A DNA stretch of 64,000 bases, taken from assembly GCF_027923765.1 (NCBI RefSeq), contig NZ_AP026709.1:677501-741500 (forward strand). The letters are read 5' to 3'. The notes under the pieces were generated by a model, which was not told where the DNA came from, did not search any database, and saw nothing but the letters and a program-made list of their open reading frames with translations. Shown here one piece after another: positions 1 to 64,000 of this stretch. Numbering within the stretch: the stretch's first letter is position 1; the number at the start of each line of letters is the position of its first letter. Source of the DNA: Pseudodesulfovibrio nedwellii (GTDB lineage: Bacteria > Desulfobacterota > Desulfovibrionia > Desulfovibrionales > Desulfovibrionaceae). The translations under genes and the position numbers were made by a program.

Positions 1-279
1 TTGGATGAAGTGGTCCTGCGTGAAGCAGAGACTCAGGTTCGCTATGAGGGATATCTTGTTAAACAGGCAGACCTTGTTGCCAAGTTCAAGACTATGGAAA
101 ATGTTTCTCTGCCGTCTGATCTTGATTATACTGTCGTTTCAGGTTTGACACGTGAAGTAGTGGAAAAATTGTCTTCAGTTCAGCCAGTGACCTTGGGGCA
201 GGCCGGTCGTATATCCGGCATCACACCCGCCGCCCTGACCTGTCTTGAAGTCCATCTCAAAAAAATCGGCCTCTTGTAA
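1..279 (+). CDS. mnmG: tRNA uridine-5-carboxymethylaminomethyl modification enzyme MnmG (GidA), C-terminal end only
   Basis: The window opens inside this gene, so only the last 92 codons are present. The visible segment matches the C-terminal helical domain of MnmG: a region with YLVKQ and LSSVQPVTLGQAGRISGI, ending in a predicted helix with KKIGLL. In the family this domain contacts the partner MnmE and the tRNA; with MnmE the enzyme modifies the wobble uridine of several tRNAs. The FAD and NADH domains lie upstream of the window. The call comes from remembered family sequence and could only be wrong for a close paralogue such as TrmFO, whose C-terminus differs. Confidence 0.9.
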   Translation: MDEVVLREAETQVRYEGYLVKQADLVAKFKTMENVSLPSDLDYTVVSGLTREVVEKLSSVQPVTLGQAGRISGITPAALTCLEVHLKKIGLL

Positions 280-411
280 CCAAAGCGTTGGTTCGTTGTA
301 TTGACAGTGAGTGACTCTCTGTCTAAATATAAAGAATACGATGAACTGACGCAGTTGCGTAATTTCATCAACAATTTAACGAATTGCCAACCCACCTCAA
401 GGAGTCTGATC

Positions 412-1233
412 TTGGACGAAGGATCTGACAGTCGGTTTTTTACTATTTTTAAAAAACTATTCGGCACAAACGGCCAGCAGCTTGAAGAGCACATCCTCGA
501 AGCCAAAGCGGACGGAGAGCTTGAAAGCGATGAAGTTTCCATGCTGCTCAACGTTTTGGAACTTGATGAAAAGCAAGTCAAAGAAATCATGGTTCCACGC
601 ACGGACATGGTTTGTGCCGAAATCGGCAGTACGGTAAAAGACGTCGCCGACCTCATTGCCAATCAAGGCGCTCATTCCCGTATCCCCATATTTCGAGAAA
701 CAAAAGACCATATTTTTGGACTGGTCCATGCTAAAGATCTTTTAGAGCCACTTTTGCAAGGATTGGACAATACGTCTGTGGACGGCCTTATGCGTCCAGC
801 TTTCTTTGTCCATGAAGAAAAGCCTTTGGATGAAGTCCTCGCTATTCTTAAACAGGAAAAGCTCCACATGGCTATCGTGCAGGATGAGTACGGTGGAACA
901 TCTGGCATGGTCACCATGGAAGATGTGCTCGAAGAAATTGTCGGCGAAATTGCTGATGAATATGATCAGGAACGTCCCATAGAAATCCAGGAACTTCCTG
1001 ATGGAGCGTACATTGTCTCTGGCCGTGTTCCTCTGGATGAAATCAGTGAACGGTGCTCTCTGGATCTTGAAAGCGAAGAAGTGGATTCTATCGGTGGATA
1101 TATTGCCGACATGGCAGGTCGTATCCCCGAGCAAGGAGAGTTCTACACTTTCGACAATCGACGGTTTACGGTCCTTGAAGCCGATGAACGACAAATCTGG
1201 TCTATTAGAATCGAACCTCTCGTACAAGAGTAA
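412..1233 (+). CDS. CorC/HlyC-type CBS-domain protein
   Basis: This 273-residue protein has the CorC architecture: a leader with VSMLLNVLELDEKQVKEIMV, two CBS domains (PRTDMVC onward, then a second ending near TMEDVLEEIVGEI), and a C-terminal CorC_HlyC domain (DGAYIVSGRVPLDEI onward). CBS pairs bind adenine nucleotides; CorC-type proteins are linked to magnesium/cobalt efflux. It has no membrane domain of its own, like the short CorC form. I chose TTG 412 because AAGGAG at 399-404 lies seven bases upstream; an in-frame TTG at 301 has no such site. Its stop is three bases from lnt, and corC-lnt pairing is common in proteobacteria, so the two are probably co-transcribed. Confidence 0.88.
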   Translation: MDEGSDSRFFTIFKKLFGTNGQQLEEHILEAKADGELESDEVSMLLNVLELDEKQVKEIMVPRTDMVCAEIGSTVKDVADLIANQGAHSRIPIFRETKDHIFGLVHAKDLLEPLLQGLDNTSVDGLMRPAFFVHEEKPLDEVLAILKQEKLHMAIVQDEYGGTSGMVTMEDVLEEIVGEIADEYDQERPIEIQELPDGAYIVSGRVPLDEISERCSLDLESEEVDSIGGYIADMAGRIPEQGEFYTFDNRRFTVLEADERQIWSIRIEPLVQE

Positions 1234-1236
1234 GCT

Positions 1237-2754
1237 GTGTTAACACTGGTCCTTATCGCTACTGTCGGGGCGTGGATAGGCTTTGCCAACCCCGTGTTTC
1301 ATTTTCCCCTGGCCGCATTGGCCTTTCCTCTCGGGCTTGCCTGGATTGGTTTTCGCGCTACATCTTGGAAAAAAGCCCTTAAATACGGTTGGTTCGCTGG
1401 GACATTGGCTGCCACAGGTTGTTATTACTGGATGGTTATTCCTGTCCAGATCTACGGAGGGTTGCCATGGTTCATCGCCCTACCCTGTCCGATTTTGCTC
1501 GCCGCATCCATAAGTCTCTACTTTGGCTTATTTTCAGTGGGCATGTATTACGCGGGCAAACAGATTGACGGCATCCCCCTGTGTTTGTTGGCTGGTTTCT
1601 CTTGGGCATCCATGGAAATGCTTATGGGAACGTTGTTTTCCGGCTTCCCCTGGATTAATTTATCTTCCGCATTCGCCTCGTGGCCATTTGCCATTCAAAG
1701 CGCGTCTGTGCTTGGAGCATATGGGCTTTCCGGGGTTTTCGCGATGCTGGCCGTGGCATTATTGCTCTACAGCACATACAAAAGTACTCTATGGCTTGCT
1801 GTAGGCTTAACCCTTTGTCTGACAGTATTTGGTGTCTACAGAGTAACAACTTTTGATACCGGCACACCGGATTTCCCAATTTCACTGATTCAAGGAAATG
1901 TTGACCAGGGAAAAAAATGGGCGCCCTCGTATCAAGCCGCTACTGTAAAGAAATACAGTAAGTTGACTTTGGAGGCGATGCGAGATCATAAGTCTGTTTT
2001 GGCCATCTGGCCTGAAACGGCCATGCCTTTTTATTTGCAAAACATGACCCCGCTGCGCAAAGGCGTCGAAATATTGGCCAGAGAAGCTAAAATCAACATA
2101 ATTACAGGGTCCCCGGCGTATCATGTCACCAACATGAAAAAAAATAATTATGTGCTCTATAACCGGGCATGGCTTATGGATACGACAGGGAGAACAACGC
2201 AGCATTATGACAAGGAACATCTTGTCCCGTTTGGCGAATATATGCCCTTCGAAGAATGGATGCCCTTTAAAAAATTAGTTCAAGCCGCCGGCAACTTTCT
2301 TCCTGGTACAGATAACCATCCACTCAAAGTGAATGGCGTTGCTCTTGGAGTCCTCATTTGTTATGAAGCCATATTCCCTGATTTGGCACAGAAACAGGTG
2401 GAACGGGGTGCAACCATTCTGGTTAACATCAGTAATGACGCTTGGTTTGGAAACACTTCGGCTCCACAACAACACCTCAATTTATCAATTATGCGTGCTG
2501 TTGAACAAGGCCGTTGGCTAGCGAGAAGCACCAATACCGGCATTTCTGCATTTGTTGATCCTGTCGGACGAATCGTTGCCAGGGGAAATCAATTTCAAGC
2601 TGAGAGTTTGAGCTTGGGCATCGCTCCTTTGCATAAAACAACGCTCTATCACCGAATAGTTGGTTGGCTAACCTTCTTTATTTACACCATGACCATTGCC
2701 GCATTCGGATTTATCGGCTACACAGCCATTCGATATAAAGGAAAAATAGAATAA
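1237..2754 (+). CDS. lnt: Apolipoprotein N-acyltransferase
   Basis: Lnt adds the third acyl chain to the N-terminal cysteine of lipoproteins in the inner membrane. This 505-residue protein begins with about six hydrophobic segments (residues 1-210), followed by a nitrilase-fold periplasmic domain. The catalytic triad is visible as Glu260 (IWPETAMPF), Lys326 (YDKEHLVPFGEY) and Cys375 (LICYEAIFPD). A last membrane segment lies near the C-terminus (GWLTFFIYTMTIAAFGF). The start is GTG 1237, three bases after the upstream stop. The stop overlaps the prfB start by one base (TAATG), so translation of prfB is probably coupled. Confidence 0.95.
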   Translation: MLTLVLIATVGAWIGFANPVFHFPLAALAFPLGLAWIGFRATSWKKALKYGWFAGTLAATGCYYWMVIPVQIYGGLPWFIALPCPILLAASISLYFGLFSVGMYYAGKQIDGIPLCLLAGFSWASMEMLMGTLFSGFPWINLSSAFASWPFAIQSASVLGAYGLSGVFAMLAVALLLYSTYKSTLWLAVGLTLCLTVFGVYRVTTFDTGTPDFPISLIQGNVDQGKKWAPSYQAATVKKYSKLTLEAMRDHKSVLAIWPETAMPFYLQNMTPLRKGVEILAREAKINIITGSPAYHVTNMKKNNYVLYNRAWLMDTTGRTTQHYDKEHLVPFGEYMPFEEWMPFKKLVQAAGNFLPGTDNHPLKVNGVALGVLICYEAIFPDLAQKQVERGATILVNISNDAWFGNTSAPQQHLNLSIMRAVEQGRWLARSTNTGISAFVDPVGRIVARGNQFQAESLSLGIAPLHKTTLYHRIVGWLTFFIYTMTIAAFGFIGYTAIRYKGKIE

Positions 2755-3873
2755 TGTTTGAATATCCTGAACTTAAAGGTGCTTCCCAGAATCTTCTGGA
2801 CCAATTTGAGACCCTCTGGGGGCGTCTTTGACTACGCCCAAACTAAAGAACGACTCGACGCTATAGAAATCGAACTCTCCAAACCTGGCGCATGGGATAA
2901 ACCCGAAGCTCTTACCCCTGTTCTTAAAGAAAAAAGTCAGCTTTCTACCAAACTCAACATGTATGAGGGGCTATCCGAAGCCAAGGAAGACCTTGAGGCA
3001 TGGCTGGAATTGGCTCAAGAATCTCCGGACGATGAATCTTTGACCGCTTTGGATGGGCAGGTAGCCTTACTCAAAGAACGGTTGGCAGGGACGGAATTGG
3101 CAACCATGTTTGCTTTCGAGCATGATAAAAGTAATACCATTCTTGAAATCCATCCTGGTGCCGGTGGTGTTGAATCTCAAGATTGGGCGGAAATGCTGCT
3201 TCGCATGTACAATCGCTATGCTGAACGCAAAGGATTCAAAGTCTCTCAACTTGATTTTCAGGCCGGAGATGAAGCAGGGATTAAATCAGTCACCCTTCAA
3301 ATCGAAGGACTATTCGCCTATGGTCTGCTCAAAGGCGAGGCCGGAGTCCATCGCCTGATCCGTATTTCTCCTTTCGATTCATCAGGCCGACGTCATACCT
3401 CTTTCGCATCCGTAGATGTTTATCCCGATATGGACGATGACATCGAAATTGAGGTCAAGGATGAAGATTTACGAATAGATACCTTTCGATCCAGTGGTCC
3501 CGGTGGTCAATCTGTCAACAAGACCAGTTCCGCTGTTCGTATCACACATATTCCCACTGGCATTGTCGCCCAATGTCAGAATGAAAAATCACAACACAGA
3601 AATAAGGCAACAGCCTTGCGTTTGTTGAAAGCTCGACTCTATGAGCAGGAGTTGAAAAAGATTGAAGAAAGCCGCAGGCAAGATTATCAGGCCAAAGAGG
3701 CCATAGCTTGGGGAAGTCAGATACGCACCTATACGCTCCAACCCTATCGTTTGGTCAAAGATCACCGGTCCAATAGTGAAAGCGGCAATGTTGACGCATT
3801 TTTGGACGGAGATCTGGACGAAATGATTCGAAACCACCTACTCTACATCCATGCCCAAGGAAAAAAAGATTAA
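2754..3873 (+). CDS. prfB: Peptide chain release factor 2, expressed by programmed +1 frameshift
   Basis: RF2 releases peptides at UGA and UAA. The reading frame starts at ATG 2754, overlapping the lnt stop, and codes for 25 residues (MFEYPELKGASQ... ending WGRL) before an in-frame TGA at 2829-2831. The context CTT TGA C, preceded by a GGGGG purine run at 2818-2822, matches the conserved RF2 autoregulatory frameshift; translation resumes at GAC 2830 and runs to 3873. The body has the SPF tripeptide region (RISPFDSSGRRHTSF), which reads the stop codon, and the catalytic GGQ (SSGPGGQSVNK). Total length is about 373 residues, normal for RF2. The last 23 bases overlap the next gene. Confidence 0.96.
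2818..2832 (+). promoter_or_regulatory. prfB: RF2 +1 programmed frameshift site
   Basis: GGGGG followed by CGT CTT TGA C. The purine run is the internal Shine-Dalgarno-like element, CTT is the slippery codon and TGA C is the poorly terminated stop. High RF2 ends translation here; low RF2 favours the shift into the +1 frame. The spacing matches the E. coli site (GGGGGU AU CUU UGA C). Confidence 0.93.
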
Positions 3874-4705
3874 TTTCCCTGAACAGAAACTCGCCACTGA
3901 ACTTTCTGAGCTCCAGAAGGAACTGTGTGGTCTTTCCCAGGCATGCCTGGGAAAGCTCGATACAGATGCTGTCTGGGTCTTTCGACTTTTTGAAGGGATT
4001 ACCCCGGAAGAATGGGACGATCTGTCGACAAAGCACGATTTGCAACAGTGGTTGACCATGTCCATCGACGGTGATGCTTTTCCTCAGCTCAGAAAATTAC
4101 AGAAAACGCTAGAAAACCTATCGTATCAGACCGATCATGATGCTTTGACAGGCTTGGCGAACAGACGAGCTTTCGATCGTATTCTTGACATTGAAATAGA
4201 ACGGTCAAAACGAGCCAAAACGCCTTTATCGCTCGCAATTTTTGATCTTGATAATTTCAAATCCGTCAATGACACCTATGGTCACACAAAAGGTGATGAA
4301 GTATTGGCGCGTTTTGCTGAACATCTGCAAGCTTCAACCAGACGATATGATCTAGCTTCTCGTTTTGGTGGAGAGGAGTTTGCCTTGATTATGGCAGGTT
4401 CCGGCGTGGTCAAGGCAACGCAACTTTTGAATCGCTTGCTTAAGGAATTTAAGGAAATAGAATTTTATTCTTCAGATGGAAAAACTTCCTTCAATGTGAC
4501 ATGTTCCGCAGGGTTAACCTGTTTCAAAGGCACAATAAACATGACAGAGAAGCAACTCATCAACCTGGCTGACGAAGCGCTTTACGAAGCGAAATCGTCC
4601 GGTAAAGATCAGGTGAAGGTATCCAGATTGCCCTTTGTGGACAATGTGTCAAACGCAACTCTTGTCCAGGCAAATGAAAAGAAATTCCTGTTCGGCGGGA
4701 AATAA
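3851..4705 (+). CDS. Diguanylate cyclase, GGDEF domain
   Basis: This 284-residue soluble protein makes cyclic di-GMP. Residues 1-95 form a helical N-terminal region with no recognised sensor domain; residues 96-265 are a GGDEF domain starting at DALTGLANRRAFD. The active-site loop is GGEEF at residues 173-177, which should be catalytically competent, and the metal/substrate site FDLDNFKSVNDTYGH is intact. I see no RxxD inhibitory site five residues before GGEEF. The start overlaps prfB by 23 bases, suggesting coupling. No EAL domain or membrane segment is present, so the input signal is unknown. Confidence 0.92.
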   Translation: MPKEKKINFPEQKLATELSELQKELCGLSQACLGKLDTDAVWVFRLFEGITPEEWDDLSTKHDLQQWLTMSIDGDAFPQLRKLQKTLENLSYQTDHDALTGLANRRAFDRILDIEIERSKRAKTPLSLAIFDLDNFKSVNDTYGHTKGDEVLARFAEHLQASTRRYDLASRFGGEEFALIMAGSGVVKATQLLNRLLKEFKEIEFYSSDGKTSFNVTCSAGLTCFKGTINMTEKQLINLADEALYEAKSSGKDQVKVSRLPFVDNVSNATLVQANEKKFLFGGK

Positions 4706-4717
4706 CGGAGACAGGCC

Positions 4718-5524
4718 ATGAACAAAAACAAGACACTCAGCCTTGCCATAATGAGCGGTAAAGGCGGCGTGGGTAAAACCAATATAGTTCTCAATCTAGG
4801 ATACGCTTTGCAGCAGGCTGAAGCAAAATCCATACTCATGGATTGTGACCTCGGGCTGGCAAACCTTGATGTACTGCTCGGCATTTCACCAGAAAAGAAT
4901 TTGCACGACCTTTTGCAGACAGGAGTAGCAGCTGAAGATGTCCTTGTCTCGATCGAGCCAGGTTTTGATATGCTTCCGGCCACAAGCGGCGTGCCTGAAT
5001 TGGTCGAAATGGACGAAGATATTCAGGATATTCTCTTTAAAAAGCTTATTACTATCGCCGGGCAGTATGATTACCTCATGCTCGACCTCGGAGCTGGCAT
5101 CAGTCCGACGGTTCTCTCTTTGGCTGCCCTGTCCCAGCTTCGGGTTGTCGTTGTCACTCCAGAACCAACGTCATTGACTGACAGCTATGCCGTGATCAAG
5201 GTCTTGACCACACAGTATGGAATTAAAGATTATCTGGTGGTCGTGAACCAGGCCCTCAGTGCGCAAGAAGCGAATCAAACATTCGACAGATTATCTGCTG
5301 CATGCAAAAATTTTCTGAATATTGAATTACGAAATCTTGGATTTGTTCATCAAGACTCGACACTTGTTGAATCGGTACGTCGTCAAACGCCACTCATGAA
5401 ATATGCCCCAAAAGCCACGGCCAGCAAGGATATTAGAGCGCTTGCACGGAAAATAATGCGGTACCGAGAAGACAATATTGAGCGGATTGCCGGACGTCCA
5501 ATTTTAAAAAATTTTCCATCCTGA
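4718..5524 (+). CDS. MinD/ParA-family P-loop ATPase (FlhG/FleN-like)
   Basis: A 268-residue deviant-Walker ATPase. Walker A is SGKGGVGKT near residues 13-21, with the signature lysine before GG; the switch motifs DCDLGLANLDVLLG and LDLGAGI follow. The shape and length, and the lack of an obvious C-terminal MinD membrane-targeting helix, suggest an FlhG-type regulator of flagellar number/placement or another ParA-like positioning factor. It lies 12 bases after the diguanylate cyclase, in the same operon. No flagellar genes are in the window, so the specific role is inferred. Confidence 0.85.
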   Translation: MNKNKTLSLAIMSGKGGVGKTNIVLNLGYALQQAEAKSILMDCDLGLANLDVLLGISPEKNLHDLLQTGVAAEDVLVSIEPGFDMLPATSGVPELVEMDEDIQDILFKKLITIAGQYDYLMLDLGAGISPTVLSLAALSQLRVVVVTPEPTSLTDSYAVIKVLTTQYGIKDYLVVVNQALSAQEANQTFDRLSAACKNFLNIELRNLGFVHQDSTLVESVRRQTPLMKYAPKATASKDIRALARKIMRYREDNIERIAGRPILKNFPS

Positions 5525-5543
5525 TGAAAATAGAAATAAAGGG

Positions 5544-5573
5544 TTGACGAAAAGAGCCATTTTTCGGCATAGT
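5544..5573 (+). promoter_or_regulatory. Predicted sigma-70-type promoter of the HU-like gene
   Basis: TTGACG at 5544-5549 and CATAGT at 5568-5573 are separated by 18 bases, about 90 bases before the HU-like start. It is the only good -35/-10 pair I see in this gap. It would also serve the selenoprotein gene, whose start is two bases after the HU stop. Confidence 0.55.
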
Positions 5574-5612
5574 TAGTGAGAATTTTGGAGAATGACTTCA
5601 TTTCCATTTCTT

Positions 5613-5637
5613 CGTAGAGCCATTTGATGGCGCTACG
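5613..5637 (+). other. Hairpin in the HU-like 5' leader
   Basis: Two 11-base arms (5613-5623 and 5627-5637) pair with one mismatch around a three-base loop. There is no T-run after it, so it is not a terminator. It lies 27 bases before the start codon and may affect mRNA stability or translation. Confidence 0.5.
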
Positions 5638-5664
5638 ATTCAAGCAATGTTTCAGGGGGAAACC

Positions 5665-5940
5665 ATGAATAAAAGCGAATTGATCAAGGCTCTGTCCGAA
5701 CAAAAGAAAATGCACGTTGACGAGGCCACCAAAGTGGTCGGAGCTTTCGTCGATTCCGTCAAGGAAGCCCTTCGTCGCGGCGACCGTGTCGAAATCAGAG
5801 GTTTTGGCAGCTTTAAAATCAAAGACTACGAAGGTTACACCGGACGCAATCCCAAGACTGGGACAGTTGTTCAGGTTAAACCCAAAAAACTTCCCTTCTT
5901 CCGTCCTGGTAAAGAATTGAAAGAATTCATCAACCAGTAG
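5665..5940 (+). CDS. HU/IHF-family DNA-binding protein
   Basis: A 91-residue histone-like protein that bends or coats DNA as a dimer. It shows the family pattern: helical N-terminus (MNKSELIKALSEQ), the RGDRVEIRGFGSF segment, the arm GRNPKTGTVVQV with the conserved proline that intercalates, and a C-terminal helix FRPGKELKEFINQ. ATG 5665 is preceded by AGGGGGA at 5654-5660; an in-frame ATG at 5647 lies upstream of that site and is unlikely. HU and IHF subunits are hard to tell apart from sequence alone, so no symbol is given. Confidence 0.92.
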   Translation: MNKSELIKALSEQKKMHVDEATKVVGAFVDSVKEALRRGDRVEIRGFGSFKIKDYEGYTGRNPKTGTVVQVKPKKLPFFRPGKELKEFINQ

Positions 5941-5941
5941 G

Positions 5942-6802
5942 ATGAAACGGTTTTCATACTGCCTTTTTTTGGCGGTCTGGCTATTCGCCTGCACTAACGC
6001 GTGGGCGAAAGAGCCGGTCCTGACTCTTCTTTATTCGGCAAATACGTATGGCACGGTGCGTCCATGTCCATCATGAGGTGGTAAAACCCTTGGTGGCGTG
6101 GCCCGGCGGGCCACGTATTTTTTTGACGTCCATAAAACATCGGCACCACGACTTGTGGTTTCCGGTGGGTGGGAATTTATGCGTCCACAAAGCAAACTTC
6201 CTGCCCCAGACGTGCTGCAATCTTTAATCAAGGCATATAACCTTATGGGCTATGATCTTGGCTTCATCCCCAAGGAAGAAGCCAAGGCTTTAAAACAAGC
6301 TCAAGCAGTTGTAGGGTCGTGGCAAAAAACTTCTGAAGAAGTTCCGATCACAATTTTAACAACCCAAAATGGTGATAAAATAGGATTTGTTCGATTTCCT
6401 CCCTTAGACCAAGGTAACGATATACCAGAGCCTGAACTGATTTCACGCATTGGACGACAGATCAAATTATTACGGAATAAAGTTCGTCTTGTTGTCGGAC
6501 TGTCAGGATGGGGTTGGCTTGGTGAAAATGAATACTTGATGAAAAATCCCAAAACCGTTCCTGATCTTCTTTTAGGAAGCGGACGAGGGTCTGGGCTGAA
6601 TGGTCGGGTTTTGGCCGATGATCGTTGTATCTGGGTTCGTTCTTATGACAAAGGACGGAGTATTTGCGAGATACAAATATACGAATGGCCTGATCGAAAG
6701 AATTCGTTTGCCTGGACAGTCTCGAAGAATTATAACACGTCTTCAATAGGATTGAACGATACCTATAAGGACAACCCGGAGGTGGCCGCTGTATTACAAT
6801 AG
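5942..6802 (+). CDS. Predicted selenoprotein: secreted CxxU protein related to UshA-type metallophosphoesterases
   Basis: Read from ATG 5942 with TGA 6074-6076 as selenocysteine, this is a 286-residue protein. It starts with a signal peptide (MKRFSYCLFLAVWLFACTNA), then YSANTYGTVRPCPSU, with Cys42 and Sec45 making a CxxU redox motif, then GGKTLGGVARRATYFFD. The last part resembles the PCGC...LGGLARRATY start of UshA-like metallophosphoesterases, but the usual metal ligands look lost (no DxH near the start, no GNHE). A SECIS hairpin follows the TGA. Upstream and downstream parts are in one frame, with sensible protein on both sides, so a nonsense mutation is unlikely. The start is one base after the HU-like stop. 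The role is unknown; an exported thiol/selenol redox function is inferred. Confidence 0.82.
6097..6115 (+). promoter_or_regulatory. Bacterial SECIS hairpin for UGA 6074-6076
   Basis: A perfect 8-bp stem (CGTGGCCC at 6097-6104 with GGGCCACG at 6108-6115) is capped by GGC. The apical loop lies about 28 bases after the UGA, within the usual distance for SelB-dependent bacterial SECIS elements, and it begins with G as expected. It lies within the coding sequence, as bacterial SECIS elements do. Confidence 0.8.
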
Positions 6803-6843
6803 TGGCTTGCATCCGTTTTCATAGAAACTAGAAGGAGATGACT

Positions 6844-7725
6844 ATGGAATTTAGAGGAGCCTATACCGCCCTCTCAACCCCGTTTGCAAACGGGGAAATT
6901 GATGAAACCGCATATCGTGATTTTATCGAGTGGCAAATTGAACAGGGAATTGACGGGCTGGTACCATGTGGTACCACTGGCGAAGCCGCAACATTGACTC
7001 ATGAAGAACAGGGACGGGTCATCAAAATTTGTGTGGAGCAGGCTAAAGGCCGTGTACAGGTAGTAGCCGGTGCCGGTTCCAACTCCACAAAAGAAGCCAT
7101 CGCATTGACCCAGATGGCCAAAGACGCCGGAGCAGATGCAGCTCTACAAATAACTCCATATTACAACAAACCCACGCCTGGCGGATTGGTAGAACACTTC
7201 AAAGCCATTGCTGCAGAAGTCTCCATGCCTTTCGTTATTTACAACGTGCCTGGACGAACCGGTTTGAATTTGCTTCCTGCTCACCTCAAGATGATTGTGG
7301 ATGCAGTTCCTGAGACTGTTGCTGTCAAAGAAGCAACCGGGGACCTGAATCAAGCCGCTCAAGTCATCGAGCAATGTGGTAAAAATTTCAATCTGCTGTC
7401 TGGTGACGACTTCACAGTCCTCCCCTTACTTGCAGTCGGCGGTGTAGGTGTAATATCCGTTGTTTCCAACATCATGCCCAAAGCGATGAGCGACATGTGC
7501 AAGGCATTTTTTAACAAGGATCATGAAACCGCTTTGGATTTGAGTTTGAAAATGGCTCCGGTCAACCGTGCCATGTTCATGGAAACCAATCCTATTCCTG
7601 TCAAAACGTCCCTGTCCATAATGGGTATTTTTAAAGATGCACAGTTCCGTCTGCCTATCGTTCCCCTGCAGGATGAGAACAAACCCAAATTGAAATCCGT
7701 GCTTAAAACCGCCGGTATATTGTAA
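6844..7725 (+). CDS. dapA: 4-Hydroxy-tetrahydrodipicolinate synthase
   Basis: DapA condenses pyruvate with aspartate semialdehyde, the first step of the lysine/diaminopimelate branch. The protein is 293 residues, a typical TIM barrel. Visible motifs are the GTTGE substrate loop (VPCGTTGEAATL), YYNKPTPGGL with the catalytic tyrosine, YNVPGRTG, and the Schiff-base lysine in VAVKEATGD. ATG 6844 is chosen because AAGGAG (6832-6837) abuts the other ATG at 6838 but is properly spaced from 6844. A strong terminator follows. Confidence 0.96.
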   Translation: MEFRGAYTALSTPFANGEIDETAYRDFIEWQIEQGIDGLVPCGTTGEAATLTHEEQGRVIKICVEQAKGRVQVVAGAGSNSTKEAIALTQMAKDAGADAALQITPYYNKPTPGGLVEHFKAIAAEVSMPFVIYNVPGRTGLNLLPAHLKMIVDAVPETVAVKEATGDLNQAAQVIEQCGKNFNLLSGDDFTVLPLLAVGGVGVISVVSNIMPKAMSDMCKAFFNKDHETALDLSLKMAPVNRAMFMETNPIPVKTSLSIMGIFKDAQFRLPIVPLQDENKPKLKSVLKTAGIL

Positions 7726-7730
7726 TTTTG

Positions 7731-7761
7731 AAAGCCCCTGCTGTTTAGCCGGGGCTTTTTT
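7731..7761 (+). terminator. Rho-independent terminator after dapA
   Basis: AAAGCCCC pairs with GGGGCTTT, followed by a T-run at 7755-7761. It directly follows the dapA stop. Confidence 0.88.
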
Positions 7762-7773
7762 CGTCATCTCCTG

Positions 7774-7804
7774 AAAAGGGCGACCATTTGGTCGCCCTTT
7801 TTTT
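7774..7804. terminator. Second hairpin terminator, likely bidirectional
   Basis: A 12-bp perfect stem (AAAAGGGCGACC with GGTCGCCCTTTT) with an ATTT loop has T-runs in both directions. It separates rightward dapA from the leftward solute-binding gene whose stop is at 7819. Confidence 0.85.
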
Positions 7805-7818
7805 ATTCATTAAAAATA

Positions 7819-8619
7819 TTATTTTTTAGGAGATCGCCATTTGGCAACGATTGAATCTATAGTGCCTTCTTGTTTCAATTTTTGTAAAGAAATCTCTATT
7901 TGTTTGAGCAACTTTGTATTCCCTTTGGCAACAGCAATGCCTACAGGAGATCCTGGATCTAAATTATCGAGTATTTTAATTTTCACATGATGCTTTTGGG
8001 CTAAATACAAACCTACTTCAAGAGGCGCAATAACAGCCACAATCGTCTTTTGCTGCAATAACAGCATAGAAGTCTCTTTGCTGTCAGTCTGATATAAACG
8101 AATCTGACTTCTTAGACCTATCTGATTAAAATACTCCTCCACGAAAGAATGCCTATCGCCAGCAACAACTTGCCATCGTAAATCATGAATCGTTTGAATG
8201 TTGGTGTTATCCTCTCGAACGAAAACCACCACTTTCCTCATATAATATGGAGTAGTAAAATCAAAAAATGTTTCTCGTTTTTTATTAATCTCTATTCCGG
8301 CAATACAATCAATTCTCCCCAACCGTAAGCTCGTTATGACCTTATCCCATGGTAACTGTTGAAAAACGATAGTCTTTCCCATGCGAGTAGCAACATTCCG
8401 TATAATCTCCACATCCAATCCAGTCGGTGCTAAGTTTTCGGCTTGGTATTGATACGGAGGGAAACCTTTAGCTACACCACAGAGAATTGTTTTTTTGCTC
8501 GTATCAGCCACAGCATAGAGAACTGATGATGCAATGCAAAAGGCTACGATGTAAAGAAAACATCGCATCAGGCACAATGCAACCCTGCTGCCTTCTCTTT
8601 TCCTCAAACAATTCTGCAT
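7819..8619 (-). CDS. Periplasmic amino-acid-type solute-binding protein (SBP family 3)
   Basis: A 266-residue exported protein of the type-2 periplasmic-binding fold. After a signal peptide (MRCFLYIVAFCIASSVLYAVA) come GVAKGFPPYQY, GLDVEIIRNVATRMG and WDKVITSLRLGRIDCIAGI with RRETFFDFTTPYY-like sequence, all typical of the amino-acid/opine binding or orphan sensor family. No ABC permease or ATPase is next to it, so it may be an orphan receptor. An internal ATG at 8568 would shorten the leader and is also possible. A CRP-like palindrome lies 56 bases upstream. Confidence 0.82.
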   Translation of the reverse strand: MQNCLRKREGSRVALCLMRCFLYIVAFCIASSVLYAVADTSKKTILCGVAKGFPPYQYQAENLAPTGLDVEIIRNVATRMGKTIVFQQLPWDKVITSLRLGRIDCIAGIEINKKRETFFDFTTPYYMRKVVVFVREDNTNIQTIHDLRWQVVAGDRHSFVEEYFNQIGLRSQIRLYQTDSKETSMLLLQQKTIVAVIAPLEVGLYLAQKHHVKIKILDNLDPGSPVGIAVAKGNTKLLKQIEISLQKLKQEGTIDSIVAKWRSPKK

Positions 8620-8675
8620 ATGAATTTAATACACCCTTCGTTGAAACAAGTATATATGGGAGAATTACTCACTAA

Positions 8676-8691
8676 TGTGAATTATTGCACA
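8676..8691 (-). promoter_or_regulatory. CRP/FNR-family-like palindrome upstream of the solute-binding gene
   Basis: TGTGA-N6-GCACA read on the plus strand (TGTGC-N6-TCACA on the minus strand) matches nine of ten positions of TGTGA-N6-TCACA. It is 56 bases before the start codon at 8619. A similar perfect site stands 57 bases before ppaC. Confidence 0.45.
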
Positions 8692-8710
8692 ATCAATCCA
8701 TTAGACATGA

Positions 8711-8741
8711 AAAAGGCCCGTCAGCACAACGCTGACGGGCC
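8711..8741 (-). terminator. Terminator of ppaC
   Basis: A perfect 11-bp stem (8715-8725 with 8731-8741) around a five-base loop, ending in TTTT on the minus strand (8711-8714), starts about 30 bases after the ppaC stop. Confidence 0.88.
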
Positions 8742-8772
8742 CATACTTTGCGCTTCAATCAGATCGCTTCAA

Positions 8773-9693
8773 CTAGCCTTCGAAGGCCTTAATGAAGTTG
8801 GGGGCAACCTGTTTCTTACGGCTCATCACGCCGTCGAGATATACAGAGGAACCTTCGGGAGCAATGCCAAAGGCTTTCTCGACAACAGAAATGTCGTCGG
8901 AAGCGATGAGCATCTCGGAACCTTCTTTCATGATATCAGTCAAGAGCAGGAAGACAGAGTGACGACCGTCTGCTTTGACTTTTTCGATTTCAGCCTGAAG
9001 AGCTTCCTTGTGAGCATCCAACATGGACAGATCAACAACTTCCAGCTGGCCAATGCCAACCTTGTTGCCATTCATATCGAAATCTTTGTAGTCACGGAAA
9101 ACCAACTCGCTCGGGCTTGCGCCGTCGACAGCGGATTTGACCTTGAACATTTCCATGCCCAGAGCCATGACATCGTCAACACCAGCGATTTTGGCCAGAG
9201 CTGCGACAGCTTCCTTGTCAGCATCGGTGCAGGTGACGGACTTGAACATGACAGTGTCGCTCAAGATGGCACACAGCAGGATACCAGCGATGTTCGCAGG
9301 CATTTCTACATTGTAGAAATCATACATGTTCTTCAGAACAGTACCGGTACAGCCCACGGGCCAAACCCACATTTCCAGCGGACCGGAAGTGGTGATGTCA
9401 CCCAGCTTGTGATGGTCGACGACGGCAAGGAGTTCACCCTTATCCAGATTGTCGATGGTCTGAGAAATGTCAGTGTGGTCAACCAGAATAATCTGCTGAT
9501 CAGTAGCATCGGTAACGATCTCGGGAGCGGCAACGCCGAACTTTTCGAGAACGAAAACAGACTCAGGAGCGATTTCGCCCTGGGTGATAGCTTTGGCTTC
9601 CATGCCACGTTTTGAGTACAGATCAGCGGCAGCAATCGCGGAAGCGACAGTGTCGGTATCGGGGTTTTTGTGTCCAACAACCAAAATAGCCAT
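8773..9693 (-). CDS. ppaC: Manganese-dependent inorganic pyrophosphatase (DHH family)
   Basis: This 306-residue class II pyrophosphatase hydrolyses PPi to phosphate. In sulfate reducers it pulls sulfate activation forward by removing PPi made by ATP sulfurylase. The family motifs are clear: VVGHKNPDTDTVASA at the N-terminus, LVDHTD, the DHH motif VDHHKLGD, and the C-terminal DHHA2 domain ending with SRKKQVAPNF. The ribosome site TAGGAGG lies just before the start. It has its own terminator and a CRP-like site upstream, so it is probably transcribed alone. Confidence 0.96.
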   Translation of the reverse strand: MAILVVGHKNPDTDTVASAIAAADLYSKRGMEAKAITQGEIAPESVFVLEKFGVAAPEIVTDATDQQIILVDHTDISQTIDNLDKGELLAVVDHHKLGDITTSGPLEMWVWPVGCTGTVLKNMYDFYNVEMPANIAGILLCAILSDTVMFKSVTCTDADKEAVAALAKIAGVDDVMALGMEMFKVKSAVDGASPSELVFRDYKDFDMNGNKVGIGQLEVVDLSMLDAHKEALQAEIEKVKADGRHSVFLLLTDIMKEGSEMLIASDDISVVEKAFGIAPEGSSVYLDGVMSRKKQVAPNFIKAFEG

Positions 9694-9750
9694 ATCAAGT
9701 CCTCCTAATTGAATTGTCCTTTAATAAGGAAATTTGCCTCGAAAATAGAA

Positions 9751-9766
9751 TGTGACGAATATCACA
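9751..9766 (-). promoter_or_regulatory. CRP/HcpR-like palindrome upstream of ppaC
   Basis: TGTGA-N6-TCACA, a perfect CRP-consensus-like palindrome, stands 57 bases before the ppaC start. HcpR, a CRP/FNR-family regulator of Desulfovibrio, is reported to use a similar motif and to control sulfate-reduction genes; assigning this site to it is inference. Confidence 0.55.
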
Positions 9767-9785
9767 ACCTACCCGGACTGCCAAG

Positions 9786-10483
9786 CTAAAAACGGCTCCA
9801 AACTAAGAAAAGGACAAAAAGACTTATTCCAGTAGTCAAGACGGCATACGCCCGTTTCACTCGAAGAGCCATTAATCCACCAAGAGTGGCTGCAACCCAC
9901 AAGTGTGCCCATGTGATATCAATGGATGTGAGAAAACCTGGATATACAGAAAAAATAAGTTGCATACATTGTTTGATGACAAGAATGGCGATAAAAAAGG
10001 ACAAACCAGACATGACAAAAGTACGTGCCATGGATTTCATAATCAATGTTGCAGGTAGATTGTGTGTTTCAGGATTACGTGCCCAATTCAACAATCGATT
10101 ATAACTCCCCTGCTCCTGATCACGAATCATCATTTCAACCCTGGCACCAAGCCATGCGAGTGGCATGCTGGCAAAAAGGACGCCCATTATCCGAGCTGGA
10201 TGCTCCAGACCAAAAAATGTTGTCAGAGAAAGTGCTGAAAAAGTAGCAGCTGTCAAATGTGGCGGGATGAATGTTCCGACAGGTATGAGATCGAGCCACA
10301 GGAGCTCAAAAAAGATTGCGATGTAAAGGCTGGTTGTATAATCGCCACTAAAGGCCCCCCAAAAAAGGCCTATGACGAGTGGACGTTCAAGAAGTCCTAT
10401 ACTGATTGAATACCTAAACAGAGAAAACAGGGCAAAAAAAAAGCGACCATGGCAAACCATACAAATGGGTTGTGAACAATCAT
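9786..10483 (-). pseudogene. Mannose-type PTS EIIC subunit, apparent frameshift at a T9 run
   Basis: The membrane channel subunit of a mannose-family PTS. The frame from 10,433 down to 9786 gives a typical IIC protein (SISIGLLERPLVIGLFWG, WLDLIPVGTFIPPHLTAA, several membrane helices). The natural start, ATG at 10,483 overlapping the IIB stop as ATGA, begins MIVHNPFVWFAMVAFF, a proper first helix, but is in another frame. The two join only if the nine Ts at 10,434-10,442 are read as ten (or by -1 slippage). The alternative unbroken ORF, from 10,490, has a cysteine/histidine-rich start unlike a membrane helix. It is a frameshift mutation, a sequencing error, or programmed slippage; I cannot tell which. 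Confidence 0.7.
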
Positions 10484-10944
10484 GACTCAAACCTCACCTG
10501 AACCGGGTCATTGGGAACACACCTGAAATCAAGTTTTACACCTTTTCGATTGAGAAGTTTGAGACAATTCTCGTCCTCATCTGATAATGCGACACTTGGA
10601 GAAATTTGTTTTTTACCAGGGCTATAATGGACGTTGCCTATATTCAGCATGTCAAAATCAAATCCGGCTTCATAAGCTCTTTTTGCATCTGCACAATTAG
10701 AGAAAAGAACAATAATATGTTCTCCGTTGGATCCAATTTGATTGATGGCATCGTGGAGAGCATCCACACTGACAAAAGAACTGTCCACAGTTTGCGGAAT
10801 GGCTAGCGACATTATTTCTTGCTGTAGAATATCGTGTGATAATTCATCATTGGCGACAATGATCTGATTCGCACTCGTATAGGGAAGCCATGTCTCAATA
10901 ATCTGGCCGTGAATCAAGCGGTTGTCAATACGAACAAGAATCAC
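10480..10944 (-). CDS. Mannose-type PTS EIIB subunit
   Basis: A 154-residue cytoplasmic phosphocarrier. The N-terminus MILVRIDNRLIHGQ carries the phosphorylated histidine His12 of the mannose/sorbose IIB family. Residues onward (LPYTSANQIIVANDE, MLNIGNVHYSPGKKQIS) fit the fold. It takes phosphate from IIA and passes it to a sugar moved by IIC. Its stop overlaps the IIC start by four bases (ATGA), and IIA lies nine bases upstream. Confidence 0.92.
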   Translation of the reverse strand: MILVRIDNRLIHGQIIETWLPYTSANQIIVANDELSHDILQQEIMSLAIPQTVDSSFVSVDALHDAINQIGSNGEHIIVLFSNCADAKRAYEAGFDFDMLNIGNVHYSPGKKQISPSVALSDEDENCLKLLNRKGVKLDFRCVPNDPVQVRFES

Positions 10945-10953
10945 GGCATCACC

Positions 10954-11391
10954 CTATTTCTTCGTTTTTTTTCGAAGCATTGCGCCCGCGACCTTGATGC
11001 CCTGCCGTCCTGCAGTTTTCGCCTTTTCGGCCAGAGCATTCAAATTCATTTTGCGCGATTGCAGGGTTGCTACCAACATTGGCAGATTGACGCCTGTAAT
11101 GACTTCAAGATTCTCAGATTTCATAAGAGAAAGACTCATAGTGGTGGGTGAACCACCAAACAGATCCGTAAGAGCGACAACGCCCTTTCCGTTTTCCACG
11201 GTCTGTATAGCCTTTCTGACGGCCTCCATGGTTTCATCCACACTTTTATCGACATCAATCCCCACAGCCAAACAATTCTCTTGTTTGCCCATGACCATTT
11301 TTGCCGCATCAAGCAAAGTATCCCCGAACGTACCGTGGGTTACCAAGACGATGCCAACCATTGCATCTTTTTTATCAGACTTTAAAGCCAT
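10954..11391 (-). CDS. Mannose-type PTS EIIA subunit
   Basis: A 145-residue phosphocarrier of the mannose IIA family. His19 in VGIVLVTHGTFGD is the expected phosphorylation site; the DLFGGSPTTMSLSLM segment is the family signature. The start could also be Met11 (MVGIVLV). The gene begins three bases after the rapZ stop. No HPr or enzyme I gene is in the window, so phosphate must come from proteins encoded elsewhere. Confidence 0.92.
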   Translation of the reverse strand: MALKSDKKDAMVGIVLVTHGTFGDTLLDAAKMVMGKQENCLAVGIDVDKSVDETMEAVRKAIQTVENGKGVVALTDLFGGSPTTMSLSLMKSENLEVITGVNLPMLVATLQSRKMNLNALAEKAKTAGRQGIKVAGAMLRKKTKK

Positions 11392-11394
11392 TCT

Positions 11395-12276
11395 TTATCC
11401 AAGTTCCATATGTCGATGTTCAATCGAAACAGTATACCCTTTTTTCTTCAGGGTCGCCAGTACGGACTCTCCCACTGAAACCGACCGATGCCGGCCACCA
11501 GTACACCCAAGTGCCAAGGTAATCCGGTATCGCCCTTCATCGGCGTACAAAGGGAGCATGTAGCTCAAAAAGTCGAGGAAACGTCTTTCAAATTCATTGC
11601 CAACACCACTGCCAAGAACATACTGGGCAATGGATTCATCCATACCGGAAAGTGACCTGAGTTTTTCGTCAAAATAAGGATTAGGCAAAAATCGTAGATC
11701 AAAAACTAAATCAGCTTCTGACGGGACACCGTATTTGAAGCCAAACGAAATGAGATGTACTCGCATGCCACGGCCTACTTCTTCAATGGCAGACCATTTG
11801 GTCTGAATTACGCGTCGAAGATCGTGGATAGAATAATTTGTTGTATCAAGCACCAAAGCGGCACCGTTTCGGACAGGATCTAGGAGTTCCTTTTCCTGTT
11901 CAAGCGCCTGTTCCAGGCCAAGGTTCTTGCTTTCCAGAGGATGTGGCCGACGAGTTGTGGCATAACGCCGGACAAGTTCATTCATCCGTGCTTCAAGAAA
12001 TAAAACCTGAGGGGTAATTCCTAATTCATGAAAATCCCGTAAAGCCTGCCCCCAACCATCCACAAATTCGAGTTGCCGCAAATCCATGCCAAGGGCCAGC
12101 CCTCGATATTGGGAATCAAATTTTAAAATAAGGTCCGCAATTTTAGGCGACATCTCAGAAGGCAAGCCGTCAATACAGAAAAAACCCAGATCCTCAAAAA
12201 CATTGAGGGCTGTGCTTTTTCCAGAACCGGAAAGCCCGGTCACAATGACTACGGGAAAAGAATTGGAAGGCGTCAC
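11395..12276 (-). CDS. rapZ: RNase adapter / nucleotide-binding protein RapZ
   Basis: A 293-residue RapZ (YvcJ/YhbJ) protein. It has the N-terminal P-loop [18 protein letters not shown] and the C-terminal conserved region with [15 protein letters not shown]. In enterobacteria it guides RNase E to the sRNA GlmZ and senses glucosamine-6-phosphate; in Desulfovibrionales the target is unknown. It sits between ptsN and PTS EII genes, a common arrangement downstream of rpoN. Confidence 0.94.
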
Positions 12277-12294
12277 AGAAATATCCTCAAATTA

Positions 12295-12744
12295 TTATAC
12301 ACTTTTGAGAAGCCCCCACAACTCCTCGGAACCGTCAGCTTCAAGTAAGGATTGACGAAAGGTTTTATCTTTCAACAATCGGGAAATTTGGGCCAATATA
12401 CGCAAATGCAACCCAGCCGCCTGCTCCGGTGCCAGCACGAGAAAAAAGATGAAGCAAGGCTTTTGGTCAAGGGCATCAAATTCGATCCCCTTAAAACTTC
12501 GACCCACGAGAACAATAACCTTTTCCAGATTCTCCAATTTACCGTGAGGGATAGCTATGCCGTCACCAATTCCGGTGGTTCCCAGTTGTTCACGGTCGAG
12601 AAGGACACGGACCGCGAGGTCCGTGTCCATCTCTGGATATTTAACCCCTAACGGGGCGATAAGTTCTTTCAGTGTGTCCGATTTGTTTTCGGACAGAAGT
12701 TCGGGAAGGACAAAGTCCTTCGCCAGGTAATCACCAAGTTTCAT
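12295..12744 (-). CDS. ptsN: Nitrogen-type PTS EIIA (PtsN)
   Basis: A 149-residue EIIA-Ntr-like regulatory phosphocarrier. The phosphorylation site is His67 in GIAIPHGKLENL, preceded by LLDREQLGTTGIGDG, the family signature. It is placed between hpf and rapZ, downstream of rpoN, as in many proteobacteria. It probably links PTS phosphorylation to regulation rather than to sugar uptake. Confidence 0.94.
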   Translation of the reverse strand: MKLGDYLAKDFVLPELLSENKSDTLKELIAPLGVKYPEMDTDLAVRVLLDREQLGTTGIGDGIAIPHGKLENLEKVIVLVGRSFKGIEFDALDQKPCFIFFLVLAPEQAAGLHLRILAQISRLLKDKTFRQSLLEADGSEELWGLLKSV

Positions 12745-12746
12745 TT

Positions 12747-13289
12747 TTAGTATCCAGGATCAATCAGGCCGTAATCGCCATTTTTTCTTTTATAGATAAC
12801 ATTAACGCCTTCGGTTTCGGCGTTACGGAACACCAAGAATTCATTCTCAAGAGAATCAAGCTGCATGGCAGCTTCATCAACGGACATTGGTTTCGGTACA
12901 TACTCATCAGTGCCAACTATAGTGGGCTCAGATTCACTGGGCAGATCTTCATAGGATAATACATTCATCTGTACCATCTTGTTGCCACGCCCCTGCTTTG
13001 AACGGCTCTTCATTTTCTCACGCATTTTGCGCAACTGGGCTTCCAGCTTGTCCAGCACCATATCAATGGTGGAATACATATCTTCAGAAGCCTCATAGGC
13101 CGATATGTGAATGCGATCCGAATTCAAAAGAACGTCCGCCTTATGGCGAAATTTGTCGACCAACAGATTTACCTGGAGATCGGCCTCCGAATCGGAAACG
13201 TATCTTGCTACTTTTTCAAAACGCTTCTTAGCGTATCCCTTGAGATGATCGGACGGCTCAAAGTTCTTGAAAGTGAAGCTAATGTTCAT
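12747..13289 (-). CDS. hpf: Ribosome hibernation promoting factor, long form
   Basis: A 180-residue protein with an N-terminal S30AE/YfiA domain (MNISFTFKNFEPSDHLKGY to about residue 100) and a C-terminal dimerisation domain (PMSVDEAAMQLDSLENEFLVFRN). The long form dimerises 70S ribosomes into 100S particles by itself. It follows rpoN and is two bases from ptsN, forming the conserved rpoN-hpf-ptsN-rapZ block. Confidence 0.94.
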   Translation of the reverse strand: MNISFTFKNFEPSDHLKGYAKKRFEKVARYVSDSEADLQVNLLVDKFRHKADVLLNSDRIHISAYEASEDMYSTIDMVLDKLEAQLRKMREKMKSRSKQGRGNKMVQMNVLSYEDLPSESEPTIVGTDEYVPKPMSVDEAAMQLDSLENEFLVFRNAETEGVNVIYKRKNGDYGLIDPGY

Positions 13290-13324
13290 ACGTTGCCTCC
13301 TGGTTGTGAGTGCGGCAAACAGGA

Positions 13325-14734
13325 TTAAAAATACTGCTTGCGTTTTGATGAAGACGGGATACCCATGGCGGAACGGTATTTTGCGACAGTACGTCGAGCG
13401 ATATTCACATCAAGTTCATCTTGAAGTATTTCGCCTATCCGTTCATCACTGAGCGGTTTTTTCGTGTCTTCATCTGCAATCATTCTCTTGATGAGCGCTT
13501 TGACGCTCTCTGAACCCACCTGCGAACCATCGTTCAAATCCAAGGCTGAGTTGAAGAAAAACTTCAATTCAAAAATACCATGTGGAGTTGAGACATATTT
13601 ACTGGTTGTAATACGGCTCACCGTGGATTCATGCATCTCAATGTCCTCGGCTACCTCCTTGAGGATCAGGGGTTTGAGCTTTGTCACACCTTCTTCAAAA
13701 AAGTTTCTCTGAAAGCCGACAATACTCTCAACTACTTTATACAATGTTCTCTGACGCTGGTACAGACTTTTCATAAGCCATGCGGCAGATCGCATCTTTT
13801 CCTGAAAATATTCTTTTTCCTTATTGGCAGCACCTTTCATGGAGTCCATATAAAAAGCATTCATCTGCAAACGAGGTAACCCATCTTCATTAAGGATGAT
13901 GACAAAATCTTCACCATATTTATAAACGAAGACATCCGGACTGACGTAATGAGGCTCAGTACTTGAAAAATTTGTCCCGGGCATGGGATCAAGAGTCTGC
14001 ATCATGTCCAGATATTCTTTGAGCTCTTCCATAGAAATCTTAAACTTGCGGGCCAATGGCTTGTACCGATTCTTTTCCAGATCTTCCAGATGATCGGTAA
14101 CTAATGAAACAAGAATAGGATCATCATAGCCAAGAACGTCCATCTGAACGAGCAAACATTCTTGTGGATCTCGTGCGGCGATTCCTACCGGATCGAGGCG
14201 CTGAATACGCTTAATAGTGGATTCAATTTCTGCATCCGAAGCCTGAACCATTGATTGAAGCTCTTCGATAGAAGCTTGCAAATACCCATTTGAATCAACA
14301 TTTCCGAGAACTATTTCACCAATAGCAATTTCGAGTTCGGAAAAATTGGAAAGACGCATCTGCCAATTGATGTGCCCTTCAAGGGATGGCTTGGAAGCAA
14401 GGCGGGCCTCAAAGGACATGCCCTCTTCCGGGATTTCTGAATCTCGTCCGGTCGCCTGCTTTGAAGTGCTTGAAAATTCGCCGAGATAATTTTCCCAATC
14501 GGCATTGCGGACCAGTTCTTCCTCAGCTTGAGATTCAGTAAGGACTTCGGCAGGTTCAGAAACATCTGCTTCTGTTTCCTTTTCTTCAAGAAAAGGATTT
14601 TCCATAAGTTCTTGCTGAACAGTTTCAAGCAACTCAAGACGTGAAAGTTGCAGCAGTTTTATTGCCTGCTGCAACTGTGGAGTCATAACCAGTTGTTGAG
14701 AAAGCTTGAGTTGTTGTCTGAGTTCCAATCCCAT
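13325..14734 (-). CDS. rpoN: RNA polymerase sigma-54 factor
   Basis: A 469-residue sigma-54. The N-terminal glutamine/leucine-rich activator-response region (MGLELRQQLKLSQQLVMTPQ) is followed by an acidic linker, the core-binding domain, a helix-turn-helix region and the RpoN box (ARRTVAKYRSAMGIPSS) that contacts the -24 element. It directs transcription of genes that need AAA+ enhancer-binding activators. The gene leads the hpf-ptsN-rapZ-PTS block. Confidence 0.96.
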   Translation of the reverse strand: MGLELRQQLKLSQQLVMTPQLQQAIKLLQLSRLELLETVQQELMENPFLEEKETEADVSEPAEVLTESQAEEELVRNADWENYLGEFSSTSKQATGRDSEIPEEGMSFEARLASKPSLEGHINWQMRLSNFSELEIAIGEIVLGNVDSNGYLQASIEELQSMVQASDAEIESTIKRIQRLDPVGIAARDPQECLLVQMDVLGYDDPILVSLVTDHLEDLEKNRYKPLARKFKISMEELKEYLDMMQTLDPMPGTNFSSTEPHYVSPDVFVYKYGEDFVIILNEDGLPRLQMNAFYMDSMKGAANKEKEYFQEKMRSAAWLMKSLYQRQRTLYKVVESIVGFQRNFFEEGVTKLKPLILKEVAEDIEMHESTVSRITTSKYVSTPHGIFELKFFFNSALDLNDGSQVGSESVKALIKRMIADEDTKKPLSDERIGEILQDELDVNIARRTVAKYRSAMGIPSSSKRKQYF

Positions 14735-14972
14735 AATGTATATCTCGAAAGGCTAATATGATCTCGTTCACACTACCGGTTTGAATTCTTTTCCGGCCAT
14801 ACCTTTATAATTCTGTTTTGAGTATGTCACACCTGCGATAACGAAGCAAGGACATTGTTATAACATGCCGTTACTATTAACGATATAGCACTGTGAAAGT
14901 CGCATGAAAAAAGTGTACCAACCTTTAGGAACCCTGTAAATCGCGAATGCATGAAAGTTAAGTAATTAGTAC
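14735..14972. other. Intergenic region between lptB and rpoN
   Basis: 238 bases without a gene. AT-rich; it must hold the rpoN promoter if rpoN is not read from the lptB side. I see no strong hairpin terminator, and no site I would assign with confidence. Confidence 0.5.
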
Positions 14973-15698
14973 TTACAGTCGGAAATCTTCACCCAGATAA
15001 ATTTGACGGGCACGACTGTTCTGAACGATTTCTTCGGGGGAACCCTCAAGAATGACATTGCCTTCGTAAACGAGGTACGCTCTGTCACAAATATTGAGTG
15101 TTTCTCGAACATTATGGTCTGAAATCAAAATACCAATCCCCATGCTTTTCAGCACGGAAATGATCTCCTGAATGTCGATAACAGCAATAGGATCAATACC
15201 GGCAAAGGGTTCATCCAAAAGAATAAATTGAGGATCAAGTATAAGCGCACGGGCTATTTCAAGACGCCGTCGTTCTCCACCAGACAGATACATGGCAGCC
15301 TGATCTGCGAGCTTGGTAATGGTGAACATTTCCATCAATTCATCAGCACGAGCATTCTGCTGTTTTGTAGACATGGACGTTTGCTCAAGAATGATTTCAA
15401 GATTCTGGCGTACTGTCAGCTTTCGGAAAATGGAACTCTCTTGCGGCAAATAGCTGACTCCCATGCGAGCTCGTTCATGAAGCGGTTTTTCTGTCAAATC
15501 TACTCCATCCAAAGCCACATTCCCAGTATTTGGCTCGACAATGCCGACGAGCATATAAAAGGTTGTGGTCTTGCCCGCACCGTTAGGGCCAAGCAGCCCG
15601 ACAACTTCCTTGGGATTTAATTCCAGACTGATGCCATGCACGACCTCTTTCTGGCCGTATCGTTTGGATAGGTTTGCTGCTCGCAGTCCTTCTGCCAT
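14973..15698 (-). CDS. lptB: LPS export ABC transporter ATPase LptB
   Basis: A 241-residue ABC ATPase. Walker A is GLLGPNGAGKTTTFYML, the signature is YLSGGERRRLEIARAL, Walker B is FILLDEPFAGID. The short soluble form and the order lptC-lptA-lptB identify it as LptB, which powers lipopolysaccharide extraction by LptFG. It starts immediately after the lptA stop. Confidence 0.95.
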   Translation of the reverse strand: MAEGLRAANLSKRYGQKEVVHGISLELNPKEVVGLLGPNGAGKTTTFYMLVGIVEPNTGNVALDGVDLTEKPLHERARMGVSYLPQESSIFRKLTVRQNLEIILEQTSMSTKQQNARADELMEMFTITKLADQAAMYLSGGERRRLEIARALILDPQFILLDEPFAGIDPIAVIDIQEIISVLKSMGIGILISDHNVRETLNICDRAYLVYEGNVILEGSPEEIVQNSRARQIYLGEDFRL

Positions 15699-16592
15699 TT
15701 ATTGCACCTTCATGTTGCCGGGAGTCATAAAAATCGCTTTGACACGTTGGCCTTTTCCGCCCACCACTTCGGAACGATTGTCCTTGATGTTGAACTTGAT
15801 AATTTCTCCGGTCAAACTATTGGGGCCATCTTGCAGCAATGGATTCTGTTCCATTTGTAACAACTGATCATTCACAAAATATGTCAGTTTGCCACAGGTG
15901 CCTTCTGCTGTCCCCTTTTGGGCTTTGACATCCCCTTCCGCAATGATGCGGTCAACGCTGTCTGCCGTAAACTTTTTACCGCTCTTGGAAGAAAGATACG
16001 CTGACAAGTTGTTGGCCCACAAAGTTAACTGACCGTGTTCGGCGACAACATTCCCAACAAAGGAAACAACCTTGCCGGATTCATCATATGTCATACGATC
16101 AGACGAAATTTTTACTGGCATTCGGCTCGGATCTATGCCGATTTTGGCAGGATCATCCTTAGGGGCAACAGCCGCTGACGCTTTGACTTCACCATCGCCA
16201 CTTTTGGCGTTCGCAACAGCCTCAGGCTGAACCGAAGTCTTTTCAGGAGGGACTAAAACAGGTTCAGGAGTGGGAACGACAACCAACTCGAGATACTTCA
16301 CATTGGCATAGCCTATAGCCTTGCTCTGGTCTCGATCGGCTTCTGTCAGATTAAAAATTGTTGCCCACCCATTCTTGATAAAATCAACCTTGACCCGCTG
16401 GCCTTTTGCCAGGGTGAGAATATGTTCGCTCTCTTTGTCAGGACGCTCTCGAACATTGAGATTAACGGTTGCCTCACGAATTTCACCCCATTCCTCGGCC
16501 ATAACCACGGAAGGGAGAGTTAACACGACCAACAGAAGCAAGGTCGTCAGCGCATATATATTCTTCATGAAAGACTCACTCCTCGTCTTCAT
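15699..16592 (-). CDS. lptA: LptA-type periplasmic LPS transport protein with an N-terminal SH3-like domain
   Basis: An exported protein (signal peptide about MKNIYALTTLLLLVVLTLP, from Met9; this start is likely). Residues about 35-100 form a bacterial SH3 domain (EATVNLNVRERPDKES, GQRVKVDFIKNGWATI). A proline/alanine-rich linker follows, then an OstA/LptA domain (about 160-290; VKISSDRMTYDESGKVVSFVG). LptA bridges LPS across the periplasm. At 297 residues it is longer than the usual 180 or so, because of the SH3 fusion, which may anchor it to peptidoglycan. It overlaps lptC by 17 bases as annotated. Confidence 0.88.
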   Translation of the reverse strand: MKTRSESFMKNIYALTTLLLLVVLTLPSVVMAEEWGEIREATVNLNVRERPDKESEHILTLAKGQRVKVDFIKNGWATIFNLTEADRDQSKAIGYANVKYLELVVVPTPEPVLVPPEKTSVQPEAVANAKSGDGEVKASAAVAPKDDPAKIGIDPSRMPVKISSDRMTYDESGKVVSFVGNVVAEHGQLTLWANNLSAYLSSKSGKKFTADSVDRIIAEGDVKAQKGTAEGTCGKLTYFVNDQLLQMEQNPLLQDGPNSLTGEIIKFNIKDNRSEVVGGKGQRVKAIFMTPGNMKVQ

Positions 16593-17205
16593 TCAATGGA
16601 TTCTTTTTAAGTCCCTCGGGGGCCAGCAATGCTGTTACACCTCCGGCAGCCACGAGTTGACGGGTCACAAGATCAATCTCTATCGCTTTGGCCTGTATGG
16701 TCATATCAGAACGACGTACAGTCACACCGCCCTTGAGATATACTTTATCAATCGCCCCAACATAATCAAGTTGTTGGGCATCAAGGGCAAGGTCACCAAA
16801 TCGACCAGATACGCCGTCGTACATTGTCAGGTTATCATTGGCCTGATCAACCTCGCCACGGTCTGCCCGGACATACACTTCCTTACGATCTTCACCGAAA
16901 TAAGCCGTCAATTGAGGGCGTTCAACACCGATAAGCCCTTGTTCTTGATTGTATTTTGCTGTTTTTGCAAGTAATTTCCATGACAGGTTACCCTGTTTGC
17001 CCTGTACGAGCTCAATATCCTCGGCTGTAACATCAGCTTCTTCAAGCAAACGTTTTCGCGATTTGGAACTACTCTTTTGTGTTGAATCCGGTTCAATGAT
17101 CGGATCAGCAAAGAACACAGAATTGACCGTAATCCCGACAACGAGACCTACGGCAAATATGAGAACAAGCATCAGCGCCGGACGCCTTTTCATCATTCTG
17201 CCCAC
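16576..17205 (-). CDS. lptC: LPS export protein LptC
   Basis: A 209-residue bitopic inner-membrane protein: one N-terminal membrane helix (ALMLVLIFAVGLVVGITV) followed by a periplasmic beta-jellyroll domain of LptC type. LptC connects LptBFG to LptA. The order kdsA-kdsC-lptC-lptA-lptB matches the conserved LPS cluster. It overlaps kdsC by 13 bases. Confidence 0.88.
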   Translation of the reverse strand: MGRMMKRRPALMLVLIFAVGLVVGITVNSVFFADPIIEPDSTQKSSSKSRKRLLEEADVTAEDIELVQGKQGNLSWKLLAKTAKYNQEQGLIGVERPQLTAYFGEDRKEVYVRADRGEVDQANDNLTMYDGVSGRFGDLALDAQQLDYVGAIDKVYLKGGVTVRRSDMTIQAKAIEIDLVTRQLVAAGGVTALLAPEGLKKNPLNEDEE

Positions 17206-17720
17206 TGCTTTAAAGCTTTATCTTTGAGCCCACGAGCTTCAAGGATAAACGCGATGGCTTCTCTGACGGCTCCGTCCCCACCCTTGCGAGTGGAAATCCA
17301 GTCTGCTGCCTCTATGACTTCGGGCACACCATTGGGGACACTCATGGCTAATCCGGCCACATTCATAACACCAAGATCAATCCAATCGTCGCCCATAAAC
17401 GCGGCTTCAGACAAAGATACACCAACGTTTTCGCATATCTCTTCAAAAAGCGGTGCTTTGTCGTGCTTTCCAGCATAATAATGGGCAATACCCAATTCTC
17501 GGATACGCTTTTCGACAGGCTTCTGGTTTAATCCTGTGATGACACCTATTTCGAGGCCTACTGCTTGTGCCAATTTTATACCGAGACCATCTTGAACATG
17601 AAAACGTTTCATGACAATCCCGTCGTCACCATAATACAGGCCGCCGTCAGTGAGGACACCGTCCACGTCGAGAACAAGCAGCTTGATGTTTTGTGCGAGC
17701 TTCGTCGTGTTATCAGGCAC
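17193..17720 (-). CDS. kdsC: 3-deoxy-D-manno-octulosonate 8-phosphate phosphatase
   Basis: A 175-residue HAD phosphatase without a cap domain. Motif I is [10 protein letters not shown], with the nucleophilic Asp, and motif III/IV is [12 protein letters not shown]. It removes phosphate from KDO-8-P, after KdsA, in the pathway to KDO for LPS. It overlaps the kdsA end by eight bases, so the two are translationally linked. Confidence 0.94.
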
Positions 17721-18516
17721 GATTCAACTCCCACAGCGCCTTCAGACGAATAAGCAATGGCTCCACTTTATCCAGTGGGAGACTGTTCGGGCCATCACAA
17801 AGTGCCTTGTCAGGATCGGGATGTACTTCCATGAATACACCGTTGACCCCCGCTGCGACTGCGGCAGAAGCGAGTACTGGAACATATTCACGTTGACCGT
17901 CGGACATACCACCAAGCCCACCTGGTAACTGAACTGAATGAGTGGCATCCATGACTACGGGGACATCGAAGCCCTGCATTTGCGGGATGGAACGCATGTC
18001 CACGACGAGATTATTGTATCCGTAAGTGGAACCACGTTCGGTCAACCAGACCTGCTCGTTGCCGGAGGCTCGGACCTTTTCCACAGCGTTTTTCATGTCC
18101 CAGGGGGCCAGAAACTGGCCTTTTTTGATATTGATAACCCTGCCGGTTTTAGCGGCAGCGACAAGCAAATCAGTCTGGCGACACAAGAAAGCCGGAATCT
18201 GAAGCACATCCGCCACTTCGCCAACCGGAGCAGCCTGCTCCGGGTGGTGAATATCGGTGACCACGGGCAAGCCCGTAGTTCTCTTTACTTCAGCAAGTAT
18301 TTCCAACCCCTTTTCCATGCCGGGACCACGAAAGCTCGTCACAGAAGTCCGATTTGCCTTATCAAAAGAACTTTTGAAGACAAGCGGAATATCCAGCTTT
18401 GCAGCCAGTTCGGCCAGAGTGCCAGCCGTCTGGAGTACTATTTCCCGACTTTCAATGGCGCAGGGACCGGCCAGAATAAACGGACCGGACCTGCTTGCTT
18501 GATAAAGGTCTGCCAT
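17713..18516 (-). CDS. kdsA: 3-deoxy-8-phosphooctulonate synthase
   Basis: A 267-residue enzyme that joins phosphoenolpyruvate and arabinose-5-phosphate. Family motifs are [41 protein letters not shown] and [14 protein letters not shown]. It starts three bases after the pyrG stop. Confidence 0.96.
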
Positions 18517-18519
18517 AGG

Positions 18520-20331
<1,812 letters not shown>

Positions 20332-21147
20332 ATGGCGCGCGTCAATGCACTTGTCATCACAGGATACGGTACCAACTGCGAAAAGGAATCCGCTTATGCA
20401 CTTAAGCAGGCGGGAGCAGAGAATGCCGATATCGCCTACTTTTCCGACCTTGCCGCAGGCCATGTGCGCATGGATAAGTATAATTATTTGCTCTGTCCCG
20501 GCGGATTTCTCGACGGCGACGACCTTGGAGCCGCTCAGGCCGCAGCACTGCGCTGGCGTTGGTCAAACGATGCCGAAGGCAAACCGGTTCTGGATCAGCT
20601 CAAAGTTTTTTTTGATAACGGCGGTATTATTCTTGGTATCTGCAACGGCTTTCAACTTTTATGCAAGCTTGGTTTGCTTCCGGCTATCGGTGGCAAATAT
20701 TTTGAACGTCAGGTTTCATTGTCCTATAATGACTCTGGCCGTTTCGAAGATCGTTGGGTCCGCCTTAAAACCAACCCGGCTTCTCCGTGCGTATTCACCA
20801 AAGGCATCGACATGATCGATGTTCCCATTCGTCACGGTGAAGGCAAAATCATTCCCATGGACGACGACACATTCAAGGCCATTCAGGACAACAACCTGAT
20901 TGCTGTTCAATATGTACACCCTGAAACCGGCGAACCGACATTGGAATATCCGTATAATCCAAATGGTTCTCCTCTGGGTATCGCTGGCCTGACCGATCCG
21001 TCCGGCCGTATTCTGGGACTCATGCCCCACCCCGAGGCTTACAATCACATCACCAACCATCCGTCATGGACGCGCGGCACTGATCCCAACATGCCGCTCG
21101 GTTTGGCTATGCTCGAAGCCGGTGTAAAATATCTGGCCGACCAATAA
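20332..21147 (+). CDS. purQ: Phosphoribosylformylglycinamidine synthase, glutaminase-type subunit (PurQ-like)
   Basis: A 271-residue class I glutamine amidotransferase of purine synthesis. It has a nucleophile elbow LGICNGFQLLCKLG with the catalytic Cys, and the His-Glu pair in LGLMPHPEAYNH. It delivers ammonia to PurL. The protein is longer than small-type PurQ (about 225 residues) and resembles the amidotransferase domain of the large PurL type. ATG 20,332 follows AGGAG; an upstream in-frame start at 20,260 has no ribosome site. Confidence 0.88.
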   Translation: MARVNALVITGYGTNCEKESAYALKQAGAENADIAYFSDLAAGHVRMDKYNYLLCPGGFLDGDDLGAAQAAALRWRWSNDAEGKPVLDQLKVFFDNGGIILGICNGFQLLCKLGLLPAIGGKYFERQVSLSYNDSGRFEDRWVRLKTNPASPCVFTKGIDMIDVPIRHGEGKIIPMDDDTFKAIQDNNLIAVQYVHPETGEPTLEYPYNPNGSPLGIAGLTDPSGRILGLMPHPEAYNHITNHPSWTRGTDPNMPLGLAMLEAGVKYLADQ

Positions 21148-21161
21148 TCGCCGGAACTTTC

Positions 21162-21650
21162 ATGTCTATTCGTATTCCTCCTGAACCGCCTGAAGGCGCA
21201 AGCTGGCGTTCATTTATGGACGTGGCGTTTCAGGAGGCGTGCAAGGCCGCTAAAGTGGGAGAATCTCCCATTGGTGCGGCCTTGTTTGACATGGACGGCA
21301 CGCTTATCGCCAGCGCGCATAACCAGCCTATTTCTCTCAACGATCCGACAGGTCACGCCGAAGTCCTTTGTCTGCGCAAAGCTGCGGATAGATTGAAAAA
21401 CTATCGTTTAACAAACACTATCATGGCTGTCACTCTGGAGCCGTGTCTTATGTGTACCGGCGCGCTTATTCATGCCCGTGTACAAGGTGTGATTTTTGCC
21501 GCACGAGACACACGGGCCGGAGCGTTGGTTTCCAATCTCGACGGCCACGCCCTGCCCTTCACGAATCACAAGATATGGACCATCGAGGGCGTCATGGGCG
21601 AAGAGTGTAGCGGCCTGCTCAAAAGATTTTTTCTGGAACGCAGAAAATAA
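21162..21650 (+). CDS. tadA: tRNA-specific adenosine deaminase (TadA-like)
   Basis: A 162-residue zinc deaminase. The metal and proton-shuttle residues appear in GHAEVLCL (HAE) and EPCLMCTGAL (PCxxC). TadA converts the wobble adenosine of tRNA-Arg to inosine. It lies 14 bases after purQ. A guanine/cytosine deaminase of the same fold is an alternative, but the length and motif spacing suit TadA. Confidence 0.85.
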   Translation: MSIRIPPEPPEGASWRSFMDVAFQEACKAAKVGESPIGAALFDMDGTLIASAHNQPISLNDPTGHAEVLCLRKAADRLKNYRLTNTIMAVTLEPCLMCTGALIHARVQGVIFAARDTRAGALVSNLDGHALPFTNHKIWTIEGVMGEECSGLLKRFFLERRK

Positions 21651-21723
21651 ACTCCCCACTTTACAAGTCTGATTTTCGTCTTATTCTCCGTACTCCACCA
21701 AACTTTTTTAGGAGTATTCGAGT

Positions 21724-22080
21724 ATGAAAATAGCTCTCCCCACCCGTGACGGTAATATCGACGATCATTTTGGCCATTGCAACCATTACACTATAATCAC
21801 GCTGGATGATGATCAGAACATTGTCAGCAAAGAACGCATGGACTCCCCGGAAGGCTGCGGTTGCAAATCCGACATTGCCCCGATTCTGGCCTCCAAGGGC
21901 GTAAAAGTCATGCTCGCCGGCAACATGGGCCAAGGCGCGGTCAATATTCTTCAGGCCAACAAGATTCAGGTCGTACGCGGTTGCTCCGGGCCGATCGACG
22001 AAGTCACCGCAAAATGGTTGGCCGGTGAAATCAAGGATGAACTCATTGTCTGCAACCATCACGACTGCGGCCATCACTAG
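21724..22080 (+). CDS. NifX/NifB C-terminal-like (dinitrogenase cofactor-type) protein
   Basis: A 118-residue protein of the dinitrogenase iron-molybdenum cofactor family: MKIALPTRDGNIDDHFGHC, then a region with EGCGCKSDIAPILASKGVKVMLAGNMGQGA, and a His/Cys tail CNHHDCGHH that may bind metal. Such small proteins carry Fe-S or metal-cofactor precursors in many anaerobes that do not fix nitrogen. AGGAG precedes the start. No nif gene is in view, so the function is open. Confidence 0.85.
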   Translation: MKIALPTRDGNIDDHFGHCNHYTIITLDDDQNIVSKERMDSPEGCGCKSDIAPILASKGVKVMLAGNMGQGAVNILQANKIQVVRGCSGPIDEVTAKWLAGEIKDELIVCNHHDCGHH

Positions 22081-22106
22081 CCCTCTCCCCTTTTCAACAA
22101 AACTTT

Positions 22107-22144
22107 TCGGCGCGATCGGCAAAATGTCTTGCCAGTTGCGCCGA
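22107..22144 (+). terminator. Probable terminator-like hairpin after the NifX-like gene
   Basis: Sixteen-base arms (22,107-22,122 and 22,129-22,144) pair with three mismatches. Only a short T-rich stretch follows (TCTGTTTAT), so termination strength is uncertain. Confidence 0.5.
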
Positions 22145-22236
22145 GTCTGTTTATATACCCTTTCCACATCGGCGTTAGCCGACTGTTGATTGAAAACGCA
22201 TTGTCCTCGATGCACCCTCACAACAATTAAAATAGC

Positions 22237-22361
22237 TTTGGCTGTTTAAAAATGTGCGAGTGCTAGGCGCAAGAAAAAAGCAGGACCGAAGCGTATCTTA
22301 ATACGCGAGGGTCTGATTTTTTCGCAGCAACGACGCAATCGTGCATTTTTCAACAGCCAAA
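22237..22361. repeat. 125-bp MITE-like inverted-repeat element abutting the tRNA-Ser gene
   Basis: Terminal inverted repeats of 27 bases (22,237-22,263 and 22,335-22,361) match at 23 positions. At its exact centre is a perfect 6-bp stem with loop CTTA (22,291-22,306). The whole element folds as one long imperfect hairpin. It has no ORF. Its right end touches the first tRNA base at 22,362. The structure suggests a dispersed, transposase-dependent or REP-type element; copies elsewhere in the genome would be needed to prove that. Confidence 0.7.
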
Positions 22362-22454
22362 GGAGAGGTAGCGAAGTCCGGCCGTAACGCGCTCGACTCG
22401 AAATCGAGTTATGGGTCAAACCATACGTGGGTTCGAATCCCACCCTCTCCGCCA
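22362..22454 (+). tRNA. tRNA-Ser (anticodon CGA)
   Basis: Acceptor stem GGAGAGG pairs with CCTCTCC, followed by G and an encoded CCA. The anticodon arm is CTCGA-CTCGAAA-TCGAG, giving anticodon CGA (reads UCG). The long variable arm (TATGG...CCATA) is typical of class II serine tRNA, and the T arm is GTGGG-TTCGAAT-CCCAC. The 3' end is a likely prophage attachment site, because phage genes begin right after. Confidence 0.95.
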
Positions 22455-22462
22455 AGAATGAC

Positions 22463-22497
22463 AAGGGGTTACAGCAATTACGCTGCAACCCCTTTTC
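22463..22497 (+). terminator. Terminator after tRNA-Ser
   Basis: AAGGGGTT-x-CAGC pairs with GCTG-x-AACCCCTT and a short T-run follows. It starts eight bases after the CCA end. Confidence 0.7.
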
Positions 22498-22510
22498 TGT
22501 TGGATTTGTG

Positions 22511-22534
22511 AATATATGCAAAAATATATGCAAA
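22511..22534. repeat. Perfect 12-bp tandem direct repeat near the tRNA
   Basis: AATATATGCAAA occurs twice, back to back. In tRNA-integrated phages such repeats near the attachment core can be integrase arm sites. This is a suggestion only, since no integrase is in the window. Confidence 0.55.
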
Positions 22535-22566
22535 CGGTTTGAAAAACGACTTTTCAAACACCACCC

Positions 22567-22596
22567 AAAAGCCCCCTTCCTTCCGGTTGGGGGCTT
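22567..22596 (-). terminator. Terminator of the late phage operon
   Basis: On the minus strand AAGCCCCC pairs with GGGGGCTT around a ten-base loop, followed by TTTT. It lies just after the giant gene's stop at 22,601 and ends the leftward operon before the tRNA. Confidence 0.75.
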
Positions 22597-22600
22597 CGTC

Positions 22601-25600
22601 TTAATACGCTTTCCTCTGCTCAAGAATCCGAAGTGCCTCTCTCGGACTTACTCCGCTCCCCTTCGATCTCGACTTGATCCGGCTGGTCATATCGCGGGTG
22701 GTAATTACCATCCAAGGCTTTTTGTCTTCCATGGCCTCTTTATTCCACCCTTTCCACTCGGTCAGGATACTACGGGCTTTTTTCTCGTCCCCTGCACGCA
22801 GAGCCCCAACATAGTTGTTTGCAAACTCGGTGGCCTTGTTGCTTCTGACCTGTTGAGAAACCTTCCGGCCTCGGTACTGATCCCATGACTTGCGGCTAGA
22901 GATAGGCTGGAACCCTGCCATCTTTCCTATCGCTTCCGCCTCAGTCAATTTGCGCGGACCACGTTTCCCCGGCTCATTGATAGGCTTGCCGGAAATAGAA
23001 CGTTGACCGTCTTTCCAGAGACGATAACCGGCCATGCCGTTTCGAACGATTGTAGGCGCGGCCTCTTCAAATGCTCGCCACTCATTGCCAGCATTGAGAG
23101 CCTTTACTATCCTTGAAGGTTTGCGGATGAACATGTCGTAAGGGATGCCGAAGATATCGCCAAGATTGTCAGCGACGCTTTCTTCTATCGTGGCACCAGG
23201 TTCAACCCTTGAAAGGATCGGAGTTTCAAGCCCGACGGAACCACCAAGGGAGAACCCGGCCCCGGCTGGCAGTCCATACGAAACCATATCGCGAAGGATG
23301 TCGCCTTCTGGCAGTTTCTTCCGGATCTCTTCCGTCCAATCATCATCGTCACCGGTTGCCCATTGGAACAGGTGCATCAGCGTCGCGTAGAAAGGTAGAG
23401 CCGTAAATCCACCGATGGCCATGGTTCCCATCATCGACTTGGCAAATGCTTTCTTTCCTTCTGCGCCTTGCTCCGTCAGCATCCAATTCCAGATAGAAAG
23501 GATATTGTGTGAGAAGGTGCGGAAAGTATAGGCAGGGTTTGCACCACGGCCTATGGTCGAGTTCCTGAGAGGCTGCGGGAGGTTGGTCTTCCCGTAGACG
23601 AAATGAGAGTCTCTCACCACATCTTCGGCGTATGCCTTGGCTTTCTCATAGGGCAATCTTACTCCAGGCTTGGCGCCGAGCTCTGCCAGAACCGCTTCAT
23701 TTGTGATCTTGCCGTCTCGGGCTGCACGGTATGCGGCCAGAGCCAGAGAAGCCCGGTTGAAACGCTCGGCAATGGCCATAGGCATTCCTGCCCATTTCAA
23801 AACCTTATTACCAATTGCCGCGACCGAAACACCTTGAACACGCCCGCGAATCTCATTGAGGAAACCTTCGGTAATAACGTCCTCGCGATACAAGTCGTCG
23901 AGAAGACGCGATTCGTCCTTGGGCAAGGTCTTTACTTTTCCGCCCGTAGCTCTGCCGGTCAACTGCTCGGTGAGTGTTGCCGCGGCAGCCTTCCAGTATT
24001 TGAAACCGCCACTTTTTACGTCCATGCTGAATCGAGGAATACCCACAATAACATTCTGCGTCAGGTTGAGCGCGGCAGTCTTGAGATTGAAACCCAAGTA
24101 CCAGAGGAAAGCCATGGCCTTGATATTACCGACAGCGCGGTCAATCTTGTCCGCATTTCTGAGCATATTCTGGACGTAATTGGTGGCGTAGACATATTCT
24201 TTCGGATGGTGCTTTGCATCAACTTGTCCAAGCAGTGAAGTAAAATCCCGGCTTGCCTGAATCTTGGTCAGCCAACCGGAAAGACCGGCCTTGTAGTCAT
24301 AGATGATGCCTTGAATATCTTCCTTCTCATGTCCGGGAACACCCTTGCGTCCGATGGTTGCAGCCGACCAACCGCGTGATTTCATGGTGTCGGACACGGC
24401 TTCGGCCAACTTGCCTTTGATTTCCTTGGCCATCTCCTTGTTTTCTATCTTGTCAGCCGCCGCCACCACAATTTGCTCCATGGCATTGGTGTCGATACCA
24501 AATTCATAGAGTTCATCGGGCAGACGTTCGTTCTTCCCTGTAGACCAGTCTACATTGTCGGGATAATCGGCTTTCAATTCAGCCATTTTCTTTTCAGCCT
24601 TGCGACCGGCGAGTCCCTTTGTCGAAGCGTCAAAGTGTTCCCGGTGAACGGCGCTGCGTTTGTTCTTTGTCCAATGCTTACGAGCCGTAGCTTCATTGGC
24701 AAACTCTTTGGAAACGATGTCGTCAGTTGCATTGAAAACCGCCCACTTACCTTCATCGGTCTGACCGACGTAGTTGTCTCCAACAGCCTGAACGTAATAC
24801 CCACCGTACCGTTTGTGCGGGAAGTAGTTATGAACATGATTGATATTCGAACGGAACGCCTTGATTGTGTCCTCGTCAATCTCAGCCATTTCACGCATGG
24901 CATCATAGGCCCGCAGGAAATCGCGGTCGAGGGATTCACGGAGGGCACTCATTGCCTTTTTTACCTTCTCAGAAACAGGCTGTTTATCCAACCAACGCTC
25001 AAACATCCGATAATAGCGAGGATTCATTTCAAGGACGATCCGCCCGTTTTCATAGGTGTCGCGCCCTTTGGCATCCTGAACCGGAATAAACTTGTCGAGA
25101 TTCATACCCGGCAGTTTCTCGCCGTCTATCTCCCAAATCATATCACGAAGCGCGGCATGATCTTCTTTGCTCAGGTCAGTAAAGAAATCTTCAACCTCTT
25201 CCAACGACTCTTTGAGAACTGCCGCTCTTTCGTCCATACGGGTCAACTGACGACGGTAGATAGCATCAAAGGCCGGAAACCGTTTGGCAATCCAGTGAGG
25301 CAAGCTCGCGACTTCCTGCAATACGGAAAGGTCACCGGTATTGATCCGGTTATGAAGACCGGACTTGCCTTTCTTTGCTGCATCCTTGGCAATCTGGCTA
25401 GGCTTGGCTGTCATTGCCCTTACAGCGGCATTGCCACCGCTCGGCATGGTGCCGCCATTCATGCGTTGGAGTTGCTGAATAAGTGCCGACTGACGATAGG
25501 TGCCGCGTGAGAATTTAACTTTTTTATTTCCGATTCGAACTCGTATTTTTGCATTCTTCAATACAGGCTCACCGTCTGATCCTGTGCCTATCTTTTCGCC

Positions 25601-28600
25601 ATCGACAACGTACAAAGGACGTTCCCCAGCCTTCAACTCAAGGAATGTTCCCATTTCTTGATTGTATTTAGGGATAGCAATAGCTTCTCCTGATTTGGGT
25701 AAATATTTACCATGGTAAACGGACACTCCCTCCTCAGAAATATTATCTCTGTAATTAAAGCTTATTCCACCTTCGGGGATATCGCCATATCGAACGAACA
25801 CATCCTCTGCTTCCCCCCATTTTTTGTCATGAGATTCCTTAGCCAATTGATCTGCAATTGCCGTAGCCTTATGGATAATTTTAGCTTCCGGTACCCCAGA
25901 ACCAAGCGACTTGCTTTCTTTTTCTATTTCAAATCCATTTTTTTTTGCCCACATCAATGCTTGATTGTAGGCATTTGCAACAGATTCCTTGTATTCTTCA
26001 TGTGTGCCTTCAAAAAAAATGACAGATATCCCCTTGCTGTCCTTTCCCTTTCTTAAGCCTTGCACCTTAAATTGGGGAGATTCTTTTAGCCCCATGGCTT
26101 TAACATAATAGCCACTTGTGACCTGAGAAATTTCACGGTCTGAGGGGAAAAGTACACGACCAAATCCAGACGGACTTATATTGCCATCAGGAGCATGGAA
26201 TCCCAACGAATCAACTAGAACTGAATCTTTAACCATAGATACTTCTTGTCCATTTATAGCAGGAAAATCAAATTTATTTTTTTTAGAAAATCTAGTTTTG
26301 TCGTTACCACTCTCTTTAGAGAACGCAACCGACGGTTCGCGCTGACCAAACTTGATACCACCTCTGGGACCGTCAGGCCCGTGAATGGTCCATTGAACAG
26401 CATCATCAACAATCAATGCTATTTCAGCGTCAGTCAGATTCATATTCAAGCCAAGGTCGCGCAGCCACTCGGTGACCGCTTTAACGAACCTACGCCATAT
26501 TTTTTTTGCCTTATTCGACAGGGGTTTGTTGAGTCGCACCTTTTCAGCAATACCAGCAAGATACTCTTCTGCTGCAAGGATCTGATCTTGTCGGTTATTC
26601 AAATCGAAGTCATACAGGCTGGCAGTATCACGGAAAGCCCTTTTACCGCCTGCAGCAACAAACACTCGGTTCATCATGCGGACATATTCACGCGGGCCAA
26701 ACAAGCCTTTAAGTCCCTGATGCAACCCTTGTTCGTGCATCCAGAGTGCTACCGCCCGGCGATTAGAACCGATGTTGCCAGCAACCAAATAAACTCGGTC
26801 GCCATCGTTCGCGGCTTCAAGCACGCCGCCGCCCTGCTCATTGAATTCATCCTGAATATGCTTCGGCAAATCTTCGACAGATTGCACAACCTCAAGAGGC
26901 AATGCTTTCTCTGCCGACTTCTGAAGCTTATTAAGCGCGCCCTCAACCACTTTGCGAGACATTGATCTAGTCGGAACGTCCTTACGGGAAAACATAGTGA
27001 TGTTCTGCGATGTCGGTTTTTTCTTCCCTTTCGCCTCGTCGACCAGTTCCTCTGTCGCTTCTTTGAAAGCCTGACTTCGTTTTTCAAGCTCGTTGGCTTT
27101 GGCCTGCTCTTTGATATTTTCAAGTCCAATACCCGGCAAATCGCGGCCATCATCGTGTGATCCTTCGGCCTGTTTGGGCATGGAGTCGGCATATTGGTGA
27201 AGCTGTTCGGCAATATGCTTGGCGGGAGTTTTGTCCATAATCCGCATCCAATCTTCTGCGACGGGATCCCCTTTGCCCTTGGCCGGAGCCATGGACATGT
27301 ATTTCGTCAGATAGTCATGGACGGTCTTGATTGCAGAATTCGTGCGCTTGGCCTGTTCAGCCTCGATGAACATATCCAAAACATCCTGCAACAGGCCGGA
27401 CATGTCATAGTTCTTATTGCGGCTCAAACGAGCAAGGGCCGGAAGTATACGATCCATCTTGTTGACAATTCGCTTCGGCGCACGTTCAAGGGTATTGGGG
27501 TTGGCAAATACCAGTCCACGGAAGGCATTGATTACGGTAGCCTTGCCGTCGGGGTTCAACACGTTGTAATGATCGTCCCAATACTCGTTCCGCTTGGTTG
27601 TATCGAGTACTCCATTTTCCTCAAGCATTTTCACAATACGTCGGGAAGCATTCTGGCTCAGATATTCAGAGAAGGTCATGTCACCGTATCTGGACAAGTC
27701 GAGCGCCAGTTCCTTCAACGTATCCTCAGAAATCAAATTGCCGAGTGAAACGCTCTGCGCCATCTTGCCCATACCACCAGTTACATTCTGGTTATAGATA
27801 CGGCTCTTCTTCAAAAGTTCTTTGGGACTTGCCCCTTCCATATCCACAACGCGCACAAGAACAGGTTGCTCGAAACCGTCAACGTCTTCGGCAGTCAAAC
27901 CAAAGATCGAAGCACTGTCTTTCAACTCGGAGACATACTTTTCAGCATGTTGGGGGTAGGATTCGTAAACGACCTGAAGAGTCATTGTTCGGCCATTGCC
28001 GCCAAGGACAAGACCTTTTTCGGTGATGATGGGTGCGCCATTGCTGGCATCGGGGTTGTTGGTAACAAGGTACGCAGGATTGAACCGGGCAGCGTTGCCC
28101 TTTACCTTGGCTTGCTCTTCCTTGTCGCTATGGTAGACGCGCTCCTGAACCTTGGGCGGATAGTCCTCCCTCGGCTTGAAGCTATCGGTGGGATCGTGAG
28201 AAGGCACAACGTCAGACAACTCACGGATTTCGTATCGTGCGTCGTCTTCCTTTGTTTCCTCACCTACTCGGTACGGAATTCCTGTGCGATTTCCTCTTGC
28301 GTCTTTTTCCGATACTTTCCCATATTCCCGGCTTGTTCGTGACGCTTCATTAGATTCGTGAACGCTTGAGGATCGTCGCCCTCGATCACGTCCTGAACCA
28401 TCGTTTCCCGCTCTTCCTTCGGAAACGGTATCGCTTTCTTCTCTTCCATTGGACTGCTCCTTAATATCGACTGCCTCTGATTTTACATCAGATTCAGACT
28501 GTGCGCTACCGGAAACATCAGGCTTTTCGATCACGACCATTCGGGTTGCTACACCGGTCGGACGTTCAGAACTTTTGAAAGAACCTTCAGGCAGCTGTTC

Positions 28601-31600
28601 CGACCAACCGTGTTCCATCATCGCGTCGTAATCACGATTCGGCACGGCCTTGAGAAGTTTGTCTTTGATAGTTGCCTGCGCGTCCTGATCCATGACCGGG
28701 CCTTCGTCCACAACCTCGCGCCAGCCCCATTGCTTACCTTCATCGTCAAGCTGAACCTCTTCGACGTTCATGCCCTTCTTAACTTTCTGAGCAACAACCA
28801 GGCGGATACCCTTCTTGCTGTAGGGCTTGCCGCTGGACATGACGTTTACGCCATCAGGCGCGGATTGTTCCGGGTTCTTTTGATCCAGAGAGATTTTTCC
28901 AACATGCCCTTTGGTTCCCACCGGCTTGGTGGTGTTGCCCTTAGTCCATGCCTTGAACTCGTCTGCGCTCATCTCGACAAGATTGCCGAGCCCGGTCCAG
29001 CCTGCTTCGTAATTCGAAAGGTAGCCTTCCTGGGCTTCCTGCGCGTTGTCAAAGCCCATCAAAATCTTGTGCTCGTCGAAGGAACCGTCTTCGTTCTTTT
29101 GATCCACCACAAAGACGGGCTTGGAACTCATGTCTTCAGACTCAACACCGTCTTTCAGGAAAACGTCCAGATGGTCCTTGTCTTTACCCACGGTTCCCTT
29201 GATATAGCCGTAATGGTGCTGCATCTGCACAGACCAAGGCTTTCCATCCTTGTCCGTACCGGAACGCTCGGAGCCTGCCGGATTCTCAATGGAGATATCA
29301 AGGCCTATGGCTTTAACATGGCCGAGCTTGTAATTTCCTTTTTCAATCTGAGCCTCAGTCGGCTGCGGGGTGTCATTCTGCTCGGAGGTCGCGGCTTCGT
29401 TCGCCTTCGTTTCAACGGACTGCCTACGAGCCTGTTCCGTTATAACGGCACGAAGGTCGGTCTGGTAGGCGACCCCTGCACCCTCTGCGACGCCTAATGC
29501 GGCTCGATCTTCATCGGCTTCCATCTTGCCTCTAAGCTCTTCAAGAGCTTCGTCGGATAGCTCTCCAACCTTTTGCCCTTGAATCTCATAGCCAGCGGAG
29601 GCAAGAGTATAATCAAAAGAATAGCGTTCTTTCTTCCCTTTCAAGGAATAACCCGAATCGCCGTTGCCATCTTCTTTGTTAATAAGCTCGACGTGGCCAT
29701 CTTCCAGCACGACACGAAGAGTATCGTCGCTTTCTGCCTCGACTACGCCCTGGTGCTCCCCACCGTTAAGGTCATAGATGGTAATAGCATTGATCGGGGA
29801 AGTTGCAGCCTCGTTTGCTTTATTGATAATAAGGGGCTGCGCTTGCGCCGGCGCAAGGTCCATAGCCGTTCGCACAGCAGGCACTCCACCATGAACTATT
29901 TCAAAATCAGGCCGGTAATTCTCGCCCTCGTTGGAAACCATTTCAAAATCTTGGGAAGAACGACTCGGAATTGGTTCGGACTGAGCCCAGCCCATTGCAA
30001 TAGGCCGGGAGCCTTCCGGCAAAGCTGCCGGGGGCTGACCTTGTGGCATGGCCATAGCAGTACGGCCTTGTTCCTGCGGAATGGGACCATATCCGGTCTG
30101 TTGTGTCGGTTGAGGGATGATAACAGGACCACCAGGAGGAAGGGCCATTGCTCCGCCAACCGGGAGTTCGTTCCGTGCTGCCGGGGGCATTTGCGGCGTG
30201 ACGTGAGGATCAGCCAGACCAAAGGCTTCATCAGCCGTCGGAAAGGGGGAACCCGCGTTCAAGGCATCTTGTAAACCCTTGTCGAAATAATCACTAACCT
30301 CTTTCGCAGAATATCCAAGAGCATTTTCATATACAGGCTGTTCGTTCTGTGCTGCCGGGATGTCTTGGTTTGGCTGCGTTGACGTGACTTGCGGTGTCCC
30401 CATATTCATGAGGTCTACGGTCTCAGGAAAAGGAGTAGCAGTACGTTCTCTTACTTCCTTCTCAGTATATCCACTGTCATCATAGACAGTCGGGAATTTG
30501 GAAGGATCGAGGCGGGGGCCATATCCTTCATCGTCGAAAACTCCGCCCATTGACTTCACCGCTTGAGGCAGGCCACCGGGAACAGGACGAGCATCAATAT
30601 ACGAAGGCTGTTCTTCTTCGCCTTTCATTAGATCGTAAGCCTTTGCTCCAGCCTTGTGAACGCCCATCTGCAAGACGGAACCGACAGCGACCGGGCCTGC
30701 CTGGGTGTCGATAAACTCGCCCAAGGTAGGATCGTCTTTCCTGAGGTCCATATCCTTTCGGATACCTTCCTGCCCAAAATATGTGACGGCTTCTGTGACT
30801 TCTTCCTCTGCCACTTCTGCGGTCATTTTTGCGCCGATACGGGCAAGAGCCCGCTTCGAAATAGCTTCGGTTATTCCCGCAAAGCCTGGGATTTTCCCGA
30901 AGATTTTACCACCAACACCCTTGAACATGCCTGCGGTCAATGCCTGGGAAATTGCTTCTGGCCCTGCTTCCCATGCGCCCATCTCCGACGCTTCATCGTC
31001 GATGTCTTTTTTAATCGCTTCCCATTCCGGCGCGGTCAGGTTGACATTCCCCTTTTTGGCAACATCGAGCATCTCTTCAAGGAACTGGTCTTTTGCCATG
31101 CGGTAGAACGCTGGACCGGTGCTCGCAAAGGCTCCGACCATGGAACCGACAGTACCACCAGTAATTGCGCCAGCCGTAGTACCAGCAACCGGGACCGCTG
31201 ACCCCGCTGCCCCACCGATCATTGCGCCTACCTTCGCGCCTGCCAAGCCACCGGAAGCACCAACGACCGCACTGGTAGCAACGCTCGCCGGGCCTTGGGC
31301 AAGAGATTCGTTCCACTTGTCGCCAAGAATGACCTGTTTGGACGGGATACGGGAAGCGCGATCCTTTTTTTGCTCCGCAATCCACTCGTCTTCCCAAGAA
31401 TCGTTTTTCAAATCGACGTCACCACCGCGAGAAATACGGGCAATGTCTTCGGGGAATTGGTCGCGAACGGCATTAAGAATACCTGTTCCAAGTTCCCTAG
31501 CCCCACCGAAAAAACCGCTATTGTCCGGCAAGTCGTCAACCGTAATCGGAGTATTGGGATTCACCTGATTATACTGGTCAACAGCAGCTTGGAGCTTTTG

Positions 31601-31708
31601 ATCGTCAGTAGAGAGTTCGCCTTGCGGTGTGTCATTATGAAAGAACCCCTCGTTCGCAAGCTCTTCTTGCGCCATTTGGAACAGGGTATCGCGGTCGTAA
31701 AAGCCCAT
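22601..31708 (-). CDS. Giant phage polyvalent / internal virion protein (3,035 residues)
   Basis: One unbroken frame of 3,035 residues at the promoter-distal end of the late operon. In order: a glycine/alanine-rich hydrophobic stretch (about 140-206) fit to enter a membrane; low-complexity Q/P region; an inorganic-pyrophosphatase-like polyvalent domain (about 790-925; SIENPAGSERSGTDKDG, DKDHLDVFL); charged linker (1075-1150); a DdrB-like ParB domain (about 1150-1405; VLGGNGRTMTLQ); a zincin-like segment (HEQGLH, His1658); an AT-rich insert (about 1806-2062); and a long C-terminal region like polyvalent-associated domains, with a membrane segment near 2,756. Such proteins are carried in the virion and injected with DNA to protect it and counter host defences. 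Domain names are from memory and need profile searches. Confidence 0.85.
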   Translation of the reverse strand: MGFYDRDTLFQMAQEELANEGFFHNDTPQGELSTDDQKLQAAVDQYNQVNPNTPITVDDLPDNSGFFGGARELGTGILNAVRDQFPEDIARISRGGDVDLKNDSWEDEWIAEQKKDRASRIPSKQVILGDKWNESLAQGPASVATSAVVGASGGLAGAKVGAMIGGAAGSAVPVAGTTAGAITGGTVGSMVGAFASTGPAFYRMAKDQFLEEMLDVAKKGNVNLTAPEWEAIKKDIDDEASEMGAWEAGPEAISQALTAGMFKGVGGKIFGKIPGFAGITEAISKRALARIGAKMTAEVAEEEVTEAVTYFGQEGIRKDMDLRKDDPTLGEFIDTQAGPVAVGSVLQMGVHKAGAKAYDLMKGEEEQPSYIDARPVPGGLPQAVKSMGGVFDDEGYGPRLDPSKFPTVYDDSGYTEKEVRERTATPFPETVDLMNMGTPQVTSTQPNQDIPAAQNEQPVYENALGYSAKEVSDYFDKGLQDALNAGSPFPTADEAFGLADPHVTPQMPPAARNELPVGGAMALPPGGPVIIPQPTQQTGYGPIPQEQGRTAMAMPQGQPPAALPEGSRPIAMGWAQSEPIPSRSSQDFEMVSNEGENYRPDFEIVHGGVPAVRTAMDLAPAQAQPLIINKANEAATSPINAITIYDLNGGEHQGVVEAESDDTLRVVLEDGHVELINKEDGNGDSGYSLKGKKERYSFDYTLASAGYEIQGQKVGELSDEALEELRGKMEADEDRAALGVAEGAGVAYQTDLRAVITEQARRQSVETKANEAATSEQNDTPQPTEAQIEKGNYKLGHVKAIGLDISIENPAGSERSGTDKDGKPWSVQMQHHYGYIKGTVGKDKDHLDVFLKDGVESEDMSSKPVFVVDQKNEDGSFDEHKILMGFDNAQEAQEGYLSNYEAGWTGLGNLVEMSADEFKAWTKGNTTKPVGTKGHVGKISLDQKNPEQSAPDGVNVMSSGKPYSKKGIRLVVAQKVKKGMNVEEVQLDDEGKQWGWREVVDEGPVMDQDAQATIKDKLLKAVPNRDYDAMMEHGWSEQLPEGSFKSSERPTGVATRMVVIEKPDVSGSAQSESDVKSEAVDIKEQSNGREESDTVSEGRAGNDGSGRDRGRRSSSVHESNEASRTSREYGKVSEKDARGNRTGIPYRVGEETKEDDARYEIRELSDVVPSHDPTDSFKPREDYPPKVQERVYHSDKEEQAKVKGNAARFNPAYLVTNNPDASNGAPIITEKGLVLGGNGRTMTLQVVYESYPQHAEKYVSELKDSASIFGLTAEDVDGFEQPVLVRVVDMEGASPKELLKKSRIYNQNVTGGMGKMAQSVSLGNLISEDTLKELALDLSRYGDMTFSEYLSQNASRRIVKMLEENGVLDTTKRNEYWDDHYNVLNPDGKATVINAFRGLVFANPNTLERAPKRIVNKMDRILPALARLSRNKNYDMSGLLQDVLDMFIEAEQAKRTNSAIKTVHDYLTKYMSMAPAKGKGDPVAEDWMRIMDKTPAKHIAEQLHQYADSMPKQAEGSHDDGRDLPGIGLENIKEQAKANELEKRSQAFKEATEELVDEAKGKKKPTSQNITMFSRKDVPTRSMSRKVVEGALNKLQKSAEKALPLEVVQSVEDLPKHIQDEFNEQGGGVLEAANDGDRVYLVAGNIGSNRRAVALWMHEQGLHQGLKGLFGPREYVRMMNRVFVAAGGKRAFRDTASLYDFDLNNRQDQILAAEEYLAGIAEKVRLNKPLSNKAKKIWRRFVKAVTEWLRDLGLNMNLTDAEIALIVDDAVQWTIHGPDGPRGGIKFGQREPSVAFSKESGNDKTRFSKKNKFDFPAINGQEVSMVKDSVLVDSLGFHAPDGNISPSGFGRVLFPSDREISQVTSGYYVKAMGLKESPQFKVQGLRKGKDSKGISVIFFEGTHEEYKESVANAYNQALMWAKKNGFEIEKESKSLGSGVPEAKIIHKATAIADQLAKESHDKKWGEAEDVFVRYGDIPEGGISFNYRDNISEEGVSVYHGKYLPKSGEAIAIPKYNQEMGTFLELKAGERPLYVVDGEKIGTGSDGEPVLKNAKIRVRIGNKKVKFSRGTYRQSALIQQLQRMNGGTMPSGGNAAVRAMTAKPSQIAKDAAKKGKSGLHNRINTGDLSVLQEVASLPHWIAKRFPAFDAIYRRQLTRMDERAAVLKESLEEVEDFFTDLSKEDHAALRDMIWEIDGEKLPGMNLDKFIPVQDAKGRDTYENGRIVLEMNPRYYRMFERWLDKQPVSEKVKKAMSALRESLDRDFLRAYDAMREMAEIDEDTIKAFRSNINHVHNYFPHKRYGGYYVQAVGDNYVGQTDEGKWAVFNATDDIVSKEFANEATARKHWTKNKRSAVHREHFDASTKGLAGRKAEKKMAELKADYPDNVDWSTGKNERLPDELYEFGIDTNAMEQIVVAAADKIENKEMAKEIKGKLAEAVSDTMKSRGWSAATIGRKGVPGHEKEDIQGIIYDYKAGLSGWLTKIQASRDFTSLLGQVDAKHHPKEYVYATNYVQNMLRNADKIDRAVGNIKAMAFLWYLGFNLKTAALNLTQNVIVGIPRFSMDVKSGGFKYWKAAAATLTEQLTGRATGGKVKTLPKDESRLLDDLYREDVITEGFLNEIRGRVQGVSVAAIGNKVLKWAGMPMAIAERFNRASLALAAYRAARDGKITNEAVLAELGAKPGVRLPYEKAKAYAEDVVRDSHFVYGKTNLPQPLRNSTIGRGANPAYTFRTFSHNILSIWNWMLTEQGAEGKKAFAKSMMGTMAIGGFTALPFYATLMHLFQWATGDDDDWTEEIRKKLPEGDILRDMVSYGLPAGAGFSLGGSVGLETPILSRVEPGATIEESVADNLGDIFGIPYDMFIRKPSRIVKALNAGNEWRAFEEAAPTIVRNGMAGYRLWKDGQRSISGKPINEPGKRGPRKLTEAEAIGKMAGFQPISSRKSWDQYRGRKVSQQVRSNKATEFANNYVGALRAGDEKKARSILTEWKGWNKEAMEDKKPWMVITTRDMTSRIKSRSKGSGVSPREALRILEQRKAY

Positions 31709-31720
31709 TATTCCCTCGCT

Positions 31721-33529
31721 TTACTGCTGTGCAAGTTGAGTGTTTCCGGTCAGCCCAAGATATTTCAAGATTTTCAAATATTCTGCATAGTGTGGGCTGT
31801 CATGGAGTTGACCTTTGCCGTCCCTAATCTTTTCAGAAGGTTTGACCATAATCCGACGGGCTTGTCCGTCCTCTCCCTTTGCCCAAATAGTTCCATTTTT
31901 CGACATTTGGGATTTTCCACGATATTGCGCGAGGGGGTGCCCCCCTTGAGGGGGAGTATTAGAAGCGACTTGAACGGGCTGCGGTTTGGGTTTTACTGGT
32001 GCCAAACCAAGGCCTTGTGAAGCGGCAGGGACTCTATGGTTCGCAACAATGTCGGGATCGGTCCTGGAAGGACCACCTCCATTCTCTTCGTTGAGAACTC
32101 TCTGCGCTCCATCCGGCCCAAGTTGTTTGGTGAGCTTTTTTATTTTCTCAATTTCTGCCCGCTCTTCTTTGGTCGGATCGGGATCGATGTATCCAAGTTT
32201 TTTGCTGTACTGGAGCCACCTACGAGCCATGCTGCGAGTTTCATTGGAAAGAGCCGGGTCTTGCGAAATCCCAACTACTTTCTGAACAAACGGAATGCGA
32301 TCAGCTTCCGGCATAGATTCCATATCGTCGCCGGTCGGAAAGACAAAGGTGTTACCTTCACCGTCTTTCACGCCTTTGAGTCCTTTGGTCATATCGTTGA
32401 GGGCGTCACGGTATCGCTTGAGAGTAGCGTCGCTAGCCTCACGCCCGGCCTTTGCCTGCGCCAAGCCCAACTTCCCCTCGTTCAGTTCGGTTGCGCTTTC
32501 CCGCTGCTTGATAAGAGCCTTGTTGCCTTCAATGGCGGTCAGGTCTTTCTCTCGGCCAAGGTTCTCGATCTTGAAATGCTTCTTCAATTCAGCCATAGAA
32601 CGGACAGTTACCGGGTCGCCGCCGTCCTCAGAAAAAACGAGATAATCCAAATCGGACAGGTCGTTGATATTCTTCTGTGGGACAATGGTGTAAGTCCTTC
32701 CGTCTTTCATGCCCTTGGCGTACATATGTTTGGACGGGTCACATTGGTACGTCAGGTTCCCCTTTTGAATGGCTGCGGCGTGTTGCGCCCCTTGCATAAA
32801 GAATTGCTTTTCATCCATGCCGGAAATCATCTGCCAGACATCCTTCATGGGCATTCGCTCGCCGGTCGCGGTGTTGCCTTGATTGGAGTCCAAATAATGA
32901 ACGCCAAAAGTCTTAGTCTTCGAGTCGTAGTCACCGAGGCTGTATGGAAGCGGAGCCTTCGAACTCAAAAGCTCAATACCCTTGATCGCTTCGTCCGTCT
33001 TGCCCTCGGCCAGCAGGGAATTCACACGCTGTTTCCCGGTCAAAAAATCAGTATATTTAGATGCAAGGATTTTCTTTCGATTCTCCATCAGCGTGGCTTT
33101 GCCCTGCTCAGTTTGTGAATATGTATCCACAAGTCCAGCATACGCGGCAACCTCCGCACTGTTCGTCGGTTTGATTGCGCTAAAGTCATAATTGTTCTGT
33201 TGAAGAACAGGAATATAGTTGTTTGCTGCGGTACGGATAGCCTTGTTCTCATTTGCCTTGGCAATCGTGTCTTGATGGCCGAGTCCCGTGGCGTACTGCC
33301 CCTGCGCGGCAATCCAGTTCTGTTCGGTCATACCGTCCGGTCGCTCTCCACCTGACTGCAAAGCCTTGAGCCCAAGCCCAACCTGTTCGCGGTTCTCTTT
33401 CTCGCGGCCAATTTCTCCAATCTGCTCGTCGTAAAGCTGATTGCGCTTCATACCTGACATCAGGCCGACGGCACTGCTTGCCATCTTCAATCCGTCTTCT
33501 GCCGTAGGGCGGCCCCATTTATCTGGCAT
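31721..33529 (-). CDS. Phage structural protein, probable internal virion protein
   Basis: A 602-residue, mostly helical, charged protein with no membrane segment. It has long Q/K/E-rich stretches (for example residues 345-380) suggesting coiled coil, and a Pro/Gln-rich stretch near residue 500. It is placed between the small glycine-zipper protein and the giant protein, the usual position of podovirus internal core or ejection proteins. I recognise no enzymatic motif. Confidence 0.7.
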   Translation of the reverse strand: MPDKWGRPTAEDGLKMASSAVGLMSGMKRNQLYDEQIGEIGREKENREQVGLGLKALQSGGERPDGMTEQNWIAAQGQYATGLGHQDTIAKANENKAIRTAANNYIPVLQQNNYDFSAIKPTNSAEVAAYAGLVDTYSQTEQGKATLMENRKKILASKYTDFLTGKQRVNSLLAEGKTDEAIKGIELLSSKAPLPYSLGDYDSKTKTFGVHYLDSNQGNTATGERMPMKDVWQMISGMDEKQFFMQGAQHAAAIQKGNLTYQCDPSKHMYAKGMKDGRTYTIVPQKNINDLSDLDYLVFSEDGGDPVTVRSMAELKKHFKIENLGREKDLTAIEGNKALIKQRESATELNEGKLGLAQAKAGREASDATLKRYRDALNDMTKGLKGVKDGEGNTFVFPTGDDMESMPEADRIPFVQKVVGISQDPALSNETRSMARRWLQYSKKLGYIDPDPTKEERAEIEKIKKLTKQLGPDGAQRVLNEENGGGPSRTDPDIVANHRVPAASQGLGLAPVKPKPQPVQVASNTPPQGGHPLAQYRGKSQMSKNGTIWAKGEDGQARRIMVKPSEKIRDGKGQLHDSPHYAEYLKILKYLGLTGNTQLAQQ

Positions 33530-33541
33530 ATCTAAAACTCC

Positions 33542-33790
33542 TTATGAGAGAAGGTATCCGAGTGCTCCGACGCCTGCGCCGATGCCTCCACCAATAGGAC
33601 CACCAAGAGCAAAGCCAGCCATTCCCATCCCTGCACCGGACATTAAAGCCCCGCCTGCAGTTTTGCCGGGCGGTGTGGTCGTGACTGTCTTTTCCTGCCC
33701 CATCTTGCTCAAAGTGCTGGCACCTTGGCCCATGCCCTGCAACGCCTTGGCTGAAACATCTTCAATTGGGTATAATCCGAGTCCTGCCAT
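33542..33790 (-). CDS. Small glycine-zipper phage protein
   Basis: An 82-residue protein whose last 40 residues are nearly all Gly/Ala/Leu (GAGMGMAGFALGGPIGGG), a membrane-inserting glycine zipper. It sits among the ejection-protein candidates, and may help form the DNA-entry channel. The function is an inference from position and composition. Confidence 0.72.
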   Translation of the reverse strand: MAGLGLYPIEDVSAKALQGMGQGASTLSKMGQEKTVTTTPPGKTAGGALMSGAGMGMAGFALGGPIGGGIGAGVGALGYLLS

Positions 33791-33799
33791 GGTATCCCC

Positions 33800-34555
33800 C
33801 TACATTACCGGAAGGCCGAAATTGCTGGCCCCCTGGAGTCTACGGAAATTCTCTGTTTCCGCGTTGGTTCTGGCGTTGTCTTTCGCCATGCCTGTGTTAC
33901 GAGCTCGGTCCATATTCAGCGCGTTCATTGCACTGATGAGCTTGCCGGAAGACGGGCTTCCACCCATGCGGCCAGACTGACGAGTAAGCATCTTCCCGGC
34001 GTCCTTGTACTGCCCGGCCATGGTCGCACCGGCCTTGCCCATGCGGTCCTCGATGTTCACGCCGTTGATAGCCTGATCGAGATACATACCCGTTGCTTGA
34101 GTCTTCGCGGGAAGCAATCCGAGATTTGCGGTATTCTGTGCGGTTGTGAGAGTGTTCTGCGATTGCTGCGCTTCGGTCTGCCCAGGGAGGAGCTGCTGCG
34201 CTGCCTCAATCTGCGACAACCCCAAGGAAGTTTGACCGGGTAAAAGGGCTTGCTGACTTTCTATTTGCGATTTCTCAAGCCCCGTCTGCAAAGGCATGAG
34301 CTCCATGTTCGAAGCTATCTTCGCCTTCTCAAAATCGGCGTTATTCTCCATCCAGAAGTCGTAATATCCACGACCCATTTCCAGTTCTTCTTCTGCGACG
34401 GAAGCCATGCGTTTGTTATATTCGTAGTCGATGGAGTTAGTTGTAGTAGAACCGCCTCCCTTGCACAACGAGACAGGCCCGTCATACTCATAAGATACTT
34501 CCTCGATCACTTCTAGGGTTGCCATGTCGAAGACGATCTTCTCATAAACCTTCAT
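33800..34555 (-). CDS. Phage virion protein, repeat-rich helical
   Basis: A 251-residue protein (start at 34,555, preceded by GGGAGG; a longer frame to 34,867 would overlap the upstream gene). The middle has imperfect repeats of the type QxxLLPGQTxxxxSQ (about residues 95-160), suggesting a long helical rod. Located between the GNAT-like gene and the glycine-zipper gene, it is likely another internal virion or ejection protein. Its ATG overlaps the upstream stop (ATGA). Confidence 0.72.
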   Translation of the reverse strand: MKVYEKIVFDMATLEVIEEVSYEYDGPVSLCKGGGSTTTNSIDYEYNKRMASVAEEELEMGRGYYDFWMENNADFEKAKIASNMELMPLQTGLEKSQIESQQALLPGQTSLGLSQIEAAQQLLPGQTEAQQSQNTLTTAQNTANLGLLPAKTQATGMYLDQAINGVNIEDRMGKAGATMAGQYKDAGKMLTRQSGRMGGSPSSGKLISAMNALNMDRARNTGMAKDNARTNAETENFRRLQGASNFGLPVM

Positions 34556-35085
34556 CGTAAATCCTCCCGTGTGAGGGTAATAAGTGTCGCTTCTTCGCTC
34601 TGCCCCGTGTTCCCGTTGAAAACGCCGAGCGGGAGCAAGCCACCGACCTGGCCGCCGCATTTCCTCACATATCGCAATGCCAGCCTGTGCCGTGTCGGGA
34701 GAATCCCGACGAGCATATCCAGCAAGTAGCCGTGTTCGTCTTCCATGGTCAGGAGCTTGGTCAGCACCCACTTGCCGAGCTCGACCGACTTGCCATGGCC
34801 CCAAGTATTCTTGAACAGGCAGAAATGATACTGAACCCACTTCTCTTGGAACCGATCCAACCAACACACGCCGACCGGGACGCCATCAAAAAACGGTATG
34901 AAAAGATGGCAGCCGGGAGACTTCACGAACTCAATCCACTTCTCCGCGTCGGTGATCTCTCGCTCAAGGAATACCTGTGACGCCGTGCCGTCTTGCTGCA
35001 TCTGCACAAAGAGCATCGCCAAGAACTCGTCTGCGATGTCCTCAGTGTAAGGAATAAGGCCGTATCCGGTGTGTTGTTCGCTCAT
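34552..35085 (-). CDS. GNAT-like phage protein
   Basis: A 177-residue protein with a GNAT-type arrangement: an N-terminal helix, a beta region with HLFIPFFDGVPVGVCWLDRF, and a later region with LLDMLVGILPTRHRLALRYVRKCGG that fits the acetyl-CoA-binding half. GNAT-like genes occur among podovirus tail/internal protein genes. The acceptor is unknown. The stop overlaps the next start by ATGA. Confidence 0.65.
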   Translation of the reverse strand: MSEQHTGYGLIPYTEDIADEFLAMLFVQMQQDGTASQVFLEREITDAEKWIEFVKSPGCHLFIPFFDGVPVGVCWLDRFQEKWVQYHFCLFKNTWGHGKSVELGKWVLTKLLTMEDEHGYLLDMLVGILPTRHRLALRYVRKCGGQVGGLLPLGVFNGNTGQSEEATLITLTREDLR

Positions 35086-35088
35086 GCT

Positions 35089-37224
35089 CTATTCCTCACT
35101 GATCGCCATGTAATTGACCGTGCCCTCTGCCAGGGTATTCGCCCCGGTTAAAGTTACGGAAATGGAAGTAAATTCTACTTTGGTCAAAAGCGCGTCAGTG
35201 CCTTTGCGCCAATACGCAGTATAGCCAACGCTATTCAGCGTGGCGGTATTAGTCATATAGCTGTTTGTACTGTGGGATAGTGACCCTGATGTAGGTGAAG
35301 ACGTTAGCGAGGTTGTCCCTGTCCCACTAAAAGTTGCCGTTCCAGCAGCCCCCGAACAAGTCACGGTCACTCCACCAATTGAAACTTTCGCAACAAAGTC
35401 ATTTGTTACGGTGTGGGTATTCGTCAGGTTGCCCGAGATATCTATTTGATATAGCTCCCAAGCCCCATCCGAGGGGGTAGAAGCTGCCGGGATACTAAAA
35501 GAGTCACTATGAACAGACTGCCCGATCCATACGCCGGAGAGGGTGTTATTAAGGGAAGAAGCCTCTTGCGTGTCATATGACATAGACGCTGGAAACGTGT
35601 TCGCCCCGTCGTCCGTTGCTGACAATTTAAGATAAACCGAGTGACCTGTGGCCGAGGCCGTAAGCCCCGAAATGGAAATGCTACCGGGATAATATCCAGT
35701 TGAAGAGGTTGTTATAGACCTCGTATCTTCCACAACACCATCCACATAGACACTCAAAATTGCGGTTCTTTTATGCCATATGCCGACGGTATCGGTTGGC
35801 TTATTCGCCTTAAACTCATAGTCAATGGTACACGCCGAACAATAAGGGGGTGTCGTATATGAAGCTGTTTGTGCAGCAACTCCATCCTGATCTTCTGATT
35901 TAGAAAGCAACACATCAAAATCAACAGTCCCGGCTGCGATGACAAGCCGAGCATTGCTCATAAATCTGTAGACATTAGGGGTGCCGCTGACCTCTTCAAT
36001 GTCAGTAACTTCCATGTTTAACGATTGGTGAACTGTGTTGTTGTCCTTATCGAACGTCTTTAAATTCCGTGGAGAAAGTTGGATCTTGGGCGGCGTAACC
36101 CAATAACCGGGCAACGTCAGCCATACTCCGTTTGACACCCACCCCTGCTCCATCCTTTTTAGAGACTTGTATTCCCGGTGTGCGCCGCCAAACCAACGAT
36201 AATAGGTGATATCGCTGCCGGTCATAAGCATATAATCCTTGCCGACTGCTACGTTCCCGTTGACATCGAGAGCTCCATTCGGCCCCATCATTAAGCGGGT
36301 AACGCCACCAGTAGTATCAAGCAGGAAATTCCCGTCACCGCCAAAAATTTTGGCCCCTTCCATAAAACGAAAAAGCCCATCTACCCCAAGCTGAATCTGA
36401 GCAGAGGCAGACAGAAATGCACCGTTGATAATGTCGCCATCCAAATGCTTGGTCAGGATCGCGCCATCCACAAACATATCACCGTTGACGCCGATAGCGG
36501 TCTGACCGTCCACCGTACCGACCACAAAGACCGGAACCGGACTTTCAAGCCCTGCGCTCGGCTGCAACACCTGAAACGAGTCGGCAATGACTCGATGAAT
36601 AGTGTCGTATTTGTTGTCGTCAGTCAGCGAGGACAACAAATCGTTGATCGTGGCCGAGGAATCGGCAGGGACGACTCGCCCGCCGTTGTTCGGTTCCCAT
36701 GGCGAATGATTACCGGGCCAGTTCTGTGTTCTGAGCCAGTAAGTATGTGAAGCTTTGGTATTCAGGCCGGAATGAATGAACTCCCCAATCGCCTTGTAAT
36801 TCTCTTTGCTCGGGAACGAGTAGATACCGACTCGGATTGCGTCGCTGATACTCTGCGAGCCAAACGCGCAGTATATTTCAACGTGGCTCAAGTCGCTGTT
36901 GTATGACGGATTGGTCCAAGTCAGTTTGTTGGACACGACCATGGACGTAACAGCCAGATCACGCGGCGGGTTTGGCACACTGTCACCACGAACAATGCGA
37001 GAGAAGTCGTACTCCGCGTCCGTACCGACACCCTTTTGACTGACCTTGAGCCCCATCTTCTGCAAGTCTTCAAACGTCACCACGGCCTTGAGCGCGGTAT
37101 TTCTGCGCTTGCCCTGCATGGTTTCAATTGTTTCTTTGACGGCAGTAAGGAACGCTTTGGTTGAAGCGTCCACTCCGGCAGGAACAGCCGGAAGGTTTGG
37201 AGATTGCTTGCCTCTAACCGGCAT
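35089..37224 (-). CDS. Receptor-binding / tail-tip protein with a J-like central domain
   Basis: A 711-residue protein. The N-terminus carries a short helix and a fibronectin-like domain (PPRDLAVTSMVVSNKLTWTNP). The central part (VVGTVDGQTAIGVNGDMFVDGAIL) is like the C-terminal region of tip attachment protein J (DUF1983). The C-terminal 300 residues are serine/threonine-rich beta structure, likely the receptor-binding part. I chose Met at 37,224 (CGGAG upstream) over 37,263. It overlaps the nozzle gene's end by 11 bases. Confidence 0.75.
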   Translation of the reverse strand: MPVRGKQSPNLPAVPAGVDASTKAFLTAVKETIETMQGKRRNTALKAVVTFEDLQKMGLKVSQKGVGTDAEYDFSRIVRGDSVPNPPRDLAVTSMVVSNKLTWTNPSYNSDLSHVEIYCAFGSQSISDAIRVGIYSFPSKENYKAIGEFIHSGLNTKASHTYWLRTQNWPGNHSPWEPNNGGRVVPADSSATINDLLSSLTDDNKYDTIHRVIADSFQVLQPSAGLESPVPVFVVGTVDGQTAIGVNGDMFVDGAILTKHLDGDIINGAFLSASAQIQLGVDGLFRFMEGAKIFGGDGNFLLDTTGGVTRLMMGPNGALDVNGNVAVGKDYMLMTGSDITYYRWFGGAHREYKSLKRMEQGWVSNGVWLTLPGYWVTPPKIQLSPRNLKTFDKDNNTVHQSLNMEVTDIEEVSGTPNVYRFMSNARLVIAAGTVDFDVLLSKSEDQDGVAAQTASYTTPPYCSACTIDYEFKANKPTDTVGIWHKRTAILSVYVDGVVEDTRSITTSSTGYYPGSISISGLTASATGHSVYLKLSATDDGANTFPASMSYDTQEASSLNNTLSGVWIGQSVHSDSFSIPAASTPSDGAWELYQIDISGNLTNTHTVTNDFVAKVSIGGVTVTCSGAAGTATFSGTGTTSLTSSPTSGSLSHSTNSYMTNTATLNSVGYTAYWRKGTDALLTKVEFTSISVTLTGANTLAEGTVNYMAISEE

Positions 37225-38881
37225 ACTGCAACTCCGTGATACTTGCGGCCATACGGACTTCAAACACTTTCGCCGTGCCTTCTACCTGAAACTCCCAATC
37301 GTATCCCTTCACGCCGTTGGTCAGACGGAACGGTTCGTCATTGGTTATAATCTTGGTTTCTTGGTGAACACCATTGCGGTACACCTTGAAGTAAACCGGA
37401 TCACCGACGGCCTGTGCGCCGTTAATTCTGGCTGCGCCAAGATTAAGCGGGGTCGAGTGGAAGAAGTCTTTTGATTTCCAAGTGTAGGTCATGGCCGTGG
37501 CTGCGCCTTCCCACTTCTCAATGCGATAGCTGGTGTCGTCGTAGGTCAGAAGATACAGGGCGTCGTCTTCGGTATCGACATGGCCGCCGTAGACCTTTTT
37601 CCCCATAAGGGAAATATTGCCGACGTCCTGCGATTCAAAGTCGAAGATAATACCGTTTCCGGTCCCTTCGAAGAATCCGATATACTGACCGTCTTGATAG
37701 AACCCGATCAATGAAGAAGTAGGCAAATCCCGCCATTGATCCTTGGTGTAGACGCTGCGAGTCAAAACCGTTTGACCTTCAGGACCAATCATAACCAACC
37801 CATCAGGCGAGGCATAAATTACGCCGCCTGGAGAGTTGGCCACCGACCGTTTGGAAATACAAGCCTGATTGTAAGACACCTTGTCCATGGACAGGGATTC
37901 GGGATCAAGACCGCCAATTAAATGAGCATGGCCCGTGGTCAGCACCACAACCGTTTGATTGAAGTAGCCGCCGGTCACGATGTCGTGGGGTACAGAAAGA
38001 CGAAAATTCCAAGGGTAAGCATATGGGATATACGACTCTGAGGGATAAACTTCCTTGTCCTTAAACGCGAAAAACAGCCCGTTGCCTGTGTGCATCAAGC
38101 CAAAAGCATCATCCGGCAGTTTGTTCCAATTCTCAGTAGGCAGAACCTCGGAACTCAAATCAGAATCGGCAACGTTGTCAGTGAAACTCGTCTCGCTCGC
38201 AGGGATGTCGGCAGCCGAAGAGGAGTACGGCACAAGCTGAAACTCGGCAGAAGAATCACCAGAATTCAATCTGTAGACACGATAATGAGAAATAGACACC
38301 CCGGCCAAGGTCGGAGGGGTAAAGTTCGTCAGGACGCAAGATTGTCCCGTTTTGACCTCAAAGACTCCGGTCGGGTCGGAAGGCTCTGATTCCTCACCCC
38401 ATGAAGTGACGTAGGTGTAAACGTAGGAGGTGGACCGTTCAATTTCTGCGTCTTCCGCGACACTGGCCGGGGAAAGTTGTACATTCAAAGGCGCGGAAGG
38501 CTTCGGAAGACCAAGCCGCTTTGTCTCGGTTGGGTAGGTGTCAGCCGCCCCACTCGTTGCCAAAGTTGCGTCAGTTTGCTTCGGGTAGCTGTCTCCAGTG
38601 AAGTGGATACGGCTATCAGCATCGTTGACGGCAGCTTCAACCACATCCACCACGCTCGACCAGTACAGCCAAGTCCCGTCCTTGAGTTTGTAGATCGAGC
38701 GAATAGCACCCGCTTTCGAAATCGGGTTTGGGTTCTGAGCTTCCAAGTCCATAAGCGGGGAAAGAATCCCGCGTTTGGTATTGCAATTCTGAGAGACTTG
38801 GGCGTTGACCGCTTCCAAGTGTTTGGGAGAAATGCGCGGCTTCGTTGCAAAAAAGGCAGGGACCACAATAGGTGCGGGCAT
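37214..38881 (-). CDS. Tail nozzle / stabilisation-like protein
   Basis: A 555-residue beta-rich protein with propeller-like repeats (GLMHTGNGLFFAFKDKEVY, VYASPDG-like repeats and IGFYQDGQYIGFFEG) and a fibronectin-like inset near residues 125-200 (SAPLNVQLSP to YRVYRLN). This resembles podovirus nozzle proteins (P22 gp10/T7 gp12 type) that close the tail before ejection. Position between the fibre and the receptor-binding protein supports it. Confidence 0.75.
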   Translation of the reverse strand: MPAPIVVPAFFATKPRISPKHLEAVNAQVSQNCNTKRGILSPLMDLEAQNPNPISKAGAIRSIYKLKDGTWLYWSSVVDVVEAAVNDADSRIHFTGDSYPKQTDATLATSGAADTYPTETKRLGLPKPSAPLNVQLSPASVAEDAEIERSTSYVYTYVTSWGEESEPSDPTGVFEVKTGQSCVLTNFTPPTLAGVSISHYRVYRLNSGDSSAEFQLVPYSSSAADIPASETSFTDNVADSDLSSEVLPTENWNKLPDDAFGLMHTGNGLFFAFKDKEVYPSESYIPYAYPWNFRLSVPHDIVTGGYFNQTVVVLTTGHAHLIGGLDPESLSMDKVSYNQACISKRSVANSPGGVIYASPDGLVMIGPEGQTVLTRSVYTKDQWRDLPTSSLIGFYQDGQYIGFFEGTGNGIIFDFESQDVGNISLMGKKVYGGHVDTEDDALYLLTYDDTSYRIEKWEGAATAMTYTWKSKDFFHSTPLNLGAARINGAQAVGDPVYFKVYRNGVHQETKIITNDEPFRLTNGVKGYDWEFQVEGTAKVFEVRMAASITELQYAG

Positions 38882-39252
38882 CAGGCAAGCCCCCTTTCGA
38901 TCTTGCCTATTTGCTGTGCCAGCAACAGGTAAGCATCCTGTTCAAAGATATCGAGTCCGTACCGCGTGGCAATGAATGCTGCGGCCTTGTAGACGGAGAT
39001 TGGCTTGGACTCGTCAAGACATTGAACCGCAAAGGCTCGAACTTCACTTCTCAGCTTCCACTTTTTATCTCCCCTCAGCCAAGACCAGAAGGTTTTCCAA
39101 GGTGCAGCCTTAAAATCGTCTATGTGCTTCTGCTCATGTGCGCGAAGGCCGGTATCGTCACGGTACTTTTTCAGAATGAAGGCGACCGGGCCGATTGCAC
39201 GACCCGCGAATTGCTCAGGGACCAGACGGCGGGAGTTGGTGTAGATAATCAT
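38881..39252 (-). CDS. Small phage protein with an HExxH motif
   Basis: A 123-residue protein with HEQKH at residues 39-43 in the helix GLRAHEQKHIDDF, the classic zinc-metallopeptidase pattern. No secretion signal. It lies between the tail fibre and nozzle genes and overlaps both closely (one base with the nozzle start, two-base gap to the fibre). It could be a virion-associated peptidase, or the motif may be structural. Conserved neighbours in related phages would settle it. Confidence 0.68.
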   Translation of the reverse strand: MIIYTNSRRLVPEQFAGRAIGPVAFILKKYRDDTGLRAHEQKHIDDFKAAPWKTFWSWLRGDKKWKLRSEVRAFAVQCLDESKPISVYKAAAFIATRYGLDIFEQDAYLLLAQQIGKIERGLA

Positions 39253-39254
39253 TT

Positions 39255-42221
39255 CTACACCCCCGGCACGGCTACGCCGGTAGGAACATGCTTCGTGCCG
39301 TTTTCAATGACGTTGGCAGGAGTGGCGTTATCCGTGGTAGTCACCACGTAGTCAACTACAGGGATTTCGCCTTTGTGTTGGGTCAAGTCCATTACTTCGA
39401 CGTAATGGATTTGAACGACATACTCGCCGCCCGACTCCACTAGCTCTTCAGTCCAGATAACCCCATGTCCGCTTGCGGCGGGGTCAATGGCGTCGTGCTT
39501 AACGGTGTCGACCAACTGGCCCACGCTACCCTCGCGGTAGGACTTGACCACCGACGAGTCGATAGCAACCGTTGCGCCAGTCGGCACGTTGCCAGTCAGC
39601 CATGACACAAAGTCAGCGTTGCCTGCGCTTTGCGTATAGTGGACGACTCCAGTACGTGCCACGGCCTCAAGGGTCGGGGCGGGTCGTGGTACTAAGGCTT
39701 CGTGGTTATATACAATTTTGAGAGTTTCGGCAACGCCAAGAGCTGTGGTCAACGTGATAGAGTTGGCCGTAGCATCAAAAGTCCAACCGGTTTCCTCGAC
39801 GTAGGTTGTGCCATTGAACCGATAGACCCCACTCGGCGCGGCCTTGGCCGGACGATCAAGTTTAAAAGTCTTGCGGACCCCATCGCCCAACTGACTCTGC
39901 CAACCTTGATCGCTTTTGTAGCCAACGTTCAACACGCCGAGGATGTCTGCGATTTCGTAGATGTGGATACTGTCATAAGATACTGTTTCGCCTACAGCAT
40001 CAGCACCAACATACACATACCCTCCATCTACTCCTGCGGGTATGATGATTGTATTTTTACCTAATGTTAGTGGGGTATGTTTAGCGTCTATACCATTCCA
40101 TTCGCGAATATAGGGAGTGCCTGTAAGCGCGGTGACATTGACAACAGCCATGATAGATACAGATGTGGGCAAAGCCTCATACATGATATATGACAATGCA
40201 CCTGTGGCATCATAGTCTGCTGTGGCTACGCCGTTAAGTACGGTAGCCTCACCACTAAGCACTCTACCGGCGATAGCGCCATCTTCAAGTAGGTACGGGT
40301 CAGGGGCAACGTCGGTCAGTGGCGTTGAGTTGTCGATAGTGATGGTGGTAGGGGTAGAGCCTTGGACAAGCTCCGCTCCCCACAAGTAAGCCTCTTCTCC
40401 AGTAGATGCCGAGTCAATAAAGTCAACGCGAACAAGAGTCGGTATACCCGCAGTTAGCATAGTTGCGGATATACGTTGCCATTCAGCACTTAGAGTCACT
40501 GGATCAGAGAATTTATAACCACCATCATAAATAGCTATTGATGCCTGCTTTCCAATAGAAGACCCCTTACCTCTTAACCAGATCGAGGCAGTGTAGATGT
40601 CAGAAGCTAAACCAGTAAGAGTATAACGAGCCTGCGGGTCTGCGGTAGATGCTGTTCCGATAGACACAGGCTTACTATTGTTAGGTGCAGCTACTTCATT
40701 AGTATTTGTAATGGTACAACTCTGTGCAGCCCACGTTGTTGTAAAGTCAAACGGCTCTGCTATTTTATTCTGTGTGGCATTCAACTTTGCACTATCATCC
40801 CGTCTTGCATTAAGCGCGGCGTACATCTCGGCAGGAGTGTCAACATCGTTGCCGATGAATGTTTCAGGCCGCGTAATCGGGCCGGGGGTTTTGTTGGCGG
40901 TGTCCTCTTCTCCAACAACAACCATCACATCACCCGTTGGGTCGGGGATTATTTGCCCTACTTTTGGCGTCAGTTCAACATAGACGCTGCCGCCACTCGC
41001 TACCACCACGGCAAGGGGGAATACTCCGTTGCTAGTAATCGCAAACATTTTTTTATCTACTGCCAGTGTCTCGCGGTCATACGCATCACTAGGCCACGCA
41101 TCCACGCTGCCCCCATCACTCAACACCCATACTCTGGTAGGGCCGATTGTCCGAGTTGTATTGTACGCGCTGACAAATGGAAGACTGCCAATAAATGTAG
41201 TATTCCACGGCCCCTCACTCCCAACCATCGCGCCGGAAATCAGGTCCGCGCCCGACTCGTTCAAAAAACGGAGCGAATCGAACAGCCACTTGTCTGTCAA
41301 TATGCCTTGCAGTTTGGTGTAAATATCCAGCAAGCCAGCCGGGGTGACGGCTTTATCGCTCAAAGTGTGTGCGATAGCTTCGGCAGCCGTGGCGAGTTCC
41401 ACTTCACCGGGAATCTCGGTCGTCGCAAGCTGCACAGTGCGGTCGAGCTTATCCCATGTCGCTCCGTTGAAAACCGCCCAATCTCCTACGGCATAGTCAG
41501 TAGTATTGACCGAGCCATCAGCAGAGGCGGCGTAATAATCTCCCTTGTCAGGCGATGCAGGATAGCCAGAAGCCGGAACAAACGTCCCTTTGTACTCCAT
41601 GGCCCCAACAACTGTTTCAGGAAGCTGAGACACTGGAACCTTGCCGCCCGCGTCGAGTCCGGCCACGCCGTTTGCTACGCCCTTCTCACTGGCCGGAACC
41701 TGTTCGACGTCCAATACGTTACCAAGCCCGACTTGCGTTTTGGTGACGCCGTGTGGGTTTGCTACGTCTGCTTCGTGGGCCGTCTGCGCGTCTGCACCGG
41801 CTGTAATAGCTGCGGCATTGGCGGCAATCCCATCAGCATTGGTGGAAATATCTGTGGAGTTCTGGTCGATGTCAGCTTGCATCACAACAGAAATGGACCG
41901 CTTGTCATACGGCGGAAGGTCGGCAACGTCAGCCAGGTTACAATCTCGGTTCGGGATCGTGACGTAATAACGCTGAATCTTGCCCGTATTCGGGTTGATA
42001 ACCTTAAATTTGTATTCGCTGCCTTCTGTTCCGAGCTCGTTGGGGAACACTGCCAGGATACAAGAACCGAGAGAATTGGTTTCGGCTTCAATGTAAGTCG
42101 GGACCACAAGCCCTTCATACTTCTCGGTCGTGGTCAGTTTCGCAACAACGTGTGCGCCTTCGACCGGATCACCGGCAGAGTCGTTAACCTGGACAGTGAC
42201 GTTGACGGTAGGGATCGCCAT
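39255..42221 (-). CDS. Tail fibre protein
   Basis: A 988-residue protein. The N-terminal domain (MAIPTVNVTVQVNDSAGDP) is an Ig-like attachment module. Then comes a DNxx/ASTNADGIAANAAA helical shaft and the tail-collar motif HEADVANPHGVTKTQVGL. Residues about 500-620 form a carbohydrate-binding-like (CenC-type) module, and the C-terminal part is mixed beta. It is probably the host-recognition fibre. The CBM-like stretch is more AT-rich than its flanks, suggesting module exchange. Confidence 0.82.
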   Translation of the reverse strand: MAIPTVNVTVQVNDSAGDPVEGAHVVAKLTTTEKYEGLVVPTYIEAETNSLGSCILAVFPNELGTEGSEYKFKVINPNTGKIQRYYVTIPNRDCNLADVADLPPYDKRSISVVMQADIDQNSTDISTNADGIAANAAAITAGADAQTAHEADVANPHGVTKTQVGLGNVLDVEQVPASEKGVANGVAGLDAGGKVPVSQLPETVVGAMEYKGTFVPASGYPASPDKGDYYAASADGSVNTTDYAVGDWAVFNGATWDKLDRTVQLATTEIPGEVELATAAEAIAHTLSDKAVTPAGLLDIYTKLQGILTDKWLFDSLRFLNESGADLISGAMVGSEGPWNTTFIGSLPFVSAYNTTRTIGPTRVWVLSDGGSVDAWPSDAYDRETLAVDKKMFAITSNGVFPLAVVVASGGSVYVELTPKVGQIIPDPTGDVMVVVGEEDTANKTPGPITRPETFIGNDVDTPAEMYAALNARRDDSAKLNATQNKIAEPFDFTTTWAAQSCTITNTNEVAAPNNSKPVSIGTASTADPQARYTLTGLASDIYTASIWLRGKGSSIGKQASIAIYDGGYKFSDPVTLSAEWQRISATMLTAGIPTLVRVDFIDSASTGEEAYLWGAELVQGSTPTTITIDNSTPLTDVAPDPYLLEDGAIAGRVLSGEATVLNGVATADYDATGALSYIMYEALPTSVSIMAVVNVTALTGTPYIREWNGIDAKHTPLTLGKNTIIIPAGVDGGYVYVGADAVGETVSYDSIHIYEIADILGVLNVGYKSDQGWQSQLGDGVRKTFKLDRPAKAAPSGVYRFNGTTYVEETGWTFDATANSITLTTALGVAETLKIVYNHEALVPRPAPTLEAVARTGVVHYTQSAGNADFVSWLTGNVPTGATVAIDSSVVKSYREGSVGQLVDTVKHDAIDPAASGHGVIWTEELVESGGEYVVQIHYVEVMDLTQHKGEIPVVDYVVTTTDNATPANVIENGTKHVPTGVAVPGV

Positions 42222-42799
42222 TACATGAAGCTCCTTGGCTTAACTTGCAAAGAACGCTTCGCCCCGCCCGTAATGGCGCGGATTTTGGCAGAAGCAATGC
42301 CGTCTTCGAACAATTCGTTTTTGATCTGTGCGCCGGGGATGTCTTCCCACTCGCGCCCGCGCATAGCCTTGAGAGAAGCTACTGCGCCGTAGGCAATGTC
42401 TTTGCCCCAATCTTCCATCAGCCCTTCGGGTATCCCGGTAGAAAGAAGCGTCGGCTTGAGTGCGACGGTCGGGATCAGCTTGGTATCCTGGCTGATCATT
42501 ACCAATATGGTCACGATGTCAGTGGTGGCGGTGAAGTGCGTTCCCGCAATCAATTCTTCTCCATTCAAATGGCTGACGGAAATAACCTCGCAAACTCTCG
42601 ACTCCTGCGGCGGGTCAAGGTCTGCGGTGGCGACTCCAGCCGGGAAAAAGAGATAATCCAAGTCTTTCTGCCAAATCTGCGAACGCTGGCAGAAAGTGAT
42701 AGCGGCCCGGCGAATCTCGTTGACGATCTGCGCCTTCGGGCATTTGTCCACTTCCGGCAGGACGTAAGGGAGAAGAGTTTTCCAGAGTACGTTTGCCAT
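42221..42799 (-). CDS. Head-tail adaptor-like phage protein
   Basis: A 192-residue protein with no recognised enzymatic motif. The N-terminus is MANVLWKTLLPYVLPEVDKCP and a helix-rich C-terminal half follows. Size, and the position between the DUF6682-like protein and the fibre, fit a connector or tail-tube component. One base overlaps the fibre gene. Confidence 0.65.
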   Translation of the reverse strand: MANVLWKTLLPYVLPEVDKCPKAQIVNEIRRAAITFCQRSQIWQKDLDYLFFPAGVATADLDPPQESRVCEVISVSHLNGEELIAGTHFTATTDIVTILVMISQDTKLIPTVALKPTLLSTGIPEGLMEDWGKDIAYGAVASLKAMRGREWEDIPGAQIKNELFEDGIASAKIRAITGGAKRSLQVKPRSFM

Positions 42800-42802
42800 G
42801 TG

Positions 42803-43495
42803 CTACTCCACAACCTTGACTTGTTTCGGGTAGAAAAGGTCGGCCTTGAGCTTGACGCCGAGCGACTGATAAAAAGCGTTGAAGCGGTGCTGCGCCTTTG
42901 CAAAGTTGGCGTCGGAGTTATCGCCAGCAAACACCTGATAGAGAATCCAATCCTTGATAGGACCGGCAAAAGTTTCAGGCAAAGGTACGTCGTCGTCAGG
43001 TCCGGTAATGGAAGTAGGTTCAGCCGAGTACGTCATGGAAATGTAGACGTTCTCGCCAGTGGTAACGCCAGGATAGACCCAATAGGTCGAGGGGTTCGCC
43101 ACCGCGTCATATGCGTAGTTGTCGATCTCGGTTCCGGTTGTGGTCCAATCAAACGCCTTCATCGCGTCCTTGGCAGAAATAAAAATGGGCTCGCCCGGTG
43201 TAAGGCCGTCCGAACCCATGTTTTGAATGACTTCAATCAGGCGCAGCGCGGTCTTCGAAGCTCCGTTCACCCCATTTACGGGGAGAGCCTGCATAACTCC
43301 ATTGCCGAGCTTGATAGCTTCGGTGTGGGCGGTAGCGTCCGGCCTCTGCAACGCAATCTCACGGACTGCGCTATTAAAAAGGTCGGTCATGCTGACAACA
43401 CCCGCCGTGATTGCCCACGGCCAGCGTTCGCCCGTCGGGTTGGCGAGGTCTTGCAGAACTCCAGAACAGAGCAGGAAAATTTCACTTGCCTTCAT
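42803..43495 (-). CDS. DUF6682-like phage adaptor protein
   Basis: A 230-residue protein: helical N-terminal third (MKASEIFLLCSGVLQDL), then an insertion with VNGVNGASKTALRLIEV, and a C-terminal helix region with FNAFYQSLGVKL. It resembles DUF6682 proteins found after capsid genes in podoviruses, thought to be adaptors (T7 gp11-like). It follows the head protein by ten bases. The family name is from memory. Confidence 0.68.
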   Translation of the reverse strand: MKASEIFLLCSGVLQDLANPTGERWPWAITAGVVSMTDLFNSAVREIALQRPDATAHTEAIKLGNGVMQALPVNGVNGASKTALRLIEVIQNMGSDGLTPGEPIFISAKDAMKAFDWTTTGTEIDNYAYDAVANPSTYWVYPGVTTGENVYISMTYSAEPTSITGPDDDVPLPETFAGPIKDWILYQVFAGDNSDANFAKAQHRFNAFYQSLGVKLKADLFYPKQVKVVE

Positions 43496-43504
43496 GGTCG
43501 CTCC

Positions 43505-44029
43505 TTAAAGAGTCTGGAAGGGGAAACGCGAGACGTTGCGAGATCCGATGATTCGACCGGACTTGTCTCGGTCGTATTCCGTCTTCACCGCATCGCGCAG
43601 GGTGTTGACGACGACCATGGGAACTTCGACTTCTTCGTCGCGCTTGATCTGGAACCGACGACCATTGGCGTTCAGAAAAACGTCTTCCTTCCCGTCGAAC
43701 TCGGCGGAACTCGGAATAATGATTGTTACAGTCTCTTCCGGTTCGTCGGGGACAGGTTCGTCTTCCTCCGTATCAGGTTCGACGGCCTTGGCGTTTTCCA
43801 TTGCCTTTACCTTGGCTTCAAGCTCCGCGACTTTAGCCTTGGCTTCCTCGGCTTCCTTCGCTTCTTTGGCAGCTTCGGTCTTTGCCTCTTCCGCTTCTTT
43901 CTGAGCGGCTTCCAGGGCTTCGTCCGTCTGCGTTTCGGTGTCGTTGTTGTCGCCGGTCAACGCATCAGGGACGCTGGCGTCGGTGGGGGCCACATTATTA
44001 GGGGCCACTTTCGCTTTCTTCTTACCCAT
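43505..44029 (-). CDS. Phage head-region protein, coiled coil plus basic tail
   Basis: A 174-residue protein. Residues about 35-80 are an Ala/Glu/Lys coiled coil (AAQKEAEEAKTEAAKEAKE); an acidic/proline patch follows (DTEEDEPVPDEPEE); the C-terminal 60 residues look like a small beta domain (NGRRFQIKRDEEVEVP). It is placed right after the major capsid gene, so a decoration or head-completion role is likely. Confidence 0.68.
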   Translation of the reverse strand: MGKKKAKVAPNNVAPTDASVPDALTGDNNDTETQTDEALEAAQKEAEEAKTEAAKEAKEAEEAKAKVAELEAKVKAMENAKAVEPDTEEDEPVPDEPEETVTIIIPSSAEFDGKEDVFLNANGRRFQIKRDEEVEVPMVVVNTLRDAVKTEYDRDKSGRIIGSRNVSRFPFQTL

Positions 44030-44046
44030 GGGACTTCCTCCAAATT

Positions 44047-44078
44047 AAAAAAAACGAGGGGGAGAAATTCCCCCTCGT
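44047..44078 (-). terminator. Terminator after the major capsid gene
   Basis: Nine-bp perfect arms (ACGAGGGGG with CCCCCTCGT) and an eight-T run on the minus strand. It likely attenuates rather than ends the late operon, reducing expression of tail genes relative to capsid. Confidence 0.85.
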
Positions 44079-44101
44079 CATAGGGTTACTGAATTACTGG
44101 A

Positions 44102-45079
44102 CTACAGCTTGACGCAACACTCGGCGCGAGCCATCCAAGCATCGTTCAGGATGCAGGCTGCGTACATGGTCTTCCAACCAACCGAGCCACACTGACCAAG
44201 CTGGTCGCCGCCACGAGGGACGTTGGGGTTCAGGACCATGGGAGTGATCGCCTTCTTGCCGCGCAGAGGAACAACACCGAAGGCATGCTGTGCCAGATAA
44301 ATGACCGGGTACACATCGGCACTGGTGCCGGTAGTGGAGATCATCAAGCCCTTGGCTCCGCCTGCATCAGCGAAGGGTTCGTAGAGAGAGGATGCGCAGT
44401 AACGAACCTCTTCAACTGTGCCGATCTCGCCGGGAAGTGCCTGCTGAGTGCCGTATTCGGCAACGGGAATGAATCCGGTCATGTCACGGATGGAACTGGA
44501 ACAGTCGGTGTGACAAAGGCCGATAAAGCAAGCACCAACGGGGCTGGTGTTATGGTTCGGAGAGCCGTCAAGGAACTGAGTGTGACGCTTGCCGTTCATG
44601 GCAAGGATGCCACGAAGGGCGCGACGCTGAACTGCCAAAGTCAACTCGGTATTGACGTCGGTACGAGCTGATCCGTTGGCGTAGAAGACGGAGGTTCCGC
44701 CCTTGATAACGCCGTAGCTGACGAGCTCAACAGTCTCGGAGGCCTGTTCGCCGGTGATGCCCATGTACTCTTTGAGTACGGGGTCTTCGTGGGTGTCCAC
44801 GATAACATCAGTGAGTTCAACGTAATCACCGTACTGTTCCAGGTTGACGGTTACATCCGTCTTGGTCCCGGTCTTGCCGGAAGGAGACACGCCCTCAGTG
44901 AGAGGGGTCAGGGCCGGAGCCAGGGAGTTGTAACGCCTGAAAATCTGCGTCTTGGTGTCGTTCTTTTCCAGGGGGCGGGAATCAGCAAAACGCTCGATGA
45001 GACGAAGCGGTACGCCACGTTCCAAAAACTTCTTGCATGCCTTGCCTGCGGTACGGGGAGAAATGTCGCCGTAATTCAT
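44102..45079 (-). CDS. Major capsid protein (N4-gp56 family)
   Basis: A 325-residue HK97-fold-type capsid protein of the N4-gp56 family: TLTEGVSPSG-like (PALTPLTEGVSPSGKTGTK), DVTVNLEQYGDYVELTDV and the GITGEQASETVELVSY helix are typical. It is preceded by the scaffold and portal genes and followed by a strong terminator, as is usual for a highly made protein. It has several cysteines near the C-terminus. Confidence 0.88.
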   Translation of the reverse strand: MNYGDISPRTAGKACKKFLERGVPLRLIERFADSRPLEKNDTKTQIFRRYNSLAPALTPLTEGVSPSGKTGTKTDVTVNLEQYGDYVELTDVIVDTHEDPVLKEYMGITGEQASETVELVSYGVIKGGTSVFYANGSARTDVNTELTLAVQRRALRGILAMNGKRHTQFLDGSPNHNTSPVGACFIGLCHTDCSSSIRDMTGFIPVAEYGTQQALPGEIGTVEEVRYCASSLYEPFADAGGAKGLMISTTGTSADVYPVIYLAQHAFGVVPLRGKKAITPMVLNPNVPRGGDQLGQCGSVGWKTMYAACILNDAWMARAECCVKL

Positions 45080-45119
45080 GAGTTACCTCGTATGGTATCG
45101 CCCGCCCTAGCCGTGTGTG

Positions 45120-46121
45120 CTAGTCCTCATCCCATCCAGCATCGAAATCATCTTTGCTGCCTTTGGACTTGGGGAGCGGGCCGGGTTTCGAATCAACCGC
45201 GAGTGCTGCGTTGGCTGCCGCCTTGGTCTTTTCATCGACCGGCGGTGTTGCCTGCGTTTCTCGCGTGGCATTGAACTCGTTGATCAGCGAGGCGACCTGT
45301 GCAGGGGTTCCTTTTTCAATAACCGCGAACTTCTCCGTGGCTGTTGCGTAAGGCTGCTCTCCAACCCATGTTCGAAGGTCTTGGTGGTACTGTTGACTCT
45401 CCAAGGCTCTGTCAGGGTTGGTGGCTAAATCCTCGTAGCCGTCAACGGCGGCGTAAACTGCCGCGTTATGCGCTTCGTTCGCGCTCTGCTGAACTGTTTG
45501 ATTGATGACTTCGCCCTGCTCGCTGACCTGTGCAGCCGCATCGCGTGCGGTTTGAACGGTAGAGGCCTGGATCAAAGCCATGTCGGAGCCGTAGTCCTCA
45601 AGGACTCCACGGAGCCGTTTGCCATCGGTGGTGTCTTCTTTGAAGAGGGCCGCGAGTTGCGGGTCTTCTTTCTCGACTGCCGCCAAGTCATCTTTGAGCT
45701 CGTCGGGAACTTCGAAATCACTGGCTGCTTGCTGTACCGGGACAGCCGGGGCCGGGTCGGGAGCGACCGGGGGGGCTGCCGGTTGGGAGCGAAGGGCTTC
45801 CAGTTCATCTCGCAACTGAGCTTTCTCGTTGCGTTCCTTCTCAAGCCGACCGAACATGGAGTCGTAGCCGTGGGCCTTCTCCTCTGTGCTCAGTTCTTTT
45901 TCTGCGGCCTTCCCTTCCTGATCGGGGGCCAACTCGCCGTCTGCATTGGCTGCATCGGCTTCGGGCGCGTCGTCGGAGTCGTCCGCATCGTCGTCGGTAA
46001 AATTGTTGTCGTCAGTGGAGGCCGAATCTTCATCGGGGGCTCCGGCAGTCTCATCAGCAAACGCTTCTGCGAATTCCTGTTCTGCCTGTTCCTCTGCCGT
46101 CATTTGATCTTGGTCTTTCAT
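45120..46121 (-). CDS. Phage scaffolding protein
   Basis: A 333-residue protein: strongly acidic N-terminus (about residues 1-80, rich in D/E/A), Pro/Ala linker (SQPAAPPVAPDPAPAVPV), helical middle and a basic C-terminal end. This is typical of scaffolds that guide capsid assembly and leave the head. The start at 46,121 follows GGAGG; a longer frame to 46,139 has no such site. It sits just before the capsid gene. Confidence 0.82.
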   Translation of the reverse strand: MKDQDQMTAEEQAEQEFAEAFADETAGAPDEDSASTDDNNFTDDDADDSDDAPEADAANADGELAPDQEGKAAEKELSTEEKAHGYDSMFGRLEKERNEKAQLRDELEALRSQPAAPPVAPDPAPAVPVQQAASDFEVPDELKDDLAAVEKEDPQLAALFKEDTTDGKRLRGVLEDYGSDMALIQASTVQTARDAAAQVSEQGEVINQTVQQSANEAHNAAVYAAVDGYEDLATNPDRALESQQYHQDLRTWVGEQPYATATEKFAVIEKGTPAQVASLINEFNATRETQATPPVDEKTKAAANAALAVDSKPGPLPKSKGSKDDFDAGWDED

Positions 46122-46163
46122 CTTTCCTCCGGGCCGCATGGTGCGGGGGCCGTCGTTTGATGG

Positions 46164-46403
46164 TTAAGCGGTGTAACCGCCCGGTTTCTGTGCTTTGAAC
46201 CCATCGGGAGCCATGTCTTCCAAGGCTTCCTTGAGTTCGGTAATCCGGCCTTGCAGCCGGAACATTTCTTTGGTGTCGAGCTCGGTTTCCAACTGCTCGC
46301 GCTTCTGATTGATTCGGTCCTCGATGTAGGAACGAACGAGCTTGACTGCGGGGGTGTCCCAACTGTTTTTCAAAGCTCTAAGGTCGTTGTCAGAAAAGAT
46401 CAT
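46164..46403 (-). CDS. Small phage protein between portal and scaffold
   Basis: A 79-residue, all-helical, charged protein (SYIEDRINQKREQLETELD) with no recognised family. It overlaps the portal end by four bases (ATGA). A head-assembly helper role is possible from position. Confidence 0.65.
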   Translation of the reverse strand: MIFSDNDLRALKNSWDTPAVKLVRSYIEDRINQKREQLETELDTKEMFRLQGRITELKEALEDMAPDGFKAQKPGGYTA

Positions 46404-48382
46404 GCTCCGACCTCCTGAGGTGCTGCGGTCTGCTGTTGCTGCTGGATGGCTCCGCCGAGCATCTGAGTAAGAGCGGCCTGCGGATCAAGCCCTCGCTTCT
46501 CCATCTCGCCCACGATGGCCTGAACATTGGCGGTCGCCTCTGCTGTGGCCTGCATGGTCATTTGCTTTTGCTGCCAATCCTCATACTCGCGGTCGTCGCG
46601 GAGAATTTCGGGGTCCAGATCCATGGATTTGAAAATTTCTTCAAGGAGCTCATCGTCTTTGACTCTGCCTTGGAAACGCGGGTTGTCAGTGAGCGCGACG
46701 GCCTGCGTCATGCGCTGCGCCTGAATCTCCTTGGCAATGAGAGCGGAAGAGCCACGGGCAACAATGTCGAAGTCTCCCTTGATGTCCTCGCGGGGGTTGA
46801 ACTTCATGTTCCAGTGGTAGAGAGCCTTGATAAAAGGCTTGGTGATATTGTCGTCGAAGTCTTTGACGATATCCTTCAACGGGATACTGGCCGCGCCCAT
46901 GAGCATGGACAAACCGGAAGCTGTGTCACCAGCCCCGCGCACAGCAGCGTTGTCGCCTTGCATAAAACGAGGCGAGGTCAATTCGTCAGAAAACTCGGAG
47001 AACATCTTGGTAATGCTCATGAGTTCGGGAGTATGGGACGGGAGCTCAAACACATTGAAAGCGGATCGGACATCGACGCCGGACTTAAACGGCCAGACCT
47101 TCCAACCATGTACGTCGGTCGGGTCCACTCCATCGGCCAGAGCACGAACATTCACACCAATCTGAGGACCGGAAGCGATAGCGGCGTTGTCGAGGGTCAT
47201 TCGAACGGAAGCGTTGATACCCATTTGACAATCACGCATGACGGTCGGGATACCATTCCCGTAGAATGAGCTTTCGTCCTTGTCGTAAAAGAAGAAGTGA
47301 TATGGGATTTCTACGCCTTCGATGGGAGAAATGACGGCTTTGATTACTCGGTTGCCAACCATCCAGACGTTTGCTGGGAAAGACTCGCCAGCGCGTTCAG
47401 GCTCTATCTCAACGCCAGCCATGACAAGCTGATGTCCCTGGACATATCCCCAACGCTCGTAGACACGGAAGCGACCGGACAAATCGGGAGATGAAGTCTC
47501 AAGCTCGCCCATTACCCGAAGGTCAGTCTCGTATTTTTTGATTTCTGCATCACCTTGAGGGTGATCCAGAATATATTGACGGATGGTCCGTTCGGAAAAA
47601 TTAGGCATAAGAGCCAAATCCATGAGCTCATTGGGCATCATGAGGTGGTCTTGCCAAACAAACCGCATCTTCTTTGGATCGGTTACGCTGATATCGGGGT
47701 ACGTGTTCCAGATGGAAACAAATTCATAGGCAGGCAAAAGCCCTGCGTCTTCATGACGGGCAAGAGTCCATTGACCTGTTGCCTCGTCGATGGTGTAGCG
47801 ATCACGGACACGCTTTTTAACGAGCGGCCCTTTCATACAGCCAGTGCCGAACTTGAAGGCATTGCCAAGAAGGTCATTGCACACACGCCGATAACTCGGA
47901 CTGCCGGGAGATTCGACCAACTGGTCGGACATAACGCGAGTCATGTTCTCGGCGTTCTTCTTGGCTATGTCGCGGAGAATGGCGTCTTCGTCGATGTCGT
48001 CGGGGCTGACACCTTGCTCGATGAGCTCGGCGGCTTTCTCCTGAATCATCTTGGGATGGACAACAGGTTCGGGAGTGGATGAAATGCCCCAATTCTTTTC
48101 ACCGTTGGCCTGAAACAGAATGTCCATGGCGCGGGCTTTCGTGCCGTCAACCTTCGTCTTGGTGACGCGAAGATTGACCTTCGACCGTTTGGGGTCCATG
48201 GCTGCCAGAATTTCGGGATCGTAAACGCCTTTAACTTGGCGGAGATCACGAAGCCAACGCTCTTCATAGAGTAACCGCTGGTTTGCTACCTCGTCGAACT
48301 CAGCACGAAGGAACGAGCCGAGCGCGTCAACATTGGCTTTTTCTTGCTTGGATTCTTCCGGCTGCTGTTCGGTCGTGGTCAT
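46400..48382 (-). CDS. Phage portal protein
   Basis: A 660-residue podovirus-type portal. It has an N-terminal segment with AEFDEVANQRLLYEERWLRDLRQ-like sequence, DPKRSKVNLRVTKTKVDG, and a C-terminal glutamine-rich tail. Portals form the dodecameric DNA entry vertex. I prefer ATG 48,382 (MTTTEQQPE) over 48,412, because the predicted promoter at 48,427-48,468 would give an RNA starting near 48,420, leaving almost no leader for the upstream start. Confidence 0.85.
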   Translation of the reverse strand: MTTTEQQPEESKQEKANVDALGSFLRAEFDEVANQRLLYEERWLRDLRQVKGVYDPEILAAMDPKRSKVNLRVTKTKVDGTKARAMDILFQANGEKNWGISSTPEPVVHPKMIQEKAAELIEQGVSPDDIDEDAILRDIAKKNAENMTRVMSDQLVESPGSPSYRRVCNDLLGNAFKFGTGCMKGPLVKKRVRDRYTIDEATGQWTLARHEDAGLLPAYEFVSIWNTYPDISVTDPKKMRFVWQDHLMMPNELMDLALMPNFSERTIRQYILDHPQGDAEIKKYETDLRVMGELETSSPDLSGRFRVYERWGYVQGHQLVMAGVEIEPERAGESFPANVWMVGNRVIKAVISPIEGVEIPYHFFFYDKDESSFYGNGIPTVMRDCQMGINASVRMTLDNAAIASGPQIGVNVRALADGVDPTDVHGWKVWPFKSGVDVRSAFNVFELPSHTPELMSITKMFSEFSDELTSPRFMQGDNAAVRGAGDTASGLSMLMGAASIPLKDIVKDFDDNITKPFIKALYHWNMKFNPREDIKGDFDIVARGSSALIAKEIQAQRMTQAVALTDNPRFQGRVKDDELLEEIFKSMDLDPEILRDDREYEDWQQKQMTMQATAEATANVQAIVGEMEKRGLDPQAALTQMLGGAIQQQQQTAAPQEVGA

Positions 48383-48426
48383 TCCTGGCGTCCTGTCTGG
48401 TTGAGGAGACATTGGTAAACGCTGGA

Positions 48427-48468
48427 ATTATAACCCCTGTTTTGGGCTTAAACCGCTGGTGCTAGGCT
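48427..48468 (-). promoter_or_regulatory. Predicted phage late promoter before the portal gene
   Basis: On the minus strand: an 18-base box AGCCTAGCACCAGCGGTT, a 17-base gap, then TTATAAT (48,427-48,433). A second copy of this layout lies before the lysis genes. The -10 sequence is a perfect TATAAT; the box is probably where an activator or a modified polymerase binds, ending near the -35 position. The transcription start would lie near 48,420. Confidence 0.72.
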
Positions 48469-48470
48469 GG

Positions 48471-48950
48471 TCACACCCTCACGCCCCCCTGATGAGGGGT
48501 TGACAGGGTTTTAACTGAGGCCGAGGTATTGCGCGCCCACCAATAGTAGAATGGGGCTTTGACATGGACACGGAGCGGATCGGCTACCTTATCAAGATTG
48601 AGCATAAGAACGCGCCGGTCATAGGTAGGATCGGAAAGAGGTAGGCCAGCAACGTGAACAACATCGAATTCCATATCAATTGCCAAACCGATAGCGCACA
48701 TGCCGGAAGTCATGTTGTCCCATCGTGTCGGGAAAACATAGTCGGGGTAAGTGTATGCTTTGGGTTCCCACTTTGAGGCTTTGATCTGTTCTGCCAGGTG
48801 GTGCGGGTGCTTCGACACAGCATAGTCAACCGGGACCGGGCTCAGTGACACGGCACGGTTAACCGCAAATACCCTCATGCCGGGGGAATAAGCGCAGACT
48901 GTCTCTTGCTGCCAGCCTGGACCGTTGCCAATGACAAGGGCGGCTTTCAT
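48471..48950 (-). CDS. MptE-like Rossmann-fold phage protein
   Basis: A 159-residue protein beginning MKAALVIGNGPGWQQE, a Rossmann-type loop, followed by VFAVNRAVSLSPVPVDYAVSKHP. The pattern resembles MptE-like/DUF115 proteins that may act on pterin or nucleotide-sugar substrates. It sits between the terminase block and the portal, an unusual place for an enzyme. ATG 48,950 is chosen because AGGAGG is well spaced from it; GTG 48,959 is closer to the site. Confidence 0.6.
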   Translation of the reverse strand: MKAALVIGNGPGWQQETVCAYSPGMRVFAVNRAVSLSPVPVDYAVSKHPHHLAEQIKASKWEPKAYTYPDYVFPTRWDNMTSGMCAIGLAIDMEFDVVHVAGLPLSDPTYDRRVLMLNLDKVADPLRVHVKAPFYYWWARNTSASVKTLSTPHQGGVRV

Positions 48951-48952
48951 GG

Positions 48953-49612
48953 CTACCACCCTCCTATCGTATCCGCGACCTTGGCAGTTTGCCCTTGATA
49001 CCTATTGCCCATAGTGCCTAGATCGAGCTCTGCTAAAGCGTAGAGAAACGCGGCAACAGGTGGGAACTCTTCGGGGTGACGCTTGAGGTCGGCAGGCTGG
49101 AGCGTCTGATAATGCCCTGCGACTTCACAGTCTCCGAAATGAAGGGTCTTGCGCTTGGTGGTACGCTTGGCGACCAGACGGTCGTAGAACCGGAACACTT
49201 CGCTTTTTTCGCTACGGTCATACATTGGCGGGGAGTTAAGCTCGACCGGAGCTTTCCGCATCCGGTAACGATGCTCTTCATTATAGTCATCCACCAGCAG
49301 GACATTATTATTATCCATGGGCGTCATCCACTCTTTGCAAAGGGTGCGATCCTGCAACATGGCCACGCGGGAAAGGAGTTCCTGAAAGTCGTCGGACTTG
49401 GTTTCACCGAGTACGAATACATGGTGCTGGTGCATCTCAGGGTCTTTGCGAAGGATCTCCCCCAACACGACGGCATGACCTGACGATGAATTGAACGGGA
49501 AAGCCAGACCACCAACAATGCGCTGGAATGTCCGCTCAGTCAGGCGGTCTTTGTAATAGTGTTCCTGCGTCCTGTAATCTACCAGCCTTTGAATAGGTGT
49601 TGCTCTCATCAT
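48953..49612 (-). CDS. Phage protein of unknown function next to the large terminase
   Basis: A 219-residue protein. The N-terminal part is VDYRTQEHYYKDRLTERTF, the middle has LLVDDYNEEHRYRMRK, and the C-terminus is FLYALAELDLGTMGNRYQG. I recognise no family. Its start overlaps the terL stop by four bases (ATGA), so it is part of the packaging block, and its stop lies just before the MptE-like gene. Confidence 0.65.
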   Translation of the reverse strand: MMRATPIQRLVDYRTQEHYYKDRLTERTFQRIVGGLAFPFNSSSGHAVVLGEILRKDPEMHQHHVFVLGETKSDDFQELLSRVAMLQDRTLCKEWMTPMDNNNVLLVDDYNEEHRYRMRKAPVELNSPPMYDRSEKSEVFRFYDRLVAKRTTKRKTLHFGDCEVAGHYQTLQPADLKRHPEEFPPVAAFLYALAELDLGTMGNRYQGQTAKVADTIGGW

Positions 49613-51057
49613 GATAAATCTCTCCCTGTCGTCACAGAAGTTTCGAGGACGCGGTATCGGGTTTCATCCCCAATATGATCTTCGGCATGGGTATTAACGT
49701 CGTCGTGCTTGGTTTCGTCGCGGGGAAGCGTCGGTATAGTTCGAATGAACTGGAAGCAGTTGGAGAACACGAACAGACCGGGCTCTTCCATAGGGAACTC
49801 GAAACACGCCTTGAACATGCCGCGCATTTTCTCCCACCCGTTGATACGGGAACCAGGCTTTTTGTTAGCCTTCTGCCAATAGACATCCTCGGATTCGAAG
49901 TCGTCATTAATGCAGTTCTTGTTTTCCTCGGTCCAGATAGATGAATCTGCCGGGCCAGGCATGACCTTGAATGAAAACTTTGCTTCGCGTTCCTTGATAC
50001 CCTTGGCAATCTCTTTGGCTGACATCTTGATACCCTTGTCAGGCGTTTTGCCGTCCCACCCGTACCATTCGAATATGCGGAAGAGTGTTCCAGGGGGAAA
50101 TATGCGCTTTGTCCCGTCGGTCATTGTAGCCTCTGTCCCATCGGACTCGGCCCACCAGCCCACGGCGAAAGGTTTGCTCGATCCCCAATCAAATGAGCGG
50201 TTGATCTTCCATGTCTTCGGCGGGCGGAACGGCTTGATTACGTGAACGTCGCGGCTGAATACGTCGTCGAACATGCCGCCTGAAATGATATCCCAATCGC
50301 CTTCAAGCATAGCCTTGACGAGTTCGGGGGAACCGAGAGCGGAAAGACGATCCGCGTAGTCGGGGTCGTTTTCCATCAATGTCGGGTTGTCGGTGAGCTT
50401 GGCCGGAATATACTGACGGAGCATACCGCCTTCTTCCTTCTCCATCCTGCGATGTTCCATGGGGTCACAACCATCGACAAAGGATGCCTTGACCCAATTA
50501 TGCCCAACTCCGCCAGGGTTTGCGCCTGAGATCACGCGAGGAAATATCCCTTGATATTCCTCTGGTACTTTCAATCCGCCAAGGCGCAGTCGCCCGCGCA
50601 GATAGCGATATATTTTGTCTGTAAAATGTGTGAGCTCGTCGAACAAAAGGAGGTGGATTTCTGCGCCCTGATACGAATACATATTCTTTTCATACTGACA
50701 GTGGCAGAGGAATATCTTTGACCCACCGGCAAAGCCGTTATTCTTTCCGTTCCTGAACGCAATGGAGTTTTCGGTATAGTTGATCTTGGCGAAACCCATG
50801 TCCACCCACTCAGCGAGCAGGACGGGAAAGGAAGTCGGCCCTTCCATATGGTTCTTGAGGAGATCAGGAGAGAGTCTGCGGAAAAGGTAAACCTGTAAAC
50901 CTGGAATCAGGTATGCAAACGCAATAGCAGCCACGCGAAGAAAGTGGGACTTTCCCCCACCAGCCGCACCGCCGTACAGAATCTCGGTGGCCTGTGAAAA
51001 GAAAGCCTCAAGCTGCTTGGGGTGCAGAGGGAAGTCGAGTTCAACTTCATTTGTCAT
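49609..51057 (-). CDS. Phage terminase large subunit
   Basis: A 482-residue packaging motor. Walker A is LYGGAAGGGKSHFLR (about residues 28-40), Walker B is LLLFDELTHF, and the C-terminal nuclease half has RSFDWGSSKPFAVGWW and a later DETKHDDVNTHAEDHIGDETRY with Asp/Asp residues typical of the RNase H-like fold. ATG 51,057 is chosen because it overlaps the small-subunit stop; the longer frame to 51,108 is less likely. Confidence 0.9.
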   Translation of the reverse strand: MTNEVELDFPLHPKQLEAFFSQATEILYGGAAGGGKSHFLRVAAIAFAYLIPGLQVYLFRRLSPDLLKNHMEGPTSFPVLLAEWVDMGFAKINYTENSIAFRNGKNNGFAGGSKIFLCHCQYEKNMYSYQGAEIHLLLFDELTHFTDKIYRYLRGRLRLGGLKVPEEYQGIFPRVISGANPGGVGHNWVKASFVDGCDPMEHRRMEKEEGGMLRQYIPAKLTDNPTLMENDPDYADRLSALGSPELVKAMLEGDWDIISGGMFDDVFSRDVHVIKPFRPPKTWKINRSFDWGSSKPFAVGWWAESDGTEATMTDGTKRIFPPGTLFRIFEWYGWDGKTPDKGIKMSAKEIAKGIKEREAKFSFKVMPGPADSSIWTEENKNCINDDFESEDVYWQKANKKPGSRINGWEKMRGMFKACFEFPMEEPGLFVFSNCFQFIRTIPTLPRDETKHDDVNTHAEDHIGDETRYRVLETSVTTGRDLS

Positions 51058-51538
51058 CAGATTGTGGAACCGTGCCTGAAATACGCAGGGTCGGCGTTGC
51101 TGTCTCAATCTTACCCGAATGGTTTAGGTCGAGCTTGTCACCGTACTTCTTCGGCTTGAGCTTTCCGGCCTGCCACTTGATTGTATCAACCATGAGCTTC
51201 GAACGCTGGACAATATCGGGGCGGGTTGCGTCATACTCATTGCCGTGGCGGTCCTTTCTTTTTTCAACATCCAAGCTGCCGTCAAAGGCGATGGTTCGCA
51301 TCTCATCAACAAGGATTTCAGTCTGGAGTTCTTTCGCGCGTGTGTATTGCTTACGAAAGTCAGGGTGAGATTCCAGCCATCGAAAGATAGCCGGGACGCT
51401 TGGCATGTCTTCTCTTGCTGCAAGCTGCCGCAATGTATGGCCATCCACAATAAGTTCACAGATTAACGCCGCGAGCTTCTTCGTGTACTTGGACGGTCGC
51501 CCCATTTTTTTCTTTGTCTTCGCCTTCTTCTTCGCCAT
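51047..51538 (-). CDS. Phage terminase small subunit
   Basis: A 163-residue protein with a basic N-terminal tail (MAKKKAKTKKKMGRPSKYTK), a helix-turn-helix (ICELIVDGHTLRQLAAREDMPSVPAIFRWLESHP) and a long helix ending in a basic region. It recognises the packaging site and recruits the large subunit. It overlaps terL by 11 bases. A non-coding stretch with hairpins lies upstream and may hold the packaging site. Confidence 0.82.
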   Translation of the reverse strand: MAKKKAKTKKKMGRPSKYTKKLAALICELIVDGHTLRQLAAREDMPSVPAIFRWLESHPDFRKQYTRAKELQTEILVDEMRTIAFDGSLDVEKRKDRHGNEYDATRPDIVQRSKLMVDTIKWQAGKLKPKKYGDKLDLNHSGKIETATPTLRISGTVPQSDDK

Positions 51539-51550
51539 AAAAAACCGCCT

Positions 51551-51709
51551 TTAAGCGACGTATGCGAACCCAATAAAGACTTCGTTGGTTGAATCCTCGT
51601 ACTTGTTCTGAACCTTGTCCTCGTTGAACATGGACAGATTGAACGGCGTTACGAGGTAAATCGGGATTCGACGCTTTTGGACTTCTGAAATCAATTCAGA
51701 TTCGGGCAT
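51551..51709 (-). CDS. Small phage protein upstream of the small terminase
   Basis: A 52-residue protein starting MPESELISEVQKRRIPIYLV. ATG 51,709 follows GGAG at a good distance; two upstream in-frame starts (51,721 and 51,736) have no ribosome site. No family recognised. Confidence 0.5.
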   Translation of the reverse strand: MPESELISEVQKRRIPIYLVTPFNLSMFNEDKVQNKYEDSTNEVFIGFAYVA

Positions 51710-51736
51710 GTGATTCTCCATAGGTATAGACCCCAA

Positions 51737-51965
51737 ACAAAAAATATTGAGCTATGATCTTGTGTTCCTATGCCCTGCGAATTATCGAGCCTGCGAGGTT
51801 CATCCGACCGTTACCCCGAAACGGGGTAGTGCCTGGCCGTCGTCGCCATATGCACCTTTTAAAAAATCGCGCTCGTTTATCCGTTACGCCAGGGCTTAAT
51901 GCTCATGCCTGGCCGACCGGCCTCCGGGGTCCGTGAGGCCGCAGGGTTTCGGGGTGAAATTAGTT
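51737..51965. other. Non-coding region upstream of terS with hairpins; candidate cos/pac
   Basis: About 230 bases lacking a believable ORF. It has ACCCCG-AAA-CGGGGT (a perfect stem) and a repeated TGCCTGGCCG about 80 bases apart. Terminase genes are often next to the packaging site they recognise. I see no strict cos-like symmetry, so this is only a candidate. Confidence 0.4.
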
Positions 51966-52295
51966 CTACTGCTTTGCCTTGAGCGTGGTTTCAACCGCGA
52001 CCAAGCGTTCGGTGTTGTGGTCCGTCTTGATGTCCAGCCGTTCAACATCTTTCTTTGATGCGAAGTGCTGATGAAGATTGAGTTGGCAAAGTCGCTGCGC
52101 TTCCTCGTATCGATCAATACGTTCATGAACGCGGGTTATCTGTTCCTTGGTATCTGCTGCAGTTGCGTCCACCTTCTCCGATAAATCTCCGAAGAGTTTT
52201 TCGATTAATTTTTTAAGGAGCCATAGAACGAATCCGCTTGAACCGACGGTCGCTGAAACTGTGAGAGCGGTGTTTGCGAAAAGAGTTTCAGTCAC
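51966..52295 (-). CDS. Phage membrane protein with coiled coil (lysis region)
   Basis: A 109-residue protein: one N-terminal membrane helix (TVSATVGSSGFVLWLLKKLIE) followed by a helical, charged tail typical of coiled coil. It lies immediately after the multi-pass membrane protein gene. It may be a spanin-like, holin-like or accessory lysis protein; none is proven. Confidence 0.6.
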   Translation of the reverse strand: MTETLFANTALTVSATVGSSGFVLWLLKKLIEKLFGDLSEKVDATAADTKEQITRVHERIDRYEEAQRLCQLNLHQHFASKKDVERLDIKTDHNTERLVAVETTLKAKQ

Positions 52296-52297
52296 GA

Positions 52298-52852
52298 CTA
52301 CCCCAAAAGTTTTTTGTTTAGAGCTTTTGCCGTGGTTCTATCTGCGAAGAACCAGCAAAAAGCGGTGGAGAAGAGAGAGAAGATTGCGCGGAACCCGTAG
52401 TCAACTATCGAAAGCTGTGCCGCGATGGATGCTCCACCAACGGTCAACATTGCTTGAGCCAGGAGAGTGTTTGCTTTGACGCCCATATAAATGAGCATGG
52501 CGGGCCGGATGGCTTTATTCACGACATCGACGATGCCGAAGAGGAAAACAATAAAGCCACCAAAGGCTCTGGCGCAACGCCCACCTTCAAGCAGCTTTTC
52601 CAGGGCTTCACTCGACAAGAGTCTTTGATTGCCCTGCTTCTGTGACTCCAGATATGCCTCGCCGTCGAATTTCTCGCGGGTGACTTCTATCTCGCACTTG
52701 GCCTCGACGACGCGGGTTTTGCGATCTTCCGCCGCCATGTCCTTTTCGTGCGCGAACTCAAGTTTCTTGGTCTTGTATGTCTGGTATGCGCTGATTGCGC
52801 CACCTATCAAACCCAGGACGGGGGAAAGGAGAAGTGTTGGATCAAACCCCAT
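52298..52852 (-). CDS. Probable holin (multi-pass membrane protein)
   Basis: A 184-residue protein: one N-terminal membrane segment, a charged stretch (residues 28-80), then about three further membrane segments (FGGFIVFLFGIVDVV, AMLIYMGVKANTLLAQAML, IFSLFSTAFCWFFA). Position among lysis genes, next to the DUF5675 gene and a small single-pass protein, favours a holin. The family is not certain. Confidence 0.6.
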   Translation of the reverse strand: MGFDPTLLLSPVLGLIGGAISAYQTYKTKKLEFAHEKDMAAEDRKTRVVEAKCEIEVTREKFDGEAYLESQKQGNQRLLSSEALEKLLEGGRCARAFGGFIVFLFGIVDVVNKAIRPAMLIYMGVKANTLLAQAMLTVGGASIAAQLSIVDYGFRAIFSLFSTAFCWFFADRTTAKALNKKLLG

Positions 52853-53255
52853 TGACTACCTCCAACTCGCATAGACCGGACGCCGTGATAACTTTGACGA
52901 GCGGTCGTAATGCTGCTTTTGATTGAAATATGAATGGGACTTTCTTGACGAACCCTGCGCTCTGCCCGACGAGGATACAGCCCTTCGAATGGGCAACCTT
53001 GTTGCCGGAGTGGACGCGAATAAGCGACCGCCCTTCGACGTTTTGAACAGCGAGAATATTTCCGAAGTGGTTCGAATAGACGGGAGCGAGCGGATAGAGG
53101 CCAGGCGGGATGCAAGATACGGACTGAGCGTTGTCGAGCCATGGTCGTTCAAGGGTATACATGGTGAGGCCATTCCAGGGCAGCGTAAGGACACCGCGAG
53201 TGCAGGATTCATCCATAAAATACCTATGCAACATAGCCCTTTTGACACGGCTCAT
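52842..53255 (-). CDS. DUF5675-like, L,D-transpeptidase-type lysis candidate
   Basis: A 137-residue protein with the DUF5675 pattern: TLERPWLDNAQSVSCIPPGLYP, then IRVHSGN and SKGCILVG, in which a His and a Cys could act as an L,D-transpeptidase-like pair. Phages often have this gene near holins and it may act on cell walls. I see no classical lysozyme or amidase in the window. Start at 53,255 overlaps the upstream 54-codon gene by ATGA; it overlaps the holin candidate by 11 bases. Confidence 0.72.
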   Translation of the reverse strand: MSRVKRAMLHRYFMDESCTRGVLTLPWNGLTMYTLERPWLDNAQSVSCIPPGLYPLAPVYSNHFGNILAVQNVEGRSLIRVHSGNKVAHSKGCILVGQSAGFVKKVPFIFQSKAALRPLVKVITASGLCELEVVNGV

Positions 53256-53416
53256 ACCCTCGCCTTCTCGTCGTACAGATATGGGTTAACCATCAGACCA
53301 AACCACTTCGAAACACGCCGGGCCATGCCCTTGGTCATGCCAGCATCGCAGAGACGGCAATAGATAGTCGTCTCGTTGAGTGCGTGTTGGGCATCTTGCT
53401 TCGGCGTGGTTTCCAT
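53252..53416 (-). CDS. Small phage protein at the head of the lysis genes
   Basis: A 54-residue protein starting METTPKQDAQHALNETT, with a CxxC (YCRLCDAG) and a C-terminal basic stretch. It has AAGGGA at a good distance from ATG 53,416, and its stop overlaps the next start by ATGA, both signs of a real gene. It is the first gene after the predicted late promoter at 53,529-53,570. No family recognised. Confidence 0.65.
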   Translation of the reverse strand: METTPKQDAQHALNETTIYCRLCDAGMTKGMARRVSKWFGLMVNPYLYDEKARV

Positions 53417-53528
53417 TGCCTATCCCTTCTTGACGAGTGATCCGGCCTGACCATGGAAGACGAGCCTCCGAGCCGTGGCCAGTGAAGCCGGGACCGGGGC
53501 CAGACAACAGACCCTCGTTTAGTAGTGC

Positions 53529-53570
53529 ATATGATAACATCGGTTTGGCGCAATAACCGCTGGTGCTATG
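53529..53570 (-). promoter_or_regulatory. Predicted phage late promoter before the lysis genes
   Basis: Same layout as at the portal gene: an 18-base box AGCATAGCACCAGCGGTT, a 17-base gap and TTATCAT (53,529-53,535). One base of the box differs between the two copies. The distance to the first start (53,416) leaves a leader of about 105 bases. Confidence 0.72.
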
Positions 53571-53635
53571 CTCATGAGGGGGTAGCGATATGCTGACGGG
53601 GGGTTGACAAGGGGTCACTAATTTGCAAAACCCTA

Positions 53636-53662
53636 TTGACATTATGGTCAATTTGCCATAAT
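53636..53662 (+). promoter_or_regulatory. Toxin-antitoxin promoter with palindromic operator
   Basis: TTGACA at 53,636-53,641 leads into ATTATGG-N8-CCATAAT (53,641-53,662), whose right arm holds the -10 (CATAAT). Such a palindrome over the promoter is the usual autoregulatory site for an antitoxin or toxin-antitoxin complex. Confidence 0.6.
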
Positions 53663-53670
53663 TTACCCAT

Positions 53671-54021
53671 ATGAGCTTGAACGAACGGAAAGTGTTTTGG
53701 GTGGGCAGTAGCCTAAAAGACCTTAAAGAATTGGGGAAAGATGTCTCCATAGAGATGGGAGCCGCTTTATCTGAAGTTCAAAATGGAAGATCACCAGAGA
53801 ACGTAGTGTCGTTTAAGGAAGGCGGTTCTGGTGTGATGGAAATACGGGTATCTATCGACAAAGAAACGTATCGAACCATGTATGTCGCCAAGCTCAAAAA
53901 AGGTATTTATGTCTTACATGCCTTCCACAAAAAATCATCAAAAGGGAAAGCAACGCCACCTAAGGATGTTGCTAAAATAAAAGCCCGGTACACAGAAGCT
54001 CTAGACTCAGACAAACGATAA
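53671..54021 (+). CDS. RelE/HigB-type toxin
   Basis: A 116-residue protein of the phage-derived Gp49-like/HigB family: MSLNERKVFWVGSSLKDLKE, then a central strand region EIRVSIDKETYRTMYVAKLKKGIYVLHAFHKKSSK, with the ALxxFxKK-type pattern (VLHAFHKKS) of these mRNA interferases. It is on the plus strand amid leftward late genes, so a later-acquired moron. The matching antitoxin gene follows 61 bases downstream. Confidence 0.82.
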   Translation: MSLNERKVFWVGSSLKDLKELGKDVSIEMGAALSEVQNGRSPENVVSFKEGGSGVMEIRVSIDKETYRTMYVAKLKKGIYVLHAFHKKSSKGKATPPKDVAKIKARYTEALDSDKR

Positions 54022-54082
54022 ACCCCCTTCCTAAAAGTCCAAGACTTGCAGAAGGCGGATAAGTTGAATGGAGGTGCTGACT

Positions 54083-54391
54083 ATGGCAATTACAGAAAGT
54101 TCAGGAAATGTTTTTGAAGACCTCGGTTTAGAAAACGCCGAAGAACTACATTACAAATCACATCTGGTTATGGCTCTTAAAGACGCAATTAAATTTCACA
54201 AATTCACTCAAACAAAAGCCGCGAAAGTATGTGGAACAGACCAACCAACTCTTTCAAAGGTTTTACGTGGACAGATCGACAAAGTTACCACCGACCGCCT
54301 GTTTAGATGGCTTGGCTGTCTTGGACTAGGAGTTAGAATAACGCTCGATCAAACGCCGAAAAAAGGTGTTCAAGTCTGCACATGCAGCTAA
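54083..54391 (+). CDS. XRE-type antitoxin (HigA-like)
   Basis: A 102-residue protein with a helix-turn-helix (FTQTKAAKVCGTDQPTLSKVLRGQ). The order toxin then antitoxin is typical of hig systems. ATG 54,083 follows GGAGG; the in-frame ATG at 54,068 is upstream of that site. A strong hairpin terminator follows. The protein probably binds the palindrome before the toxin gene. Confidence 0.82.
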   Translation: MAITESSGNVFEDLGLENAEELHYKSHLVMALKDAIKFHKFTQTKAAKVCGTDQPTLSKVLRGQIDKVTTDRLFRWLGCLGLGVRITLDQTPKKGVQVCTCS

Positions 54392-54398
54392 AACAGTA

Positions 54399-54429
54399 AG
54401 CCCTCGGTTAAAACCGGGGGCTTTTTTTT
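54399..54429 (+). terminator. Terminator after the antitoxin gene
   Basis: AGCCCTCGGTT pairs with AACCGGGGGCT (one G-U), then a run of eight Ts. It lies between the convergent antitoxin gene and a leftward gene. Confidence 0.85.
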
Positions 54430-54628
54430 ATGCTACAGCTTGAGCGGCGTAGGACTCTGGATCTTTCAGCCAACTCCATACTTCGGCAACTTCGGCAATC
54501 CAGAACCCATCGATAAAGAAGATTGGAGCCCCCTCTTTTTGCCATTTTTTCACGGTGCGCTCATCTCTTCCGAACCGCTTGGCAATTCTCTTCCACCCTT
54601 TGACCGTTTCAACTGGCCGAATTATCAT
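54428..54628 (-). CDS. Small helix-turn-helix DNA-binding protein
   Basis: A 66-residue protein with a MerR/excisionase-like helix-turn-helix (GWKRIAKRFGRDERTVKKWQKEG). Its stop meets the terminator of the antitoxin gene. It could regulate the phage late operon; position only. Confidence 0.68.
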   Translation of the reverse strand: MIIRPVETVKGWKRIAKRFGRDERTVKKWQKEGAPIFFIDGFWIAEVAEVWSWLKDPESYAAQAVA

Positions 54629-54857
54629 GGTACTCCCCTTGTGCGGTTCTGATGGCCGGGGCTATCAGGTCAAAAATTTCCGAAACGATTCTATCTAGCC
54701 CTTCATCGTCATTCTTGGCCATGTAGACTTCTCCGAGCTCTTCGGAGATTTTTGCCAGGGCTCCAAGAAGCCCATCCCCGTCGGGCGTGAATACAGGGTG
54801 TTTCTCCCTGGCCGCGTCGAGGTGGGCTTGTATTGTCGCTAGAGTTTTTTCCCGCAC
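54609..54857 (-). CDS. MazG-like nucleotide pyrophosphohydrolase
   Basis: An 82-residue protein with KISEELGEVYMAKNDDEGLDRIVSEIFDLIAPAIR, the Glu/Glu...Glu/Asp helix pattern of MazG-type enzymes that hydrolyse nucleoside triphosphates. Phages use them to shape nucleotide pools or to damp stringent response. It overlaps the next gene by 20 bases and starts next to the zinc-ribbon gene's end. Confidence 0.68.
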   Translation of the reverse strand: MREKTLATIQAHLDAAREKHPVFTPDGDGLLGALAKISEELGEVYMAKNDDEGLDRIVSEIFDLIAPAIRTAQGEYHDNSAS

Positions 54858-55966
54858 TACGCCGCGACCTTCTCTATATTTTCAACCGTGACCACCAGAA
54901 GACCGGGCTTTAATTCGGTTGGTTCATACCTTTTCGATTCACTGTGCTTGAGATTGTTGGCAGTCAGGAAGGCCATACCTTCGAAAAGGAAGTCTTTTCC
55001 TCCATTGGTAGTGAAGAGCTTCACCGTGGAATCAGAACTCTTGTTAAGTAATTCGATAGCCACCTGGCGGGTCTGATAATTGAAGTATATCTGAACGTGC
55101 TGATATGAGGATAGACTGAACTCTTTTGCGGATGAGCGGGAGAAGGCAAACGCCCCATTTTTGCGTATGGTAATTTGTGGGCTCTCTGCTGGCTTCCCTG
55201 TATTTTGGTGCATGACGAACCCGGCGAGTAGGTCGGAGGTTGGCTGCAGTCTTTCTTGAGACGTGGTTTCATCTTCTTCAATCGGCACGGCTTTTCCATC
55301 CTTGAGCTCGTAGACTTCACAAGGCTCGACATGCTCTTCTTCCTTTGGCGGGAACACAAGATCCAACATGGCCTCACGGAAATACTTTGGTTCATCAACC
55401 TGCCAAGTATATGTTCCGTCGTTATTCTTCTCAAGATCGCCAAGGTTGAAATATTTGTAGCAGGAAGCACACAAGCCCATTGAAGCTATGCCGATATCCT
55501 CTCGCTTGCAGCATGGGCATGTTCCTGTTTTCGCTCTTTTCTTTTCAATCTTTGGCACAGGTTTGCCCGTCTTGAGCTCAACAAAATAATCAGGCTCATC
55601 GATAAGCCATTTGAATGTGCCATCAGGGGTCAATTCCAAATCACCATCTTTGAAATAATTGTAGCAAGTATTGCATAGCCCCCTTGCGGCAATGCGAGCA
55701 TGTTCCCGTCCACAACATTTGCAAGTTGCAATGGCCATTGTCTCTTTCTCCTCTGGCTTCTGGCCCACAGTCAGTTTGCGGGCTTCATGTTCGGTGCATT
55801 TTTCACACGCTGAAATAGGACGCCCTGTATTCACGCCTACGCTTCCCCAACCAGGAGCATTTTCGTTTCTCTTCCTATTCTCATCGCAGGCGGAAGGGAT
55901 CAGTTTGATTTTTAGGTCAGGGCAATAAAAAGTATTCTTTTCAAGCCATTCTTCTTCGGGTGTCAC
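54857..55966 (-). CDS. Phage protein with duplicated zinc ribbons
   Basis: A 369-residue protein with two tandem modules: CKCCGREHARIAARGLCNTC (about residues 82-101) and CPCCKREDIGIASMGLCASC (about 150-169), each followed by a GDLExxxDGTxxWxxDEPxYF stretch. The repeat unit is about 68 residues and clearly duplicated. A further N-terminal CxxC (residues 54-57) may be a third metal site. The C-terminal 150 residues look like a beta domain. No family recognised; DNA or RNA binding is a guess. Confidence 0.65.
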   Translation of the reverse strand: MTPEEEWLEKNTFYCPDLKIKLIPSACDENRKRNENAPGWGSVGVNTGRPISACEKCTEHEARKLTVGQKPEEKETMAIATCKCCGREHARIAARGLCNTCYNYFKDGDLELTPDGTFKWLIDEPDYFVELKTGKPVPKIEKKRAKTGTCPCCKREDIGIASMGLCASCYKYFNLGDLEKNNDGTYTWQVDEPKYFREAMLDLVFPPKEEEHVEPCEVYELKDGKAVPIEEDETTSQERLQPTSDLLAGFVMHQNTGKPAESPQITIRKNGAFAFSRSSAKEFSLSSYQHVQIYFNYQTRQVAIELLNKSSDSTVKLFTTNGGKDFLFEGMAFLTANNLKHSESKRYEPTELKPGLLVVTVENIEKVAA

Positions 55967-56463
55967 TCTTCGAACTCCTTCCCGTTTCCGATCGTGTAAT
56001 TCAGCATGGCTTCCCGGGCCTCCTCACACCCCTTGCAGACCACAACGAGGAACCCGGCAAACCGCAATATCTCAATCATCCGCTTTTGATCTTGCGATAT
56101 GGAGCCGCCCTTGACGCGCTTCATCTCGATAAACATGCCGTGGTACCCCAGCCGCGCCCATGCAAAGAAAATGTCAGGCACACCGGCCTTGACACCTTCA
56201 GCCTTGAGTTTTGCGGCCACGGCTGCGAATCGGTGTCCACCGTTCGGCGTCGCCCACAACAGCGCGTAAAATTCTTCCGGCAACCACCCTTCTGCCCACT
56301 CAAAAAAGGCAACCTGTTCGTCGTGTTCAAGCGGCGTTGCATTTTCCGTTTTAACGACCTTTTTACCCTTGGGCCTTGCCGTGGGTCGTTCGGACCTCAT
56401 AAGCTTGTCCAGACCGCCCATTTCGCGGATTTGCGCGGCACTGTATGTTTCTTGCCCACTCAT
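55963..56463 (-). CDS. VRR-NUC domain nuclease
   Basis: A 166-residue protein with the VRR-NUC pattern: ATPNGGHRFAAVAAKLKAEG, then VPDIFFAWARLGYHGMFIEMKR, with Asp/Glu and the EMK motif that bind metal, and DQKRMIEILRFAGF. In phages this is a DNA-processing nuclease, often replication-associated. It overlaps the next gene by four bases (ATGA). Confidence 0.82.
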   Translation of the reverse strand: MSGQETYSAAQIREMGGLDKLMRSERPTARPKGKKVVKTENATPLEHDEQVAFFEWAEGWLPEEFYALLWATPNGGHRFAAVAAKLKAEGVKAGVPDIFFAWARLGYHGMFIEMKRVKGGSISQDQKRMIEILRFAGFLVVVCKGCEEAREAMLNYTIGNGKEFEE

Positions 56464-56669
56464 TTTTCAAAGCCTTCAGTTGATGGGCTTTTTATCCACC
56501 AGTTGATGCATTGACCGCGATACCCACAATGACGAACGGTTTTAGCCTTCACCTTTTCGCCATGGTTAAACGGCTTCTTTTCCCAGGTGGGCTTACCGTA
56601 ACAAAAACCGTCGGGCCCATAGCATGGGAGGAGTTCTGCCACTTTGGCGTTGTAGCAGGGGCGACTCAT
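56460..56669 (-). CDS. Small cysteine-rich phage protein
   Basis: A 69-residue protein starting MSRPCYNAKVAELLPCYG, with four further cysteines in VRHCGYRGQC. ATG 56,669 overlaps the upstream stop (ATGA); a longer frame to 56,729 has no ribosome site. The cysteines suggest a small metal-binding domain. Confidence 0.6.
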   Translation of the reverse strand: MSRPCYNAKVAELLPCYGPDGFCYGKPTWEKKPFNHGEKVKAKTVRHCGYRGQCINWWIKSPSTEGFEK

Positions 56670-57043
56670 GCCGCTGGCACCCTTTTGTGTCTTGAAGACC
56701 GGGCTATAATTTCCAAAATTTTCCGACACCCCTGACGATTCCGCTTAACCTGCTCGTCTGTCAGTTCGGTGGACCCGGACAAAGCCAAGAGCCTGAGCTT
56801 GGGCTCCCGATCAACAACAGCGGCGTGCGCGTCGAGTATATCTTTGACGCACGGGAAAAACTTGTTGTTCCGCCTATGCTCAGTACACGCGGCAACGAAT
56901 TGGGCTTCGGTCAGATGTCCGAGGTCTTCAATCCAGTCGTCCAGGAGTACCAGCACTTGGGCCGGGCCGATCATTGCCGACGGGTAATTCAGGCCGAACG
57001 CCGTTAAGCGCATGTGGATTGTTTCCTCGCTGACTTTCTGCAT
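56666..57043 (-). CDS. Phage replication-region protein (helicase-loader/inhibitor-like)
   Basis: A 125-residue protein with AQFVAACTEHRRNNKFFP and a C-terminal basic region. It faintly resembles G39P-like helicase loaders, and it follows a replication-protein gene. ATG 57,043 (MQKVSEETIH) follows GGAG; the longer frame to 57,166 lies inside the upstream gene. About 116 bases overlap the 3' end of the replication gene in another frame. Confidence 0.55.
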   Translation of the reverse strand: MQKVSEETIHMRLTAFGLNYPSAMIGPAQVLVLLDDWIEDLGHLTEAQFVAACTEHRRNNKFFPCVKDILDAHAAVVDREPKLRLLALSGSTELTDEQVKRNRQGCRKILEIIARSSRHKRVPAA

Positions 57044-57902
57044 TTCTCTTTGTCTCCTTCGCTTTGAGTAAAGCCATTGCCATGGCTTCACGGTCTTGGC
57101 TGTTCTTCTGCGCTTGGGTCGTTGCCCTTGGTTGTTGCTGGCCGGGCTGCGCAGGATGAGCCGCATTGTCCGGTCGCTTGAATGGCTTGTTGCGCCACGC
57201 TCGATCTTTTATGCAATTCGTGAAACTCGGAGAAAATCCATCGCTCCACTGATCGTCCTGCTGGAAAAGCAGGACAAACTGGTCACGGATATACGGCATG
57301 TCTTCCACCAGCATGCCCCGGTCTTCCATGTCGCACCACATGCGCCACGCGCTGTCCTCGTTGACCCTGGCCTTGTTGTCCTCGAAAACCTGGAGACAGG
57401 CCATGAACACCCCGCGAGAAGATCGTCCCTTGGACGGGTACGGCGTTTTCTTCGGCCCGGTGTTTGTGGTGGGGGAAAGCTGGTCTTTTGGTGGAGGATC
57501 AACGTGCGCGCACGCGACTCTCTCTCTCTCTTCTTTCTTCTCTTCTTCTTCCTCTTCTTCTTGCTTGCAAGCCGCTTGCAAGTTTCTTGTATGATTGTCC
57601 TTAAATTCCTGCATTTTAGGCAAACAAACTTTTATGCCTTTTTCTGAAAAGGTCACGAAAAGCAGCTGACCTTTTTCCAAAAAGGTCAGCACCTTTTTGA
57701 ATTTTTTAGGGTAGATCCCGGTCAGCTTCCGCCAACCTTTCACGGAAGTTTCGAGTTCTGGAGTGCCATTGGCTTTGTACTGATCCGCGACAACCTCGCA
57801 AATAATCCACCACATACCATACCCCTCGACTCCGAATTCATCCATGAGGGCAATGAGCTTTGGATCTCGATGAGCGTCAGACATGTGTTTGAACCACTTC
57901 AT
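56928..57902 (-). CDS. Phage replication protein (DUF4373-like N-terminus)
   Basis: A 324-residue protein. The N-terminus MKWFKHMSDAHRDPKLIALM is typical of phage replication initiation/Lin1244-type proteins. The middle has an acidic run (residues about 115-130, QEEEEEEEKKEERERV), then a C-terminal domain with DGFSPSFTNCIKDRAW. It likely initiates replication or loads the helicase. It is followed, with overlap, by the loader-like gene. Confidence 0.75.
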   Translation of the reverse strand: MKWFKHMSDAHRDPKLIALMDEFGVEGYGMWWIICEVVADQYKANGTPELETSVKGWRKLTGIYPKKFKKVLTFLEKGQLLFVTFSEKGIKVCLPKMQEFKDNHTRNLQAACKQEEEEEEEKKEERERVACAHVDPPPKDQLSPTTNTGPKKTPYPSKGRSSRGVFMACLQVFEDNKARVNEDSAWRMWCDMEDRGMLVEDMPYIRDQFVLLFQQDDQWSDGFSPSFTNCIKDRAWRNKPFKRPDNAAHPAQPGQQQPRATTQAQKNSQDREAMAMALLKAKETKRNAESQRGNNPHALNGVRPELPVGNDRPGPSAGTPGRLD

Positions 57903-57907
57903 GTCAG

Positions 57908-58360
57908 TTACCCGGCCTTACGAATACTCTTGACTGGTGGGCAGTCTCGCTCTCTGGCTCTGTAAACTATGTCGTCCATTTCCTTGGCAACCCGGTTACG
58001 GAGTGTGATCAGTTCTGTGTAGTGCATCCCGCTATCTGCCGCACTAGTGAACGCTGAAGCGACGTGAAGCCCTTGCAAACACTCCTCTGTCATATCTCTC
58101 CCGTCTGGGTGCGCCTCTTCGTGTACGAGCCGATACCCAAACCGTGCCGCCAGCAATTCAAGCGGCTGCACGCCGTCACAAGCGCGCATAATCGGAATCA
58201 GATCCATAACGCCGAACTTCGCAAGAGGATCGTCTTGGTTTAGTTCACGCATCAAGGTCGTGTATGGTTTGCCTATATCGGCGGCGATCTGCTTGCGCGG
58301 TTTGCCGGACTCGTCGATCATTGACTCAATGACGTCGAGCATGTTTTCTGAGGCTGTCAT
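57908..58360 (-). CDS. CII/CP76-like phage regulator
   Basis: A 150-residue protein like phage regulatory protein CII (CP76): MLDVIESMIDESGKPRKQIAADIGKPYTTLMREL with a helix-turn-helix, then VQPLELLAARFGYRLV. CII-like proteins activate lysogeny or replication promoters. It lies next to the replication genes, leftward, 331 bases from the Cro-like gene. Confidence 0.72.
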   Translation of the reverse strand: MTASENMLDVIESMIDESGKPRKQIAADIGKPYTTLMRELNQDDPLAKFGVMDLIPIMRACDGVQPLELLAARFGYRLVHEEAHPDGRDMTEECLQGLHVASAFTSAADSGMHYTELITLRNRVAKEMDDIVYRARERDCPPVKSIRKAG

Positions 58361-58419
58361 TAGATTTACCCTCCAATCAAATAATTTTCGGTTGTCGCGT
58401 CTTGTGGCTTACTGCAATC

Positions 58420-58689
58420 ATGGACGCAAAACTAAACATTCACTTTAAGAGACAGGCTGACGGATCAACACTGGCAACTGCGGTGCTAATCGAAGACGGG
58501 AACGCAACGCCCCGCTTCTTTCGACTGCCAATTAAACCTGAGGTCGACCCGTGGACGGTGTACGCGGACGTGGCGAATCAGGCGGTCGGGTATTTGAAGT
58601 CCCAAACGGAGCCGCCGACCAAGAATAAACAAACTGGATCGTCGCCAAAAGGGAGACTCATCCAATTGCAGGGGGTGCTGACGACATGA
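58420..58689 (+). CDS. Small phage protein encoded between the cro-like and cII-like genes on the opposite strand
   Basis: An 89-residue protein starting MDAKLNIHFKRQADGST (an upstream in-frame ATG at 58,402 is less likely). The composition is protein-like, while the minus strand in this gap has only poor ORFs. No clear ribosome site is seen. It is rightward, between two leftward genes; I cannot say whether it is a real gene or a chance frame. Confidence 0.5.
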   Translation: MDAKLNIHFKRQADGSTLATAVLIEDGNATPRFFRLPIKPEVDPWTVYADVANQAVGYLKSQTEPPTKNKQTGSSPKGRLIQLQGVLTT

Positions 58690-58691
58690 CA

Positions 58692-58916
58692 TCAAGCGGC
58701 CTCGTCTTTGGTGCCAGGATGCTTGTCTCCGTAGATGAATGGCTCAAGAGCCAGTTGAACGTCAGCCGTTCTAACTCCTGATTTTCGTCCTGGCACTTTC
58801 CCCGCAACTCGGCGAATAGTCATGAGCGACAAGCCAGAAAATGAGGCTAACTGTTGTTCATTCCATCCAGTTTCGTTCAAAAACTTGGTAAGTTCTTTCT
58901 GAGTAATCATAGTCAA
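58692..58916 (-). CDS. Cro-like helix-turn-helix repressor
   Basis: A 74-residue protein with a helix-turn-helix (NEQQLASFSGLSLMTIRRVAGK). It is divergent from the S24 repressor and separated from it by the operator pair, the usual place for a Cro. Its start lies inside the operator/promoter region. Confidence 0.78.
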   Translation of the reverse strand: MTMITQKELTKFLNETGWNEQQLASFSGLSLMTIRRVAGKVPGRKSGVRTADVQLALEPFIYGDKHPGTKDEAA

Positions 58917-58921
58917 AGTTT

Positions 58922-58933
58922 AACCGAGTGGTT
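58922..58933. promoter_or_regulatory. Repressor operator-like site O1
   Basis: AACCGAGTGGTT, a near-palindrome matching the consensus AACCRARTGGTT, between the divergent repressor genes. It is 32 bases from O2. Confidence 0.62.
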
Positions 58934-58953
58934 ATTTTTCGTCAATCAAGTTT

Positions 58954-58965
58954 AAACGAATGGTT
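58954..58965. promoter_or_regulatory. Repressor operator-like site O2
   Basis: AAACGAATGGTT, second copy of the operator-like element, in direct orientation to O1; both share flanking GTTTAA and TTA. Confidence 0.6.
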
Positions 58966-59002
58966 ACAGACGGCCAGAAAAGTCTTTGATATGAGGATGA
59001 TT

Positions 59003-59743
59003 ATGGGATTTCATGACGACTTAACAAACGGCCTCAAAGGTCTTGTCGGCAAGGATAGGCGCTTTAAAAACAACGCAAGACTTGCCGAGGCGTGTGACGT
59101 AGCCCCTATTCAAATCAGCCGAATCGTTAAAAAAGAACGTGAACAATATATAAAAGCTCTTGCCAAAATTATTGATGGAGTAGGAGCTCGACTAATTTTT
59201 GACGATGCAAATGAGCACGACACGGCCCGCGAGGTCTGCTTTGTTGACGCTCAAGCCGTTAATGCTCCTGATGCGATAAAAATTGCTGAAGAAGATTATA
59301 TTGCGGTGCCTTTGGCCGAAGAGCCGGTTGCCGCTGGCCCCGGTCTTATTCCACAAGATTCAATACGTGGATGGGTGTTGGTTTGGAGACATCATAAGTC
59401 TTTACGGTTCACTACCAATCTTGTCGCTGTCCAGATCGGGAAGAATGAACGTTCAATGCTTCCGACATTTTGTCCTGAAGACATCCTCTTGATAGATCGA
59501 TCAAACAAGAATCCAGAGCAGCCTGGCAAGACATGGCTGGTATGCGACCCTGATGGTGGATGCGCTATCAAACGCGTTAGCACAAAACCTGTCGATGGCG
59601 ATATTGAATTGATTTTTTATTCAGACAACACACAAGATTTTCCGCCTACAAGTTACCGCTTAAAACGCGATTTTGATGGTAACATCACCCGCGCAATCGC
59701 TGGCCGTGTCGTATGGGCTTGGTCTGATGTGAGGGATAAATGA
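59003..59743 (+). CDS. S24/LexA-type prophage repressor (CI-like)
   Basis: A 246-residue repressor. Residues 1-55 form a DNA-binding helix-turn-helix (RLAEACDVAPIQISRIVKKE). The C-terminal half is an S24 self-cleaving domain: cleavage site Ala111-Gly112 (PVAAGPG), nucleophile Ser151 (SMLP) and general base Lys190 (AIKR). It should hold the lysogenic state and be inactivated by RecA-stimulated cleavage. ATG 59,003 follows AGGATG; the longer frame from 58,928 runs through the operator. Its stop overlaps the next start by ATGA. Confidence 0.86.
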   Translation: MGFHDDLTNGLKGLVGKDRRFKNNARLAEACDVAPIQISRIVKKEREQYIKALAKIIDGVGARLIFDDANEHDTAREVCFVDAQAVNAPDAIKIAEEDYIAVPLAEEPVAAGPGLIPQDSIRGWVLVWRHHKSLRFTTNLVAVQIGKNERSMLPTFCPEDILLIDRSNKNPEQPGKTWLVCDPDGGCAIKRVSTKPVDGDIELIFYSDNTQDFPPTSYRLKRDFDGNITRAIAGRVVWAWSDVRDK

Positions 59744-61080
59744 AGAAGCCAAGTCCTTCCGCACAATTTTTATCGGATAAACGATCCTACAAATACTATC
59801 TTCGAAGCCGGAAACATAAATATCCAGACCGTAACGATAGTGACCACCTGCACAGTGGGAGGAACTACTTGGAATCCACATACAATTCAACACCATTAAA
59901 ACTGCTGGACGAAGCTGCTGAAGAAGGGAACTATGCTTCCTTCTTATCCCCAAAAAACAAAGACACCTATACATCAGCAAAGGTGCTCATCCCCAAAATA
60001 TTTTCATTAATCGATGCTCCTAAAGATGCCGTGCGAACCTTTCTTACTCTTGCTCAAAGGGTAAAGAATTGGAAAGTTAGAAGAATTCATTATGACTATA
60101 AAAAATGTACCTCTTATGATTTGGCGGCACAATGTGTTCTGGACTACATAGTTGAAGAATATCAACGGGAAATATCATCAAAAAGAAATCACTTCACCAC
60201 GACGGTTGTTCCCCCGCAAGATGAAGGGCATTTGAGGCTACTTAAAACCGTCGGAATATTATCTAGGACGGACGAGGATAAGCAAACAGTCCATCGCAGA
60301 ATTGAAATGTTCAAACAAAGTAGTTCTCAAATAGAGGAACAAATTTCAATTGGATCGGCAAGTTATGTCGAAAGGGTTGCAAAGGCTTTTGTTAAACATA
60401 TTCAGAATTGCCTCAACAGAGCAGACAGAACGTTAACAGAATCTGCAGAAGGACTAATCTCAGAATACGTTGGTGAGGTGTTGGACAACATCAAAGAACA
60501 TACGAAAATCAACAAGTGGAGAATTACAGGGTTCTTGGACTGGAGACAGGACATCCCTATGTGCGAAGTTGCTATTTTCAATTTTGGCAGATCTTTTGCA
60601 GACTCATTTATTGAAGCTCCCAAGACGTCAAAAAGTTATGATGATCTTTCTGATTTTCTCAATAAGTACGAACAAATGAATGGTAAAATTAGAGATCGGG
60701 ACGAAAGATGTCTTATCACCCTGTTCGCGTTGCAGGAAGGCATCAGCTCAAAGAATACAGACGACTCATCCAAACGGGGAATGGGAACGGTTGATTTGAT
60801 TGAGCTTTTTCAGAGAATGCACGAGGAGTGCCGCATTGGTCAGTCGAATTCTGATGCAAAAATGACTCTACTGTCCGGAGATGTAAACATTTTATTTGAT
60901 GGAACATATCAAATGAAAAAAATGCCGCCTGCGGGTAAAATTATATCCTTTAACAAATCAGGCCACCTTCTTGACAAGTTTAATCCGAAATTTATAACAT
61001 GTATTGAACCTTTATATTTTCCAGGGACAGTGGTGAGCATCCGCTTCCCGCTTGAAAGAGCTTGGACGGAGAAAATATGA
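59740..61080 (+). CDS. GHKL-family ATPase (histidine-kinase-like fold), first gene of a three-gene operon
   Basis: A 446-residue soluble protein. The C-terminal half has the GHKL motifs: N-box SEYVGEVLDNIKEHTKI (Asn250, Glu253), G1-like VAIFNFGRSF (277-286; Asn replaces the usual Asp), LFALQEGISSK, G2-like SKRGMGTVDLIELF (about 344-357) and a last beta strand. There is no phosphoacceptor-His or receiver domain, so it is more like anti-sigma (SpoIIAB/RsbW) or MutL-type ATPases than a sensor kinase. Residues 1-200 are unrecognised. ATGA overlap with the repressor stop suggests co-expression in the lysogen. AT-rich compared with its phage neighbours. Confidence 0.82.
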   Translation: MKKPSPSAQFLSDKRSYKYYLRSRKHKYPDRNDSDHLHSGRNYLESTYNSTPLKLLDEAAEEGNYASFLSPKNKDTYTSAKVLIPKIFSLIDAPKDAVRTFLTLAQRVKNWKVRRIHYDYKKCTSYDLAAQCVLDYIVEEYQREISSKRNHFTTTVVPPQDEGHLRLLKTVGILSRTDEDKQTVHRRIEMFKQSSSQIEEQISIGSASYVERVAKAFVKHIQNCLNRADRTLTESAEGLISEYVGEVLDNIKEHTKINKWRITGFLDWRQDIPMCEVAIFNFGRSFADSFIEAPKTSKSYDDLSDFLNKYEQMNGKIRDRDERCLITLFALQEGISSKNTDDSSKRGMGTVDLIELFQRMHEECRIGQSNSDAKMTLLSGDVNILFDGTYQMKKMPPAGKIISFNKSGHLLDKFNPKFITCIEPLYFPGTVVSIRFPLERAWTEKI

Positions 61081-61406
61081 ACCAGAAAATTAATCAGACC
61101 ATAGATTTTGGAAATTTTGGATCGAGTCTCCTTACGACGAGAGAACGAGGGGAATTAGCTGGGAAAAAGTTGAGAATCGATGAAATGAGCTGCCAAGGCA
61201 ATCCGATCAAAATTATTGTTCCCGACTATATCACGTCGATCACCTCGTCTTTTATCCTCGGCATGTTTGGAAACATAATTCAACGTTGCGGATCAGAAGA
61301 GGCTTTTCTGAAAAAATTCCAATTCCAAATGAAAGATCGCCACTGGATCAACCTTAATCGCAGCATTGAGTACGCCCTGAGGCCAACTAATTGTCGTCCC
61401 TACTAA
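61077..61406 (+). CDS. STAS-like protein (DUF4325 type), second gene
   Basis: A 109-residue protein. DYITSITSSFILGMFGNII (residues 50-68, SSF at 57-59) and the preceding beta strands match STAS-like DUF4325 proteins. STAS domains are often anti-anti-sigma factors; pairing with a GHKL ATPase recalls the SpoIIAA/SpoIIAB partner switch. ATG 61,077 follows GGAG and overlaps the ATPase stop (ATGA). Confidence 0.72.
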   Translation: MNQKINQTIDFGNFGSSLLTTRERGELAGKKLRIDEMSCQGNPIKIIVPDYITSITSSFILGMFGNIIQRCGSEEAFLKKFQFQMKDRHWINLNRSIEYALRPTNCRPY

Positions 61407-62443
61407 TTACCACCACTGCTTTTTGGAAGAGTGTCCGAGCTCTCGATACAGCCGCAATCGCACTAATAATTTCGTGTGGCACACTTAGTTGGCGTCTAAT
61501 TGAAACTTTTTTTAAGCGAACTGATCGTATTTCTGACCGTCAGGTCCAAGATATCAAGGAAGTCTGGATTGACGCTTCACTCGTGCCTGTTTGTATCACC
61601 CCCCTTCGTAAATTTGTAACAGCCCTTACAAAAAAGTTTCGCGAGGTGTGTGGAGATTTGGCTCTGGAACAAAATCAAGATAAAATTGATGAAATCACTA
61701 CAAATTTTGATTCTTTTTTCAAAGAAAAAAGAGACCGGATAGAATCAAAACTCAGAATCATCGCTCCAATTAGCGGGAATCATTACAACCAAATTCAGGA
61801 TATAATTAACGACTTTGAAGACGCCCACTGGGAACACTTTAGCATGGTGACTAACAATGAGAAGGGAACTGGCCTTCAGAGTGCAGCCTTTGGATATGAG
61901 ACGACCCTGTACACAGGTTTGAACAAAACACTTCGGACGCTTTATCTGCTCAACAATAGCGATGATCTGTCCAATTTTTTCGGATTTGAAATCACTTTCA
62001 AGGAAAAAATATTTCGAAATGGGAAAAGAGCCTTTAAGGGCGTTATAAACGGGACTCACAACTTGGCCCAAAAAAAGAATGCCATTTGTTATACTCCCTT
62101 CACTAATAACAACGCTATACCGCAATTGGATGAACCAGCTTATATGTATAAATTAAAATTCTTACGGGCGTTACGGGAAAGGGCTTGTTGCGACATAACA
62201 TTCCCCACCGAAGAATTAAAGCGTGTGCATAAAGAAGATGGAAAAATTTGGGCCTGCAAGATGTTTATTCTCATGACGATATGTCATGTTATTTTATGGT
62301 TGTCCTCCCCTATTTGGTTTCCTCTTTGCGCTACACGTAAATGGTGGAAATTGACCAACGAATTGCCTAACATGGAAACGGATATGGAATGGAAAGCAGC
62401 CATGATAATCCAACGTCCTGAATTATTTTCACGTATCTATTAG
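61391..62443 (+). CDS. Two-pass membrane protein, third gene
   Basis: A 350-residue protein: N-terminal membrane helix (about residues 19-40, TAAIALIISCGTLSWRLIET), a long charged, helical middle, and a C-terminal membrane helix (about 290-313, MFILMTICHVILWLSSPIWF) followed by a basic tail. TTG 61,391 overlaps the STAS gene by 16 bases; no ATG is close. No family recognised. The design of soluble switch plus membrane partner suggests an effector. Confidence 0.65.
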   Translation: MSSLLITTTAFWKSVRALDTAAIALIISCGTLSWRLIETFFKRTDRISDRQVQDIKEVWIDASLVPVCITPLRKFVTALTKKFREVCGDLALEQNQDKIDEITTNFDSFFKEKRDRIESKLRIIAPISGNHYNQIQDIINDFEDAHWEHFSMVTNNEKGTGLQSAAFGYETTLYTGLNKTLRTLYLLNNSDDLSNFFGFEITFKEKIFRNGKRAFKGVINGTHNLAQKKNAICYTPFTNNNAIPQLDEPAYMYKLKFLRALRERACCDITFPTEELKRVHKEDGKIWACKMFILMTICHVILWLSSPIWFPLCATRKWWKLTNELPNMETDMEWKAAMIIQRPELFSRIY

Positions 62444-62470
62444 CCCCCTCGCCCCGCGGGGGTTTTCTTT
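62444..62470 (+). terminator. Terminator of the repressor-GHKL-STAS-membrane operon
   Basis: CCCCC pairs with GGGGG across a GC-rich loop (with an inner CCCCGCGGGG), then TTTTCTTTT. It begins right after the membrane gene's stop. Confidence 0.7.
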
Positions 62471-62474
62471 TGGA

Positions 62475-62939
62475 CTATTTTCTTCTCCACTCCCAAGGCG
62501 GTGTCGGATTCACTGATCCCCACAGCCCAAGGTGCTTGGCCCTAGCGATGGCTTCGTCTTCATCCCACGCCCCGCATATTGGTAGCTTACAATATCGCGA
62601 ATAAACCCAAGCCCATCCATGCTCAAGAATCATCTGATTAAGTATCCGCCCATCGCCTAGAAAAACAATGGCCACAGATCGCCCGTATCGATCTTGATCT
62701 ATCTCCTTTACGTCAACCACGCGACCAATCGTTGCCTTAACGTAAGCCGTGGCACCAGCCCCACCTTCTTGCTTTCGCTCAGGACAATCGATGCCGTACA
62801 ACCGCACACGCTCACGGCCCCCTTCGATCCTTTTCACATGAATGGTATCGCCATCCACTACTCGCTCAACTGTACCGCGCCAAGCATGGACTGGAAGGAC
62901 TAAGAAAAACAAAAAACATATGATGTAAAATGTACGCAT
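62475..62939 (-). CDS. Exported SNase-like thermonuclease
   Basis: A 154-residue protein: signal peptide (MRTFYIICFLFFLVLPVHAW), then a staphylococcal-nuclease fold with VERVVDGDTIHVKR, RVRLYGIDCPERKQ, KEIDQDRYGRSVAIVF and LEHGWAWVYSRYC, carrying the Asp/Arg/Glu residues of the active site. It could attack incoming DNA in the periplasm. Opposite strand from the three-gene operon. Confidence 0.85.
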   Translation of the reverse strand: MRTFYIICFLFFLVLPVHAWRGTVERVVDGDTIHVKRIEGGRERVRLYGIDCPERKQEGGAGATAYVKATIGRVVDVKEIDQDRYGRSVAIVFLGDGRILNQMILEHGWAWVYSRYCKLPICGAWDEDEAIARAKHLGLWGSVNPTPPWEWRRK

Positions 62940-62940
62940 G

Positions 62941-63495
62941 CTAATTGGCTGGTAATCTACTTGTCACGTCACTATGCCTGTCAAACGTATAGACACTCCC
63001 ATTTATTTGATGGGTGTCGCCAGTAGACTTTGTAATAATACTGTTTGTTCCAAGAGTAAGACGGGCTTTCCCATTATAATTAAAATTCATCATTGGGATC
63101 CTGTCATACGTTGAAAAATCAATTCGATCATCGAAATCTTGATCTTTTAATAAGAGACTGGTCCCCGTGGGCTGGGAACTCATTGAAGCCATGCTTTTAA
63201 ATTCATTCTCTGATTGCACACCTAACTGCAAAGTCCCTCCGCCCCCGGCGTTGTAGAAAAGGTGTACAACTGGCTTACATTTTTCATCTACGATCTCAAC
63301 AGAAGAAGCGTAAATTTTCCTAACAAAAAACTTATTTGCTGACAGTATGTCATAATCAGCATTTATAAGTTTATTACTCTGTTTGGCCATAGCTTCTTGT
63401 GAGCCGGACTGTGACATCCATCCGCCTACAATCCCACCTAAGAAAGAACATACCGCAACAAGAATCACCAATTTAAAAGACTTCAAATTATTCAC
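62941..63495 (-). CDS. Single-pass membrane-anchored protein, unknown
   Basis: A 184-residue protein with a membrane helix near the start (LVILVAVCSFLGGIVGGW) and a beta-rich outer domain (HLFYNAGGGGTLQLGVQSEN). GTG 63,495 is chosen (AAAGAGG in front); the longer frame from 63,573 overlaps the upstream 58-codon gene. No family recognised; it lies next to the exported nuclease gene and may be its partner. Confidence 0.62.
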   Translation of the reverse strand: MNNLKSFKLVILVAVCSFLGGIVGGWMSQSGSQEAMAKQSNKLINADYDILSANKFFVRKIYASSVEIVDEKCKPVVHLFYNAGGGGTLQLGVQSENEFKSMASMSSQPTGTSLLLKDQDFDDRIDFSTYDRIPMMNFNYNGKARLTLGTNSIITKSTGDTHQINGSVYTFDRHSDVTSRLPAN

Positions 63496-63532
63496 AACAA
63501 CCTCTTTTAGTTTCCCACTATCCTCTTCAGCA

Positions 63533-63709
63533 TTAACCGATCTTTCTGGCGACCCTCTCCACCTTATCGGCAAGCATCCTTAACAACATTGCCAGTCCCG
63601 GCCTGTGATCTTCATTTAGCTCGACTAATTCTTTGAGAGCTTCGCTTATCGCATATAATTCTACCTGAATATCCACATGATTCTCCATGTCTTTGGACAC
63701 CCTAACCAT
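63533..63709 (-). CDS. Small helical phage protein
   Basis: A 58-residue protein, MVRVSKDMENHVDIQVELY onward, with a helix AISEALKELVELNEDHRPG and a basic end. It just precedes the membrane-anchored protein gene. No clear ribosome site and no family recognised. Confidence 0.5.
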   Translation of the reverse strand: MVRVSKDMENHVDIQVELYAISEALKELVELNEDHRPGLAMLLRMLADKVERVARKIG

Positions 63710-63770
63710 GTGAAGCTATATGCAATTTTGATTCATAATATTGTTTACATATTTATTCAGTCAAAACAAA

Positions 63771-63782
63771 TACCATTTGGTT
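63771..63782. promoter_or_regulatory. Repressor operator-like site O3
   Basis: TACCATTTGGTT, third copy of the operator-like element, 34 bases from O4. Confidence 0.58.
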
Positions 63783-63791
63783 ATTTTAATG

Positions 63792-63825
63792 TTGACATAA
63801 TTTTAACCAAATGGTTATTCTTTCT
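63792..63825 (+). promoter_or_regulatory. Rightward promoter with repressor operator-like site O4 (63,805-63,816)
   Basis: TTGACA at 63,792-63,797 and a -10-like TTATTC at about 63,815-63,820 with AACCAAATGGTT between them. A repressor bound there would block this promoter, which reads toward the right end of the window and beyond. Confidence 0.55.
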
Positions 63826-64000
63826 TCAACACGACGCACCACCAACCCCGAACAGCCTGCGCCACGGCCAGCGAGTAAGGATGACAATGCGAAGTGGACG
63901 CCAAAAGTACCGCAACAGCAAGGCCGGGCAACGAGAGGTCACGCCACGGGAGGGAAAGGCGAGAGGTTGAGGAAAGTTCATTGATACGGAGGGTAGCACT
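63826..64000. other. Right end of the window: no supported gene
   Basis: The last 175 bases hold only a short frame (63,811-63,984) whose ATG lies inside the operator and so upstream of the predicted start of transcription. The phage probably continues beyond 64,000, and an integrase may lie there. Confidence 0.45.

Follow-up and report, generated by a model that had tools for sequence, protein, structure and literature searches.

A repressor-coupled kinase–STAS–membrane protein trio in a Pseudodesulfovibrio prophage, possibly a phospho-released effector module

The window analyzed here is the whole stretch of 64,000 nucleotides of Pseudodesulfovibrio nedwellii DNA. Toward its right end, four rightward genes, a phage repressor gene followed by the genes denoted here A, B and C, form an operon (Table 1). 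The coordinates and couplings given in an earlier note, made from the sequence alone, are confirmed: the repressor gene and A, as well as A and B, overlap by ATGA, and B and C overlap by 16 bp, so that the trio is indeed coupled to the repressor. Shine-Dalgarno-like purine-rich stretches are seen by eye at all four starts. As a pattern match alone, the hairpin that closes the operon is weak (7 terminator-like sites found vs 5.9 expected in the 5.4 kb scanned), and it is the position after C that counts. The trio is also as AT-rich as had been noticed, with the GC content of 40.1% in A, 41.8% in B and 40.3% in C, compared with 46.3% in the repressor gene and 49.3% in the window.

Table 1. The operon and its control regions, in window positions.
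Feature	Position	Strand	Remarks
CII-like regulator (Phage_CP76)	57908-58360	-	Pfam 5.7e-8, above cut-off
Small HTH-like gene, divergent (Cro position)	58692-58916	-	HTH_8 0.0012, below cut-off; position
Operator-like palindrome AACCGAGTGGTTA	58921-58934	.	5' of repressor gene; pattern search
Operator-like site 2, one mismatch	58954-58966	+	Pattern search
Repressor gene	59003-59743	+	CI-type; gene 1 of the operon
Gene A	59740-61080	+	Basic N-terminal extension, STAS-like domain, SpoIIAB-like GHKL kinase domain
STAS-like domain of A	59956-60270	+	Residues 73-177
GHKL domain of A	60298-61050	+	Residues 187-437; N-box E246/N250/H254, G-box G347/G349
Gene B	61077-61406	+	STAS-like (DUF4325-related); S58 invariant, S57 Ser/Thr/Pro
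Gene C	61391-62443	+	Membrane protein; TTG start at 61391
Terminator-like hairpin	62446-62462	+	Closes the operon, 3' of C
Two operator-like sites, right control region	63771-63783, 63804-63817	.	Pattern search

The prophage around the operon is real: the terminase, head-tail adaptor, major head protein and internal virion protein are encoded within the window, and the integrase past its right end, at genome positions 754016-755080. The first gene of the operon, originally read as an S24 repressor, is a phage repressor by its PHROGs matches (phrog_4, 1.8e-13; phrog_6201, 2.9e-8), but S24 itself is matched only below the Pfam cut-off (E = 0.0053). The operator-like pattern has 7 matches, with two sites counted on both strands, vs 1.77 expected, a number reached by 1 of 100 shuffles; these counts are post hoc because the pattern was drawn by eye from these very sites. 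When one mismatch is allowed, the single other site in the 64 kb lies at 46174. The right arm of the prophage additionally encodes a DNA methyltransferase (phrog_116, 4e-77) and a 331-aa protein that by eye looks to be of the PAPS-reductase type (both in L050:7001-9151), and a tRNA-Ser (tga) is predicted there (L050:488-578; window 63988 onward), overlapping a predicted open frame. Elsewhere in the window, a single open frame of 3035 aa occupies 22601-31708 of the minus strand and adjoins a tRNA-Ser (cga) at 22362-22454.

The 446-aa protein A combines a STAS and a GHKL domain, as judged from a structure model and fold matches, behind a basic N-terminal extension (median net charge of +11 over the first 45 residues). 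The predicted GHKL fold is SpoIIAB-like, with invariant Glu and Asn in the N-box, and the N-box and G-box motifs recognized in the earlier note hold up well, the residues listed in Table 1 being invariant in all 88 sequences of alignment A5. None of these 88 sequences matches a Pfam ATPase family at the 0.01 threshold; among the 11 A proteins with individual Pfam tables, an HATPase match was recorded only for P0059, below the cut-off (E = 0.018). Neither Pfam nor PHROGs yields an HTH match in A, although the model shows residues 1-72 as helical, with mixed confidence. No Pfam, PADLOC or NCBIfam model matches A or C above chance; in PADLOC 2023, A and C are without a match and B weakly resembles Hp3 (E = 0.017).

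Protein B (109 aa; phrog_37359, 3.1e-9) had been described as STAS-like and assigned to DUF4325. The direct match to this family (PF14213) is sub-threshold, with 13.6 bits vs the gathering score of 23 (E = 0.055), and 5 of the 32 members of the B family match DUF4325 at E<=0.01, but B is related to DUF4325 via intermediates: its profile matches the STAS-like proteins of four sister trios described below (95.4%, E = 1.9e-8), of which those of L065 and L069 exceed the PF14213 cut-off and that of L082 is annotated as DUF4325. Together with the SpoIIAB-like fold of A, the STAS-like B makes a pair of the partner-switch type, as had been proposed. In the serine motif of B, S58 is Ser in 32 of the 32 sequences, whereas S57 is Ser in 26, Thr in 3 and Pro in 3. 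The invariant Ser of the sister family aligns opposite S58; in a weak hhalign match to the STAS proteins of VapKSC-like loci (9%, E = 0.0036), it is S57, replaced by Pro in these 3 sequences, that lies opposite VapS Ser48. There is no HTH match in B, and the protein ends about 50 residues past the serine motif, leaving no room for a C-terminal wHTH.

The C proteins are highly divergent, with the mean column identity of 13% among 32 sequences, and nevertheless form a coherent family: each of the 32 is recovered by a leave-one-out profile at 6.2e-8 or better, and a profile built from 29 other C proteins finds residues 22-159 of the window protein at 1.5e-14 (the best of 300 shuffles reaches 9.4e-6). 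These residues are the conserved family part, and the remainder has no equivalent in the aligned relatives. Of the two membrane helices initially seen in C, the first (about residues 15-36) is weak, with the hydropathy of 1.44, but lies at the position of the conserved membrane helix of the family, which passes the hydropathy threshold of 1.6 in 29 of the 31 relatives (L025 and L036 fail) and is followed by a near-invariant Trp (30 of 32) and a helical region. The second (286-304) belongs to the window protein alone, within a C-terminal extension (residues 191-350, window 61961-62443) that has a counterpart in 0 of the 31 aligned relatives. The model of C is all-helical: a long helix (6-92) is followed by three others up to residue 187, at fair to good confidence, and residues 190-350 are modeled poorly. 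A fold search gave no match beyond what is usual for helical bundles. Across the 32 C proteins, Pfam offers no fitting family (four families, each in at most 5 of the 32 members, best E = 0.00096) and no PIN domain at E 0.01.

Co-occurrence of the three genes and presence of the third one in related loci had been set beforehand as tests of the unit. Relatives of A were retrieved from 6 + 10 loci in IMG/VR (10 distinct, with four repeats dropped and L040, L041 and L042 looking like one sequence), from 25 loci in GTDB genomes (21 kept; L023, L027 and L029 end at or just after A, and L016 and L017 share the same genes) and from 7 plasmid records (five opened; the remaining two come from Pantoea and share the coordinates of an opened one). 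In all 36 distinct informative loci besides the window, A is followed by B and C, so the membrane protein belongs to the unit. C is visibly short (121 aa) in L009, a 73-aa frame of A is left in L032, and the contig of L021 starts within A. According to the record titles, the trio is carried by, among others, Burkholderiales, Vibrio, Methylococcales, Spirosoma (a Bacteroidota plasmid) and bins of Ruminiclostridium and Rhodothermaceae; in the phylum of the window, A was found in 1 of 395 sampled genomes, the source genome itself. Thus, the description as a prophage system fits the window but is too narrow for the trio, which also resides on plasmids and chromosomes.

The pairwise distances of A, B and C correlate (27 of 32 loci), and C is the fastest-changing member in five of five pairs. 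The dN/dS values for A, B and C are 0.029, 0.086 and 0.125, respectively, in the pair L010/L013 and 0.104, 0.119 and 0.344 in the pair L009/L021, which includes the short C; these are the 2 of 5 pairs usable for all three genes, the other three being saturated in at least one. Among the 113 genes located within two genes of the trio in 31 loci, ten of them checked singly, defense genes adjoin the trio in at least 6 loci, a raw count with no random-gene control: type IIG (L005), a C5-type methyltransferase (L019), a type I methyltransferase (L020), a PLD helicase (L021), BrxL and PglZ (L025), and type IIG with HKD/Snf2 (L028). At L003 and L010, no defense genes are present among the singly checked neighbors. 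One PHROGs integrase family accounts for 4 of the 113 neighbor genes.

The closest described relative of the pair is VapKSC/CapKS. VapKSC is a toxin-antitoxin system (EMBO J 2026, PMC13373217); there, VapS inhibits VapC, a phosphomimic VapS no longer binds, and the operon protects against one phage by about 2 log, an effect abolished by changes in VapC, in the VapS serine or in the proposed ssDNA site of the kinase, where the aromatic residues are VapK F54 and CapK W68. Phosphorylation by VapK was not demonstrable directly and was inferred by the authors from CapK/CapS, and ssDNA as the VapK signal is likewise their inference (PMC13373217). In 297 genomes of the phylum that were searched, DUF4325 turned up 34 times, and several of these loci are, in our own reading of gene order and motif, VapKSC-like trios of STAS-GHKL, DUF4325 and PIN-like proteins. 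The A profile matches the kinases of five such loci (L051, L053, L054, L055 and L064) at 97.1% (E = 5.7e-11, 271 columns spanning both domains), compared with 0.4% for a control against the unrelated C. The window trio thus shares with VapKSC the three-gene operon, a homologous STAS-GHKL kinase, a STAS protein (DUF4325 in the five loci) and a third protein, but this third protein is a membrane protein rather than a PIN nuclease, A with its basic extension is longer than the 288-328-aa kinases of those loci, and the trio is coupled to a phage repressor. The position of VapK F54 corresponds in our alignment to the non-aromatic residue 125 of A, a mapping that was made without the published VapK sequence and relies on the equivalence of F54 with F44 of L051; the ssDNA signal may therefore not apply to A.

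CapK/CapS also consists of a STAS-GHKL kinase acting on a STAS partner, but CapK begins with an HTH, and CapS, which represses transcription, ends with a wHTH (PMC13373217); the profile searches gave no HTH match in A, and B is too short for a wHTH. The SpoIIAB/SpoIIAA and RsbW/RsbV/RsbS switches share with the trio the GHKL and STAS folds and the predicted serine phospho-switch; they differ in that STAS and GHKL are fused in A and the third gene encodes a membrane protein, and no sigma factor partner is present in the window operon. In phage lambda, rexA-rexB lie behind cI and RexB is a membrane partner; the likeness, drawn by position alone, extends to the location behind the repressor and the membrane partner, RexA being described as a DNA-binding protein. 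The claim that the system is undescribed stands for the trio, for which titles and abstracts in the literature searched, a scope outside most subscription journals and preprints, offer no other paper, but not for the pair, given VapKSC/CapKS.

L065, L069, a Helicobacter prophage (L082) and Marinobacter phage AS1 (L083, genes 41-39) carry trios of a sister group, in which the genes for the kinase, the DUF4325-type protein and a small membrane protein are arranged as in the window and often follow a repressor. In sequence comparisons, this group links A and B to the VapKSC-like proteins. The kinases are shorter (276-371 aa in the four aligned examples), and the C profile does not recognize the membrane proteins (134-201 aa; best E = 0.38). 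In Francisella phage KIRK, genes 46-48 behind CI encode a 293-aa protein, a DUF4325 protein and a TM protein; apart from the DUF4325 name, such genes are annotated as hypothetical, with no function reported in the part of the paper available (PMC7924643). Relatives of the sister DUF4325 protein occur at 176 places in IMG/VR, and in 73 of the 80 taken (L084-L163), a kinase-profile match lies directly upstream (4 contigs end there and 3 are without it); allowing shorter frames, 75 of the 80 loci contain the kinase (70 distinct sequences), the sister trio being common in viral contigs. A repressor-profile match lies directly upstream of 25 of these 75 kinases, 8 of the 25 being seeds of that profile. 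In one of these contigs, L102, a repressor with 45% identity to that of the window over 251 columns is followed by one small gene and then by the sister trio, the same slot behind a related repressor with a different cassette.

The trio that recurs on viruses, plasmids and chromosomes is probably a trip-wire acting on the cell membrane. More specifically, we give close to an even chance to the operon being a phospho-released effector module, a lysogenic accessory carried behind the prophage repressor. At rest, C would sit in the inner membrane with its cytosolic helical bundle kept silent by B; once stress or infection is signaled, A would act as a STAS-GHKL protein kinase and phosphorylate B at the invariant Ser58 (or the adjacent Ser57), phosphorylated B would release C, and the freed C would act on the membrane and halt the cell before the invading phage multiplies. 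Computation shows that the three genes are conserved together, that A has the fold predicted for it, keeps its catalytic residues without exception and is homologous by profile to VapK-like kinases, that B has an invariant serine and the C proteins form a family, and that sister trios repeatedly lie behind phage repressors. Beyond this, we infer that A acts as a kinase on B, that B binds C, and that C is the output rather than the input, responding to a signal with membrane damage in an anti-phage role. By analogy with VapKSC, given the homology of A, the matching anatomy of B and the position of C, the latter is most likely a membrane-located version of the effector. What speaks against this reading is the non-aromatic residue 125 of A, the weak direct match of B to VapS-like proteins with S57 opposite Ser48, the raw nature of the defense-gene count, and the scarcity of PADLOC, Pfam ATPase and fold matches described above. 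The interpretation in the earlier note is partly supported: the partner-switch pair, the membrane protein as part of the unit and the coupling to the repressor stand, and the blocking of other phages and the membrane damage would be its putative consequences.

The polarity could be reversed, with C as a membrane sensor, B and A as a relay and the output elsewhere, for example in the repressor, such that membrane or envelope stress would set prophage induction. Partner-switch modules often operate below sensors, receptors can take the form of small membrane proteins with a cytosolic domain, the repressor shares the operon in the window, and a repressor-profile match directly precedes 25 of the 75 sister kinases. 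However, by annotation and by eye, no repressor is evident directly before A on the five plasmids or among the chromosomal neighbors, where the trio thus has no constant output gene next to it; with the third gene of VapKSC being the output and C the fastest-changing member, we consider reversed polarity unlikely, if still worth attention. The location on small plasmids, beside partition or replication genes, and inside prophages would also suit an addiction module, in which toxin C, antitoxin B and trigger kinase A stabilize the element with no dedicated anti-phage role, but a kinase that inactivates the antitoxin is superfluous for addiction and the trio also occurs in chromosomes beside restriction and BREX genes, making this explanation distinctly unlikely.

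It is improbable, too, that C is a constitutive superinfection-exclusion protein, comparable to the exclusion factors known from prophages, with A and B doing no more than tuning its level or assembly: the lysogenic position, the membrane protein and the analogy to lambda cI-rexA-rexB would fit, but the strict conservation of the kinase residues (88/88) and of the B serine (32/32) points to a phospho-switch, and the trio is present on plasmids. Finally, GHKL folds include chaperones and topoisomerases, which, with the lone sub-threshold HATPase match of P0059, would be compatible with A as an ATP-dependent scaffold instead of a kinase, a reading to which we attach very little weight.

If the phospho-release mechanism holds, protein phosphorylation can arm membrane toxins, and the genes that make up a common but unnamed class next to phage repressors gain a testable function. 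VapKSC, the sole kinase-triggered toxin-antitoxin system that we found described, would be extended to a membrane effector and into the immunity region of temperate phages, in a trio spread over several phyla. A broader and more tentative proposition, for which the chances are somewhat short of even, is that temperate phages widely carry interchangeable kinase-STAS-membrane cassettes directly behind the repressor, in which the kinase frees a membrane toxin from a STAS antitoxin; the related repressors with different cassettes in the window and in L102 fit this proposition. Phospho-released membrane toxins would then be a standard lysogenic defense, with the kinase sensor and the effector swapped between systems (PIN nuclease, membrane proteins, perhaps HEPN/MNT).

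The search for DUF4325 brought up further arrangements, all recognized by eye. In L067:558-2580, a STAS-GHKL-like gene and a DUF4325 gene are followed by MNT nucleotidyltransferase- and HEPN-like genes, a possible third type of effector. In L056, L057, L058, L059, L068 and L071, DUF4325 is part of 339-353-aa proteins with a winged-helix-like start, possibly one-protein versions of the switch. The 195-aa DUF4325 proteins of L074-L078 and L080, which are chromosomal and adjoin galT-type-like genes, look like a separate use of the domain.
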